A DNA stretch of 55,603 nucleotides. Origin: Deltaproteobacteria bacterium (GTDB lineage: Bacteria > Desulfobacterota > Desulfobacteria > Desulfobacterales > Desulfosarcinaceae). The stretch spans positions 1 through 55,603 of the forward strand of contig JAHLLR010000031.1 of the NCBI GenBank assembly GCA_020444075.1, read 5' to 3'. Below are positions 1 through 55,603 of the stretch, piece after piece. The notes under the pieces are model-generated. The model was not told where the DNA came from. It worked only from the letters and a program-made list of their open reading frames with translations, and made no database searches. The position numbers and the translations under genes were made by a program. Within the stretch, counting starts at the first letter, position 1. Every line of letters starts with the position of its first letter.

Positions 1-7
1 GGGCTCA

Positions 8-56
8 GTGCTCCTATTCATAAATACGATGGCATTCAATTGCCGATGCATCTCGA
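8..56. repeat. Dispersed ~49-nt repeat, copy 1
   Basis: This stretch aligns without gaps to 32174-32222, with about five mismatches in 49 positions. Weaker similarity continues for roughly 15 more bases. The shared core is tattcataaatacgatg, followed by an attgcc/atgcatctcg segment. Both copies lie outside coding sequence, so this looks like a dispersed intergenic repeat of the genome. No gene was recognised in positions 1-164. Confidence 0.6.
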
Positions 57-164
57 CTCGCCGTGTTGCACGGCGCGCCAATAGCGCTGCTATTGTCACT
101 TCTCTCGCCTTGCGATCCGGGCGCCTCGGCAACCTCGGTGCGTCACCGTAATTACGAACAGGGT

Positions 165-884
165 CTAAGCCAATTGGGCTGCCGCGGCTTTGTCCGCCAG
201 CCAGACCAGCTCGCCGGTCCGGGGTCGGACAAGCTGGGCGGGCAGCTGCAAAGGATCCGTCGGTTCGTTGAGCACCGCTTTTAATACAGCCGCTTTGGCG
301 TCACCGGAGACCAGAAAGACCACCAGCCGTGCCCGGTTGATCACCGCAGGCATCAAGGTCACCCGATGCATCTTCTGGGCTTTTACATAAACCGAAGCCG
401 TCCAGGCGGTTTGATCGTTCAGGATTTCTGCCTGCGGAAAAAGGGACGCGGTATGTCCGTCTTCGCCCAGGCCCAGCAGGATCAGATCAAAGGCCGGAGG
501 GCCGCCGCCAAAGAAATCGTGCAGCATGTCACTGTACTGCCGTGCGGACTGGGCAGGGTTCTCATCGCATGAGATGGGGTGAATCTGATCCGGCGGCACG
601 GGAATTTGATCAAGAAGCGCTTCCCGGGCCATGCGCGCATTGCTGCGCCGGTCATCCGACGGCACGCAGCGTTCATCCCCCCAGAAAACGTGGGTCTTGT
701 CCCAGGCGACCGAATCACGCAAGGGCGGGACGGCCAATATCTCATACAGCCGCCGGGGGGTCTGCCCGCCGGAAAGCGCCACGGCGAAGCGCCGTCTCCG
801 GGTTACGGACAGCCGCGCCTGCCGTACGAAAAGCTCGGCCGCAGCCCGGCATAACGCTTCCGGGTCGGGCAGGGTGCGGATCAT
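165..884 (-). CDS. pgl: 6-phosphogluconolactonase
   Basis: Hydrolyses 6-phosphogluconolactone to 6-phosphogluconate, the second oxidative pentose phosphate step, in the cytosol. The product is 239 aa, normal for this NagB-fold family. SGGQTP (residues 38-43), FWGDERCVP and [13 protein letters not shown] are the family motifs. The chosen start is the ATG at 884, whose ATGA overlaps the zwf stop codon, so translation is probably coupled to zwf. A longer frame up to 911 would overlap zwf by 31 bases and is less likely. It is the last gene of a gnd-zwf-pgl block. Confidence 0.95.
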
Positions 885-2437
885 AACCGCGGCTCCGTGG
901 TGATGCTGCACACCGCCGTGTCACCCTGGCACTGCAGGGGCGTGGGGGCTATCCAGCTGATACCGTCCTGGGCGATCAGGGTGTCGGCCCCTTCCGGTCC
1001 CCAGGTGCCGGCCTGGTAATTGGGGAAATCGGCTGATTTCACTGCATTCCAGACATCCAGGATGGGCGCAATAACCGACCAGGCTGCTTCCGTCTGGTCC
1101 CTGCGCAAAAAAAGTGTGGCGTCGCCTTTGGTGATATCGAGCAGCAGCGTTTCATAGGCCTCCGGCGGCGCCACGTTAAAGGCTTCGCGATAGTAAAACT
1201 GCATCATCACCGGGGAGAGGTGCATCACGGGGCCTGGCTTTTTGACCTGAAAGCGCAGCAGGATTCCCTCTTCGGGCTGGATGGCGATCAGCAGCCGGTT
1301 GGGGCGCAGATCCAGGGTTGCGGATGCGGGAAATGTCTGATGGGGAACGGGTTTGAACTGAATCAGAATCTCTGAAATCTTCGCCGGCAGCCGTTTGCCG
1401 GTTCTCAGGAAAAAAGGGACTCCCTGCCATCGCCAGTTGTCCACATAAAATTTGGTGGCTACGAAGGTTTCCGTGAAGGAATTGTCGGCAACGTCTTCCT
1501 CGTCATGATACCCCTTGACGATTTTTCCGTTGATTTTCCCCGCGCCATACTGGCCGCGTACGGCGAACTGCTGCACCTGTTCAGGCGGGATGGGCCGTAT
1601 GGCATGCAGCACGTCCACTTTCTTGTTGCGGATTTCGTTATCGTCAAACGAAACCGGTGCTTCCATGGCGATCAGGCAGAGGACCTGCAGCAGGTGATTC
1701 TGAATCATGTCCCTGAGCGCACCGGCTTTGTCATAGTATGCCCCGCGATGGCCGATGCCCACCTCCTCGGCCACGGTGATCTGAACGTGATCGATAAACT
1801 GGCGGTTCCAGACGGGCTCGAAAAGCGCATTGCCGAAGCGAAAGGCAAGAATGTTCTGAACGGTTTCCTTGCCCAGGTAATGATCGATGCGGAAGATCTG
1901 ACGTTCTTCGAAAATATCGATCAGAATACGGTTTAAATCACGCGCAGACGTAAGATCGTGCCCGAACGGCTTTTCGACGACAATGCGGGCCCGTTGCCGT
2001 TTTTCATTCAACCTGGCGATTCCCAGATTTCGGGCCACTGGTTCAACCATGCTGGGGGGCAGGGCGAGATAGAAAATGCGGTTGGCTTCCGCCCCCCATT
2101 TTTTTTCACGGGCAGCGAGCGTCTTGGCCAGATCCTTATATATTTTGGCGTCACCCAGGTCCGCCTTGGAATAGTGGAGGCATTCGGCAAATTTTCTCCA
2201 GTCATCGTCCTTGACCTTGCCGCGGCGGGAGAATTGATTCACGCCGTCGCGCAGATGATCCCGGAACGCCTCATCCTTCATCTCATCGAAACTCAAGCCG
2301 ATGATATCGAATTTTTCGGGCAGCCATTCGCTCAGGAACAGGTTGTAGAGCGCGGGCACCAGTTTGCGCCATGTCAGGTCGCCCGAGGCACCGAAGATAA
2401 TGAAAACCGTCGGGGCGCTGCTTTTTTCCTTTTCCAT
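881..2437 (-). CDS. zwf: Glucose-6-phosphate 1-dehydrogenase
   Basis: Oxidises glucose-6-phosphate to the lactone with reduction of NADP+, committing carbon to the oxidative pentose phosphate route. The product is 518 aa, the usual length. The nucleotide-binding GASGDLT is at residues 16-22 and the substrate-binding signature RIDHYLGKE at 183-191. The ATG at 2437 has an AAGGAG site about 6 bases upstream. It starts 9 bases after the gnd stop and overlaps pgl by 4 bases, so the three genes are most likely one transcript. Confidence 0.97.
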
Positions 2438-2446
2438 GCGGGCTCC

Positions 2447-3874
2447 TTATTTTCCCCATTGCGTGTGAAAAATACCGGCTTCATCCACTCGTTCGTAGGT
2501 GTGGGCACCGAAATAGTCGCGCTGGGCCATGATCAGATTGTCTGGCAGCCGGCTGCTGCGCAAGGCGTCAAAATAGGCCAGGGCCGTCATCAGACCCGGC
2601 ATCGGCAGTCCCAGGGCCGCGCCGGTGCGAACCACACCTCTCAGGTCGGCCTGCCGGGTTGCCACGGCCTGGCCCAGATGCCCGTCAAAAAGAAGATTGT
2701 CCAGATCGGGATTGGATTTATAGGCGGATCGGATCGCTTCCAGCAGGGCCGCCCGGATGATGCATCCGCCTCGCCAGATGCGTGCCACGGTTTCCACGTT
2801 CAAGTTATAGTGATAGGTGTCGGATGCCTTTGCAAGCAATGCCAGGCCCTGGGCATAGGTGACAATCATGGCCGCATAGAGCGCATTTTTGATCTGCTGG
2901 AGGATCTCGTCTTTCCCCCCTTCGAAGCGCGGGTTTGGCCCCTTGAACATCCGACCGGCTTTTTCGCGTTGTTTTTTGTAGGTGGACATGTCGCGCATCA
3001 TGACCGCGGCGTCGATAGTAACGGTCGGTACCTGAAGGCCCAGGGCCTCGCGGACGGTCCATTCCCCGGTGCCTTTCTGTTTGGCTTCATCCAGAATCAA
3101 GTCAACGAGGGAGCCTCCGGTTTTGTCGTCTTTCTGAAGAAATATATCCGCTGTAATTTCAAGTAAATAGCTGTTCAGTTCGTCCTGGTTCCAGCGCGCG
3201 TAAACCGCATGCAATTCATCGGGCGCCAACCCCAGACCCCGTTTCATCAGGTCATAGGTCTCGGAAATGAGCTGCATCAAGCCGTACTCGATGCCGTTGT
3301 GCACCATTTTAACATAGTGGCCGGCGGAACCGGACCCCAGATAGGCCACACAGGGGGCCGCTTCCACATGGGCCGCCGCTGCCTCCAGGATGGGCCTGAC
3401 CCGCTCGTAGCCTTGTTCAGGTCCGCCGGGCATGAGGCTGGGGCCGTGGCGGGCACCGCTTTCGCCGCCGGATATGCCCATGCCCATGAAGAGCAGGCCT
3501 TTTTCGGCGAGCGATTGGGTGCGGCGATCCGTATCCGTAAAATGGGAGTTGCCGCTGTCGATGATCAGGTCGCCGGCCTGCAAATGGGGCACGAGGCTTT
3601 CGATCACGGCGTCAACCGGAGGCCCTGCCGGCACAAGCAATACAATAGCCCTGGGCGTTCGCACCATTTGACACAACGACCCAATGTCCCTGGTCGTTTC
3701 GATCTTATGGTGCTCGCGCTTCATTTCGGACAACTGCCTGATTTTTTCTTCTTTGCGGTTGTAGCCCGCCACCGAAAAGCCATGATCGGCGATGTTAAGG
3801 GCAAAATTGCTTCCCATGACCCCCAAGCCGATCAACCCGATATCGCATAGCTTTTTTTTGTCATGACCCGTCAT
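2447..3874 (-). CDS. gnd: 6-phosphogluconate dehydrogenase, decarboxylating
   Basis: Converts 6-phosphogluconate to ribulose-5-phosphate, CO2 and NADPH. The product is 475 aa, matching the long dimeric Gnd family. A Rossmann motif GLGVMGSNFALNIADHG lies near residue 17, the substrate loop GISGGESGARHGPSLMPGG near 133, and the C-terminal all-helical domain is complete. With zwf and pgl it gives the full oxidative branch. No ribulose-5-P epimerase or isomerase is present in the window, so the product must be handled by genes elsewhere or feed phosphoketolase after epimerisation. Confidence 0.97.
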   Translation of the reverse strand: MTGHDKKKLCDIGLIGLGVMGSNFALNIADHGFSVAGYNRKEEKIRQLSEMKREHHKIETTRDIGSLCQMVRTPRAIVLLVPAGPPVDAVIESLVPHLQAGDLIIDSGNSHFTDTDRRTQSLAEKGLLFMGMGISGGESGARHGPSLMPGGPEQGYERVRPILEAAAAHVEAAPCVAYLGSGSAGHYVKMVHNGIEYGLMQLISETYDLMKRGLGLAPDELHAVYARWNQDELNSYLLEITADIFLQKDDKTGGSLVDLILDEAKQKGTGEWTVREALGLQVPTVTIDAAVMMRDMSTYKKQREKAGRMFKGPNPRFEGGKDEILQQIKNALYAAMIVTYAQGLALLAKASDTYHYNLNVETVARIWRGGCIIRAALLEAIRSAYKSNPDLDNLLFDGHLGQAVATRQADLRGVVRTGAALGLPMPGLMTALAYFDALRSSRLPDNLIMAQRDYFGAHTYERVDEAGIFHTQWGK

Positions 3875-3938
3875 GTGTATTTCTTCCCGATTGGATGAAT
3901 TTTTATATATCGCGTTATAGAGGCTGTCTCCCCGGTTC

Positions 3939-4376
3939 CTAAAATTCGCTCCGCGCTTTATTGAAGGTGTTATTAAGGTCCCGGTAGCTCTTTAAAAAGC
4001 CTTTTTTGACATCTTCCCAGGCATTGCCGGAGCTATGCTTCAATCCGCCGTACCACTCGGCGGCCTCGTTGCGCTGTTTCCTGAGGGCTGTCAGGGTATC
4101 CACCATTTTCTGGCGGGCCGTTTGATCCATCTGGCCCCATTTTTCATTAAGCCGGGATTCCATGGGCTCGATGCGGGCGTCCAGGTCGTCGAGGAGCGCT
4201 TGTGCCTTCTTGAGGGCTTCATTGCGCTGCTCGACGGAAAAATTCTTGATTGCCTCGGCGGCTTCCGACACCTTTTCCTTGACCGCTTCCGACGACGGTT
4301 GTGCCGCGGATGAAACTGACGCCACGCTGAAAAAAAGAGCTGTGATAATCATGGCTGCCATTTTTTGTGTTTTCAT
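3939..4376 (-). CDS. Exported helical protein of unknown function
   Basis: Not assigned to a named family. The 145-aa product starts with a signal peptide (basic MKTQK, hydrophobic stretch to about residue 22, small residues before AQPSSE). The rest is charged and almost entirely helical and coiled-coil-like, rich in K, E, A and Q, and ends in RSEF. The start has an AAGGAG site 8-9 bases upstream. It lies between ftsH and gnd on the same strand, so a periplasmic stress or chaperone-like role is possible, but that rests on context only. Confidence 0.75.
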   Translation of the reverse strand: MKTQKMAAMIITALFFSVASVSSAAQPSSEAVKEKVSEAAEAIKNFSVEQRNEALKKAQALLDDLDARIEPMESRLNEKWGQMDQTARQKMVDTLTALRKQRNEAAEWYGGLKHSSGNAWEDVKKGFLKSYRDLNNTFNKARSEF

Positions 4377-4397
4377 TTCTTTTTAACTCCTTTTTGT

Positions 4398-6290
4398 CTA
4401 TTTGGCGTTGCCCATCATCTTCCTGAGTTCCGATCCCGTGACCATTTCCTTTTGGGAGAGCAGGGCGGCCAATTCATCCAAAACCGTGCGGTGGTCGCTC
4501 AGGATTTGCTGCACCCGCTGGTGCGCTTCCTCGACGAACCGGGCGACCTCTTCGTCGATCTGGCCGGCTTTCTCTTCGCTGTAATCTTTTCCGGGAGCAA
4601 AGACGGCCGGCAGGAGCGCCGACTGACGCGCGCGTTGGTAGGTCACCAGACCCAACCGATCGCTCATGCCATACTCGGTGACCATGGACCGGGCGATGTC
4701 CGTGGCCCGCTGCAGGTCGTTCTGGGCGCCGGTGGAAATTTCTCCGAAAACCAGTTCTTCTGCTACCCGGCCTCCCAAAAGCACGGCCAGTCGGTCCAGC
4801 AGTTCCGAGCGCGTCATCAGGTAGCGGTCCTCGGTGGGTTGCTGCTGGGTGTAGCCGAGGGCCGCGGTGCCCCGGGGAATCACGGAAATTTTGTGCACCG
4901 GGTCGGCGTGTTCAACCGATTCCGCCACGATCGCATGTCCGGACTCGTGAAAGGCGACAATTTCTTTTTCCAGCGGGTTCATCATCCGGCCCTTTTTCTG
5001 CAGGCCCCCGACCACCCGGTCGATGGCCTCGTCAAAATCCACCGCGGCTACCGTCTCCTTGTCTTTGCGGGCGGCCAGCAGCGCGGCTTCGTTGATGATG
5101 TTGGCCAGGTCGGCGCCCACGAATCCAGGGGTCCGGCCGGCGATTTCGCGGAGGTCGACATCGGGAGCCAACAACACATTCCTGGAATGGATTTTCAGGA
5201 TGGCTTCGCGTCCGTTGATATCCGGCCGGTCCACCACGACCTGCCGATCGAACCGGCCCGGCCGCAGCAAGGCGGGATCCAATACTTCCGGCCGGTTGGT
5301 GGCCGCCATGATGATGACGCCTTTATTGGTTTCGAATCCATCCATTTCAACCAGAAGCTGATTGAGCGTCTGCTCCTGTTCGTCATGCCCGCCCATGACA
5401 TTGGCTCCCCGGGCTTTGCCCAACGCGTCCAGTTCATCGATGAAGATGATGCAAGGGGCCTGAATGGTGGCCTGAGCAAAAAGATCGCGAACGCGCGCGG
5501 CGCCCACACCGACGAACATCTCTACAAACTCGGACCCGCTGATGCTGAAAAAAGGTACTTTGGCTTCTCCGGCCACGGCCCGGGAGAGGAGGGTCTTGCC
5601 GGTTCCCGGCGGTCCGACCAGCAGTACCCCTTTGGGAATCCTTCCCCCCAGCCGCTGGAATTTTCCCGGAGTGCTTAAAAATTCAACGACTTCCTGCAGC
5701 TCTTCTTTGGCCTCGTCGATGCCGGCCACATCGGCGAAGGAGACCTTGGTTTCACTTTCGGCAAAAACCTTGGCTTTGCTTTTGCCAAACGACATGACTC
5801 CCATCCCCGGTCCCATTTTCTTCATGGCGAAGCGCCAGATCAGGAAAAAAATACCCATGGGGATGACCCAGGAAAGCACACTGCTCAGGAATTTACTCTC
5901 GTAGTGTCCGGAATAACCGACCTTGTGGGCATCCAGATCCGTCACCAGGCCGGGGTCATCCACCCGAACCGTGATAAACTCCTCATCCGGTTTTTTATCT
6001 TTTCCCCTGAGGGTCCCGGTGATTGTATCCGGACTGATGGTCAAGTCACTCAGGCTGCCCTCGGCGACGTATTGTTTGAATTGGCTGTAGGAAATCGTCT
6101 CCACCTTCCTGGAAAGATAGTATTGTTGCATGTAGGAAAATAAAAACAGCACCATCAGGAAATACCAGATGCTGAAATGCGCTCTGGGAGGCAGGCCGCT
6201 TCCCCCTTTTTGGGGGGGCTGGGCGCCAAAGAATGCACGTAACTTTTCTTTTAAATTTTCCTGCGGCTCTTTTTTTCCATCGGACGGCAT
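4398..6290 (-). CDS. ftsH: ATP-dependent zinc metalloprotease FtsH
   Basis: Membrane-anchored AAA+ protease that extracts and degrades misfolded membrane and cytosolic proteins. The product is 630 aa. Two transmembrane segments lie near residues 40-58 and 138-155 around a small periplasmic domain. Walker A GPPGTGKT is at 226-233, Walker [12 protein letters not shown] near 281-291, and the zinc site HESGH at 448-452. AAGGAG precedes the ATG. It follows the DUF3047 gene by 40 bases. FtsH and DegP recur in known stress-tolerance islands, which suits this neighbourhood, but the comparison is an inference. Confidence 0.97.
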
Positions 6291-6330
6291 AACTTATCTC
6301 CTTAGCTTTTTGGCAACACCCGCCAAATCT

Positions 6331-6972
6331 TCACTCGTTCGAGAAGAAAATATCCCCATACCAGGCATTGGCTTCCTGCCGGCTGTTATCCGTGTCGGTC
6401 ATGATGGCAACGGCGTCGATGAAGCTGATGTCATCGTTGAAGCATTTTCTGAAATCGGCGCGCACGTCCCGGTGTTCGGTTGCCCAGCCGCTTCCTTTGC
6501 CGGACTGCAGCGCCATGACGCGGGCATTGGCGGTAAAGGCGTTTTCCCAGATGCTGCCGGCCGGCTGCCGGCTGGACCAGACATAAATCAAGGTTCTCGT
6601 GCGCCAGAACGCGATTCCGCCGGAGACGATGACATAGACCCGGGCCGGATAATCGTCACCGGCTTTGGTCCGCTCGTCGATTCCGCTCAGGACATCCTCG
6701 ACCCGCCAGGACCAGTTCAGGAAAGGCAGCTTTTCCAGATCGACCCGAATTTCGCGCACGAGTCCCGAAGCGGTGCCCTTACTGTCGGCTTCCAGCACCT
6801 GGCGGCCGTCCTGGGTAACCAACCGGTAATCGGTCAACCCTTGAAATGATTTTGTTTTCCAGTCACCAATGTCGCCGGCGCTGAAGTGGCCGACCGTCAG
6901 GGTCATTGCAGCCGCAAGAATGGCAGCGGGCCAGGATGCGAAAAACAGCAATATCAGCAGAGCTCTTCTCAT
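6331..6972 (-). CDS. DUF3047 family exported protein
   Basis: DUF3047 proteins are secreted, of unknown function and predicted to be beta-rich. The preferred start is the ATG at 6972 (213 aa), which gives MRRALLILLFFASWPAAILA as a signal peptide. A longer frame to 7068 adds 32 residues without signal character and overlaps xfp. Typical family features are the WSWRVEDVL segment, the YVIVSGG segment and the IDAVAIMTDTDNS-AWYGDI C-terminus. It lies between xfp and ftsH on the same strand. Confidence 0.8.
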   Translation of the reverse strand: MRRALLILLFFASWPAAILAAAMTLTVGHFSAGDIGDWKTKSFQGLTDYRLVTQDGRQVLEADSKGTASGLVREIRVDLEKLPFLNWSWRVEDVLSGIDERTKAGDDYPARVYVIVSGGIAFWRTRTLIYVWSSRQPAGSIWENAFTANARVMALQSGKGSGWATEHRDVRADFRKCFNDDISFIDAVAIMTDTDNSRQEANAWYGDIFFSNE

Positions 6973-7037
6973 GGTGTTCTCTCTTCTGCATGACAATATT
7001 TCAGGATTTGAGAATTGCAGGATATTTGTTCTCCTGC

Positions 7038-9419
7038 TCATTTTTTTAATTTCTGGGGTGAGTCCCACCTCCAGTTGCGGATTTCGGGCATGTCCCGGCC
7101 GTGTGTGTTGATGTATTGCCGGTGCGCGATCAGCTTTTCCTCAAGCTGCCGCTGCAAGGCGATGCCCCTGTCACCGGTCCGCGGCAGGCGGTCGATGGCG
7201 TCCATCACCAGGTGGAAGCGGTCCAGATCGTTGAGGACGGTCATGTCGAAGGGCGTGGTGATCGTGCCCTCCTCCTTGTAGCCGCGCACGTGGATGTGGT
7301 CGTGGTTGGCGCGGCGGTAGGTCAGTCGGTGGATCAGCCACGGGTAGGCGTGGAAGGCGAAAATCACCGGTGTGTCACCGGGAAACAGCGCATCGTAATC
7401 CGCATCGTTCAATCCGTGGGGGTGCTCGCTTTGTGGCTGCAGCTTCATCAGGTCGACGACGTTGACCACCCGGATCTTCAGTTCGGGCAGATGTTCGCGC
7501 AGGATGGCGACGGCGGCCAGCGTTTCCAGTGTGGGTACGTCGCCGCAGCAGGCCATGACCACGTCAGGCTCAGCGCCCTCGTCGCAGCCGGCCCACGGCC
7601 AGATGCCGATGCCCGCAGCGCAGTGCCTGACCGCGGCGTCCATGGTCAGCCACTGGGGCGCCGGGTGTTTGCCGGCGACCACCACGTTGACGTAATGGCG
7701 ACTGCGCAGGCAGTGGTCCATTACCGACAGCAGGCAGTTGGCATCCGGCGGCAGGTAAACCCGCACGACGGAGGCCTTCTTGTTGACGACGTGGTCGATG
7801 AAACCGGGGTCCTGGTGGGTGAAGCCATTGTGATCCTGGCGCCAGACGTGCGAGGCCAGCAGGATGTTCAGCGAGGCGATTCTGCGCCGCCATGGCAGGC
7901 GCGCGGTGACCTTGAGCCACTTGGCGTGCTGGTTGAACATGGAATCGACGATATGGATGAAGGCTTCGTAGCAGTTGAAGAGGCCATGCCGTCCGGTAAG
8001 CAGGTAGCCCTCCAGCCAGCCCTCGCACTGGTGCTCACTGAGCATTTCCATTACTCTCCCGGCGGGTGCGAGGAACTCGTCGGTGGGCACCGTGGCGCCT
8101 TCCCACTGGCGCTGGGTGAAGTCGAACAGGGCATCCAGGCCGTTGGATATCGTCTCGTCAGGCCCGAAGACCCGGAAGTTGCGTTGCTGATGGTTAAGTT
8201 TGGCCACATCACGCAGGAACGGTCCGAGCACGTGCGTGTCGCCGATGCCGTGTATCCCCGGCGAGGGTACGTCGACGGCATAGTCCCGGAAATCGGGCAT
8301 GTGCAGGTCGCGCAGCAGCAAGCCGCCGTTGGCATGTGGGTTGGCGCCCATGCGTCGTTCTCCCTTGGGGGCCAGTTCGGCCAGTTCCGGTTTGAGGTGG
8401 CCTTTTTCGTCGAAGAGTTCCTCCGGCCGGTAGCTGCGCAGCCAGTCCTCCAGCAGCTTGAGGTGTTCGGGGTGGTCGGCCGGGTCGGAAAGCGGCACCT
8501 GGTGAGCATGGAAGGTGCCTTCGATCGGCACGCCGTCGATGATTTTCGGCCCGGTCCAGCCCTTGGGAGAATTGAGCACAATCATCGGCCAGCGCGGCCG
8601 CGTGAAGTTGCCGCGGGCGCGGGCGTCTTCCTGGATGCTTTTGATTTCCTCCACCACCGTGTCGAGCGTCGCGGCCATGGCCGCGTGCATTTTTAGGGGC
8701 TCGTGGCCCTCGACGAAGTAGGGCGTATACCCGTATCCGTGCAGCAGTTGCTCCAATTCCTCGCGGGTGATGCGCGCCAGGACGGTCGGGTTGGCAATCT
8801 TGTAGCCGTTGAGGTGCAGGATCGGCAGCACCGCGCCGTCGGTGACCGGGTTGAGAAACTTGTTGGAATGCCAGGCGGTGGCCAGCGGCCCGGTTTCGGC
8901 CTCGCCGTCGCCGACGACGCAGGCGACGATGAGGCCGGGGTTGTCGAATACCGCCCCGAAGGCGTGGCTGAGCGAATAGCCCAACTCACCGCCCTCGTGG
9001 ATCGACCCGGGCGTTTCCGGCGATGCGTGGCTGGGAATGCCCCCGGGAAAGGAAAACTGGATGAAGAGCCTGCGCAGCCCGGCTTCGTCACGGCCGATGT
9101 CGGGATAGATCTCGCTGTAGGTGCCTTCGAGGTAGGTGTTGGCCACGACAGCCGGACCGCCGTGCCCGGGGCCGGAGACGTAGATCATGTCGAGGTCGTA
9201 TTTTTTGATGACCCGGTTCAGGTGTACGTAAATGAAATTCTGCCCGGGGGTCGTGCCCCAGTGCCCCAGCAGCATGTGCTTGACATCCGGGAGGGTCAGC
9301 GGCCGCTTCAGCAGCGGATTGTCGTAGAGATAGATCTGGCCGACCGACAAGTAGTTGGCGGCCCGCCAGTAGGCGTCCATCCGCTGGAGCAATTCAGGGG
9401 AAAGTGTGTTGGCCTGCAT
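7038..9419 (-). CDS. xfp: Xylulose-5-phosphate/fructose-6-phosphate phosphoketolase
   Basis: Thiamine-diphosphate enzyme that cleaves xylulose-5-P or fructose-6-P with phosphate to acetyl-phosphate plus glyceraldehyde-3-P or erythrose-4-P. The product is 793 aa, full length. [15 protein letters not shown], the [17 protein letters not shown] loop and the [19 protein letters not shown] cofactor region are visible. A GGAG site precedes the ATG. It lies 66 bases after glgP, so glycogen phosphorylase, Pgm, Pgi and Xfp form a route from stored glucan to acetyl-phosphate. Acetate kinase and phosphotransacetylase are not in the window. Confidence 0.97.
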
Positions 9420-9485
9420 GGGTCGATTCTCCTTTTTCAGTCAAGACCACCAATGCGCCGATCATCTTTTGTGCCGACGGGCCTG

Positions 9486-12032
9486 TCATCGCTGCCAAAG
9501 GATCTGTGCGTTTTCCAAAGGAACCGCAGCGCCGTCAAAATGCGGTATCGCGCGCGCCGTATAGTCCGCCGCCGGGCGGCCCGCCGATACCACCGCGCGG
9601 TAAATGGTACCGCCCGGATCGTCGGGAGACAGGCCAATATGTTTCATCTCCTGCCGCATGGGCTCGCTGCCGTCCAACCCATCGGCATAAAGGTCCACTC
9701 GTATGGTTTTCGCATCGATGCCGTTGAGAAAGAGCTGAACTTCAACGCTGTGGTGCTTGTCTTCGGTCGTTATCTTCACTTCACCGAAGCGCAACCCGGC
9801 CCATTGCTTTTCCGTTGCCCGGCGCCAAGCTACCACCTGTCTGCCCAGCGTGCCTTTATCGGCAGCGCGTGCAGCGTAAGCGGACGCCGCCGGGAGGTAG
9901 TGCTGCTCGGTATATTCGCGCACCGCGCGGTTGGCCGAAAAAAGCGGCGTCAACTGCGCCATGCTTTCGCGCATCCGCGTCATCCAGGCCGTAGGGACGC
10001 CCTGTTCGTCGCGGGTATAAAATTCCGGGACAACCTCCTTCTCGAGCAGATCATAGAGTGCAGTGGCTTCGGCCGCATCCCAAGCGGGGTCGTCACCATG
10101 TTCCCGGCCGTCCCCCAGCGCCCATCCGACATCAGGGGTATAGGCTTCGGCCCACCAGCCGTCCAGTTCCGAGAGATTGATGCCGCCGTTGACGAGCACC
10201 TTCATGCCGCTGGTGCCGCATGCCTCCCAGGGTCGCCGCGGTGTGTTGATCCAGACATCCACCCCCTGCACCAGGTGCTCGGTGAGCAGCATGTCGTAAT
10301 CGCTCAAAAAGACGATGTGGGGTCGGACTTCCGGCCGGCGGATGAATGTAATCCACTCACGAATCAGGTCCTGCCCGGCGCGGTCATCCGGATGGGCCTT
10401 GCCGGCAATGACGAGTTGCACCGGGCGCTCCGGATCAGATAGCAGGCGCAACAGCCGTTGCGGGTCATGCAGCAGCAGGTTGGGCCGCTTGTAGGTCGCG
10501 AAGCGGCGCGCAAATCCCAGGGTAAGCGCGTGGGGATCAAAGATCTGCTGCGCTTCGGCCACTGCCTCGGGCGCCGCGCCGCAGGCAGCCAGTTGCCGGG
10601 ACAGGCGCTCACGGGTGTACCCAACCAGAGACTGGCTGGCGGCGAGGCGGAATTGCCACAGGTCGGCGTCGGAAACAGTGCGAATGTGCTGCTCAAGGGT
10701 CTCCGGCGATGCGATCCAGCGGTCTTTGCCGCAGGCCTGCGTCCAGAGATCATCGGCCGGGGCCGAGTCCCAGGTTGGCACGTGGACGCCGTTGGTCACG
10801 TACCCGACGGGCACTTCATCCGCCGGCCACCTCGGAAAAAGAGGCGCGAAGAGCTGTCGGCTGACTTTTCCGTGCAGGCGGCTGACGCCATTGACCGCCC
10901 CGCTGCCGCGGATGGCCAGATAGGCCATGTTGAAGCTTTCCGATGCGTCGTTCGGGTCCCTTCGTCCCAAGGCCAGCAAATCGTATAGGGTGATGCCGAG
11001 TTTCTGTTCGGCATAGCCGCCGAGGTATTGTTCAATGAGCGCCGGAGGAAAACGGTCGAATCCGGCGGCCACAGCCGTGTGGGTGGTGAACAGGTTCCCG
11101 GCCCGGGTGACGGCAAGGGCAACGTCGAAGGGCTGCGCGCTGGCCTGCATAAAGCTGCGGGCCCGTTCCAGCACGGCAAAGGCTGCATGCCCTTCATTCA
11201 GATGGCAGACTTCCGGTTGGATGCCCAGTTCCCCCAGCAGGCGCCACCCGCCGATCCCGAGGAGCAATTCCTGCTTGAGGCGCAGCTCCAGTCCGCCGCC
11301 GTAAAGCTCGCTGGTAATCCCGCGATGCGCGGGGACGTTGGCCGCGTCATTGCTGTCCAGCAGGTAAAGCGTCGTTCGTCCGACCTGGACCTGCCAGGCG
11401 CGCAGCCAGACGGAATACCCCGGCAGGGTGATCTCCAGGCGCAACCATTCGCCGTCGGCCCGGCGCAACGGCGTGATCGGCAACTGGCCGGGGTCATTGT
11501 AGGGGAAGAGGGCTTGTTGCGCGCCGTCCTTGTCGATCACCTGGCGAAAATAGCCCTGCTGGTAGAGCAGTCCCACGCCGACCACGGGCACACCCAGATC
11601 GCTGGCGGCTTTGAGCTGATCGCCGGCCACATTGCCGAGCCCGCCCGAGTAGATGGGCAGAGCCTCGCTCAACATGAATTCCAGGCTGAAATAAGCGGCG
11701 CAGTTCAGGGGACCCGGAGAGTGATGCTGCTGAAACCACGCAGGTGCGGCTACCGCCTGCCGCCGGTCCTGCACCAGGTCATCGACGCTTTTACGAAAAG
11801 CAGGATCGGCTAACACGTGTTCGATCCGGTCGCGCGCAACCGTTTGCAGGACTACCCAGGGGTTATGTGTGATGTCCCACAATTCGGGATCGAGCCTCCG
11901 CCAGACATTGTCGGCGTAGTGATTCCACGACGAATGCATGTCCAGGGCAAGCTCCGCCAGGGAGTCGAACCCCTCGACGTCCGTGGGCAGCAGACTGTAG
12001 ATGGGGTGGCTGGTGCGTGTGGGTGGGCGCAT
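9486..12032 (-). CDS. glgP: Alpha-glucan (glycogen) phosphorylase
   Basis: Releases glucose-1-phosphate from glycogen or maltodextrin by phosphorolysis. The preferred start is the ATG at 12032 (848 aa), preceded by GGAGGAG; a frame open to 12158 overlaps the upstream gene and adds an unlikely leader. The N-terminal part matches the DUF3417 domain of the shorter bacterial/archaeal phosphorylase group (LPTDVEGFDSLAELALD near the start). The pyridoxal-phosphate lysine lies in EACGTSGMKVLVNGG. Its product would be taken by Pgm, encoded two genes upstream. Confidence 0.93.
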   Translation of the reverse strand: MRPPTRTSHPIYSLLPTDVEGFDSLAELALDMHSSWNHYADNVWRRLDPELWDITHNPWVVLQTVARDRIEHVLADPAFRKSVDDLVQDRRQAVAAPAWFQQHHSPGPLNCAAYFSLEFMLSEALPIYSGGLGNVAGDQLKAASDLGVPVVGVGLLYQQGYFRQVIDKDGAQQALFPYNDPGQLPITPLRRADGEWLRLEITLPGYSVWLRAWQVQVGRTTLYLLDSNDAANVPAHRGITSELYGGGLELRLKQELLLGIGGWRLLGELGIQPEVCHLNEGHAAFAVLERARSFMQASAQPFDVALAVTRAGNLFTTHTAVAAGFDRFPPALIEQYLGGYAEQKLGITLYDLLALGRRDPNDASESFNMAYLAIRGSGAVNGVSRLHGKVSRQLFAPLFPRWPADEVPVGYVTNGVHVPTWDSAPADDLWTQACGKDRWIASPETLEQHIRTVSDADLWQFRLAASQSLVGYTRERLSRQLAACGAAPEAVAEAQQIFDPHALTLGFARRFATYKRPNLLLHDPQRLLRLLSDPERPVQLVIAGKAHPDDRAGQDLIREWITFIRRPEVRPHIVFLSDYDMLLTEHLVQGVDVWINTPRRPWEACGTSGMKVLVNGGINLSELDGWWAEAYTPDVGWALGDGREHGDDPAWDAAEATALYDLLEKEVVPEFYTRDEQGVPTAWMTRMRESMAQLTPLFSANRAVREYTEQHYLPAASAYAARAADKGTLGRQVVAWRRATEKQWAGLRFGEVKITTEDKHHSVEVQLFLNGIDAKTIRVDLYADGLDGSEPMRQEMKHIGLSPDDPGGTIYRAVVSAGRPAADYTARAIPHFDGAAVPLENAQILWQR

Positions 12033-12087
12033 GGTTTCTCCTCCGGGAAGTGGATACTTTTCGCCAATCCTGCAACCTTGGCATCCG

Positions 12088-13650
12088 CTATTGCCGTTTT
12101 CGATCGTTTTGTTCTTCATCCGGTCGGGATGGCGGCCTTTTGCGGAAAAAACCGCCATCCTGTCCGCCGGCCACCGGCGGGGTGCGAATCTTCACCGAGT
12201 CCGACTGATACGGTTGGCCTTTGCGCAGTGTGACGGTTGGTAGTTGTTGCTGTCTGGAGGACGTGGTTGCCTCATCCCGGACGCTGCCCGGGGCATCGAG
12301 GCGACGCGCACGCTGCACCGGTGGTGATTCCGTGCGTTCCGGTGGTCTTACCTCCGGTCCTTTGCGCTTCACCGGCGGCACTTTTTCGCTGCGCCCGCCC
12401 GATGGCATAGGCTTTACCGCCGCCTGGCCCGATTGACGGCCGGCACCCTGTGATTCCCAACGGCTCCGCTCCTTGACAAACTGGTGAACGTCATCGGAAT
12501 GCTTTGATATCTGCTGCCGCGCTTCCGGTTGGCTCTGTTGGAACTTGAAGGTCGTCTTTCTACTGACAATCTGCTTCATCGGTGCAGCGATTTCGAAGTT
12601 TCTGCGCTGGGATCCAGTCATCCGGCTCACCCTGTGTTCCATCTCGCGATATGTTTTCGGCGGTCGACGATTCCTATCGGCGCGGCGGCGGCTATATTCC
12701 TGCCGTTCGTGCTGCGCCCATCGCGGATCATCCTTGTGGTGGCGCCAGCGGTCATGCACATAAATCGGGTCATACCACGTGTGCCGCCGTTCGACTTCAA
12801 ACCACGGGAAAATACCGAGGCTGATATAGGCGCTGTCGTAGTAATCGCCGAAGTAATAGTGGCTGTATTGCGGACGGGTGAACAGGCCGAACTGCAGGTT
12901 GCCGATATCGACGGCGATGCTGAGCGTGTAGGAAAACCCCGGGCGCGCGTAAATGTGCCTCGGAAAGTACACCGGCGCGAAAAGTACCCCGCGGCGGCCC
13001 AGCGTATAGTCCCAGTGCCCGTTTGCAAAAACATAACCGCGCGGGGTCCAGACGTAATGCGACGGCACCCATACCCAGTCCGGCTGGGCAGCGAGCCAGT
13101 AACCGGGCCTTCGGCTGTATTGCCCGTGATACCAGTACCAGCAGGGCGGCACCCATATCCGGTCCGGTGATGGCGCCGGTCCCGGCGGTTCAACATCCGC
13201 CAACTCAGGCGGCGGCGGCAGATAGTCTATCTCCCGATTGTCGGCGGGAGCCCAGAATCCGGCCACCCACTGCCAGCCGTCCGGTGACTGCGACCAGTAG
13301 CCCGGCACCCAGGACATTCCCGGCGGCACGGCACGCCAGCACCCGCTCACCCAGATGTACCCGTTCCTGTCCGAATCCCAGGCCCAGTATCCCGGTACCC
13401 ATGCAAACTGGTCGCCCGCGGGCCTTTCCGGAGGCGGAACTTCCGCTATGGCGGCCGGCGGTTCGGTCGGAGCGACCAGCCCCGTCTGGTCTTCCAGGTT
13501 GACCGGCTGGGCAAAGGCTTCATTGACCGGTCCCTGCGTCAATACCTCCGGCTGTTCCTCTGCCGGTATCGGCGGCGCCTGTTCGGCCGCCCCGGTGGCC
13601 GTTGCCGCCGCCAAAATTATTGCCATGACGATCATCATTGTTGGCTTCAT
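12088..13650 (-). CDS. YXWGXW-repeat envelope protein
   Basis: Large secreted protein rich in tryptophan repeats, function unknown. The ATG at 13650 with AAAGGA upstream gives 520 aa with a signal peptide (MKPTMMIVMAIILAAATATG). From about residue 80 to 200 it carries five or six copies of a W-V-P-G-Y-W-like unit (WVPGYWAWD, WVSGCW, WVPGYWSQ, WVAGFWAP, RRPGYWLA). After a Tyr-rich middle, the C-terminal ~200 residues are basic, proline-rich and probably disordered. It sits between pgm and glgP on the same strand. The role is probably structural in the cell envelope; not proven. Confidence 0.8.
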   Translation of the reverse strand: MKPTMMIVMAIILAAATATGAAEQAPPIPAEEQPEVLTQGPVNEAFAQPVNLEDQTGLVAPTEPPAAIAEVPPPERPAGDQFAWVPGYWAWDSDRNGYIWVSGCWRAVPPGMSWVPGYWSQSPDGWQWVAGFWAPADNREIDYLPPPPELADVEPPGPAPSPDRIWVPPCWYWYHGQYSRRPGYWLAAQPDWVWVPSHYVWTPRGYVFANGHWDYTLGRRGVLFAPVYFPRHIYARPGFSYTLSIAVDIGNLQFGLFTRPQYSHYYFGDYYDSAYISLGIFPWFEVERRHTWYDPIYVHDRWRHHKDDPRWAQHERQEYSRRRADRNRRPPKTYREMEHRVSRMTGSQRRNFEIAAPMKQIVSRKTTFKFQQSQPEARQQISKHSDDVHQFVKERSRWESQGAGRQSGQAAVKPMPSGGRSEKVPPVKRKGPEVRPPERTESPPVQRARRLDAPGSVRDEATTSSRQQQLPTVTLRKGQPYQSDSVKIRTPPVAGGQDGGFFRKRPPSRPDEEQNDRKRQ

Positions 13651-13673
13651 TCCGATTTCCTTTGTTGAAGATC

Positions 13674-15359
13674 TCAATCCGTTTGATGCGAGGACGCAGC
13701 CAACGTATCGCTGACCAGCCTCCGGGCTTCCGCGATGATGCGCTGCAGATGATTCGCTCCGCGAAAACTCTCGGCGTAAATTTTGTAAATATCCTCTGTC
13801 CCCGACGGGCGCGCCGCGAACCATCCGCTGTCGGCGCTCACCTTCAAGCCGCCGATGGGCGCATCGTTGCCCGGTGCGCGGGTGAGAATCTTGCGGATTT
13901 TTTCGCCGGCCAGTTCGGTGCCCTTCACCTGCTCGGCGGAGAGTTTGGCCAGTCGTTTCTTTTGCTCTGCCGTGGCGGGTGCCTCGACGCGGTCGTAAGC
14001 CGGTTCACCGAATTCCCGCGTCAAGTCGCGGTAGATTTCACCGGGGTCGCGGCCCATCCGGGCGGTGATCTCCGCCGCCAGCAAGGCAGGGAGGATGCCG
14101 TCTTTATCGGTTGTCCAGACGCCGCCATCCATGCGTACGAAAGCTGCACCAGCGCTCTCTTCGCCGCCGAAACCCAGCGAACCGTCGAAAAGTCCGTCGG
14201 CGAACCACTTGAAGCCGACCGGCACCTCGTAAAGCCGTCGGCCAAGCCTGGCCGTTACGTGATCGATCATCCGGCTGCTGACCAGCGTCTTGCCGACCGC
14301 CGCGGTTGTGGGCCACTTCGGCCGGTGTTGGAAGAGGTAGAAAATGGCCACCGCCAGGTAGTGGTTGGGCGGCAGCAATCCCGCGCTGCGGGTGACAATC
14401 CCGTGCCGGTCATGGTCGGTGTCGCAGGCGAAGGCGATTTCGAAGCGATCCTTCAGGCCGATAAGCCGCTGCATCGCGTATGGCGAGGAGGGGTCCATGC
14501 GGATCCGGCCGTCCCAATCTACGGTCATGAAACTGAAGGTCGGATCGACAGCCTGGTTCACGACCGTGAGGTTCAACCCGTAGCGTTCGGCGATCATGCT
14601 CCAGTAGTGGACCCCGGCGCCGCCGAGCGGATCGACCCCCAGGCTGAGCTTTGCCCCTCGGATGGCATCCATGTCGAGCACAGTGGCCAGATCGGCGATG
14701 TAGGTATTCAGATAATCGTAACGGTTCGTCGTGGGTGCGCGAATTGCTTTCTCGAAAGGTATCCGCTGCAGATCCGCCAGGCCATTTTCGAGAAGGGCAT
14801 TCGCCGTATCCTCGATCCAGGTGGTGACGGCGGATTCCGCCGGCCCGCCGTTGGGGGGATTGTATTTGAAGCCGCCGTCACGGGGTGGATTGTGTGACGG
14901 CGTTATGACGATACCGTCGGCCAGTCCGGTCTTGCGCCCGCGGTTGTAAGTGAGGATCGCGTGGGAAACGGCCGGGGTGGGGGTATATTCATCCCCTCGC
15001 GCGATCATAACCGCCACCCCGTTGCCTGCCAGTACTTCGACCGCGCTGGCGTGGGCCGGCACGGAGAGGGCGTGGGTGTCCATGCCCAGAAACAGGGGGC
15101 CGTCGATTTTCTGCCTCTGCCGGTAGAGGCAGATGGCCTGGGTGATGGCCAGAATGTGCTGTTCATTGAACGCCTTATCCAGAGCGGAACCCCGGTGACC
15201 CGAGGTGCCGAAAGCCACCCGTTGGGCCGGTATGGCAGGGTCCGGTGTCTTCGTATAGTAGGCCGTGACGAGTCCGGGTACGTCGACCAGCATGTCCGGC
15301 GTGGCCGGTTGGCCGGCAAGGGGGCTTATTTTTGCGTGGGTATCTTTTGGATTACGCAT
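13674..15359 (-). CDS. pgm: Phosphoglucomutase (alpha-D-glucose specific)
   Basis: Interconverts glucose-1-P and glucose-6-P. The product is 561 aa and resembles the E. coli Pgm type. GTSGHRGSALDKAFNEQH lies near residue 49, the phosphoserine loop VITPSHNPPRDGG near 152, metal-binding ACDTDHDRHG near 312, and the sugar-binding GGEESAGAAF near 400. The C-terminal ARPSGTEDIYKIYAE loop is intact. It connects GlgP with Pgi and Zwf, which are in the same gene cluster. Confidence 0.96.
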   Translation of the reverse strand: MRNPKDTHAKISPLAGQPATPDMLVDVPGLVTAYYTKTPDPAIPAQRVAFGTSGHRGSALDKAFNEQHILAITQAICLYRQRQKIDGPLFLGMDTHALSVPAHASAVEVLAGNGVAVMIARGDEYTPTPAVSHAILTYNRGRKTGLADGIVITPSHNPPRDGGFKYNPPNGGPAESAVTTWIEDTANALLENGLADLQRIPFEKAIRAPTTNRYDYLNTYIADLATVLDMDAIRGAKLSLGVDPLGGAGVHYWSMIAERYGLNLTVVNQAVDPTFSFMTVDWDGRIRMDPSSPYAMQRLIGLKDRFEIAFACDTDHDRHGIVTRSAGLLPPNHYLAVAIFYLFQHRPKWPTTAAVGKTLVSSRMIDHVTARLGRRLYEVPVGFKWFADGLFDGSLGFGGEESAGAAFVRMDGGVWTTDKDGILPALLAAEITARMGRDPGEIYRDLTREFGEPAYDRVEAPATAEQKKRLAKLSAEQVKGTELAGEKIRKILTRAPGNDAPIGGLKVSADSGWFAARPSGTEDIYKIYAESFRGANHLQRIIAEARRLVSDTLAASSHQTD

Positions 15360-15434
15360 TTGAGGCCTTTGATGCCCGTGAGTGGCGGTTTATGTGTCAG
15401 GTTTGCGGTTTGTGAGGGTTGAGGCAGCCGGCAC

Positions 15435-17102
15435 TTAACTTGGTTTGTCCTTCAGCCGGCGATAGCGCCGGATGAGCGCGTTGGTTGAGCTGTCATGCAT
15501 GAGCTGCGGGTCGCCCGCGCTTTCCAGTTCCGGGATCGTCCGCTGGGCCAGTACCTTGCCCAGCTCGACGCCCCACTGATCGAAGGAATCGATATTCCAG
15601 ACGGTGCCCTGGGTGAAGACGCTGTGCTCGTAGAGCGCGACCAGAAGGCCAAGGGTTTCAGGCGTCAGGCGCTCGGCCAGGATGCTGTTGGTGGGGCGAT
15701 TGCCTTCAAAAACACGGTGCGGTGCGAGCCATTCCGGCACACCTTCGGCCTTGACTTCATCCACTGTCTTGCCGAACGCCAGGGCCTCGGTCTGGGCGAA
15801 CAGGTTGGACATCAGCAGATCGTGATGATTGCCCAACGGATTCAAGGTCTGGCAGAAGCCGATGAAGTCGCAGGGGATCATCCGGGTGCCCTGATGGATG
15901 AGCTGGTAGAACGAGTGCTGGCCGTTGGTGCCCGGTTCGCCCCAGGTGATGGGTCCCGTTTGATAGGCGACGCGCGTGCCGTCCAGCGTCACCTGTTTGC
16001 CGTTGCTCTCCATGGTCAGCTGCTGCAGGTATGCGGGGAAGCGGTTGAGATATTGCTCGTAGGGCAGCACTGCGACCGTTGGTGCATCGAAAAAGTTGCT
16101 GTTCCATATCGTCAGCATGCCCATGAGGACGGGCAGGTTCTGGGCGAACGGTGCGCTGCGGAAATGTCGATCCATCTTGTGAAAGCCGGAGAGCATCGCA
16201 CGAAAAGCCTCGGGCCCGATGGCAATCATGGTCGACAGGCCGATGGCCGAATCCATGGAGTAGCGCCCACCGACCCAATCCCAGAAACCGAACATATTGG
16301 CTATATCGATGCCGAATCGGGACACGCCGTCGGCGTTGGTCGATACGGCGACGAAGTGCCTGGCCACGGCGCGGTCGTCACCGAGGGCCTGCAGGCTCCA
16401 GGCACGGGCGGTGTGGGCGTTGGTCAGCGTTTCGAGCGTTGTGAAGGTCTTGGAGCAGATGATGAACAGGGTCTCCGCCGGGTCGAGATCGTGTGTGGCT
16501 TCAGCGAAGTCGGTGCCGTCCACGTTGGAGATGAAGCGGAAGGTCAGGTCGCGTTGGCTGTAATAACGCAGCGCCTCGTAAGCCATCACCGGGCCGAGAT
16601 CGGAGCCGCCGATGCCGATGTTGATGACGTTGCGGATACGCTTGCCGGTGTACCCTCGCCACTCGCCGCTGCGAACCTGGCGTGCAAACGCAGCCATGCG
16701 ATCGAGCACCGCATGCACCTCGGGAACGACGTCAAGACCCTCGACGACAATCCGCTCGGACCTGGGGGCACGCAGGGCCGTGTGCAGCACGGCGCGTTTT
16801 TCGGTCACATTGATCGGCTCGCCATGGAACATGGCATCGATGCGCTCACGCAGACCGCATTCCTCGGCCAGTTCGACCAGAAGCCGCAAGGTTTCATCGG
16901 TAATCCGGTTTTTGGAGTAGTCCAGGTAGATGCCGGCGAATTCGGCGGTCAGGCGTTCGCCGCGCCCGGGATCGTCGGCGAAGAGCTGACGCAGATGCAG
17001 ATCGCGGATCGTTTCGAAATGGGCCTGGAGGGCCTTCCAGGCCGGGCGCTCGGTCAGGGATTTGCCCGGCGCTCCCAATGGTTTCAACGGATTGTCCCCC
17101 AT
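15435..17102 (-). CDS. pgi: Glucose-6-phosphate isomerase
   Basis: Interconverts glucose-6-P and fructose-6-P. The start at 17102 has GAGGAG upstream and gives 555 aa, the normal length. The frame runs open to 17264 but that part overlaps the neighbouring gene and is not Pgi-like. Motifs: [18 protein letters not shown] near residue 155, [16 protein letters not shown] near 276, [15 protein letters not shown] near 390, and [11 protein letters not shown] near 510. It supplies fructose-6-P for phosphoketolase. Confidence 0.96.
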
Positions 17103-17158
17103 ATTTCTGTCTCCTCGCGACCGACTATAGTTGCCTGTTCGACCTCGTTCAAACCGGG

Positions 17159-17836
17159 CTATCGCCAGCGGTGTCCGTGGCCGTGGTATCCATATCCGTA
17201 TGGGTACAGCGGCCGATGCCAATAGCCGCGATGCCAGGCCCATCCGTTTCCCATCCAGAACCACGCGCCACCCACCCAGACATAGTCCGGGCCCGGCGCC
17301 ACGACAATTGTTTCGGGCTGCGGCGCCGGCGGCACGCTGCCCGCCACGCCCGCCACTTCTGCGGAAGGGATCTGGGTTGGCGTATTGATCATGAAGTCAA
17401 TGACCCTGTCACTTGACCCCGAGTTTTTCAGATCGATAATATCGGCTGTGCTGAGTCGATAGACCGTCCGGGAGTTGCGAATCTGACTGATGATCAGATC
17501 GTCGCTGATTCCGGCGCTGACCAGTGCCTTGACATCCGGCACCGTCAACGGCTGGCCCTGTTCGATCCGCTGCATGGTTTGGGGGGCCTGCGCCCGCAGC
17601 TGGGCTTCCTGGTTCTGGTCCAGACCGTGGCCGATGAGGCCGCCGACGATGGCGCCCATGGCTCCGCCGAAGGCGGCGCCGGGTCCCCGCCCGGCGATGC
17701 CGCCGATGGTCGCACCCGTGGCTGCTCCGGCCAGGGCCCCCGAGGCGGTGTAGTCCGGCCGTCCCTGGGGCGTATAGCAGCCGGTGATCGATATTCCCAC
17801 AATCGCCGTCACCACCAAATACAGGTTTCGTTTCAT
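17159..17836 (-). CDS. Glycine-zipper / YXWGXW lipoprotein
   Basis: 225-aa predicted outer-membrane lipoprotein. The signal peptide ends in a lipobox ISITGC (Cys20). A glycine zipper follows (about residues 35-75, repeats of [13 protein letters not shown] and [15 protein letters not shown]), then a helical linker and a C-terminal tryptophan unit ([21 protein letters not shown]) with a Gly/Tyr/His tail. A paralogue at 22102 on the other strand is clearly similar over its whole length but has lost the cysteine. Function unknown; glycine zippers often insert into or span membranes. Confidence 0.85.
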
Positions 17837-17904
17837 GGCCCTTGTTCTCCCCTATAAAAATACGTTTTCATATCCTTCCTATCAAACACCGGAGGTCCCA
17901 GCAC

Positions 17905-17930
17905 CTTTCCGGAAATTGAGCTCCGGAAAG
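17905..17930. other. Perfect 9-bp inverted repeat
   Basis: CTTTCCGGA, an 8-base loop and TCCGGAAAG form a perfect hairpin between the Old Yellow Enzyme stop codon and the lipoprotein start, both on the minus strand. There is no T-run on either side, so it is not a standard intrinsic terminator. It may act as a transcript-end or regulator-binding element. Confidence 0.4.
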
Positions 17931-18116
17931 CCATAATGTCACATTTTACCGGTTGGTAAGTCCGTGTGCCGAGTTGCTGTCACCGGCATATTTTTCAGGA
18001 CTGTGATCATTCCAAGGCGTTGCATGACCCTTTTATGGGCGGTTCGAATGATTTTGATATGTGCTTTGAGAAAAGAATAGGTTCAACCCATCGTTTTTCA
18101 AGTATACCCGCCGGTT

Positions 18117-19193
18117 TTATTTCAATGCCGGGTAGTCGGTATAACCGTGGGGGCCGGGGGTGTAAAAGGTCGCCATGTCCGGCGTGTTCACGGCCGCTCC
18201 GGCTTTCCATCGTTCCACCAGGTCGGGATTGGCCAGGAAGGGTCGCCCCACAGCGATGAGATCGCATTTGCCCGCACTAAGGTCGTTTTCGGCCCGCCCG
18301 GCATCGTAGCCGCCGGAGAGAATCAGCGTGCCCTTGAACTGCTTGCGGAAGGCGGTCTTGATGGCATCGGGCACCGGCGGCGCCCCCATGGCCGAGTGAT
18401 CCACGAGGTGGATGTAAACCAGCCCGCAGGCGTCGAGCTGTTCCGCCAGGTAGGTGTAGTCCGCCGTCATGGCGTCATACAGCGGCATGTCGTTGAACAC
18501 CCCGAACGGCGACAGGCGGATGCCCACCCGCTCCTTGCCGATGGCACCCATCACCGCCTCGGCCACTACCATCATGAAACGCGCACGATTTTCGATGGTG
18601 CCGCCATACCGGTCGGTGCGCCGGTTCGTGTTCGGACGGATGAACTGTTCGAGCAGATAGCCATTGGCGCTGTGCAGTTCGATGCCGTCAAAACCCGCTT
18701 TGACTGCATTTTTTGAAGCCTGAACAAACTCCTCCATGGTAAACCTGATGTCCGCGCCGGTCATGGCCAGCGGAACGGGATGCGGCCGCATCCCTTCGGC
18801 GTCCGTGAACATCTCGCCGGCGGCGGCCACGGCCGAAGGCGCCAGCACGCGCGCCCCCGCAGGCAGGTTCAGCGAATGGGCAATTCGTCCGCAGTGCATG
18901 AGCTGGACGAAGATCTTCGCGCCCTTGGCATGCACCGCTTCGGTGATACGTTTCCATCCCTCGACCTGGGCCGGGGAGAAGATTCCCGGTATGCGGGGGT
19001 ACCCCAGTCCATTGGGTGAGGGCGACGTGCCCTCGGTGATAATCAGTCCCGCCGTGGCACGTTGGGCGTAGTACTCTGCCATGAGCGTGTTGGGGATATT
19101 GCCGGTTGCGCGGCTGCGCGTCATCGGCGCCATGACCAGGTGATTCTGCAATGACAGCGGACCGAGCGTGGTTTTCGAGAAGAGCATTGACAT
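18117..19193 (-). CDS. Old Yellow Enzyme family NADH:flavin oxidoreductase
   Basis: FMN-dependent ene-reductase of the NemA/OYE type that reduces activated C=C bonds, nitro compounds or other electrophiles with NAD(P)H. The product is 358 aa, a single TIM barrel. The active-site pair lies in ELHSANGYLLEQF, and NRRTDRYGG and the C-terminal VGRPFLANPDLVERW phosphate-binding part are typical. It starts 15 bases after the DegP-like gene, so it is probably co-transcribed with degP and the superoxide dismutase gene. Zwf and Gnd nearby would provide NADPH. Confidence 0.93.
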   Translation of the reverse strand: MSMLFSKTTLGPLSLQNHLVMAPMTRSRATGNIPNTLMAEYYAQRATAGLIITEGTSPSPNGLGYPRIPGIFSPAQVEGWKRITEAVHAKGAKIFVQLMHCGRIAHSLNLPAGARVLAPSAVAAAGEMFTDAEGMRPHPVPLAMTGADIRFTMEEFVQASKNAVKAGFDGIELHSANGYLLEQFIRPNTNRRTDRYGGTIENRARFMMVVAEAVMGAIGKERVGIRLSPFGVFNDMPLYDAMTADYTYLAEQLDACGLVYIHLVDHSAMGAPPVPDAIKTAFRKQFKGTLILSGGYDAGRAENDLSAGKCDLIAVGRPFLANPDLVERWKAGAAVNTPDMATFYTPGPHGYTDYPALK

Positions 19194-19208
19194 GACCGGC
19201 TCCTTTTT

Positions 19209-20663
19209 CTATCCGTTTTTAAGGGTCAGGAACAGGGTGGCGCCCTTGCGGTTGATCAGCAAAAGAATCGTGTCTCCCGCTTTCGTACCTTTAATCTTCC
19301 GGTTGAATTGGCTGAGATCTTTCACCGCCTCCTGGTTCACCTCAAGGATGACGTCGCCAGCCTGTATGCCCCCATCGGCTGCAGGTCCGCCGGTGGCTAC
19401 CTCAACGACAACCACCCCGCTGGTTTCGGACAGCCCTAAACTGTTGGCGATTTCTGGCGTCAGGGTCTCAACATGCATGCCGAACGTCGTCGATTCAGGT
19501 TGGCCGTCGCCTTCTTCGCCGGCCTGCTTGTCGGCCTTAAGCTCTCCGATTTTAACTTGAAGCGTTGTTTTCTGGCCCTTACGCAAGATCCCAACCGGAA
19601 CCACCTTGCCCACCGGGGTGGCGGCTACCCGGTAAGGCAGTTCACTCGAGTCTTTGATTTCCTTGCCGTCAAATGCAACGATCACATCCCCCCGCTGGAT
19701 CCCGGCTTTTTGTGCAGGTCCGCCGGCCGTCACGTCGCCGACGAGCGCTCCCTTTTCCTCCTCAAGCTTAAGCGTTTCCTTCAACTCAGGGGTAATTTTC
19801 TGGATCATTACCCCCAGCCATCCCCGGACCACTTTTCCCGTTTTGAGTTGGGGCAGCAGATCCTTGGCCATGTTGATGGGGATGGCAAACCCGATCCCGA
19901 CGCTCCCACCGCTTTGAGAGAAAATGGCGGAATTGATGCCCACCGCCTCACCCGACGTGTTCAACAGCGGGCCGCCGCTGTTGCCCGGGTTGATGGACGC
20001 ATCGGTCTGGATGAAGTTGTCGTAGGCGCCGGCTCCGATCTGGCGGTATTTTGCGCTTACAATCCCGGCGGTTACCGTATTGCCCAGGCCGAACGGATTG
20101 CCGATGGCCACCACCCAGTCGCCCACCTCGAGTTTGTCCGAGTCGCCCAACGCAATAGCCGCCAGCGGCCCTTTGGCGTCAATTTGGATCAGCGCGAGAT
20201 CGGTCATGGGATCGCGGCCAATGATTTTGGCGCTGAATTCTCTGTCATCGGCGAGCTTGACCGTGATTTCATCGGAATCCTCGACCACGTGGTTGTTGGT
20301 CAGGATGAAGCCGGCCTTGTCGATAATGAAGCCGGTGCCGAGGCCGCGCTGTTTGTATTCCCTGGGCATCTGCTGCCCGAAGTATCGATCGAAAAAGTCG
20401 CGCATCGGGTCGTCGGGGCCGAACGGGCTCTGGCCCTGCGCCTGGCCCTTGACGACCTTCTCGAAACTGATGTTCACCACCGAGGGGCTGACGTGCTTCG
20501 CCAATTCTTAAAAGGAGCCCAACGGGGGCGAGACGAGGGAGTCTGTCTGCGCCGTCACGATGGAAATCGAAAAGAGCAGGAATGTGCAAACTGAAATAAC
20601 CGTCAGCAAAATGGTACGGCCTCTATTAACCTGATCGGAAACCGTTCTTTGGTTAACCTCCAT
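19209..20663 (-). pseudogene. degP: DegP/HtrA serine protease, interrupted by in-frame TAA
   Basis: Periplasmic trypsin-like protease/chaperone with two PDZ domains. One frame runs from the ATG at 20663 (AGGAGG 5 bases upstream) through an N-terminal hydrophobic export segment to G-S-F, then meets TAA at 20508-20510 (codon 52). It continues in the same frame as E-L-A-K-H-V-S-P-S-V-V-N-I-S, the normal start of the mature family. The catalytic triad is intact (NNHVVED, DPMTDLALIQ, NPGNSGGP). A TTG two codons after the TAA could restart translation but would yield a protease without its signal segment. Possibilities are a recent point mutation, a sequencing error, readthrough or reinitiation. 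Confidence 0.85.
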
Positions 20664-20697
20664 GTCAACCTCCTTTGTTTCTTTTGCTAAACAAAAT

Positions 20698-21399
20698 TTA
20701 CGCCGCAAGGTTTATTGACGCAAAATCCCAATCCACGAGGTTCCAGTAAGCCTCGATATATTTGGCACGGGCATTGCGGTAGTCGATGTAATAGGCATGT
20801 TCCCATACGTCGCAGGTGAGCAGGGGCATCAGTCCCGCCGTCAACGGATTGCCCGCATTGCCCGTGGATTCAATCGTCAGCTTGCGGTTTTTGTCTTTCA
20901 CCAGCCAGACCCAGCCCGATCCGAAAAGGGTGGCGGCTTTCTGGGAAAAGCTTTTTTTGAACTCGTCAACGGAGCCGAAATCTGATCGGATGGCTTCGGC
21001 CAGTACCCCTGCCGGCGCGCCGCCCCCCTTCGGTTTAAGGCTGTTCCAGTAAAAGGCATGGTTCCATGTCTGGGCGGCATTGTTGAAAATCCCCCCCGAG
21101 GCGTTCATTATGATGTATTCCAGCGATTCGTTTTCGAATTCGGTGCCTTTGATCAGGGTATTGAGGTTGTTGACATAGGCGGCATGGTGTTTGCCGTAGT
21201 GATAGGACATGGTTTCCGCCGAAATATAGGGCTCGAGGGCATTTTGCGCATAGGGTAATGGAGGAAGCGCGGAAGGGGGTGATGCCTTCGAAACTTGCGG
21301 AAATACTGAAATATCGGCAGCAACAGCGACCGATCCCGCCAGAGCGGTCCATAAAAATTGCCTGCGGTTGATCATTCCTTGATTTATTTCCCTGTCCAT
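20698..21399 (-). CDS. sodB: Superoxide dismutase (Fe type) with Tat signal
   Basis: Dismutates superoxide to H2O2 and O2. The ATG at 21399 has GGAGAG upstream and gives 233 aa. The N-terminus carries a twin-arginine signal (INRRQFLWTALAGS), so the enzyme is probably exported folded to the periplasm, unlike ordinary cytosolic SodB. Metal ligands are visible in YHYGKHH, WNHAFYW and CDVWEHAYY. AAQTWNHAFYW and TCDVWEHAYYIDYRNAR are closer to iron-type than manganese-type enzymes. It is the first gene of a probable sod-degP-OYE unit. Confidence 0.93.
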   Translation of the reverse strand: MDREINQGMINRRQFLWTALAGSVAVAADISVFPQVSKASPPSALPPLPYAQNALEPYISAETMSYHYGKHHAAYVNNLNTLIKGTEFENESLEYIIMNASGGIFNNAAQTWNHAFYWNSLKPKGGGAPAGVLAEAIRSDFGSVDEFKKSFSQKAATLFGSGWVWLVKDKNRKLTIESTGNAGNPLTAGLMPLLTCDVWEHAYYIDYRNARAKYIEAYWNLVDWDFASINLAA

Positions 21400-21441
21400 T
21401 TTTCTCTCCTTCCAAAATAAGAGGAATTGTTGCATGGCCAA

Positions 21442-22101
21442 AAGAATTACAGCTTCGCCTGGTGGATCACCGAATCATATTTGGACGGACTTCATTTCAT
21501 CGAGACCGCAGATGGAGGTCGGTTTGGTTCATGTCAGCGTTTCATCAGCAGCGTTTTTTGGCTAAATTGGACACGTTGTTTCACTTGGAGCGGGGGATGG
21601 CCATTCCAGCATTGATTGATTGGGCGGATATTTGTGAGCAGGAAGCAGGGTCCAGTCTCTTGCTGACCTCCCTTATTTGAATAACTACACTTTCATGAGA
21701 ACATTTGCAAATGCTGTTGGAAATTTTTTCATTCAACGCCGGCCATTCTGCGAATGCACGCCACAATTCCAACTTGGCATCGCGGCACCCATTGGGTCGA
21801 TAATGAACCATGCGGGCTGGTCCTTTCCGATTGATGAAATAAAGGTGATGCTCCCCTTGGTCTCGAGATCGAACGAACCCAGAATAAACGTTTCCCGGTG
21901 CGGCTGGACTTGTAATAATGAGAATTCTAAAAACCTTTCCTTTGTGCGCATTCGTGAAGCACCAACAATCAATCCGGTCGTCATACTTTTTTTGAAAATT
22001 CATTGCCGGGTTAGACGGACGTGGCGTTAATTACCGGCCGTCGGCCATGAACGCAGGTGGTGTCGGGACGCCACACGAAAAAAAAACAGGACGCGACAAT
22101 T
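21442..22101. other. 660-bp region with no assignable gene
   Basis: The region separates divergently transcribed sod (minus) and the glycine-zipper paralogue (plus). It is clearly more AT-rich than its neighbours. Overlapping open frames exist on both strands (e.g. 21733-21984 and 21581-22003 minus, 21677-22030 plus), but none has a good ribosome-binding site or a recognised family. It may be foreign or decayed DNA that also holds the promoters for both flanks. Confidence 0.5.
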
Positions 22102-23049
22102 ATGCAACGTACAACATCGGTTTCGGTGATTGGGATCGCAGCAATCCTGCTTGTCGGCGGCTATACCCTCCAGGGACGTCCGGACTACACGGCCTCGGGC
22201 GCCTTGGCCGGTGGGGCCACGGGTGCGGTCATCGGCAGCATGGCCGGGCGGCGGGGACCCGGTGCGATTGTCTGCGGGGCCGTGGGCGCCATCGTCGGCG
22301 GCCTCATCGGGCACGGCCTGGACCCGAGCCAGGAGGCCCAGTTGCGCGCCCAGGCCCCCCAGACCATACAGCGGGGCGAAGAGGGGCAGCCCTTGATGGT
22401 GCCGGATGTCGAGGCACTGGCGCGGGCCTGGATCAGCGACGATCTGATCATCAGCCAGATCCGCAACTCCCGAACGGTCTATCACCTCAGTACAGCGGAA
22501 ATCATCGATCTGAAGAACGCCGGGATCAGCGAGCGGGTCATCGATTTCATGATCAACACGCAAACGCAGATCGACGCTGCCCATGTGGGAGGCGTGGTGG
22601 GGTCCACCCCGCCGGCACCGCTGCCTGAAACGATTGACGAGGCGCCGGGCCCGGACTATGTCTGGGTCGGCGGCACGTGGGTGTGGCTGGGTGACCATTG
22701 GGGATGGCACCACGGCTACTGGCACCAACCGGTGTATCCGCACCGGCGGTGGAAAGGCACCCGCCGCAAAAAAATGAAGGGTTTTGAAAAAATGAGGGGT
22801 GCTGAACTCCCCAAGCAGACCCAAACGGGTCGGAAATCCGGGGCCTGCTGGCTCTGGGCGGCGGCGGTCTGCATTGCCGCCGGTGCGACCCTTTATGGAG
22901 CCGGCATGCCGCGATACCTAAGCCTTCCACCGGCCAGGGCCCGGCAGCGTTTCCGCCCGCCCTGTCGGTGTCGGCGGTGCCTGCCGTTGCAGGCGACATC
23001 GGCGTCTACCTCACCGGGTTGGGCACGGTTACCCCGCTCAATACCGTGA
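22102..23049 (+). CDS. Glycine-zipper protein with lost lipobox Cys and read-through C-terminus
   Basis: The first 224 codons are a paralogue of the lipoprotein at 17159-17836: the same [12 protein letters not shown] zipper start, [29 protein letters not shown] and the [21 protein letters not shown] unit. The lipobox Cys is replaced by Gly (LLVGGYT against ITGCYT), so lipidation should fail. The stop expected around codon 225 is missing, and the frame continues into the start and membrane anchor of an efflux adaptor at 22774, then out of frame to 23049. Probably a degenerating gene; the zipper part may still be made. Confidence 0.7.
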
Positions 23050-23516
23050 CCGTAAAGAGCCGCGTCGACGGGCAGCTCATGCGCGTTCACTTCGATGAAA
23101 GCGAAGTCGTCGCCAAAGGCAGACTGCCTGCCGAGATCGACGTCCGGCCGTTCCAGGCCCAGCTGACCCAGGCCGACGGTCAGATGATTCGCGATCTGGC
23201 GCAATTGACGGGCGCAAGGCGCGACCTGCAGCGCTTCCGGACCCTGATCGGTCAGGATTCCATCTCCGCCCAGGAGGTTTATACCCAAGCCTACCTGGTT
23301 CAGCAACTGGAAGGGATCGTCAAGGTCGATCAGGGTCTACTCGAAAGTGCCCGGCTTCAACTGGCCTATTGCCGCATCCTTGCCCCCATCGCCGGCCGGG
23401 TGGGCCTGCGCCAGGTAGACCCGGGCAACATCGTCCACGCGACGGACGCCGGCGAGCAGGTGGTGGTGGACGGGACGGAAAAACTGCGTGAGGGCAGCCG
23501 GGTGGTTGAACAATGA
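22774..23516 (+). pseudogene. RND efflux periplasmic adaptor (MdtA/HlyD type), frameshifted and internally deleted
   Basis: The adaptor begins at 22774 in the frame of the upstream glycine-zipper gene, with a membrane anchor ([20 protein letters not shown]). A shift near 22900-22930 moves the homology to the frame of 22968-23516, where MdtA-like sequence is plain ([51 protein letters not shown]). Right after NIVHATDA it jumps to [15 protein letters not shown], which in intact MdtA proteins lies at the C-terminus. About 150 residues of beta-barrel and membrane-proximal domain appear deleted. It is very unlikely to work as an efflux component. Confidence 0.8.
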
Positions 23517-23607
23517 ACGAACTGCCGTCTTGATCGCCGGCAGCCGGATGACGGCCAGCATTCTGCTGATCAAGGCGCTGGGCGGCGGCTGCCATTTTAA
23601 CCCCTGA
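23512..23607 (+). pseudogene. C-terminal remnant of NodT-type outer-membrane efflux protein
   Basis: Read in the frame of the ATG at 23548, this stretch encodes RTAVLIAGSRM and then TASILLIKALGGG before a TGA. It resembles the very end of NodT/OprM-family outer-membrane factors (LIKALGGGW). It abuts the adaptor stop codon, so the inner-membrane pump genes and nearly all of the outer-membrane factor have been deleted from a former adaptor-pump-OMF operon. Confidence 0.6.
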
Positions 23608-23694
23608 TGAGCAGATGGCCAAAGCTGAAAATAACCTGACCGGCATTCCGGGAACGAACAGCCAGTGGTCGCGTGGATTGCCTGGCAATGGCAG

Positions 23695-24171
23695 TCAGCC
23701 CGGGTCGGCGTCGATTGCTTTTATCAGATTCATAATCTCTTTGTTTGAAGGGATATCCGTCATCGAATGACCGTAATGCACAAACCGGAGCATTCCGGAC
23801 TTATCGACAAGCATCTGTGCAGGTAGTCTGCCCAGCTTAAACAAATTGGCCTCCTGTCCATATAATTTTAATATCCTGTGTTCCGGGTCGGGCAACCCGA
23901 TAAACGGCAGATCTTCTTTCTTCCAGAATTTTTGAAATGATTCGCCGTTTTCCGGTCCGACAACTATTATTTCCGTACTCAATTTTTCGAAACGTTTATA
24001 GTCTTGGCGCAACTGCGCCATGTGCCTTCGGCAGAAGGGTCAAAAAAACCCACGATTAAAAACCACGAGCACATTTTTTCGGCCCGTGAAATCCGAGAGG
24101 GATACGCTGTTTCCGGAAAAATCATTCAACGTAAAGTCAGGTGCATGTGTGTTTAGCGCCACTCTGGCCAT
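23695..24171 (-). CDS. Peroxiredoxin-like selenoprotein (UGA at codon 44 read as Sec)
   Basis: 158-codon AhpC/TSA-fold protein probably reducing peroxides. The ATG at 24171 has GAGGAG upstream and begins MARVALNTHAPDFTLNDF, the normal peroxiredoxin N-terminus. The frame reads VLVVFNRGFF, then TGA at 24040-24042, then PFCRRHMAQLRQDY and an intact C-terminus. Relatives carry Cys (CPFC/CPYC) at the TGA position, so a U-P-F-C redox motif is predicted. A hairpin 20-35 nt after the UGA fits a bacterial SECIS. If UGA were a true stop, only a 43-residue stub or a start at Met 24021 without the active site would remain. It lies 37 bases after the Usp gene on the same strand. Confidence 0.85.
24005..24020 (-). 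promoter_or_regulatory. Candidate bacterial SECIS hairpin
   Basis: In the mRNA a 6-bp perfect stem UGGCGC/GCGCCA closes an AGUU loop with G at the second loop position. The loop starts 26 nt after the UGA. Bacterial SECIS elements are known to need a G in the first two loop positions and a UGA-to-loop distance of roughly 16-37 nt. A second, closer hairpin (CCUUC-UGCC-GAAGG, 24025-24038) lies between it and the UGA and might stack or compete. Confidence 0.7.
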
Positions 24172-24208
24172 TTTTGACTCCTCACTGTTTGAAACCCTTC
24201 AGGTTTAT

Positions 24209-25108
24209 TCACAGCTTTTCGTTGCGATAGGGTACCGCCAGCACCGGCACCGGTGCGTGCCTTAATACCAGTTCGGTGGTGCGCCCCATTACCGTGCCTT
24301 GTTCGAATTGCTTGTGATGGGCGCCGATGACAATCAGGTCGCAGTCAATCTCCCTGGTCAGGTCGATGGCCTGGGCGGCGGCCGTTCCTCTGCGCACAAC
24401 GAGATCAATGTCATTAAAATCCGGAACCGTCTTCTGTATCCAGGCAGGGAAGTCTTTCTCATCCGCCGCCGTACCGGATTCCAGACTCCGCAAAACGGTG
24501 AGGTGGGCTTCCAATCGGCCGGCCAGGGCGACGGCCACCCGCAGAGCATGGCCGGCGGCGGTGGTAAGATTGCACGGGCACAGGATGTGTTGTATGCGGG
24601 GCCTTGCCTCCGGTTGGGTCGTATCGATAAAATCGGTGATCTTTTGCCGGACGACGAACACGGGTGCTTCGGAGCGATGCAATATACTCTCGGTGACCGA
24701 TCCCAGCATCCAGTGTTTTAGGCCGCTGTAGCCGTGGGTGCCCATCACGACCAGATCGGTCTGGTTCTCGGCCGCGGCCTGCATGACGGCCTCCGCGGGT
24801 TCTGAATCGGTCACGCGATAGCGCATGCGGACTTTTTTGCTGTCGGCGTCGCCCAGAACGCGGCGGACATGCGCTTCAAGCCCATGAATGCCCGCTGCCT
24901 TGGCGTGGTCTATTTCCTTTACCACTTGAGCGGTCAACTCCCGTGATAAATAGCGGGGAACGTCGACGTGCATGGCATGCAGTACGGTCAGGGATGCATC
25001 GAACATACGTGCGCCGACGTGCGCATATTTTAGCGCCAGATCGGACAGTTCGCTCATGTCAACGGGACAGAGAATTGATGTGGGGTTGTAAGACAGTCCG
25101 GGTTCCAT
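24209..25108 (-). CDS. Tandem universal stress protein (two UspA domains)
   Basis: 299 aa with two UspA domains (about 8-150 and 165-297). Each carries the nucleotide-binding glycine signature: GTHGYSGLKHWMLGS with SEAPVFVVR in the first, and GAHHKQFEQGTVMGRTTE with PVPVLAVP in the second. Such proteins bind ATP and help survival in starvation, oxidative or respiratory stress. AAGGAGGAAAG precedes the ATG. It is probably co-transcribed with the selenocysteine peroxiredoxin downstream. Confidence 0.92.
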   Translation of the reverse strand: MEPGLSYNPTSILCPVDMSELSDLALKYAHVGARMFDASLTVLHAMHVDVPRYLSRELTAQVVKEIDHAKAAGIHGLEAHVRRVLGDADSKKVRMRYRVTDSEPAEAVMQAAAENQTDLVVMGTHGYSGLKHWMLGSVTESILHRSEAPVFVVRQKITDFIDTTQPEARPRIQHILCPCNLTTAAGHALRVAVALAGRLEAHLTVLRSLESGTAADEKDFPAWIQKTVPDFNDIDLVVRRGTAAAQAIDLTREIDCDLIVIGAHHKQFEQGTVMGRTTELVLRHAPVPVLAVPYRNEKL

Positions 25109-25264
25109 CGTCTTTCCTCCTTTTCGTCGTTTTTACTTTTGCCGATGAGGAATTGAAGGGCCTGACCAAAGAAACCGCCGCCGGTTGTTGCCGGGGTTAC
25201 CCAAAGGTGACCGCCTCCTCAATGCAAACCTGCAAATGGGTTCACCCTGACCTTGCCCTTACAA

Positions 25265-26656
25265 TTACAACAATGGCGCAAAAAGCCTGCCGACACTCTC
25301 AATAAGCCCAAACGATCGCTTGGGTTGCCGTTGCCGCGCTGAACAATCCTTCCTTATTAAATCAAGCATCCAGGCCTCGAGCTGCCCGATTGCATCCGCA
25401 TCGTAGAGACACAACGCGATTTCATAGTTCAGCAACAGACTTCGCATGTCCATGTTGGCCGATCCTACCATGGCAAGCGAATCATCGACCAGGATCGCCT
25501 TGGCGTGCAGCATGCGCGGTTCGTATAGCCATACATCGGCACCCGACTCCTGAAGCCGTGTCAGATATCCCTCTCGAACCAGGTCCGCCAGCCGATGATT
25601 GGATTTTTTCGGTATGATAATGGATACATCGACATTTCGGCGGACCGCGATGCACAGGGCTTCCAAGAGCATTTCATCGGGGACAAAATAAGGCGTCATC
25701 ACCCAGATGCGTCGTTCGGCCCTGAATATTTCGGTCAGGATCGCATTGCGCAGTGAATCGTTGCGGACATCCGGCCCGCTGGCGACCAGTTGGGTGACAC
25801 CGCGGGTATTAAATCGGGTCGCCGGGTTGGTGGTCGCATGATCATCCAGCAGGGTTTTGCTTGCGAATTTCCAATCCGACCTGAAAACGTCGGTGATATG
25901 ATCGATCACCGGACCCTGGACCAGCAACGAAAGATCCTGCCACCGGCCAGCGACCTCCTTTGGGCCCATGTATTCCGAGGCAAGGTTCATTCCGCCGATG
26001 ATTGCCGATCGATTGTCGCAGATCAACATTTTGCGATGATTGCGTAAATTGGCCCGGCCCCGGAAAGGCAGATGAATCATGGGCATGAAAAAGGCCACAT
26101 GGCCACCTGCAGCCAGCAGCGGCGATAGAAACTTCTGAGATATTCTCACAGAGCCTAATGCATCCAGAAGCAGACAAACGGTTAGCCCTTGCGACGCTTT
26201 TTCCGCAAGGGCATGAACAATGGCACTGCCGGTTTCATCTTTTCCCAATATGAACGTGGCAACAAAAATAGAGTGGCTGGCTTGGTGAATAAGATCCACT
26301 ATCGTTTCAAATGCCTGCTCGCCCTTAAACAAAAAGGTCACCCGGTTGTTTGCCGATGGTGGGGAGATGCCGCTGTCGGGTTCAAGCAAAACCGCGTCGC
26401 GGATATGGGCATCGTTAAGCGGCCGGCTCCTGTCTTGGGCGAGTTCCGGTTTTGTCCCGGCCTTGTCGAGCATCTTGCGACCGCCAAAAATCAAGTAAAG
26501 CGGCACGCCCAGGTAGGGGATGAAAATGATGGCCATCAGCCATGCCAGCGTGCTGGTCGGCGGTCTTCGCTCCCTTAAAATGTGGGAGAGCAAAGCCAGC
26601 GCCAGAATGAATCCAAGGGAGGGCAAGAGATGGACGAGCAGCCAACGAAAATCCAT
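25265..26656 (-). CDS. cls: Cardiolipin synthase (phospholipase D family)
   Basis: Condenses phosphatidylglycerol to cardiolipin at the inner membrane. Two N-terminal membrane segments (LLVHLLPSLGFILALAL, IIFIPYLGVPLYLIFGG) precede two PLD catalytic domains with NHRKMLICDNRSAIIGG and LHAKAILVDDSLAMVGS, the HxKxxxxD motifs. The start at 26656 (463 aa, CAGGA upstream) is preferred; a longer frame begins at 26716, 12 bases after kup, but its GGGAG touches the ATG. A fragment of a second cls copy (last ~23 codons) lies at 36672-36743. Confidence 0.93.
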   Translation of the reverse strand: MDFRWLLVHLLPSLGFILALALLSHILRERRPPTSTLAWLMAIIFIPYLGVPLYLIFGGRKMLDKAGTKPELAQDRSRPLNDAHIRDAVLLEPDSGISPPSANNRVTFLFKGEQAFETIVDLIHQASHSIFVATFILGKDETGSAIVHALAEKASQGLTVCLLLDALGSVRISQKFLSPLLAAGGHVAFFMPMIHLPFRGRANLRNHRKMLICDNRSAIIGGMNLASEYMGPKEVAGRWQDLSLLVQGPVIDHITDVFRSDWKFASKTLLDDHATTNPATRFNTRGVTQLVASGPDVRNDSLRNAILTEIFRAERRIWVMTPYFVPDEMLLEALCIAVRRNVDVSIIIPKKSNHRLADLVREGYLTRLQESGADVWLYEPRMLHAKAILVDDSLAMVGSANMDMRSLLLNYEIALCLYDADAIGQLEAWMLDLIRKDCSARQRQPKRSFGLIESVGRLFAPLL

Positions 26657-26728
26657 AATGCTAAAATCCTGAAATGAAAAGGCCAGCCGGTAAAGGTTCA
26701 ATTGATCCGAAGGCATCTCCCGGGCCTG

Positions 26729-28666
26729 TCAAATGGCCAGACGAACGCCGATTTCGATCACCTGGTCCGCCGGAAGACGGAAAAATGACGTGGCATCGGC
26801 AGCATTGCGGGACATGAACATAAAAAGGTTTGCACGCCAGTTCGCCATGGCGGGAGGCTCGGCCAGGACCAGGTTTTCCCGGCCGATGTAAAAGCTGGCC
26901 GTTTCCGGATCCATATCCAGCCCCTGCGCGCGAGCCAGGGAAAATACATTGTCCAGGCTGGGATCTTCCATGAAGCCATAGCGGGCCACGATGCGATAAA
27001 AACCGCCGCCTAATTTTTCGGTCTGGATCTTTTCCAGACTGGGGACCCTGGGAACGTCCTCCACCCGGAAATGCAGCAGGATGGTCCGGCTGTGCACCAC
27101 ATGATTATGTTTGACGTTTTTTGCCAGGGCCACGGGCACGGCGCTTCGACTTCCCGCTAAAAAAACGGCGTCTCCTTCTATTTTGTTGGGCGGATGGCTG
27201 CTAAGATCGACGATGAATTGATGAATCGGCGGCATGATCCGGCGCAGATTGTCCGCCAGGATCCGTCTTCCCCTGGCCCAGGTCAGCATCATGGTGAAGA
27301 ACGCCGCGCCGATAACCAGGGGGAACCAGGCCCCGTGAAGGATTTTGCTCAGGTTGGCCGTGAAAAAAGGCACATCCACCAACAAGAAAAGACCTGCCAG
27401 CGATGCGGCCCCTACCCTTGACCATTGCCAGCGGTTGCGGGCCACCACAAAAAACAGCACCGTGGTAATGATCATCGTGGAGGTTACGGCCACTCCGTAT
27501 GCGGCCGCAAGCTTGCTGGAGGTCTGAAAACCGGCCACCAGGATGATCGTGCAGACCATGAGCATCCAGTTGACCGGGGCCACATAGATCTGACCGATTT
27601 GCCTCGCGGAGGTGTGCCGGGTTTTCAATCGTGGCAGGTATCCCAACTGGATCGCCTGGCGGGTCATGGAGAATGCGCCGCTGATGACCGCCTGGGAGGC
27701 GATGATGGTTGCCAGGGTGGCCAGCAGCACCGTCGGAACCATACCCCATGGGGGCACCATGGCGTAAAAGGGATGGGCCGACGCTTCCGGGTTTTTTAGC
27801 AGAAGGGCGCCTTGCCCGAAATAATTCAACACCAGGGCGGGCAGGACGAGGGCAAACCAGGTCAGACGAATGGGCCGGGTGCCGAAATGCCCCATGTCCG
27901 CGTAGAGGGCCTCGGTTCCGGTGACCACCAGAAAAACGGCCCCCAATACCACGAACCCGTGCAGTTTGTTGAAAATCAGAAACCGGGCCGCATGCCACGG
28001 GAAAACCGCCGCCAGCACCTGAGGCGTACGGGCCACCTGAACCGCTCCGGTAAAGGCCAGGAAACAGAGCCAAGTCAGGATCACCGGGCCGAAAAGGCCG
28101 CCCACGCGGGCCGTGCCGTGGCGCTGAATCAAAAACAGGCCGATGAGAATGGCAACGGTGATGGGGATCACATAGGGGGTGAACACCGGTGTGACGATGC
28201 CGATTCCTTCCACGGCGCTCAAAACGGAAATCGCCGGCGTGATCATGCCGTCCCCATATAGCAGGCATGCCGCAAAGAGCCCCAGGGCAACAACCCCCAG
28301 CGCACGCTGGTTTTGGGAAGGACCGTTTTGACCGCGAATCAAGGCGGTCAGCGCGATGACCCCGCCTTCCCCTCGGTTGTCCGCCCGAAAGACGAACAGC
28401 AGGTATTTCAGGCCGACGATCATGACCAGCGCCCAGAATATCAGCGAAAGAATCCCCATGACGTTGACCTGGGTTACCGCAATGCCATATTTACCGTGGA
28501 AACACTCCCGGATCGCGTATATCGGGCTGGTGGCGATATCCCCGAAAACCACTCCTAACGCGGCTAGTGAAAGTCGCGCCAGACGGCTGTCCGTTTTGGC
28601 TTGAGCGCCGTCGTCCTTCGGTTTGTTCGCGGTCGGCGTTTTAGCCGCTGCGGTGGAATCGGTCAT
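26729..28666 (-). CDS. kup: Kup-type potassium uptake protein
   Basis: K+:H+ symporter for potassium uptake, useful at low pH and under osmotic stress. 645 aa with about 12 membrane segments and a C-terminal cytoplasmic domain. Family signatures are ALGVVFGDIATSPIYAIREC near residue 35, NRGEGGVIALTAL near 95, and YADMGHFGTRPIRL near 260. The ATG at 28666, nine bases after AGAGGGGG, is preferred over the one three codons upstream. It is followed closely by cls. Confidence 0.95.
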   Translation of the reverse strand: MTDSTAAAKTPTANKPKDDGAQAKTDSRLARLSLAALGVVFGDIATSPIYAIRECFHGKYGIAVTQVNVMGILSLIFWALVMIVGLKYLLFVFRADNRGEGGVIALTALIRGQNGPSQNQRALGVVALGLFAACLLYGDGMITPAISVLSAVEGIGIVTPVFTPYVIPITVAILIGLFLIQRHGTARVGGLFGPVILTWLCFLAFTGAVQVARTPQVLAAVFPWHAARFLIFNKLHGFVVLGAVFLVVTGTEALYADMGHFGTRPIRLTWFALVLPALVLNYFGQGALLLKNPEASAHPFYAMVPPWGMVPTVLLATLATIIASQAVISGAFSMTRQAIQLGYLPRLKTRHTSARQIGQIYVAPVNWMLMVCTIILVAGFQTSSKLAAAYGVAVTSTMIITTVLFFVVARNRWQWSRVGAASLAGLFLLVDVPFFTANLSKILHGAWFPLVIGAAFFTMMLTWARGRRILADNLRRIMPPIHQFIVDLSSHPPNKIEGDAVFLAGSRSAVPVALAKNVKHNHVVHSRTILLHFRVEDVPRVPSLEKIQTEKLGGGFYRIVARYGFMEDPSLDNVFSLARAQGLDMDPETASFYIGRENLVLAEPPAMANWRANLFMFMSRNAADATSFFRLPADQVIEIGVRLAI

Positions 28667-28830
28667 CCGATACATCCCCCTCTTGCTTCCCTGGCGCTTT
28701 ACTGATTGCGGCGGGTGTTCCTCCGCCGGTTTTTTAACACTCGTTGGTTCAAGCTGACCACTTTGGCGCTGAGATCCTGAAAATAAAAGGCGGAGGCAGA
28801 CGATAACTTCGGTTTCCTGTTCAGAACGGT

Positions 28831-29035
28831 CTACGGCTCACGTTCCAGACGATATAAAACGATAACCAAAACCAGACTGCCCACAAACATCCAGATCGGG
28901 CCGAACCGCCATAAGGCGAGCGGCACCGACAGATAGAACCCGCGCATGCCATCGGAAATGATGTCCCATGAAAATGTTGCTGATAGTGGCGCCGAAAAGG
29001 AAAATACTCACCAGATAAAAGATTCCTGACGCCAA
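28831..29035 (-). pseudogene. Membrane-protein remnant, possibly DUF599, frameshifted
   Basis: Not a complete gene. In one frame a hydrophobic segment (GIFYLVSIFLFGATISNIF) is readable. After a shift near 28960 another frame reads RGFYLSVPLALWRFGPIWMF, continues hydrophobic and ends in YRLEREP before a TAG at 28831-28833. The order resembles the C-terminal half of DUF599 membrane proteins, but that is from memory and weak. Its upstream part lies in the 231-bp repeat that recurs at 36741. Confidence 0.35.
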
Positions 29036-29126
29036 CCTATGCTATCCGCCCCTTTGGGTGCAACAAGAAAAAATGCGTTGTTGTGATCCTGACGGTTCTT
29101 ATAGTTGTTCTTGCCATCGCCCTGAT
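28896..29126. repeat. 231-bp direct repeat, copy A
   Basis: Matches 36741-36971 base for base at a constant offset of 7845, with only one mismatch noticed (28904/36749). Similarity stops abruptly at both ends. The two copies are in the same orientation and bracket the 29.2-36.7 kb gene set. The repeat covers part of the membrane-protein remnant and ends before the SQR-like gene. Confidence 0.9.
29078..29105 (+). promoter_or_regulatory. Possible promoter inside repeat copy A
   Basis: TTGTTG, a 16-base spacer and TATAGT resemble a -35/-10 pair directed at the SQR-like gene, whose start is about 100 bases downstream. The same sequence in copy B (36923-36950) faces the histidine kinase gene. The -35 match is poor, so this is tentative. 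Confidence 0.3.
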
Positions 29127-29152
29127 GGCATGGTTTAAAAAAATAAAAGGGC

Positions 29153-29174
29153 AATAACCGATTCCAGGGTTATT
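29153..29174. terminator. Short hairpin upstream of SQR-like gene
   Basis: AATAACC and GGTTATT form a perfect 7-bp stem around an 8-base loop just outside repeat copy A and about 30 bases before the next gene. On the plus strand there is no T-run. It could be a weak transcript-end signal or a 5' leader hairpin of the next gene. Confidence 0.3.
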
Positions 29175-29204
29175 CAGCCAGCATTATAAAAAAGGAGAAC
29201 CATC

Positions 29205-30362
29205 ATGGCAACCATCTGTATCCTCGGTGCAGGGTTGGGGGGGATTCCGATGGCCCTGGAGATGCGGGAGAAGGCTCGTAAGCACGACACGGTCAGGGTG
29301 GTGTGCGATCTGGACCGCTACCAGTTCATTCCTTCCAATCCATGGGTGGCGGTGGGCTGGCGCGAGCCCGCAGAGATCGAGGTCCCGCTTGGGCCAATGT
29401 TTAAAAAGCGCGGCATCGACTTCACCCCGATGGGTGCCGAAAGGGTCGAACCCGATAAAAACCGAATTATTCTTAAGGATGGCAACGGTTGTGAGTACGA
29501 TTTTCTGGTGATTGCCACAGGACCCTCGCTGGATTTCAGTGCCGTTCCCGGCCTGGGACCGCGACCCGGATTCACCCAATCCGTCTGCAAGACCGACCAT
29601 GCGATGGAGGCCTGCAAGACGTGGCACCAATTCGTCAAGCAGCCTGGCCCCATCGTCGCCGGCGCCGCCCTGGGTGCTTCCTGCTTCGGGCCGGCCTACG
29701 AGTTCACCATGATCATGGAAACCGACCTGCGGCGGCGCAAGATCCGCGACCAGGTGCCCATGACCTTCGTGACCAGCGAACCCTATATCGGCCATCTGGG
29801 CCTCAACGGTGTCGGGGATACCAAGGGACTGCTGGAGACTGTTTTCCGCGAAAGGAGCATCAAATGGATATGTAACGCCGGCATCGACGGGCTGGTCAAC
29901 CCCAAAGGGTTCGTGATCGTCAACGCTTATCAGCAGAACCCCATTTTCCGGAATGTATTTGCGATAGGCGTCTGTGTGGCCATTGCGCCCAAGCAGGCCA
30001 CCCCTGTGCCCACCGGAGTCCCTAAAACCGGATTCATGATCGAATCCATGGTGATGGCAACGGCCAGAAACATCAGGTCGATTCTGGATGATCGGGAGCC
30101 GGAGGCCGAACCCACCCTCAATGCCGTCTGCCTGGCGGACTTCGGCGACAGTGGTGTGGGCTTCGTGGCCATGCCCCAGATTCCTCCCCGGAATGTGAAC
30201 TGGTCCTCCCGCGGCAGGCATATTCACCTGGCCAAGCTGGCTTTCGAGAAGTATTTCCTGCACAAGGTGCGCGACGGAATCAGTGAACCCTACTATGAAC
30301 GCTATATCTTCAAGGCCCTGGGAATCGACAAATTGAAAAAACAGGCCAGGACGACTGAGTAA
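29205..30362 (+). CDS. Sulfide:quinone oxidoreductase-like FAD protein, shortened
   Basis: FAD/NAD-linked flavoprotein of the SQR/flavocytochrome c sulfide dehydrogenase group. GAGLGGIPMALEM is the N-terminal Rossmann motif. TQSVCKTDHAMEAC, GASCFGPAYEF, TSEPYIGHLGL, AIGVCVAIAP and PVPTGVPKTGFMIESM are conserved family segments. At 385 aa it is shorter than relatives I recall (about 420-430): the text passes from SIKWICNA directly to GIDGLVNPKGFV, where about 45 residues seem to be missing in frame. A GGAG site precedes the ATG. Whether it still oxidises sulfide is open. Confidence 0.8.
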   Translation: MATICILGAGLGGIPMALEMREKARKHDTVRVVCDLDRYQFIPSNPWVAVGWREPAEIEVPLGPMFKKRGIDFTPMGAERVEPDKNRIILKDGNGCEYDFLVIATGPSLDFSAVPGLGPRPGFTQSVCKTDHAMEACKTWHQFVKQPGPIVAGAALGASCFGPAYEFTMIMETDLRRRKIRDQVPMTFVTSEPYIGHLGLNGVGDTKGLLETVFRERSIKWICNAGIDGLVNPKGFVIVNAYQQNPIFRNVFAIGVCVAIAPKQATPVPTGVPKTGFMIESMVMATARNIRSILDDREPEAEPTLNAVCLADFGDSGVGFVAMPQIPPRNVNWSSRGRHIHLAKLAFEKYFLHKVRDGISEPYYERYIFKALGIDKLKKQARTTE

Positions 30363-30368
30363 AAAACG

Positions 30369-30400
30369 CTGCCGGACAGCGGTGAATGTCGTTCCGGCAG
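30369..30400 (+). terminator. Inverted repeat after SQR-like gene
   Basis: CTGCCGGA and TCCGGCAG form an 8-bp stem with a 16-base loop just after the SQR-like stop codon. A GC-rich CAGCC/GGCTG motif follows at once. No T-run follows, so it is at best a Rho-dependent or processing signal. Confidence 0.35.
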
Positions 30401-30519
30401 GCAGCCTCGGCTGCTGCCGGCCGATCTGAACAGGTTTTTTGCAGCCTGTCTACCATCGGGGTCCAATGACCCGGACTGCTTAAATCCAATCGAGACCGAT
30501 TCATGAAAGGAGCCTTCCG

Positions 30520-31686
30520 ATGCGATTGTATGTGATGGTCGTTGCGACAATTACCCTCTTTGGGGTGACGGCCCACGCTGCAGAGATATCCATCTCAATG
30601 GCCAAAGAGACGTGGCCCGCGGGCCGGCGGATCGAATTCTCGCTGGTCGCCGTACAAGCAGACCCGGATGCACCGCCTGATGAACTCTCCGACCATCTGG
30701 CCTGTACCCTTGAAAGCGGGGGAAAGACCCATGTGGTTACCGCCCGCAGGGTGCCGGGGGACGACGTTTCAGCCGCCGGCGGAATGACGGGTGTCGAAAA
30801 AATATTGTACGCTTTCGATCCGCCGGATGGCATCATAGGGACCGTGCAGCTGCGTATTGCGGACGTCAGGGTACCGGCAGTCCTTTTTGAGGTCGTTACA
30901 CCGGAGAAGAAAGCGCCAAGCGACAGCCGCTACCCAACGCTGGATTCTCTGTTCACCCTTTACCAGCCTTACCTGGGCGACATTGCCGCCTATCAACCGA
31001 TGTACTTTCTGGTGGGAACGGACCCGTCCAAAAGCAAGTTCCAGATCAGCCTCAAATATCGGTTTTTCAATCCGGAGTCGGATTTCGTCGGCCGTCACCC
31101 GTGGGTCAATGGGTTTCATTTCGGTTATACCCAGACGTCTTTCTGGGACCTGAAATCCAGTTCGGCCCCGTTCGACGACACCAGCTATAAGCCGGAGCTA
31201 TTCTGGATCTCAAAAAATCTGGTTTCCTCAGATTCTTCCGTGAGAGGCCTTTTTCTTCAATCCGGATTCCAGCATGAATCCAACGGCCGGGGCGGCGATA
31301 CCTCAAGGAGCACCAATTTTCTTTATTTCCAGCCGGTGTTCGTCTATTTCAGTGAAAGCAGCCAGTATGGGCTTCAGGTGGCGCCTAAAATCTGGACGTA
31401 TGTGAACAATGACAACGACACCAATCCGGATCTGGCGGATTATCGGGGTTATTTTGATCTGGACATCAAATTGGGCAAGGCGGAGAGCTTCGTGCTGGGG
31501 TCATCCTTCCGATGGGCTGAAGAGGGGGCCTCCGTTCAGCTGGATTTGACCTACCCGCTCCACCGTTTCTTCAATGCGCTGGATATTTACATCCACGCCC
31601 AGTATGCGAATACGCTGGCCGAGAGCCTGATCGATTATCGGGATCGCACGCATGCTGTCCGGCTGGGGTTTTCGATTGTCAGATAA
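30520..31686 (+). CDS. pldA: Outer-membrane phospholipase A
   Basis: Ca2+-dependent phospholipase A of the outer membrane that removes misplaced phospholipids. 388 aa: signal peptide 1-20 (ending AHA-AE), an N-terminal domain of about 110 residues, then the 12-strand barrel. The catalytic signature HESNGRGGDTSRSTN gives His252, Ser254 and a downstream Asn, as in E. coli OMPLA. The extra N-terminal domain is known in some homologues but absent from E. coli. AAAGGAG precedes the ATG. It lies between the SQR-like and DsrE genes. Confidence 0.88.
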   Translation: MRLYVMVVATITLFGVTAHAAEISISMAKETWPAGRRIEFSLVAVQADPDAPPDELSDHLACTLESGGKTHVVTARRVPGDDVSAAGGMTGVEKILYAFDPPDGIIGTVQLRIADVRVPAVLFEVVTPEKKAPSDSRYPTLDSLFTLYQPYLGDIAAYQPMYFLVGTDPSKSKFQISLKYRFFNPESDFVGRHPWVNGFHFGYTQTSFWDLKSSSAPFDDTSYKPELFWISKNLVSSDSSVRGLFLQSGFQHESNGRGGDTSRSTNFLYFQPVFVYFSESSQYGLQVAPKIWTYVNNDNDTNPDLADYRGYFDLDIKLGKAESFVLGSSFRWAEEGASVQLDLTYPLHRFFNALDIYIHAQYANTLAESLIDYRDRTHAVRLGFSIVR

Positions 31687-31726
31687 GCTGCGATTCACTC
31701 ACTTCATCAATGAAAGGAGAGGAACG

Positions 31727-32173
31727 ATGGCAACTCAACAGAACCATTCAGCCGCTTTCATCACATCCAAGGACACCCTCGACGGTGCCTATCCGAGCCT
31801 GATCCTGGGAATCAACGCCCGGCGCATGGGAATGAAGACGAGTATCTTCTACACGTTCATGGGGATCAACGTCATCCGTAAAGGATGGATCGACCATGTG
31901 CACTTCAATCCCCCCGGTTTCATGGGGGCGATACCGGGTATGTCCGCTGTCGCCACCTGGATGATGAAGGAAAAGATGGAGAAGGCGAACATTCCCGCAC
32001 TTCCCGATCTGCAGGAAATGGCGGCAATGGAGGGGGTCGCTTTTGTGGCCTGCCGGATGACGGTTGATATGATGAAACTGAAACCTGGCGATTTTATAGA
32101 GGGCGTAACCATACAGACTGCGGAAGATTTTCTCAAACAAGCGATCGACTGCAAAATTCTGCTCTATACCTAA
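31727..32173 (+). CDS. DsrE/DsrF-like family protein (DsrE2 type)
   Basis: 148 aa with the DsrE fold, related to sulfur-carrier and sulfurtransferase proteins. The ATG at 31727 is preceded by AAGGAGAGG. Membrane-interacting DsrE2 features are visible: a hydrophobic SIFYTFMGINVIRKG segment near 45 and GFMGAIPGMSAVATWMMK near 68. A single conserved-type cysteine lies in FVACRMTVDMM. It sits next to the SQR-like gene, so it may accept sulfane sulfur, by analogy only. Confidence 0.88.
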   Translation: MATQQNHSAAFITSKDTLDGAYPSLILGINARRMGMKTSIFYTFMGINVIRKGWIDHVHFNPPGFMGAIPGMSAVATWMMKEKMEKANIPALPDLQEMAAMEGVAFVACRMTVDMMKLKPGDFIEGVTIQTAEDFLKQAIDCKILLYT

Positions 32174-32222
32174 GTGCCACTATTCATAAATACGATGACA
32201 TTCGATTGCCCATGCATCTCGG
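32174..32222. repeat. Dispersed ~49-nt repeat, copy 2
   Basis: Second copy of the repeat at 8-56, starting directly after the DsrE-like stop codon. It explains why the mscS frame can be read upstream to 32174 although that part shows no protein character. Confidence 0.6.
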
Positions 32223-32272
32223 ACCGCGGCGTTGCCCCGACCGGGGAACAGGAACGAAAGGATATCCGACAT

Positions 32273-34870
32273 TTGAAAACGGCATTGAAACTTTTGGTCG
32301 CAGCGGCCAATGGCCGATGGGGGCTTCTCCTTGCTATAATTTTACTGTTGAGCTGGTCAGCAGCCCATGCAGGGGTGGAAGCTCCAGTTTCGAACCAAGC
32401 GCCGTCCCAATATAAAGACCTGAAGCAAACCGTTCAGACGGCTCTCCAGGCTGAAAAGAAAAACCTCTCGAATATCGAAAACAGCCTTCAAGACCAAGAA
32501 AAACGATCGCGTGACCTGATCGACCAACTCAGCATTTATAAAATTCAACTCTCGACCTTCAGCAACCTGCTGCTGGCATCCGGGACACGCATCGACGACC
32601 TTGAGAAAGCCTGGCTCGTCATCCGAACCGCCATTGAGAAACTGGATGACAGGCAGGTCGAGTTGAAGGATCTTCTGGACAAGGCCCAACAACTGGCGGA
32701 GCAATTAAAAGAGCAGAAGACCTCGGCCGAGCAGCAACTCACGATCTTGAACGCCGCTAAAAGCCATACCCCGGAAACGAAGGTATTGATCAACGACATC
32801 ACCTCCCTGATTCGCACTCAGGAGCAAAGCGGTGGGATCCTGGGACGACTGCAGACCAGTTACCTCGACCTGATTGCCAGGGTCGACCAAACCCGCCAGG
32901 AATTTATCGACCTGACGGAGAAATTCAGATTGGGAATTGACGAAAAAAAGCGGGCAGACCTTTTCCAGAGGACGGTCAACCCGCTCATCAGCCTCGGATG
33001 GAAAAACATCGGGGGCGAATTGAGGCAGTTGGGGGAACAGGTCCGGGAAATCGGTTCCCTGGAGTATTGGCTCGCGCTTTGGACCGATTTGGTGGCCAGT
33101 CGGGGACTGCTGCCGGTAACCTCGGTGGTGCTTTACCTGCTTACCCTGGTGCTGGTCATGCGCCTGCGGCGTTTTTTTCGACGGCTCAAAGACAAGCCCT
33201 TTTGTACGGAATATCCATGGCGCCGGATGGCCATCCGCCTATTGACCCGCTCCATACCGCTGCTGGGCACCGTGCTGTTTTTCTACCTTTTTTTTCATGC
33301 ACGAAGGCTTTTCGAAACGGTTCCGGGTATACAGGAAACCTTTTACCTGTTGAATGTGTGGCTATTCACCAAGTGGGGCCTGAATTTCATCACCCTGCAA
33401 TCGCAGAAGGACCCTCTTATGCTGCCGACCGCCTGGGCTTTCCGCCTGAAACGGCTGCTGCGGCTGATTCGCTATTTTGCGGTGGTCTATCTGGTGCTGG
33501 AGGGGCTGGTGGGAACCGAGGGCGTTCTGCTGATGGTGGTCCGCATCACCTTCGAGGCCGCCCTGATTGCCTGGATTTTGCGGTTTCGTCCCACATTCAG
33601 GGCGCATCCCCTGCCGGCGGTGGCCCCGGAAATCTGGCAGAAGCTGCTGCGCCCAACCTTCTCGGTGTTGGCCACCATCATTTTCATCACCGGCCCGGTT
33701 CTCGAACTGGCCGGTTTCGGCGCGCTATCGCTCTATTGGTTCACCTCCTGGGGCGCAACGGCGGCGGCGCTTTTCTGGGGACTGCTCTTTTTCCTGATCC
33801 TGCGGGAAGGCGACCAGCGCGCTTTTAAGGTCCTCCACACGCCTCCGGCTTTGCCTTACCGCGCCGCGCAGCCTGTCCGCTGGGCCGTGTTTCAACTGTG
33901 CTGGCTGCTGTGGGGGGGGGTGCTGGTTATCACTTTGGCCCTGGCCTGGAGCGGTACCCAGACGGTTTTCTCGGGGCTGTTGGAAGTGCTGAGATTCCCC
34001 GTCAGTGTCGGAGATTCCAGCTTCACCTTGATGGGCCTTCTGTCGGCCGCTCTGATCCTGTTTTTCACCCATCTGCTTATCCGGTTGTGGCGCCACGTGC
34101 TCTCCAACCGGATACTGGCGCAAAGCGGCCTGGAATCCGGTCTGCAGCATTCGATGACCAGCATCACGGTTTACCTCCTGTGGGGCGTTGGGGTGCTGGC
34201 GGCCCTGCACGCCTTCGGGTTGAGCAGTACTTCCCTGACGGTGGCCTTCGGTGCCCTGGGTATCGGGCTGGGGTTCGGTCTGCAGAACATTTTTAACAAT
34301 TTTATCAGCGGTATCATCCTTCTTTTTGAGCGGCCCATCCAGGTAGGCGATGCCGTGGAGATCAACGGCTCCTGGGCGGAAGTCAAGAAGATCAGGTTTC
34401 GATCCACCGTGGTGCAGACATTCGACAACGCCTCGTTGATCATTCCCAATTCAGAGTTTATCAGCAGTCAGGTGACCAACTGGAGTTTCCGTGACCTGAC
34501 CCTGCGGATCAAGGTTACCGTCGGTGTGGCCTATGGCTCCGACCTCGAATTGGTACGCAGCAGCCTTCTGGAGATTGCTGGCAGAACCGAGAAAGTACTC
34601 GCTTATCCCCAACCCGATGTGCTGTTCTCCGATTTTGGTGACAGCGCCCTGATCTTCGTCCTGCGTGTCTGGACCGATGTGGACAACATGCTCAAGGTGG
34701 GTACCGCCATCCGCTTCGAAATCGACCGGGTGTTCCGTGAGCGCAGCATTGAGATCGCCTTTCCCCAGCGTGACATCCACATTCGCTCCAATGTCACGGC
34801 GCAACCGGCCAATACATTCACTGTGGATGGACAACCTTCGGGAAAAAAGGCGGCCCCGTCCCCATCCTGA
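32273..34870 (+). CDS. Large MscS-family mechanosensitive channel
   Basis: Osmotic-release channel of the inner membrane. The TTG at 32273 is preferred (GAAAGGA upstream, then KTALKLLVAAANGRWGLLLA as signal or first helix), giving 865 aa; the frame extends to 32174 but runs through a repeat. A periplasmic coiled-coil domain (about residues 40-260) is followed by around 10-11 membrane segments and the MscS core: AFGALGIGLGFGLQNIFNNF pore helix, FERPIQVGDAVEI, and NSEFISSQVTNWS. The large periplasmic part places it with the MscK/MscM-like class. The C-terminus ends in a basic tail. Confidence 0.92.
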   Translation: MKTALKLLVAAANGRWGLLLAIILLLSWSAAHAGVEAPVSNQAPSQYKDLKQTVQTALQAEKKNLSNIENSLQDQEKRSRDLIDQLSIYKIQLSTFSNLLLASGTRIDDLEKAWLVIRTAIEKLDDRQVELKDLLDKAQQLAEQLKEQKTSAEQQLTILNAAKSHTPETKVLINDITSLIRTQEQSGGILGRLQTSYLDLIARVDQTRQEFIDLTEKFRLGIDEKKRADLFQRTVNPLISLGWKNIGGELRQLGEQVREIGSLEYWLALWTDLVASRGLLPVTSVVLYLLTLVLVMRLRRFFRRLKDKPFCTEYPWRRMAIRLLTRSIPLLGTVLFFYLFFHARRLFETVPGIQETFYLLNVWLFTKWGLNFITLQSQKDPLMLPTAWAFRLKRLLRLIRYFAVVYLVLEGLVGTEGVLLMVVRITFEAALIAWILRFRPTFRAHPLPAVAPEIWQKLLRPTFSVLATIIFITGPVLELAGFGALSLYWFTSWGATAAALFWGLLFFLILREGDQRAFKVLHTPPALPYRAAQPVRWAVFQLCWLLWGGVLVITLALAWSGTQTVFSGLLEVLRFPVSVGDSSFTLMGLLSAALILFFTHLLIRLWRHVLSNRILAQSGLESGLQHSMTSITVYLLWGVGVLAALHAFGLSSTSLTVAFGALGIGLGFGLQNIFNNFISGIILLFERPIQVGDAVEINGSWAEVKKIRFRSTVVQTFDNASLIIPNSEFISSQVTNWSFRDLTLRIKVTVGVAYGSDLELVRSSLLEIAGRTEKVLAYPQPDVLFSDFGDSALIFVLRVWTDVDNMLKVGTAIRFEIDRVFRERSIEIAFPQRDIHIRSNVTAQPANTFTVDGQPSGKKAAPSPS

Positions 34871-34902
34871 GGCCAGACCGGAAATAAAAGTTCAAACTGA
34901 CA

Positions 34903-34926
34903 CCGTCCCGGAACGGCCTTTTTTAG
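34903..34926 (+). terminator. Candidate intrinsic terminator after mscS
   Basis: CCGT-CCCGGA-ACGG followed by CCTTTTTT lies about 30 bases after the mscS stop, in the convergent gap with clcA. The stem is only 4 bp, so the call is moderate. Confidence 0.4.
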
Positions 34927-35025
34927 AACGGGTAAGCGAATCTGCTTAAGGGGGCTTTGAAAACGAAAAATTGCCACCGAAACAACCCGCCACGTTTATG
35001 GGATGGCCCTCCAGTCGACAGGGTG

Positions 35026-36651
35026 TCACGGTTTTCCTATGATTTTGCCGCTGCAGCCGCGTTGCAGGAGGGTGAACCCTTCGGAGGCTTCCGGCGCTAT
35101 GATCGCAGTGATCCGCATGTGATCTTCAAGGCGGGTCTGCGCCGTCGGCACAAATTCAAGCCCTCCTTCGACACACCGGATAAGCAGACAGCCGGGCGGC
35201 AGGCCAAGCATCCTCACTTCCTGGCCGGCAAAGGGGGCGCCCTGCTCGATTTCGAAGTCAACCACCATCGGTTCTTTGATGCTCATGTGAGTGCCGTCGC
35301 GAACCAGGTCGCGTTCTAACAATGCTTCATAGATGGGCAGATCTTTAAGCCACTCGGCAACGGCATAGGCGCAAAAACAACTGATTAGCAGCGGCAGCAT
35401 TTGTTGGTAGTCTCCTGTCATTTCAATGATCAGGACGACGCTGGTCAGCGGCGCACGCACGATCGCTGCGAAATACGCCGCCATGCCGACGACGGCGAAG
35501 ACGCCCGGTTCAGGCGCGATGGCCGGTGAATAATGGTGGGTGATTTGGCCGATTGCGAGACCCAAGAGTGCGCCGAGGGCGAGCAAAGGTGAAAAAATAC
35601 CACCCGAAGCGCCGGTCCCGTAGCTGGAGATCGTCAGGAAAAACCGGACTGCAAATAAAAATGGAATAGCCGTCAATGCCAGTTTACCGCTGAGAACCAC
35701 TACGGCAAGCGTCTGCCCGCCGCCGATCGCGATCGGAAAAAACCAGCCCACCATCCCGACAATTGCCCCGATGGCTGCCGCGATGCCAAGTTTGGATCCG
35801 CCCTGGAAACGGTCAAACAGCCTCAATGTACCCATTAATCCGCGATTGAAGAGAACGCCCAGCAGGCCCGCGAGAAGGCCAAGCAAAGCGAAGATGGGTA
35901 ATGCGGCGATGGGAGGCGCCGGATAATTGGGGACGATAAAAACGGGGAGATCGCTGGACAGGAGGCGGACCACGATGTCGGCAATGGCGGCGGCGAGGAA
36001 GGCGGCCCCAAACACAAAGGGGTGAAAATCGCGTTGGATTTCTTCGAGAGCGAACATGACGCCTGCCAACGGCGCATTGAACGCCGCTGCAAGACCCGCC
36101 CCGGCCCCGGCTGTGATCAAGGTTCGTTGTTCGCGGGGCGGTGCTTTAAACATTCTGGAGATGGCAGCACCGGCAGCACCACCCATCTGAACGGTGGGAC
36201 CTTCGCGACCCAAGGCCAGCCCGCCGCCAATTGCCAATGCGCCGGCAATAAACTTAACGGGCAGGACACGTGCCCATTTTAACGGTCGCAAACGGTGCAG
36301 TGCGGCTTTTAAATGGGGAATGCCGCTGCCGCTCGTTTCTGGTGCCAAGCGGATCACGAGCAGGACGGATAATATTGCCCCCGTCATGCTGAAGAGTAAG
36401 GGAAAAACACAACCCCACAGGGAAAATTGATGCGACCAGGTCACCAGCGCGTTGCGCAACGTGTCAGCGCCGGCGAGCACGGCACGGAAAAGAGCGGCAA
36501 TCAAACCCGCGCCCAGTCCAACCAGTGCTGCACGCGGAAACAGATGCTGCCGCTGATGCCGCACAATGAGGTCTTCCTGGATTTCGGAAAGGGGTCCCGT
36601 TCGTGACGTGGTGGGGTCAGAGGATGGCGCTTCGATGGGTTTTTTCTGCAT
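35026..36651 (-). CDS. clcA: ClC-family chloride channel/H+ antiporter with C-terminal regulatory domain
   Basis: 541-aa ClC protein. Selectivity motifs GSGIP (108-112), GREGPTVQMGG (gating Glu150) and GTGASGGIFSP are present. EE at 203-204 in FALEEIQRDF corresponds to the internal proton glutamate of exchangers, so 2Cl-/H+ exchange is more likely than a pure channel. A C-terminal domain (about 450-541) resembles a TrkA-C ligand-binding domain rather than CBS. Convergent with mscS. A leftover cls 3' end lies 20 bases upstream of its start. Confidence 0.93.
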   Translation of the reverse strand: MQKKPIEAPSSDPTTSRTGPLSEIQEDLIVRHQRQHLFPRAALVGLGAGLIAALFRAVLAGADTLRNALVTWSHQFSLWGCVFPLLFSMTGAILSVLLVIRLAPETSGSGIPHLKAALHRLRPLKWARVLPVKFIAGALAIGGGLALGREGPTVQMGGAAGAAISRMFKAPPREQRTLITAGAGAGLAAAFNAPLAGVMFALEEIQRDFHPFVFGAAFLAAAIADIVVRLLSSDLPVFIVPNYPAPPIAALPIFALLGLLAGLLGVLFNRGLMGTLRLFDRFQGGSKLGIAAAIGAIVGMVGWFFPIAIGGGQTLAVVVLSGKLALTAIPFLFAVRFFLTISSYGTGASGGIFSPLLALGALLGLAIGQITHHYSPAIAPEPGVFAVVGMAAYFAAIVRAPLTSVVLIIEMTGDYQQMLPLLISCFCAYAVAEWLKDLPIYEALLERDLVRDGTHMSIKEPMVVDFEIEQGAPFAGQEVRMLGLPPGCLLIRCVEGGLEFVPTAQTRLEDHMRITAIIAPEASEGFTLLQRGCSGKIIGKP

Positions 36652-36671
36652 AGGAAATTCCGCCCGGACTT

Positions 36672-36743
36672 TTACAACAACGGCGCAAAAAGCCTGCCCA
36701 CGCTTTCAGCAAGTCCGAACGATCTATTATGTTGGCGTTTTCG
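36672..36743 (-). pseudogene. 3' fragment of a second cardiolipin synthase gene
   Basis: On the minus strand this encodes RSFGLAESVGRLFAPLL and a TAA, matching the last residues of Cls at 25265 (RSFGLIESVGRLFAPLL) with one difference. A few upstream residues also align (RQH-N against RQP-K). It ends where the 231-bp repeat copy B begins, so kup and the rest of cls have been deleted from a duplicated segment. Confidence 0.8.
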
Positions 36744-36971
36744 GGCCGGACCGCCATAAGGCGAGCGGCACCGACAGATAGAACCCGCGCATGCCATCGG
36801 AAATGATGTCCCATGAAAATGTTGCTGATAGTGGCGCCGAAAAGGAAAATACTCACCAGATAAAAGATTCCTGACGCCAACCTATGCTATCCGCCCCTTT
36901 GGGTGCAACAAGAAAAAATGCGTTGTTGTGATCCTGACGGTTCTTATAGTTGTTCTTGCCATCGCCCTGAT
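36741..36971. repeat. 231-bp direct repeat, copy B
   Basis: Near-identical to 28896-29126. At its left end it is fused to the cls 3' fragment; at its right end sequence diverges after the cctgat common to both copies. The stretch 36972-37133 up to the histidine kinase shows no recognisable gene. Confidence 0.9.
36923..36950 (+). promoter_or_regulatory. Possible promoter inside repeat copy B
   Basis: Same TTGTTG-16-TATAGT arrangement as in copy A, pointing at the histidine kinase gene about 180 bases downstream. Tentative for the same reason (weak -35). Confidence 0.25.
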
Positions 36972-37133
36972 TGTAGGGTTCAAAGAATTAAAGCGGTTGC
37001 AGCGCCTGAGGGCAGAAAAAAGATGGGGCGGTTGCGCTTCGGGTGGATTTGGCGCTATAAAATAGCAATCGCAAAATGCAGGAACATCTTTCCGGCAGCT
37101 CCGAAAAGACTTTAACTTAAGATAGCGATCCCC

Positions 37134-38924
37134 ATGCAGCAATTCGTCGGCATCAGTTTGAAAACAAGGCTTTACCTGCTGGTTCTGGCAGCCTTTATCC
37201 CGGTGGCGATCCTCATCGTTTATGTTGCCGAAGAACAGAAAACGATTGAGACGGACGCCATTTTGAACAAGACTATGCTGCTGGCGCAGGCGGCCACCGA
37301 TGCGGAGTCCCAGCAGCTGGAATCCACCCGCAATCTGCTGGTGTCCGTGGCTGCCGCCTTTCATGCGGCCGGCGGTCAAACCGGCCGGCTCTCCGGCCTC
37401 CTGGCCGACCTGCTCGGCCATGCCGAGGGCTATGCGGCGTTTGGCATCGTCGATCCTGCCGGCCACCTGCTGGCCGGCAGCGACCCCACCCAAACGGAGA
37501 AAGACTTTGGCGACCGGGACTGGTTCGCCGCCAGCATCGCGCAGAAAAGCGTGAACATGGGCCAGTATCATGGCGAGCATATCAACGGGGAACCGGTGGC
37601 CTATTTCGCACGGCCCATCCTTGACAGGACTAAAAAAATCGTGGCCGTGGTCTTTGCAGCCCTTAACCTGGACAGGATGAACCGAAATATTTTCAGTCAG
37701 TTGAAAGATCTGCCCAAGGGATCCCGACTGACCCTTTTGGATGAAACCCGGAAAATGCTGGGCTATGATGTGGACGCGGGCCGATGGACCGTTCCGCAGC
37801 ATATAGATCCGGCTCTGCTGCAGCAGATTGTCAGCCGGCCGTCGGGTACCCTCGTTGCCGCCGATGAGAACGGAAAGCCGCAGATCTATGCCTTTGCCCA
37901 CCTGGAAAGCGCCTTCCGGAATCGCCGGATCTCGGTTGTCCTGGCGATTCCCCAAAAGCTGGCCATGGCCGCTTCAAAACGCATTTTCACCCGCAATCTG
38001 GCGCTTCTGGCCATCTCGGCGCTGATGGCCGTCCTGTTCATCTGGTGGGCGGCCGACGTTTTTATCCTCCGGCGGGTCGGGGCGATGGTCCGGGCCAGTC
38101 GGCGGCTGGCCGCCGGCGATCTGCGGGCGCGCATCGGTCCCATCGGCGTTCGCGACGAACTGAGTCACCTGGCCGGGGTGTTCGACGAAATGGCCGCATC
38201 GCTGCAAATGCGCATCGAACGCGAAGAACAGGTGATGGTCTCCTTGAAGCACTCCCGGGAGCAGCTTCGCCGGCTGTCCGCCTATCAGAACGAGGTCCGT
38301 GAACAGGAGCGCATCCGCATCGCCCGCGAGATTCACGACCAGCTGGGCCAGTCGCTGACTATTCTCAACATGGATCTCTCCTGGATGAAAAAACACATGC
38401 CGGCGGCAGACCCCGCGATGGATGAGAAGATGGATGCCATGTCCCGGGTGATCCAGGATGCCCTGGAAAACCTGCATGCGGTCACCGCTGACCTGCGGCC
38501 GGTGATTCTGGATGACTTCGGGCTGGCCGCCGCGATCGAATGGCAGGCCGACGCGTTCACCCGGCGCAGCGGGATCGGCTGCCGCCTGGAGAACAACGGT
38601 TTCGAGCCGGACCTTTCAAAGGAACAGGCCACCGCCCTTTTTCGCATTTTTCAGGAAACCCTGACCAATATCATGCGCCATGCCGGGGCCGACGATGTGG
38701 TTGTCCGTCTGGAAGAACGCGACGGCGGGCTTTTTTTTCAGATTGCCGACAACGGGCGCGGCATCACCGAGGATGAAATCAACGCCCCCAATGCCTTTGG
38801 TCTGCTCGGTATCCGAGAAAGACTCTATCCGTTTGGCGGTCGGGTCGCCTTCGAGGGCCGACCCGGCCGCGGAACCCGCGTGACCATCCGACTGCCCCTA
38901 TCCCCGGAAGGAGACACCCCATGA
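37134..38924 (+). CDS. Sensor histidine kinase (NarL-type) with Cache-like sensor and HAMP
   Basis: 596-aa membrane sensor. A first helix at about 10-31 and a second near 288-308 enclose a periplasmic domain of about 255 residues that looks like a double Cache sensor. HAMP (about 308-362) and a HisKA_3 dimerisation domain with phospho-His401 in AREIHDQLGQSL follow. The C-terminal ATPase has LRPVILDDFGL, NIMRHAG, DNGRG and FGLLGIRERLYPFGG. Its TGA overlaps the ATG of the response regulator, so the two are coupled. The signal is unknown. Confidence 0.93.
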   Translation: MQQFVGISLKTRLYLLVLAAFIPVAILIVYVAEEQKTIETDAILNKTMLLAQAATDAESQQLESTRNLLVSVAAAFHAAGGQTGRLSGLLADLLGHAEGYAAFGIVDPAGHLLAGSDPTQTEKDFGDRDWFAASIAQKSVNMGQYHGEHINGEPVAYFARPILDRTKKIVAVVFAALNLDRMNRNIFSQLKDLPKGSRLTLLDETRKMLGYDVDAGRWTVPQHIDPALLQQIVSRPSGTLVAADENGKPQIYAFAHLESAFRNRRISVVLAIPQKLAMAASKRIFTRNLALLAISALMAVLFIWWAADVFILRRVGAMVRASRRLAAGDLRARIGPIGVRDELSHLAGVFDEMAASLQMRIEREEQVMVSLKHSREQLRRLSAYQNEVREQERIRIAREIHDQLGQSLTILNMDLSWMKKHMPAADPAMDEKMDAMSRVIQDALENLHAVTADLRPVILDDFGLAAAIEWQADAFTRRSGIGCRLENNGFEPDLSKEQATALFRIFQETLTNIMRHAGADDVVVRLEERDGGLFFQIADNGRGITEDEINAPNAFGLLGIRERLYPFGGRVAFEGRPGRGTRVTIRLPLSPEGDTP

Positions 38925-39553
38925 TCCAGGTTATCATCGCCGACGATCATCCGATCGTGCGCGCCGGATTGAAACAGATCATCATGGAAGATGCCGGTAT
39001 CACCGTGGCCGGCGAAGCCGAAAACGGCAACGACCTGCTGGCCCAGGTGCGTCGTCGGGATTACGACGTCATCCTTCTGGATCTCACCATGCCGGGCATG
39101 GACGGGCTGGATGTGCTCAAACAGCTCAAGATCGAAAAACCCCACATCCCGGTGGTCATCCTGACCATCCACCCGGAATCCCAGTACGCCCTGAGAATAT
39201 TGAAAGCCGGGGCGTCCGGCTACCTGACCAAGGCAAGCGCCGACGATGAACTGATCGAGGCCATCCACAAGGTGCATCGCGGCGGCAAGTACATCAACCC
39301 GTCCCTGGCCGAGAAAATTGCCTTTGCCCTGGACCAGGATACGCGCCAACTGCCCCATGAAGCCCTTTCCGACCGCGAATACCAGGTCCTGTGCCTGATC
39401 GGCAGCGGCAAGACGGTCTCCCAGGTCGCCGACGGGCTGGCCTTGAGCGTCAAGACGGTGAGCACGTACCGCGCCCGCATTCTGGAGAAGATGCACATGG
39501 AGAACAACGCCGAACTGATCCACTACGCCATCCAGAACGGGTTGGTGGAGTGA
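38921..39553 (+). CDS. LuxR/NarL-family response regulator
   Basis: 210 aa with an N-terminal receiver (phospho-acceptor Asp54 in ILLDLTMPGMDG, Lys in YLTKASADDEL) and a C-terminal LuxR-type helix-turn-helix (about 145-205, LSDREYQVLCLIGSGK and LSVKTVSTYRARILEKM). It is the partner of the kinase overlapping it by 4 bases. Likely targets are the downstream solo receiver, Usp, H+-ATPase and SulP genes on the same strand; this is inferred from position. Confidence 0.95.
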   Translation: MIQVIIADDHPIVRAGLKQIIMEDAGITVAGEAENGNDLLAQVRRRDYDVILLDLTMPGMDGLDVLKQLKIEKPHIPVVILTIHPESQYALRILKAGASGYLTKASADDELIEAIHKVHRGGKYINPSLAEKIAFALDQDTRQLPHEALSDREYQVLCLIGSGKTVSQVADGLALSVKTVSTYRARILEKMHMENNAELIHYAIQNGLVE

Positions 39554-39762
39554 ACATCCCGCCGACTTATATTCTGAGGATTCGGAACCGCTGACCCCCC
39601 GCAGAAACCGGGTGAAAGATGCCGCCTCCGGGCGGACACCCCTGCTGTCGGACAAACACCGACACGAACTCCCGCCCGCCTCCTACATCAAGATCAGACA
39701 GCCGCCGATTTTCCTCCCGGTCCCCAGCCCTTATTATGCAATCAGAGAAAAGGAAGAGCCCG

Positions 39763-40128
39763 ATGAAACAGGTATTGATCATAGACGATGCTCCACGGAT
39801 CCGCGAACGGATTGCAGCGCTTCTGGCCGAATCCCGGGAGATCCGGGTCATCGGCCAGGCCGGCAGCGGCCGCGACGCCATCGATGCGGTTCAGCGCCTG
39901 AGACCCGACACCGTCATTCTCGATATCGGCCTTCCCGACACAAGCGGAATCGAACTGCTCAAGGCCTTCAAAACCAGTTATCCGGAAATGACCGTCATCA
40001 TGCTGACCAACTTTGACAATGCCCGTTACCGGCAGCTGTGTCGCCGTCTGGGCGCCGATCATTTCCTGAGCAAGACAATGGAATTCGAAAAAATCGTCGA
40101 TGCGGTCATCGACAACCCGGCGCACTGA
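39763..40128 (+). CDS. Stand-alone receiver domain protein
   Basis: 121 aa, only a CheY-like receiver. Acidic pocket DD at 8-9, phospho-Asp54 in VILDIGLPD, Thr in MLTNFDN and Lys in FLSKTMEF are all present. The ATG at 39763 has AAAGGAAGAG upstream; the frame extends to 39619 but without protein character. With no output domain it may act as a phosphate sink or protein-protein regulator for the adjacent kinase. Confidence 0.9.
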   Translation: MKQVLIIDDAPRIRERIAALLAESREIRVIGQAGSGRDAIDAVQRLRPDTVILDIGLPDTSGIELLKAFKTSYPEMTVIMLTNFDNARYRQLCRRLGADHFLSKTMEFEKIVDAVIDNPAH

Positions 40129-40161
40129 ATCACACTGTGCGCCCAACGAAAGGAGTACGTT

Positions 40162-40599
40162 ATGGAAACCTTCACCAACATCCTCGTCGTCAGCCGTTCC
40201 ACCCAGCATTGCATCAAGGTGCTGCGCACCGGAATCGCCCTGGCCCGTAAATTCGACGCCCGGCTGCATGTCCTGCATATCATCCACGATCCTTTCAGCC
40301 TCAACGGCTGGAATCTTCCGGTCCCGTCCCTGGATGAAGAATACCAATCCATGGTTGCCAATGCGCGTGTCGAACTGGATCGACTGGTGCAGGCCGAAAA
40401 AGCCGAAGGGCTGGTGATTAACGAATGGGTTAAAGACGGCAATCCGGTCGATGCCATTCAGGCGACGGCCGAAAGCGAAAACGTGGATCTGATCATCATG
40501 CTGGCCCATAAAGAGGGCCGCCTTGAACACTTCCTGTTCGGCAGGACCAACGATGCCATTATCCGTCGGCTGCCGGCCACATTGATGCTGGTCAGGTAA
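40162..40599 (+). CDS. Universal stress protein, single domain
   Basis: 145 aa UspA fold: starts FTNILVVSRSTQHCIKVL, ends ATLMLVR. The usual G-x2-G-x9-G loop is changed to AHKEGRLEHFLFGRTNDAII, so nucleotide binding may differ. AAAGGAG precedes the ATG. It sits 33 bases after the solo receiver and 14 bases before the H+-ATPase gene, so it is probably in the same operon. Confidence 0.9.
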   Translation: METFTNILVVSRSTQHCIKVLRTGIALARKFDARLHVLHIIHDPFSLNGWNLPVPSLDEEYQSMVANARVELDRLVQAEKAEGLVINEWVKDGNPVDAIQATAESENVDLIIMLAHKEGRLEHFLFGRTNDAIIRRLPATLMLVR

Positions 40600-40613
40600 G
40601 GAGAAATAAAATC

Positions 40614-43127
40614 ATGGACGAAAAACAGATTGGGGCGAAAGTCGCCCAACAGACACCGACCGGGGAACTGATGCGACAGCTGAACGCCACGGCGCAGGGC
40701 CTCTCAACCGAGGAGGCCCGGCAACGGCTGGAACGATTCGGAGCCAATGAAATCACGGAGAAGACCACCCGTCCGATCATCCAGTTTCTGGGCTACCTGT
40801 GGGGGCCGATCCCCTGGATGATCGAGGCGGCGGCGATTCTTTCCCTCGTCGTCCACCATTGGGTCGATTTGGGCATCATTGTCACCCTGCTGCTGTTCAA
40901 CGCCGGGGTGGGCTTCTGGCAGGCGTATCAGGCCGGCAATGCCGTGGCCGCACTGAAGAAGCAGCTGGCCCTGAAAAGCCGGGTGCTGCGCGACGGCACC
41001 TGGCAGCCGCTGAACGCCCGCGAACTGGTTCCCGGCGACATCATCCGCCTGCGGGCCGGGGATATCATTCCGGCCGATGCCAAACTCATCGACGGCGACT
41101 ACCTGAGCGTTGACCAGTCGGCCCTTACCGGCGAATCCCTGCCCGCCGCTAAGGAGAAGGACGATGGGGTCTACTCGGGCTCCATTGCCAAACAGGGGGA
41201 GATGATCGCCCTGGTCACCACCACCGGCGCCCAGACCTATTTCGGGCGCACCGCCAGGCTGGTGGAAGGCGCCGGCCAGGCCTCCCACTTCCAGAAAGCC
41301 GTTCTGCAGATCGGCGACTATCTTATCTATCTCAGCCTCGGCCTGGTGGCGGTGCTCGTGATCGTGCAGCTCTTCCGCGGATCCAGTTTCACGGAGCTGC
41401 TTCAGTTCGCCCTGATCCTCACCGTGGCCTCGATCCCAGTGGCCATGCCGGCCGTACTCTCGGTAACCATGGCCGTGGGGGCCGTGGTCCTGTCAAAAAT
41501 GAAGGCCATTGTCTCCCGTCTGGAATCGGTCGAGGAGATGGCGGGTATGGATATCCTCTGTTCGGACAAAACCGGGACGCTCACCCAGAACCGCCTCACC
41601 CTGGGTGAACCGCAGATCTTCGACGGCGGCGACGCCAATCGACTGATCCTGACCGCGGCCCTGGCCTCCAAGGCTGAAAACAACGACAGCATCGATTCGG
41701 CGGTGATCGACGCCCTCGACGACCCCGGCGCGCTGGACGGATTCAAATCCCTGGCCTTCAAGCCCTTCGATCCGGTAGGCAAACGTACCGAAGCGACGGT
41801 CAGCGACAAAAACGGCCGCCGGTTCAAAGTGACCAAGGGCGCACCCCAGGTGATCATGGATCTGGCCGGCCTCGATCGGCAGACCCGCAAAAAGGCCGAC
41901 ACGGTGGTCGACGGGCTGGCCCGGAAAGGCCAGCGCACCCTGGGGGTGGCGCGCACCCAGGGAGAGGACGGTCCATGGCAGTTCATGGGCATCCTGCCGC
42001 TGTTCGATCCGCCGCGCGAGGATTCCGCCGAAACCATCGCCAAGGCCCAGGAGCATGGCATTCAGGTCAAGATGGTGACCGGCGACAACCTGGCCATAGC
42101 CCGGGAGATCGCCGGCAAGCTCGGGCTGGGCCGGAATATCCAGAACGCCGACCGGCTGCTGAGCGAAGACCGGTCTTCGGACGACGACCTGGCTGCCCGC
42201 ACCGAAGCGGCCGACGGCTTCGCCCAGGTTTTTCCCGAACACAAGTTCAGAATCGTCAAGGCGCTGCAGGACAAAGGTCATATCGTCGGCATGACCGGGG
42301 ACGGCGTCAACGACGCCCCGGCCCTGAAACAGGCCGATGTGGGCATCGCCGTCAGCGGGGCCACCGATGCGGCCCGGGCGGCGGCCGATCTGGTTCTGAC
42401 GGCGCCTGGCCTGTCGGTGCTGGTGAGCGCCGTGGAGGAGGCGCGCCGCATTTTCGAACGCATGAACAGCTATGCCGTCTACCGCATCACGGAGACCATC
42501 CGCATCATGATTTTCGTGGTCCTGGCGATGGTCGTCTTCAACTTCTACCCGATCACGGCCATCATGATCATCCTGCTGGCCTTTCTCAACGATATACCGA
42601 TCATGACCATCGCCTACGACCACACAGGGCTGGAGCCCGGACCGGTGGCCTGGGACATGCACCGGATCATCGCCGTCTCGTCGGTCATGGGCCTGACCGG
42701 CGTGGCCGGCAGTTTTCTGATGCTCTACATCGCCCTCAACCTGCTGCATCTGGGCATCCCCCAGGTCCAGACCTACATTTTTCTGAAGATGGCCGTTTCC
42801 GGGCACCTGACCCTCTTCGTGGCCCGCAGCAAAGGTTTCTTCCTGAAAAAACCCTATCCGGCGCCGGTGATGATCTGGTCGGCCCTGGCCACCAAGGTGA
42901 TCGGCACCCTCCTGGCCGCCTATGGTTTCGGTCTGATCACTCCCATCCACTGGAGCGAAATCGCCCTGATCTGGGGGTATTCGATCGTCTGGGCCTTTTT
43001 GACCGATTGGACCAAGACGATGGTTTACCGGCATTTCAATCTGCGCGGCCAACGCCATGAGCAGTTCCTGGAAACCGTCCATCACCCCCTGACACCGCAT
43101 TCCACGCATGGCGGGGTTCATCCGTAA
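40614..43127 (+). CDS. Plasma-membrane-type H+-exporting P-type ATPase (P3A)
   Basis: 837-aa P-type ATPase resembling the PMA family of plants, fungi and some bacteria. The actuator motif is TGES (near 172-175), the phospho-Asp318 lies in CSDKTGTLT, and MTGDGVNDAPALK the hinge. Ten membrane segments are expected. Helix 4 IPVAMPAVLS fits proton rather than Ca2+ or Cu+ pumps. It would expel protons to defend cytosolic pH, in line with Kup and ClC in the window. Confidence 0.94.
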   Translation: MDEKQIGAKVAQQTPTGELMRQLNATAQGLSTEEARQRLERFGANEITEKTTRPIIQFLGYLWGPIPWMIEAAAILSLVVHHWVDLGIIVTLLLFNAGVGFWQAYQAGNAVAALKKQLALKSRVLRDGTWQPLNARELVPGDIIRLRAGDIIPADAKLIDGDYLSVDQSALTGESLPAAKEKDDGVYSGSIAKQGEMIALVTTTGAQTYFGRTARLVEGAGQASHFQKAVLQIGDYLIYLSLGLVAVLVIVQLFRGSSFTELLQFALILTVASIPVAMPAVLSVTMAVGAVVLSKMKAIVSRLESVEEMAGMDILCSDKTGTLTQNRLTLGEPQIFDGGDANRLILTAALASKAENNDSIDSAVIDALDDPGALDGFKSLAFKPFDPVGKRTEATVSDKNGRRFKVTKGAPQVIMDLAGLDRQTRKKADTVVDGLARKGQRTLGVARTQGEDGPWQFMGILPLFDPPREDSAETIAKAQEHGIQVKMVTGDNLAIAREIAGKLGLGRNIQNADRLLSEDRSSDDDLAARTEAADGFAQVFPEHKFRIVKALQDKGHIVGMTGDGVNDAPALKQADVGIAVSGATDAARAAADLVLTAPGLSVLVSAVEEARRIFERMNSYAVYRITETIRIMIFVVLAMVVFNFYPITAIMIILLAFLNDIPIMTIAYDHTGLEPGPVAWDMHRIIAVSSVMGLTGVAGSFLMLYIALNLLHLGIPQVQTYIFLKMAVSGHLTLFVARSKGFFLKKPYPAPVMIWSALATKVIGTLLAAYGFGLITPIHWSEIALIWGYSIVWAFLTDWTKTMVYRHFNLRGQRHEQFLETVHHPLTPHSTHGGVHP

Positions 43128-43170
43128 ATATCCCGGGAGAGGATGTCTTTCTCGGTCGTTTCATTCCAAT

Positions 43171-43201
43171 CAGCGCCCCGCGTGTTCTCAGCGGGGCGCT
43201 G
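43171..43201. other. 11-bp GC-rich hairpin between H+-ATPase and unknown membrane protein
   Basis: CAGCGCCCCGC and GCGGGGCGCTG form a perfect 11-bp stem with a 9-base loop. No T-run follows, so it may partly terminate, stabilise the upstream mRNA 3' end or set the ratio of the two genes. Confidence 0.5.
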
Positions 43202-43230
43202 CATCGAGCAAGGGAGCCACCGGCAAGCTT

Positions 43231-44013
43231 ATGGAACTCATTCGAAAACGCAACCGTCTCATCGGTTTATATCTTTCAGTCCTTTTGGTCCTCCTGCTCT
43301 GTGTGAGCGCCACCCCGCTGTTGGTCCGGCACGGGCTCTCCTTCAACCGCCGCCTCATCATCGAAGAGGAGACCCTTGAAACCGTCCTGATCATCACGCT
43401 GTTCGGTATTTCCTTTCTGATTCTGAGGAGTTTCCTGCATACCCTCGAGGCTTACCAGCGGGCCGTGAACCAGGTCGGTAAAGAGAAGTCCAGACTGGTG
43501 TCGCGACTGGCCGAGGCATTCAGCTACATCGGCAAGGTGAATATAGAGATCCATGAGATCGAGTCCGTGCTGTGCGGGGTGGCATGCTATCCCAAGAGCA
43601 AAAGAGAATTCAGACAGGTTGTCGATGGGTTGACTGCCAAGGCCATGACCGTTGCCGCCGCCCCATGGCTGGTTGTCCGCATGATCGACCGGCACAGCGG
43701 ACATACCGTCAACGAGCACGCTGTTCAGCGCCCCCAAGCGGATCTGCCCTCGGTCACCATGGGCAACCGGTCGATCCTCGACGGCCACCGGGTCGAGGGA
43801 CTGCAGACGATCGGTATGCGCAAGCAGAATCTTGACCTGCTGACGGTTTTCATCCTGCCCGAAGCCGTCATTTCCGAAGAGCGAACCGTTCTGCTCACCG
43901 CCATCCTCAACCAGATCGAAATGCTCTTCCTGCTCCACCGATCCGGCTGTCTCCGTCAGCCCTTTAAAAACGACGACATTGAAAAGGAGCCTGGTCATGA
44001 TTCCGATCACTGA
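43231..44013 (+). CDS. Unknown membrane protein with two N-terminal helices
   Basis: No family recognised. The ATG at 43231 gives 260 aa; the frame is open back to 43108 but that part overlaps the ATPase gene and the hairpin. Two hydrophobic helices (about 11-31 and 50-66) are followed by a coiled-coil stretch and a soluble domain of about 150 residues with cysteines in LCGVACYPKSKREF. The topology resembles the input part of a sensor without a kinase. It lies between the H+-ATPase and SulP genes. Confidence 0.7.
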   Translation: MELIRKRNRLIGLYLSVLLVLLLCVSATPLLVRHGLSFNRRLIIEEETLETVLIITLFGISFLILRSFLHTLEAYQRAVNQVGKEKSRLVSRLAEAFSYIGKVNIEIHEIESVLCGVACYPKSKREFRQVVDGLTAKAMTVAAAPWLVVRMIDRHSGHTVNEHAVQRPQADLPSVTMGNRSILDGHRVEGLQTIGMRKQNLDLLTVFILPEAVISEERTVLLTAILNQIEMLFLLHRSGCLRQPFKNDDIEKEPGHDSDH

Positions 44014-44166
44014 AATCCATCCCATGCGGGTTCGTGATATGTTATCTGACAATCTTGTTTGATTCTTTTGTCCGATTTCTGTTAGGTTAAGACCACTTTC
44101 AAAAGCTAATTTGGGTGTGCCCGGCCTGGAGGGACAACAACCAACGCCAATTCGGAAACCGAATCC

Positions 44167-46047
44167 ATGCACCTGAGTGCCGAAATATTAGTGCCTTCAC
44201 TTTCCTGGCTGCGTGAATACAAGCCGCGTTTTTTAAAACCGGATTTGCTGGCCGGGTTGACAGTGGCCGTGATGACCATCCCCCAAGCCATGGCCTATGC
44301 CCTGATTGCCGGACTGCCGGTGCAATATGGGCTCTATGCCTCCATCGTGCCGACCATCGTGGGCTGCCTGTGGGGCAGTTCGGCGCATCTGATTTCCGGC
44401 CCCACCACCACTGTTTCGCTGGTGGTGTTCAGCACTTTAAGCGCCTTGACCAAACCCGGCAGCATCGACTATATTCAATTGGCCCTGTTTCTGTCGTTGC
44501 TGGTCGGTATGGTCAAGATGATATTGGGTTTTGCCCGGCTGGGGGCGCTGCTGAACTTCGTTTCCCATGCCGTACTGACCGGCTACATGGCCGGCGCCGC
44601 CGTACTGATCGCCTTCAACCAACTGCCGGGCCTGCTGGGGTTTCATCAGCACCATCACGGCTTGATGTTCTATCAGCAGATCGGCAGCATCATCCACCAA
44701 TTGCCGCAGGTTAATGGCATCACCTTGCTGCTCGGCCTGTTGTCCATCGGCGTGATTGTCGGCCTGCAAAAACTGAAACCCGCCTTGCCGGGATCGCTGA
44801 TCGCCCTGGTGCTGGCCACCACCCTGGTCTCCCTGTTCAATCTGGACCAGCATGGCGTTGCCGTGGTGGGGGACTTTCCCCGCTCCCTGCCGCCGCTGCA
44901 CCTTCCCGCCATGCAGGACATCCTGCAAACCTCCCGACTGGCGCCAGGGGCCCTCGCCATCGCGATCCTCGGTCTGGTGGAGGCCGTATCGATCGCCAAG
45001 TCCATTGCCGCCCAGAGCCGGCAGCGCCTGAATATCAACCGGGAATTCATCGGTCAGGGTCTGGCCAATGCATCCGCCTGTTTTTTCAGCGGCTACCCCG
45101 GCAGCGGATCGTTTGTGCGATCGGCGCTCAATTACAGTGCCGGCGGTAAAACACCCTTGAGCGGGATCATTTCCGCGGTGGCGGTGGCGGCCATGGTTCT
45201 TCTGGCGGCGCCGCTGGCGGCCAGGCTTCCCATGTCCGCCCTTGCCGGGGTGTTGATGGTCGTTTCCTATGGGATGATCCGCAAACGGGATATCCTGCGA
45301 ACCGTCAAGACGACGCGCGGCGATGCCGCCGTCCTGGTGGTCACCTTTTTATCGACCTTGTTCCTGAACATTGAATTCGCCATTTATGTCGGCGTCCTCT
45401 TGTCGATCGGCCTGCACCTGGCGGCGGTTTCCCACCCGCGCATCCATTCCGTGATACCCGATCCCGATACCGGGAAAATGGTTGATTCAAACCATGACGA
45501 AATTTGCTGTCAGATGGAAATCGTCTTTATCGAGGGGTCGATCTTTTTTGGTTCGGCCGAATTTGTGCTCGACGATCTTCAGCGCCGGCTGCGCAACCAT
45601 CCGAAGATGGCCAATCTGCTGATTCGCATGCACAAGGTCAACACGATGGATGCGAGTGGCGTGAACATACTGGAGCTTCTGTTGGAAGAAATTCGAGAGC
45701 GCGGCGGGGGGCTGTTTTTTGCCGGTGTCAATTACCGCGTATTCGAAGTCATCCAGAATTCCGGCCTGCTGAAGGATGTTGATGCGACGCATATTCGGAC
45801 CACCACCGGGGCGGCCGTTCGCAAAGCCATGCGGGACTACTTCGATCCCCGCATCTGCGCTGCCTGCCCTGTGTTTATTTTCCGGGAATGCACCGAACTC
45901 AAGCGCGCCAACTGGGAAATTTTCGGGCAGGGTGTTCAGCCGCCCCGCTTGGCGACGGATAATGAGTCGCCTGGCGACAGTGATCGCTTCAAACCGGACG
46001 ATACCGCGGTTGCTGCTCGAAGTGAAAAAGGGAAACAAGGCAAATGA
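44167..46047 (+). CDS. SulP-family anion transporter with STAS domain
   Basis: 626 aa, about 12-14 membrane segments then a STAS domain (about 440-555, MHKVNTMDASGVNILELLLE). SulP members carry sulfate, bicarbonate or other anions. IPQAMAYALIAGLPVQYGLYAS near 38 is the family signature. An unusual C-terminal tail carries ICAACPVFIFREC, a Cys-rich segment after the STAS domain. The start is uncertain because no good ribosome site lies right before the ATG; GGAGGG is about 30 bases away. The stop overlaps the next ATG. Confidence 0.92.
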   Translation: MHLSAEILVPSLSWLREYKPRFLKPDLLAGLTVAVMTIPQAMAYALIAGLPVQYGLYASIVPTIVGCLWGSSAHLISGPTTTVSLVVFSTLSALTKPGSIDYIQLALFLSLLVGMVKMILGFARLGALLNFVSHAVLTGYMAGAAVLIAFNQLPGLLGFHQHHHGLMFYQQIGSIIHQLPQVNGITLLLGLLSIGVIVGLQKLKPALPGSLIALVLATTLVSLFNLDQHGVAVVGDFPRSLPPLHLPAMQDILQTSRLAPGALAIAILGLVEAVSIAKSIAAQSRQRLNINREFIGQGLANASACFFSGYPGSGSFVRSALNYSAGGKTPLSGIISAVAVAAMVLLAAPLAARLPMSALAGVLMVVSYGMIRKRDILRTVKTTRGDAAVLVVTFLSTLFLNIEFAIYVGVLLSIGLHLAAVSHPRIHSVIPDPDTGKMVDSNHDEICCQMEIVFIEGSIFFGSAEFVLDDLQRRLRNHPKMANLLIRMHKVNTMDASGVNILELLLEEIRERGGGLFFAGVNYRVFEVIQNSGLLKDVDATHIRTTTGAAVRKAMRDYFDPRICAACPVFIFRECTELKRANWEIFGQGVQPPRLATDNESPGDSDRFKPDDTAVAARSEKGKQGK

Positions 46048-46994
46048 TCAAGCTGATAGTTTATACCGATGGAAAACCGGACGCCGTCCGTGCCCTGCAC
46101 TTCGCCGCGGAGTTTAAAAAGCGTTTGAACGCGGAATTGAGCGTCATCACCGTGCGCAGCAGCACCCATGCCGCGGAAGAACCACCCCCGGTCGGCGCAA
46201 AACTGACGGCCGATCAACTTGCCGAACTGCGGCACGGCGGATTGCGGACGTTGCTCGACGCCGCATCCGTGCTGGTCGATGAGGGCGTTCTGGCACCCAT
46301 CGATTCGATTCAAATCCGTGATATCCCGCGGGGGCATGTATTCGTCTGCAATGGTGCGGCCGACGATCGTATCGTTTTTTATGAATGTTTCGGTCCCTTC
46401 GTCGAGGCAATCAACAAGGAAGTCGACGAGCACGGTTACGGCCTGCTGATCGCTGCGCTGCCCCGCCGCGGCCGATTGGTCCGCCTGATGATCGGCAGCA
46501 CGGCGCGCAAGCTGGCGCTGGATCTGCACACCTCGCTGCTGGTCGTGCGCGGCGGCGGTCCGGACCACCGTTTCCTGGTCTGCGCGGACGGTTCACCATC
46601 CTCGCAGCGACAGTTCCCAATGCTCCAGCAGCTGCTCCCGGCCATTCGGCAGCCGATCGATATTCTATGCCTGAGTTCGCCCGATATGCCCCCCCAGAAG
46701 ATCAAAGACGCCGAGGCCTGTATGCAGCGGGCTAGGGACTGGTTAACCGTCCGTCGAAAACTCGGCCTGGTCGCACTCCGCGAAAGCCATAACCGGAGCG
46801 AAACGATCCTTGAAATCGCCGGAGAAAATGCCGTCATCATGATGGGCAGCAGCTTGAGGCACGACGTCTACCGACGTATTCGAGGCAGCCTGCCGCTGCG
46901 CATTCTCGAAAGCACCCCTTCCAGCGTTTTGCTTGTCAAACGGGTTCCCGAGGGCGATCCTGACTTTATGACAGCTCCGTATTCATGCGGGTAG
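46044..46994 (+). CDS. Usp-like protein coupled to SulP
   Basis: 316 aa made of two Usp-like halves (about 1-175 and 177-310). The first has GSTARKLALDLHTSLLVVRG, the second GSSLRHDVYRRIRGSLP and STPSSVLLVKR. The ATG sits in the ATGA shared with the sulP stop codon. Usp proteins paired with SulP transporters may act as nucleotide-sensing regulators of transport; this is an inference from coupling. Confidence 0.85.
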   Translation: MIKLIVYTDGKPDAVRALHFAAEFKKRLNAELSVITVRSSTHAAEEPPPVGAKLTADQLAELRHGGLRTLLDAASVLVDEGVLAPIDSIQIRDIPRGHVFVCNGAADDRIVFYECFGPFVEAINKEVDEHGYGLLIAALPRRGRLVRLMIGSTARKLALDLHTSLLVVRGGGPDHRFLVCADGSPSSQRQFPMLQQLLPAIRQPIDILCLSSPDMPPQKIKDAEACMQRARDWLTVRRKLGLVALRESHNRSETILEIAGENAVIMMGSSLRHDVYRRIRGSLPLRILESTPSSVLLVKRVPEGDPDFMTAPYSCG

Positions 46995-47200
46995 GATCCC
47001 TATGGTAAGTCGCAGCGGCGCGGGCCGACCGGGCGACGGAGTCAACTCGCGCATTCGCGCCGCGAACCTCCACCATCACAGGAAACACGCTGGAGAAAAT
47101 AGGGGTTTTTATGTTATCCTTATATCCGATTTTTTGCCTTCCCTCTCATTCGAATTGAAAAGGAAGGCTTTCGATTCCATAGGTTAAGGAGACAAAAAGG

Positions 47201-47518
47201 ATGAGACTGAAAAGAATATTCTTTCTGCTTATGATGCTTGCATCATTTACATTAATTGCTTGTGCGCAAGGTCCTTATGGAAGCCAAATGGGCAACTGGG
47301 GTCATATGATGGGCTATGGATATGGTGGAGGATTTATGTGGATAATAGTTTTAGCTTTAGTTGGTGTTATTATTTATTTTCTGCTTCAGGCTTCAAAATC
47401 AAAAAGCCCCGATGGTTCTGTCATGGAAACACCTTTAGAAATTCTAAAGAAGCGTTATGCCAAAGGTGAAATCGACAAAGAGGAATTTGATCGAAAGAAA
47501 GAGGACCTGAAATCATAG
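47201..47518 (+). CDS. Small lipoprotein with SHOCT domain
   Basis: 105 aa: lipobox LIAC (Cys21), Gly/Tyr/Met-rich MGNWGHMMGYGYGGG, one membrane helix (MWIIVLALVGVIIYFLL), then a C-terminal SHOCT domain (LEILKKRYAKGEIDKEEFDRKK). AAGGAGAC precedes the ATG. It is visibly more AT-rich than the genes around it, so it may be a later acquisition. Its function is unknown; such proteins are common near metal-stress and stress genes. Confidence 0.85.
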   Translation: MRLKRIFFLLMMLASFTLIACAQGPYGSQMGNWGHMMGYGYGGGFMWIIVLALVGVIIYFLLQASKSKSPDGSVMETPLEILKKRYAKGEIDKEEFDRKKEDLKS

Positions 47519-47708
47519 CCCGGCAAAAGATATTTGTAGATCACATGCTTTTCCATGATTCACAATCGTGTCATATCTCCAGCTTTCATCATGCTTCAAT
47601 TTCGTGTGAAACACTATTGACCCTGATTCGAAGAATTTGAAAAAGTAGGAAAGAATCAAAATACAATAAATTCTAATGGGCGTGAAACAGCGGATGGTCA
47701 ACGCTTCA

Positions 47709-48611
47709 TTAAAGCGGCTGGAACCAGTTTGTAAATCGATCATCTTTGCAGGTTGTCACATCGCTCATCAATTCTGCCAATCGTATTGAAATGGGGCCTG
47801 GAGCATCGAATTGAACGTTGTCAAGACGGTTGACGGGGAGGACCTTGAATGGTGTTGCAGAGAAGAAAATCTCATCGGCGGAGGAAAGCTCGTCGGGTAA
47901 GATGGGCGTTTCCAAAACCTTCATATCCGAAACCCTGGCCAATTCTATAATGCTCATTCGGGTAATGGAGGAAAGCACCCGGCCCAATGGCGGGGTCTTC
48001 AATACACCCTCTTTAACAATGAAAACACTCTCCATGGCGCCTTCGCCCACAAAGCCATGGGTGTCCAAAAGGATGCCGATGTCATACCCTCGCTGCCTGG
48101 CGTCTTGACGGGCCAGAAAACCGTTCAGGTAATTGGCGCAGGCCTTGGCCATGGGAGGCACACTCCGGGGATGAAGCTTGCACCATTTGGAGATGCAGGC
48201 GCTGACGGTCTTGTTTGAATCCAGCCCCAGATCGGACCCGGCCTCCAAGGCAAAAATGGCCAGATCCAAGTTGCCCTCGGGAACCAAATTGCCCAGTGAA
48301 ATTTCGGAATAGTAGGCCATCACCTTGATATAGCCATTGGCCATTGTATTGGCTGTTACGGTTTGTTTGACTGCCTCGGCGATCTCTGACGGGCTATGGG
48401 CCAGATGCATACCCAACAAATCACACGTGCGCACCAATCGCTTCAGGTGTTCGTCCATCCTAAAAGCTTGAGGGCCATTCGGTGATAAGTGAACACCGAA
48501 CACTTCGAATACGGCGGAACCACGCGAAAACCCGTGGGAAAGCATATGGACCTTGGCTTCCACGAACGGAATCAGTTCTCCATTTGACCACACTTGGGAG
48601 CTTCGCGACAT
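47709..48611 (-). CDS. Class IV aminotransferase (IlvE/DAAT-like)
   Basis: 300-aa pyridoxal-phosphate enzyme of fold type IV, which includes branched-chain aminotransferase, D-amino acid aminotransferase and aminodeoxychorismate lyase. HGFSRGSAVFEVFGVH near 26, the probable PLP Lys in PPMAKACANYLNGFLARQDA near 155, GFVGEGAMESVFIVKEG near 185 and GRVLSSITRMSIIELA near 210 support this. Substrate cannot be told from sequence. It is the last gene of the tct operon, 40 bases after the glutaredoxin-fusion gene. Confidence 0.9.
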   Translation of the reverse strand: MSRSSQVWSNGELIPFVEAKVHMLSHGFSRGSAVFEVFGVHLSPNGPQAFRMDEHLKRLVRTCDLLGMHLAHSPSEIAEAVKQTVTANTMANGYIKVMAYYSEISLGNLVPEGNLDLAIFALEAGSDLGLDSNKTVSACISKWCKLHPRSVPPMAKACANYLNGFLARQDARQRGYDIGILLDTHGFVGEGAMESVFIVKEGVLKTPPLGRVLSSITRMSIIELARVSDMKVLETPILPDELSSADEIFFSATPFKVLPVNRLDNVQFDAPGPISIRLAELMSDVTTCKDDRFTNWFQPL

Positions 48612-48651
48612 TGAGGACTCCTTTCGAAATTAGATGTTGCCAGGGCCGGTC

Positions 48652-49476
48652 TCACGCCGTGTCGGATGCAAGAATTTCCGCGCTGAGCATGTATCGGCGC
48701 ACTGCGGTGCGATACTTGAATCCGGCTGTCGCGGGTAAAGGCGCCAGGCTCGAATCGGGTGACGGCTGTAGGATGCAAATCCCGAAGGGTATCCGGTTGT
48801 TTTGGGTTGCCGCTGCAACCATGGCCGCTGCAGCGGCAGCCTCTTCCGGAGACAGGTAGCGGTCTCCCCCGGGTAGGGGTGCGACTATGAGTACAATGCT
48901 CAGTTCCCCAGCCCGCTGGGCGATGAACAGGCTGGCGCTGATCTCCTCTTCCGTACAAGGTCGTTCCGGCAAGCGTGCATAGGCCTCGGCTGGCCCCAAC
49001 AGGTTAAACTGAAGATGATCCGCCAGACCCTCCACCAAGACCTGCTTGAGCAGATCGCTGTTGCGGCCGTCGGTCTCCATTCGGATCTTGATGCCATGCT
49101 CCCTCAAATGACGAAGCACCGGCAACAGTTCTCGGCCCGCATCCTGGGGGCCGCCGGAAAGATTGAATCCGCCGGCCCACCCATGACCGACAAGGCCGGG
49201 ACGCACGAACGGCTCTATGCGGACTCCGACATGCAGCCAGGAAAGGATCACGCCAAGACCTTGCCTGACCCTCTCGCCCTGGTGGTAGATGGGGAATTGG
49301 ATTCCCTCGGGCCCCCGCAGAATCCGCGCCTGATTGTCACGATAGAAACGGACGAAGGCGTTTTTTCCCTCACCCTTAGCGTCCACATCGGTGTAGGTCA
49401 GCCCGCGCGCGTCCATGAACGCTTTGACGACCCGGCAGCGTTCGCATCCCGTGACTGTGTACAATATGGCGGTCAT
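48652..49476 (-). CDS. Glutaredoxin / radical-SAM-like fusion protein
   Basis: 274 aa. Residues 1-80 are glutaredoxin-like with a C-x-x-C site (VTGCERCRVVKAFMDARGL). From about 90 the sequence resembles the barrel of NrdG/Pfl-activase-type radical SAM proteins (FNLSGGPQDAGRELLPVLRH, LREHGIKIRMETDGRNSD, DHLQFNLLGPAEAY). The CxxxCxxC cluster motif of radical SAM enzymes is absent, so that activity is unlikely unless the cluster is bound otherwise. ATGA overlap with the arylsulfotransferase gene indicates coupled translation. The role is unknown. Confidence 0.7.
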   Translation of the reverse strand: MTAILYTVTGCERCRVVKAFMDARGLTYTDVDAKGEGKNAFVRFYRDNQARILRGPEGIQFPIYHQGERVRQGLGVILSWLHVGVRIEPFVRPGLVGHGWAGGFNLSGGPQDAGRELLPVLRHLREHGIKIRMETDGRNSDLLKQVLVEGLADHLQFNLLGPAEAYARLPERPCTEEEISASLFIAQRAGELSIVLIVAPLPGGDRYLSPEEAAAAAAMVAAATQNNRIPFGICILQPSPDSSLAPLPATAGFKYRTAVRRYMLSAEILASDTA

Positions 49477-50930
49477 TTCACGCTGCTCTCCTCAATTCTG
49501 TCCGGATCGGCGACCACGCACAAGGCGGACGAACTCTGATAGGGCATCATTCCTTCCATGGGAGTCTCGGATCGGGCTCCGGCAGGCGCTGCGCCGGGCA
49601 GGCGAAACACGGTGACATCCACGGCCGGGATCGGTATCTCCTCGGGTGGTGCGGCCTGAGGAATCCAGTCGTATGGCACCCGGTAGGCCCTGTAGATCAT
49701 GTTCATGCGGAACGACTTTCCCCAGTAGGGACTGATATATTCCCAGACCCGCTCGTGATCGGCGGTCACCTCGATGATCCGGCCGCCTCCACCTTCGGTG
49801 ATCAGCGTGTTGCCGTTGGGCATCCGCTGGGCCGAGCTGATGAACGGGCTGTAAAACCGGTTGGAATCCGTGGGGTGTACCAATCCGGCCTCCTGGGGCG
49901 TGTATTGCCACACGATCTTTAAGGTGATCGGATCGAACTCCAGGACCCGGGAATAATCCCGCAGCGCATTCTTCGTACCGGTGGGGCTACCGGGGTTGGG
50001 CACGCCATAACCGGCCCAGCCGCCGTTGTCAAACACCAGGATATTGCCCTCGCCGGGCAGTCCGCGCGGGATCATATGGGCGTGGTGTTGCCCGATGATC
50101 CAGCCCAGGGCCCTGAGTTCGGGGGTCCGGTCGTAATGGGGACCGACCTTCCAGACCACTTTGCCGGTTGCTTTGCTGACGATCCAGATGATGTTGGTTT
50201 CCCTGCCGTCCAGAATGATATTATCAGGATGGAACCGGATATCTCCGGCATCGTACCACCGGTTGGGCCCGAGCACGGACATGGAATTGATGTGCATCCA
50301 GTCCCCCATCCCGCCGCCGCAGGGCCGCATGTTGGGATCCCGGAAAAGAATGTTTCGGGCCGCCTCGTCAAATTCAAATGCCTCGAAATGGTCGCTGCAC
50401 ACCCATTCCCAGATCACGTCGCCCGCCCAGTCTACTTCGTAGACCACATCATCCAGGAGCAGTTTGTCGGTGACGGCTGGATTCCGCAGATTCTTGTGCC
50501 CGAGTAGCATCGTGTTGCCCCCTTCCACCATAGGATCCAGGCCGGGGACATAATAGCCCACGGGATTGCCTTCGCGCTGGTAATCATGATGCACCCGCGC
50601 CATCCACTGGGGGTCCTCGCCAGGATCCTCGATGAACTCGTAGGCATTGAATTTCCAGACGACGCGCCCCTCCCAGTCCACCTGGATCAGATCGCGGTAA
50701 TCCTGCATGCCGTAACGGGTGTTGCGCTCGCCGGAGTGCCCGAGAACCTGACCGCCGGGAAGCAGTTTATTGGGAAAGCCGTGAAGTCCCCGCCACAATT
50801 TCACCTCCCCGCCGTTCATGTCAACCACCAGGCAGCCCAGCTCTTTGGCCTGGAACACGGTATAGCCGTTAAAGGCTTTGTCCGGGTCGTACAAGGTGGC
50901 GCCTGTCGGATAAACACTGGGATAGGTCAT
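49473..50930 (-). CDS. Arylsulfotransferase (ASST) family propeller protein
   Basis: 485-aa beta-propeller of the ASST family, which in known members moves sulfuryl groups between phenols through a histidine. MHINSM (near His213), QHHAHMIPRG (His282-285) and repeated W-E-Y/W-K-V blades are visible, plus NGNTLITEGGGGRIIEV near the end. There is no signal peptide, whereas studied E. coli-type ASST is periplasmic, so this one should act in the cytosol. It lies between tctA and the glutaredoxin fusion in one operon. Confidence 0.85.
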   Translation of the reverse strand: MTYPSVYPTGATLYDPDKAFNGYTVFQAKELGCLVVDMNGGEVKLWRGLHGFPNKLLPGGQVLGHSGERNTRYGMQDYRDLIQVDWEGRVVWKFNAYEFIEDPGEDPQWMARVHHDYQREGNPVGYYVPGLDPMVEGGNTMLLGHKNLRNPAVTDKLLLDDVVYEVDWAGDVIWEWVCSDHFEAFEFDEAARNILFRDPNMRPCGGGMGDWMHINSMSVLGPNRWYDAGDIRFHPDNIILDGRETNIIWIVSKATGKVVWKVGPHYDRTPELRALGWIIGQHHAHMIPRGLPGEGNILVFDNGGWAGYGVPNPGSPTGTKNALRDYSRVLEFDPITLKIVWQYTPQEAGLVHPTDSNRFYSPFISSAQRMPNGNTLITEGGGGRIIEVTADHERVWEYISPYWGKSFRMNMIYRAYRVPYDWIPQAAPPEEIPIPAVDVTVFRLPGAAPAGARSETPMEGMMPYQSSSALCVVADPDRIEESSVK

Positions 50931-50945
50931 AAGAACCTCCTTAAT

Positions 50946-52451
50946 TCATGGGGGTGATGATTCTGCAAGGCGGCGGGCTTTGCGATAATCCATGATCAAT
51001 GGCACCACAATGACAAGCAACGTCCCTATCAAAATAAAGAGGGTGATGGGCCGCTCGAAGAGAATGCCCAGCCCGCCGTCGCCCAGGCTGAGGGTCTGGC
51101 GTAGGCGGTTCTCCATGATATCCCCCAGCACGACACCCATGACCAGATTGACGATGGGCCACTCCATGCGCAGGAGAATATAGCCCAGAACGCCCATGAC
51201 CACCGCGACACAGGCATCGAACATCCGGGTATTCACCGCGTAAATACCCACGATGGAGACCGCCATGATGCTAACGGCCAACAGTTTTCCCGGCACTTTG
51301 ACGATCAGGGAAAATGGACGCAGCCACAGGGCAAGCATCCCGAAACAGACGATGTTGATCAGCAGCATGGACCAGTACAGGGTATTGATCAGGACCGGCT
51401 CTTTGACCAACAGGAGGGGGCCGGGGTAGATCCCGTTGATGGTGAACACCCCCAGCAGCACGGCACTGATGGCATCTCCGGGAATGCCCAGGGTCAGCAG
51501 GGGGATCATGGCTCCCGCGGGAACCGCATTGTTGCCGGCCTCGGAGGCGATGCAGCCTTCCGGCGTGCCCTTTCCAAACAGATGTTTTTCAGGGGAAAAC
51601 CGTTTGGCGGCATCATAGGACATGAACGACGCCAGGATGGAGCCGGTTCCCGGCAGCAGACCGATCAGCGTGCCGATCAGGCCTGATCGTATCAGGGTTT
51701 TCCAGTAACGGAAAAGCGGTATCAGCTTGGAAAAATCGAGGGTGCTTCGACTCAGGTGCATCTCCTGGGTCTGCAATATCTTCCGCTCCACCAGCAGCAG
51801 GGTCTGCCCCACGCCGAAAAGCCCCAGGCAGATGGGCACGATATCCAACCCGTTCTGAATCACCAGGGTGCCGAAGGTAAAACGCTGGCTGAGTGTGGCG
51901 CCGTCAATACCCACGGTGGAAAACCAGAATCCCAGCCCGAGCAGCAGCAGGCCTTCGAAAAGCCGGTTCCGAAAGGCCATGATCACAAGGACCACACCGA
52001 AGGTTCCGGCGGCCAGGTATTCCGGTGGTCCGAAACTGGCCGCCACATGGGCCAAAATCGGCGCCAGGAATACGAGGACCGCCACGCTGATAACTCCTCC
52101 TCCCAGGGACCCCAGCAAGGTCGCGGAGAGGGCGGTTTGGGCCTGGCCTTGTTGCGTGAGCGGATATCCGTCGAAACTGGTGATCAGGGACGAGGGCACG
52201 CCGGGCATTCGCATGAGAACGGCCGGTATGCCGCCGCCGAAATAACCGCCGCAAAAAACACCCAGTAAAAGACTCAGGGCGATCTCCGGTGCAAAGCTGA
52301 AGGAAAACGGCAACAGCACCACCATGCCCACCATGGGTCCCAGGCCGGGTAAAATGCCGACCACGATCCCGACCAGGGACCCGGCGAACAGCGCCGCCAG
52401 ATTTCCCAAGGTGAATGCCGCGGTGAATCCGGCAAACAGATGTTCGAACAT
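50946..52451 (-). CDS. tctA: Tripartite tricarboxylate transporter large membrane subunit TctA
   Basis: 501 aa, about 12 membrane segments, the transport subunit of a TTT system that takes up organic acids with Na+ or H+. Two conserved pieces: GILPGLGPMVGMVVLLPF near 35 and GLLPGTGSILASFMSYDAAK near 260, followed by GNNAVPAGAMIPLLTLGIPGD. It starts 3 bases downstream of tctB. The substrate is not predictable beyond a probable carboxylate or sulfonated aromatic acid. Confidence 0.95.
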   Translation of the reverse strand: MFEHLFAGFTAAFTLGNLAALFAGSLVGIVVGILPGLGPMVGMVVLLPFSFSFAPEIALSLLLGVFCGGYFGGGIPAVLMRMPGVPSSLITSFDGYPLTQQGQAQTALSATLLGSLGGGVISVAVLVFLAPILAHVAASFGPPEYLAAGTFGVVLVIMAFRNRLFEGLLLLGLGFWFSTVGIDGATLSQRFTFGTLVIQNGLDIVPICLGLFGVGQTLLLVERKILQTQEMHLSRSTLDFSKLIPLFRYWKTLIRSGLIGTLIGLLPGTGSILASFMSYDAAKRFSPEKHLFGKGTPEGCIASEAGNNAVPAGAMIPLLTLGIPGDAISAVLLGVFTINGIYPGPLLLVKEPVLINTLYWSMLLINIVCFGMLALWLRPFSLIVKVPGKLLAVSIMAVSIVGIYAVNTRMFDACVAVVMGVLGYILLRMEWPIVNLVMGVVLGDIMENRLRQTLSLGDGGLGILFERPITLFILIGTLLVIVVPLIMDYRKARRLAESSPP

Positions 52452-52454
52452 GGA

Positions 52455-52961
52455 CTATCCTGAGAAAGGTACAAATAAAAGCGGCATGGGAAACCAAACA
52501 TCCAGAAGCCACTTGAAAAAAATCCACAGAACCAGGGTAACGCATACAGGAATCATCACCAGCCGGACCTTGGAACGTTCTTCCACCACCCACAAGGCGG
52601 CCAGCAGAAAGCCGGGTGTGGCGATCTCCAGCCCCACCCCGACGAGACCGGCCAGAAAGAACGTGAGAAGCCCCAGTACCTTCAGCGTCCGCCAGGGCAC
52701 GCCCTGACCGTCGAGATGCCACCTGGCGCCGGGGGGTGGCATCAGCAGTCGGCGCCAGAACGGCAGGGAGGCCAGGATCATCATGCTCAGGACCGAAAGC
52801 GGAAATATCAGCGGCCCTTTATAGAAAGGATCCGGTCCGGTGGTGTCAACCTGCCAGGGGGAACTGATCAGCATCACCAACGCAAAGAGCCCCAGGGCCG
52901 CTCCGAGAAGATCGTGGGTTCGGCTGCTTAGTCGCTTTATATCCGGCATGGTTGTGCGCAC
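52455..52961 (-). CDS. tctB: Tripartite tricarboxylate transporter small membrane subunit TctB
   Basis: 168 aa with four predicted helices, the usual size of TctB. An N-terminal helix (DLLGAALGLFALVMLISSPW) and a central pair around LLTFFLAGLVGVGLEIATPGF are seen. It lies 31 bases after tctC and 3 bases before tctA, the classic tctCBA order. Confidence 0.92.
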   Translation of the reverse strand: MRTTMPDIKRLSSRTHDLLGAALGLFALVMLISSPWQVDTTGPDPFYKGPLIFPLSVLSMMILASLPFWRRLLMPPPGARWHLDGQGVPWRTLKVLGLLTFFLAGLVGVGLEIATPGFLLAALWVVEERSKVRLVMIPVCVTLVLWIFFKWLLDVWFPMPLLFVPFSG

Positions 52962-52992
52962 CTCACGCCTGCAGTGGGAAATGATTGTGGTA

Positions 52993-53946
52993 TCAATTGA
53001 TTACGCCCAGTTCCTTCATGATGGCGCCAAATTCGTTCAATTCATCATCCATCCGCTGTCTGGCCTCCTTCGGTCCGGTGGCCTGGGGCACGACCCCGAC
53101 GTTGGCAATGATTTCCTCAACCTTGGGATCCTTCATGGCCTGGAAGAAGGCCTGACTCAGGGTCGTGACCTTCTCCTTTTCCACACCGGCTGGAACAAAC
53201 GCCCCAAACCATATGGAATACCCTTTTCCAAAGCCCTGCTCCTCCACGGTGGCGACATTGGGGTATTTGGGGAGACGGTCGGGCAGCATCGCCGCCAGCA
53301 GCTTCATCTGGCCGGACTCCAGGTAGTCAGTCAGTCCGGGTGTGGAAAAGGTGATGACGTCTGCATCGCCCTTCATCACCAACAGGGGATTGAGGTCCTT
53401 GTAGGCGGTTTCCTTCCAGGTAAATCCCCCTTGCTTGGCCACGTTCATGGCGATGAGGGTGGGAACGGCACCCAGGCCCCAATGGGCCAGACGCAGATCA
53501 TGGGTTTTGGCGTATTCCACCAGTTCCTTGAGGTTGCTATAGGGGGCGTCCGCCTTGCAGGCCAGTGTGAAAGGGGAGGACCAGACCAGGCCGAGGGGTT
53601 GAAGATCCTGGTTTTTATAGGGCGTTTTCCCCCGTATCACCTGGGTGATCATGGGACCGATCGAGATCAGGCCGATCGTATAGCCGTCCGGGCGGCTCTG
53701 GGCCAGTTCGGCCGTTGCCAGGACAGCCCCGCCGCCGGGCTTGTTGACAACCTTCACCGGCACGCCCAGCGTTTTGGCCATGACCGGAGCCATGGCCGTG
53801 GCCACCATCGTCGACGGATCGTTGGCCGGCGGCCACGGGATTAGAATCTGAATGGGTTTTTTGGGCCAGTCCGCGGCGCCTGCGGAAATCAGACACCCGG
53901 CGATCATCACCGCCAAACATGCCATCACCATGCTTTTTTTCAACAT
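52993..53946 (-). CDS. tctC: Tripartite tricarboxylate transporter solute-binding protein TctC
   Basis: 317-aa periplasmic binding protein with signal peptide (MLKKSMVMACLAVMIAGC, then AADWPKKPIQ). IAGC could also serve as a lipobox, which would anchor it. VVNKPGGGAV, LVEYAKTHDLRLAHWG and the GFGKGYSIWFG-FVPAG motif are Bug/TctC features. It is the first gene of the operon, about 350 bases from the divergent regulator. Confidence 0.95.
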   Translation of the reverse strand: MLKKSMVMACLAVMIAGCLISAGAADWPKKPIQILIPWPPANDPSTMVATAMAPVMAKTLGVPVKVVNKPGGGAVLATAELAQSRPDGYTIGLISIGPMITQVIRGKTPYKNQDLQPLGLVWSSPFTLACKADAPYSNLKELVEYAKTHDLRLAHWGLGAVPTLIAMNVAKQGGFTWKETAYKDLNPLLVMKGDADVITFSTPGLTDYLESGQMKLLAAMLPDRLPKYPNVATVEEQGFGKGYSIWFGAFVPAGVEKEKVTTLSQAFFQAMKDPKVEEIIANVGVVPQATGPKEARQRMDDELNEFGAIMKELGVIN

Positions 53947-54186
53947 GCAACACCTCCTCCAGTTCGATGCGGTTTGTGGACGTTCATGGAGTAAAAATAC
54001 CCCACAGGTCGGATTTATGATTTAAAACGCCAGATCGATTGACCCAGGTAGACATCGTCAGCATAGACAGTCTGCCAACGGCCCCATTCAGACCGATCGC
54101 CGCACCGGTTCTTTGGGTGGTTTCCAAAACGGAGCGCCGGATAACCGGCTGCTTGACCGGGCATTGACGGGTCGTCGGCAATTTGG

Positions 54187-54215
54187 TTGCACGAATGAAG
54201 TTAACGTTATATGTT
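54187..54215 (+). promoter_or_regulatory. Possible promoter of the GntR regulator gene
   Basis: TTGCAC, 17 bases and TATGTT are a weak -35/-10 pair toward the regulator gene, with about 80 bases to the ATG. The -10 overlaps the candidate operator. Confidence 0.35.
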
Positions 54216-54232
54216 AGACATTTAAAAGTCAA
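54206..54232 (-). promoter_or_regulatory. Possible promoter of the tctCBA operon
   Basis: On the minus strand TTGACT (54227-54232), 15 bases and TATAAC (54206-54211) give a good -35/-10 match with a slightly short spacer. The start of tctC is about 250 bases downstream. The candidate operator sits between the two boxes. Confidence 0.45.
54211..54221. promoter_or_regulatory. Candidate FadR-type operator
   Basis: The perfect palindrome ATGT-TAG-ACAT carries the GT-N3-AC core typical of FadR-subfamily GntR operators. It lies in the divergent gap, inside the predicted tctC promoter and touching the regulator's -10. A repressor here would block both. Confidence 0.5.
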
Positions 54233-54298
54233 CGGTGAATGCAGGTTGCTTTTCCACCTGCCGCAAGGACTTGCACACAAAGATCTGACGAGGTTTCC

Positions 54299-55027
54299 AT
54301 GCCCAAATTCACACCGGTGAAACCGTCGCGGTTTTCCGACACCATCACCGCCCAACTGAAGAACGCCATCCTGATCAGGGATTATAAACCCGATGAAAAG
54401 CTCCCGTCGGAGAAGGAACTGACTGAGACATTTCAGGCAAGCCGCGTGGTGGTGCGGGAGGCCATCCGGTCCCTCGAACTCGGCGGTTTTGTCTCCATCC
54501 GCCAGGGGCCTTACGGCGGTGCTTATGTCCGGAGACTCGGATACGACCGGTTGACCGAACACTTCATTGACCTGTTCATGGCAGGCGAGTTGTCAGTCCA
54601 GGAACTGGTCCAGGCCCGGCTGTTCCTGGAAACTGAGGTGGTGTGTCTTGCGGCCCAGAATATCACCGACGAATGGGCTGAGAAACTCAGGAAGGCTCTT
54701 GCCGAGGAGCAAATTCCGACTAAAAATCAGGCTGATTGGGTCCGCCGGAACATGGCCACTGACTTCATCTTTATGGAAATGTGCGGAAACCGGTTTTACG
54801 CAGCCATGCTTGAACCGCTGATGAAGCTCACCCAGGAGATCGTCCTGGTGGTCAAACCCCGGCGTACCGTCATCCACGACCCCCGCGAACATCAGGCGAT
54901 TGTGGACGCAATCATTAACGGAAACTGTGAGCTTGCGGCGCAGGCCATGGCAAATCACATCCGCCATATGGCTGAAAGACTGATCAATCTGGAAGGAGAC
55001 TACCGGAAACGCAAAGGGTTGGTGTGA
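54299..55027 (+). CDS. GntR-family regulator, FadR subfamily (FCD domain)
   Basis: 242-aa repressor-type protein. The ATG at 54299 follows ACGAGG; the frame is open to 54239 but without protein character. Residues 8-75 form the winged helix (LPSEKELTETFQASRVVVREA, IRSLELGGFVSIRQGPYGG). An all-helical FCD ligand domain follows with metal-site-type residues in NMATDFIFMEMCG and the terminal NHIRHMAERL. It probably controls the divergent tctCBA operon in response to the imported compound or a derivative. Confidence 0.92.
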   Translation: MPKFTPVKPSRFSDTITAQLKNAILIRDYKPDEKLPSEKELTETFQASRVVVREAIRSLELGGFVSIRQGPYGGAYVRRLGYDRLTEHFIDLFMAGELSVQELVQARLFLETEVVCLAAQNITDEWAEKLRKALAEEQIPTKNQADWVRRNMATDFIFMEMCGNRFYAAMLEPLMKLTQEIVLVVKPRRTVIHDPREHQAIVDAIINGNCELAAQAMANHIRHMAERLINLEGDYRKRKGLV

Positions 55028-55603
55028 AAGCAGGTGCCTGCGGGTATAACCTTGCAGTTCCTCATCAAAACCGAATAGGTCGTACCGTCTTTGCCTGGTT
55101 TTATGCAACCTGCGGACTGATCAACATCAGCTATAGTCTTCCTGCGCTTAAACACATGAACCCGACCATCATAAAGATGACCATAGCAAAGGAGTTGGAT
55201 GGGGTGCTGATCAAACCGTTGGAAAGCAGAACAATGGCCAATATTCTCGTCGCCGAGCCATGGCAGATAGTTGCAACTTCTCAATGAACTACCTTAAGCC
55301 TTTCCAAGCGGGTGTTTTTGAATAATGGATTAGCTTTTGAAGTGAAAAATAACTTTGATATCTACCGGTACAGGATAGATTTTAAGAACTGAAGCTATTT
55401 GTGCTTGCAAAACTTACGTACAGCTTGCCAACATCTGCAGTTTAAAGCTGGACTTGGAAACACCAAGATCTTGTGGTCGGTTTAAATAACGTGAAAATTG
55501 GGATTACATACCAAAAGTGAATATATCATTTTATTCTGATGAGTTGAGATATTGAGATAAGACGTAACAAAAACTGATTTATCTATTAATTATGGTTGGT
55601 TAT
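55028..55603. other. AT-rich tail without a recognised gene
   Basis: After the regulator stop the sequence becomes AT-rich, above all beyond 55290. Short frames on both strands (e.g. 55024-55287 plus, 55000-55284 minus) overlap each other and the regulator end. None shows family features or a convincing ribosome site. No RNA gene was recognised. Confidence 0.5.

Follow-up and report, generated by a model that had tools for sequence, protein, structure and literature searches.

Introduction

Judged by domain and motif, the closest described counterparts of the locus reported here are the Prx-like thiol:disulfide oxidoreductases, a predicted selenoprotein family that carries the Pfam domain PF00578 and a UxxC or UxxU motif and is represented by WP_010940744.1 (PMC13188914 Table 1; also PMC1794560). 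Selenoproteins of this kind have been reported in Syntrophus aciditrophicus, Desulfotalea and Geobacter, and a Prx-like family with the motif UXXC has been reported from the Sargasso Sea. Also described is an AhpC/TSA-like selenoprotein with UxxS, filed as cd02970 in Table 1 of PMC13188914 and as pfam13911 in PMC9312934, and the peroxiredoxin motif with selenocysteine (Sec) is given as PxxxTxxU (PMC13188914). The hairpin that directs Sec incorporation is modeled in bacteria (bSECIS) with a loop of 3–9 nt, a stem of 4–16 bp, a G in the first two loop positions, a spacing of 16–37 nt and a minimum free energy (MFE) of at most −7.5 kcal/mol (PMC13188914).

Herein we analyze a gene in a 55,603-nt stretch of a Desulfosarcinaceae genome (the whole stretch is called the window). 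Its predicted product combines a PF00578 domain with a UxxC motif (U44-P-F-C47), and we therefore assign it, judged by domain and motif, to the published Prx-like thiol:disulfide oxidoreductase (UxxC) kind, which is listed for deltaproteobacteria among others. In contrast to the UxxC/UxxU forms of that kind, the window's relatives also include UxxA, UxxT and UxxE forms. “UxxA” is absent from the main text of PMC13188914, and a limited literature search found no selenoprotein with UxxA, which does not show that the variant is unpublished.

Results

The reading frame and its surroundings

The features needed below all lie on the window's minus strand.

23695..24171, minus: predicted coding sequence of the Prx-like selenoprotein, ATG at 24171, 158-residue product when UGA44 is read as Sec, terminal TGA at 23697-23695
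24040..24042, minus: in-frame UGA, codon 44, putative Sec44
24031..24033, minus: Cys47 codon, a possible resolving partner for Sec44, not conserved in the family
24005..24020, minus: candidate SECIS apical hairpin, stem 24020-24015 / 24010-24005, loop AGUU 24014-24011
24178..24183, minus: GAGGAG, Shine-Dalgarno-like by sequence, 6 nt 5′ of the ATG
24209..25108, minus: upstream universal stress protein gene (Pfam Usp, 7.1e-43), ending 37 nt 5′ of the selenoprotein ATG

Translation bears out the claim of an earlier, sequence-only reading that the frame from ATG 24171 is broken by a single TGA, since the 158 codons at 24171-23698 hold one internal stop, at codon 44 (24042-24040). The same reading expected that gene callers would return only a 108-aa remnant beyond the active site, and our mechanical ORF list agrees, giving just 23695..24021 (108 aa), which lies 3′ of the active site. 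Co-transcription with the universal stress protein gene is possible. A conserved neighborhood that could serve as a functional clue was looked for in flanks of up to about 3 kb and none was found, the largest neighbor cluster being common to 4 of 62 loci. Two UxxA members (L095, L099) have a universal stress protein-like gene, identified by eye, ~0.1 kb downstream, to be compared with the upstream one in the window. Elsewhere in the window, positions 29205-30362 encode an FAD oxidoreductase weakly similar to a selenoprotein type III sulfide quinone reductase model (61.7 bits, cut-off 525).

Protein family and fold

The 158-aa read-through product matches the Pfam families AhpC-TSA (PF00578, E 1e-24) and Redoxin (3.7e-20), both matches covering the TGA. 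An AlphaFold2 model built from a 60-sequence alignment (mean pLDDT 93.0, pTM 0.90) places residue 44 immediately before helix 45-56 and Pro117 just before strand 118-122, which we take to be the cis-proline place of thioredoxin folds. Among fold matches Bcp1 (3drn) ranked first (TMq 0.88), AhpE (1xvw) reached 0.85 and ResA also matched.

In NCBIfam the window protein matched SelL_rel_redox (NF040769) best, at 79.6 bits and hence below the 120-bit cut-off for membership. The same model was matched at E ≤ 0.001 by all 60 members of the family alignment (see below), for which the scan returned 23 families at that threshold; the seven proteins scored in full all fell below the cut-offs, and for the remaining members the best E-values imply the same (SelL_rel_redox, 7.5e-26, or ~91 bits by extrapolation against 120). 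The motif of SelL is UxxU, whereas the window has UxxC. The AhpC/TSA-like UxxS selenoprotein resembles two of our members (L063 and L080) in having Sec first and a fourth residue other than Cys; however, only 2 of the 60 members touch PF13911 (best E 0.00033). Sec-containing peroxiredoxins (TxxU) and peroxiredoxins of the BCP/AhpE type share the fold of the window protein, but their chalcogen stands three residues later, in PxxxTxxC/U as against RxxxUxxC in the window's family.

Conservation of TGA at codon 44

Homologous loci were gathered from a phylum sample (297 genomes), a genus sample (13), a class sample (389) and a scan of GTDB contigs, giving 77 loci (L023-L099, where L023 is the window). 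At E ≤ 0.001 the phylum sample matched in 235 of 297 genomes, mostly through distant redoxins, and the best 30 loci were taken; the genus and class searches were cut at E ≤ 1e-20, and 22 loci came from the GTDB contig scan. Judged by their length, three contigs are represented twice (L024/L055, L027/L061 and L037/L068).

Codon 44 is TGA in 59 of the 77 loci, window included, or 55 distinct sequences once four duplicates are removed. Two loci (L067, L069) have TGC at this codon within the same motif, and 14 are more distant proteins that show a Cys codon (5), Thr (5), Ser (2) or other residues (2) in column 44. L037 and L068 were left out of this count because the first BLAST piece stopped short of codon 44; the second piece has TGA there, and both enter the 68-locus count given below. 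Matches at E ≤ 1e-20 came from 29 of the 389 class-sample genomes, with TGA in all 31 matches listed, and in the genus sample 4 of 13 genomes matched at this threshold.

Four further Cys paralogues (L104-L107) all come from one genome (G105), and one of them, L104, is sister on the tree to a Sec form from another genome (L108, G031) with support 100/98. This sister pair, together with the mixture of TGA and Cys at codon 44, shows exchange between Sec and Cys within the family. The expectation that relatives carry Cys here is thus true of L067, L069 and L104-L107, but most close relatives have TGA. Two observations that would have told against a selenoprotein had also been named beforehand. A read error concealing TGC or TGT is excluded by the TGA common to 55 distinct sequences, and homologues with scattered stops were not encountered, save for the split L076, the frameshifted L068 and the decayed second copy L109.

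In L076 (G005, same genus, ~1887-2019) the gene is split by ~131 bp with a repeat of the HAGLDPAS...NDWIPAYAGMT type, presumably a dispersed palindromic repeat. L109 (G368:C58, 1443-1735) carries an additional stop as well as a break in the frame, and an intact copy (L083) is found in the same genome. Three members (L064, L065, L066) come from MAGs labeled KSB1 and Clostridia, which suggests horizontal transfer or binning error.

A covarying hairpin downstream of the UGA

The perfect 6-bp stem with an AGUU loop that had been described 26 nt after the UGA was recovered (UGGCGC-AGUU-GCGCCA); 25 nt separate the UGA from its loop, which puts the first loop base at +26. Its MFE is −10.8 kcal/mol for a 22-nt piece (z −3.66 against dinucleotide shuffles) and −10.0 kcal/mol for the bare stem-loop. 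With a 4-nt loop in which G is second, 6 bp, a 25-nt spacing and −10.8 kcal/mol, it lies within every printed bSECIS constraint. When the same peptide was re-coded with family codon usage in a codon-preserving manner, the window hairpin alone gave p = 0.051, and p ≤ 0.05 was reached by just 21 of the 55 Sec members in codon-preserving shuffles. Single-sequence hairpin statistics were accordingly rejected as proof of a SECIS, the codon-shuffle value being close to chance; what raises the window hairpin above chance is that the TGA is shared across loci and the hairpin is conserved with compensatory changes.

Clade A, to which the window's gene belongs, has 38 members, of which 37 are distinct. 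The hairpin pairing holds in 95.9% of their pair cells, while in slid controls, with the partner moved by 1–3 columns, pairing fell to 17–66%. Double-sided changes occur in 4 of the 6 pairs, which 7 of 500 shuffles attain, and the covariation score was attained by none of 500 column shuffles. At columns 27/34, L063 and L089 each replace G-C by A-U, and do so on separate branches; the other double changes, in L081 and L065/L066 (columns 26/35) and again in L065/L066 (columns 25/36), likewise arise on branches of their own. Codon identity, computed for 34 of the 38 clade-A rows (L033, L066, L076 and L083 left out), exceeds expectation 3.3, 2.9, 2.8, 4.7 and 2.9-fold at codons 48, 49, 52, 54 and 55, respectively, and is elsewhere mostly near 1, with peaks of 2.4 (codon 35) and 2.2 (codons 70 and 91). 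Leu54 is TTG in all 38 clade-A members, compared with 18.3% of 509 other Leu codons. This peak of codon constraint coincides with the location required of a SECIS, its figures being inflated by related rows.

Isolated stems scored against the −7.5 kcal/mol limit passed in 22 of the 38 members of clade A, in 5 of the 18 Sec members outside it and in none of the 6 Cys members. Among the 16 clade-A misses, 8 sit at −7.3, and the stem is broken or shifted in L025, L032 and L090; by this scoring the Sec form L108 and L090 have no qualifying hairpin and L025 almost none. Clade B, the UxxA branch (15 rows), has a different hairpin (CATCTG-GGN-CAGATG) with 85.6% of cells paired, for which covariation was looked for without being found and RNAalifold returned no consensus structure. 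An Rfam scan of 23650-24230 gave no match at E up to 10.

Selenocysteine machinery

The sequence-only reading proposed a search of the genome for selA, selB, selC and selD, and all four are present. The source genome has selA on contig C67 (607.9 bits), selD on C88 (371.5 bits, with one in-frame TGA of its own) and one tRNA-Sec (selC) above the cut-off on C148 (50.6 bits), which ARAGORN also calls. It holds two divergent full-length selB genes, at G000:C27:650-2542 (L110, 372 bits) and G000:C148:23297-25192 (L111, 295.9 bits), and only the latter adjoins the tRNA-Sec, its match starting 29 nt after it. Genomes with two SelB proteins turned up no report in a limited literature search; among 47 further genomes a second selB match above the cut-off was found in G092, G348 and G384 (partial in G384).

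Overall, selB is present in 44 of these 47 genomes. Two TGA carriers (G069, G270) gave no selB at E ≤ 1e-60, an absence that is unsure because their assemblies consist of hundreds of contigs. In the genomes of the Cys forms L067 and L069, selB was found zero times in G674 and once in G675. G001, from the same genus, is a one-contig genome with the selenoprotein gene and selB on that contig, which means that their co-occurrence in G001 is not an artifact of binning.

The active site

The 62-sequence tree set comprised 55 sequences chosen for TGA at codon 44 and 7 chosen by hand, so that Sec or Cys at position 44 was built into it. We recounted over 68 of 83 loci taken solely by similarity to the window protein (E ≤ 1e-20; L109 enters this count only). 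Position 44 is Sec (TGA) in 61 of these loci and Cys in 7, and position 47 is C in 44, A in 12, S in 7, T in 4 and E in 1. On the 62-sequence tree, position 47 changes at least eight times and position 44 at least four times, between Sec and Cys. In the 60-member alignment (A3, the 62 sequences minus L033 and L076) Arg40 and Pro117 are invariant, and Cys47 is kept in 38 members, window included. The natural versions of the motif on this one fold are UxxC, UxxA, UxxS, UxxT, CxxC and CxxS/T.

The alignment agrees with the earlier claim that the Sec aligns with the Thr of TxxC, as found in the BCP-type proteins L044, L046, L047 and L049. The PxxxTxxC/U motif of peroxiredoxins was not found: R40 and U44 stand in place of P and T, so that the motif reads RxxxUxxC, and position 47 is not conserved. 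The accompanying proposal that Cys47 is the peroxidatic residue did not survive, given Sec or Cys at position 44 in 68 of 68 loci, a variable position 47 and no PxxxT. On this pattern, catalysis most likely lies with Sec44, and Cys47 would be an optional resolving partner. A distant relative, L051, has the true selenoperoxiredoxin layout, with Thr at 44 and TGA at 47 (TPVU).

Discussion

A selenoprotein with a bacterial SECIS, as first proposed for this locus, is strongly supported by the conserved TGA, the covarying hairpin and the presence of selABCD; the case is made by comparison across loci, the window hairpin alone being weak. We consider it highly probable, on comparative sequence grounds, that UGA44 is recoded as Sec and that Sec44 is catalytic, a judgment that leaves the substrate aside. 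The product would be a small thioredoxin-fold selenoprotein of the Prx-like (AhpC-TSA) superfamily, probably cytosolic, in which UGA44 would be decoded by SelB and tRNA-Sec as directed by the hairpin at 24020-24005 inside the coding sequence. By alignment and model, Sec44 opens a thioredoxin-like (U/C)xxC motif, four residues past Arg40 and before helix 45-56; its most likely role is the reduction of a disulfide or a hydroperoxide. In the UxxC branch, which includes the window, Cys47 probably resolves the oxidized Sec through an internal selenenylsulfide, and in the UxxA/S/T/E relatives an outside thiol would have to do so.

Within this explanation, Sec44 might be the center of a glutathione-peroxidase-like one-Sec peroxidase instead of a thiol:disulfide oxidoreductase, with Cys47 irrelevant to turnover, a possibility that we take seriously while giving it somewhat less than even weight. 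The UxxA/T/E/S clade and, independently of it, L063/L080 have lost Cys47 and keep Sec, the fold matches include both ResA and peroxiredoxins, and the UxxT and UxxS forms presumably resemble GPx and monothiol redoxins. Against it, Cys47 is retained by the 38 of 60 aligned members that include the window, and no peroxide-specific residue was identified in this family.

A classical peroxiredoxin, in which Cys47 would be peroxidatic and Sec44 simply stands for the Thr of TxxC, is improbable. Positions 44 and 47 do align with the Thr and the peroxidatic Cys of BCP-type relatives, Bcp1 tops the fold matches, and most of the similarity-picked loci retain Cys47; however, 24 of those 68 have A, S, T or E there and none lacks Sec or Cys at 44, the four Cys paralogues have C44 without C47, R40 and U44 occupy the P and T places of the absent PxxxT, and the true arrangement (Thr44, TGA47) is seen in the distant L051.

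A sequencing error or pseudogene, with the TGA as a lesion in an ordinary Cys gene, is rejected as extremely unlikely, since a TGA that ends a run of seven T, and the split, frameshifted or decayed copies seen elsewhere (L076, L068, L109), weigh little against an identical TGA across 55 distinct sequences drawn from many assemblies, an intact frame on either side and compensatory changes that preserve the hairpin. We likewise reject, as having hardly any chance of being true, a reading of UGA as some other residue by stop reassignment or plain read-through, which would explain the open frame across codon 44 but not the terminal TGA of the same gene, the Cys at position 44 in some relatives, or selABCD together with a covarying SECIS-type hairpin.

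With recoding and catalysis at Sec44 as the preferred reading, we tentatively propose, at well short of even confidence, that the family may be a widespread subfamily, in part one-Sec, built on the scaffold of peroxiredoxins, in which the catalytic Sec precedes the peroxidatic position of true peroxiredoxins by three residues, or about one helical turn, an invariant Arg replaces the motif Pro, the CxxC-type partner has been lost repeatedly (UxxC to UxxA/S/T/E) and Sec/Cys swaps continue at position 44. For annotation, a standard ORF caller yields a 108-aa fragment without the active site, and no NCBIfam model names proteins of this family above its cut-off, most members being judged from best E-values. 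The UxxC/A/S/T, CxxC and CxxS/T versions offer ready natural material for testing what a selenol enzyme gains from a resolving cysteine, and the UxxA/S/T/E series is the part most deserving of specialist attention. If the one-Sec subfamily is real, it would represent a natural series from thioredoxin-like UxxC to glutathione-peroxidase-like one-Sec chemistry.
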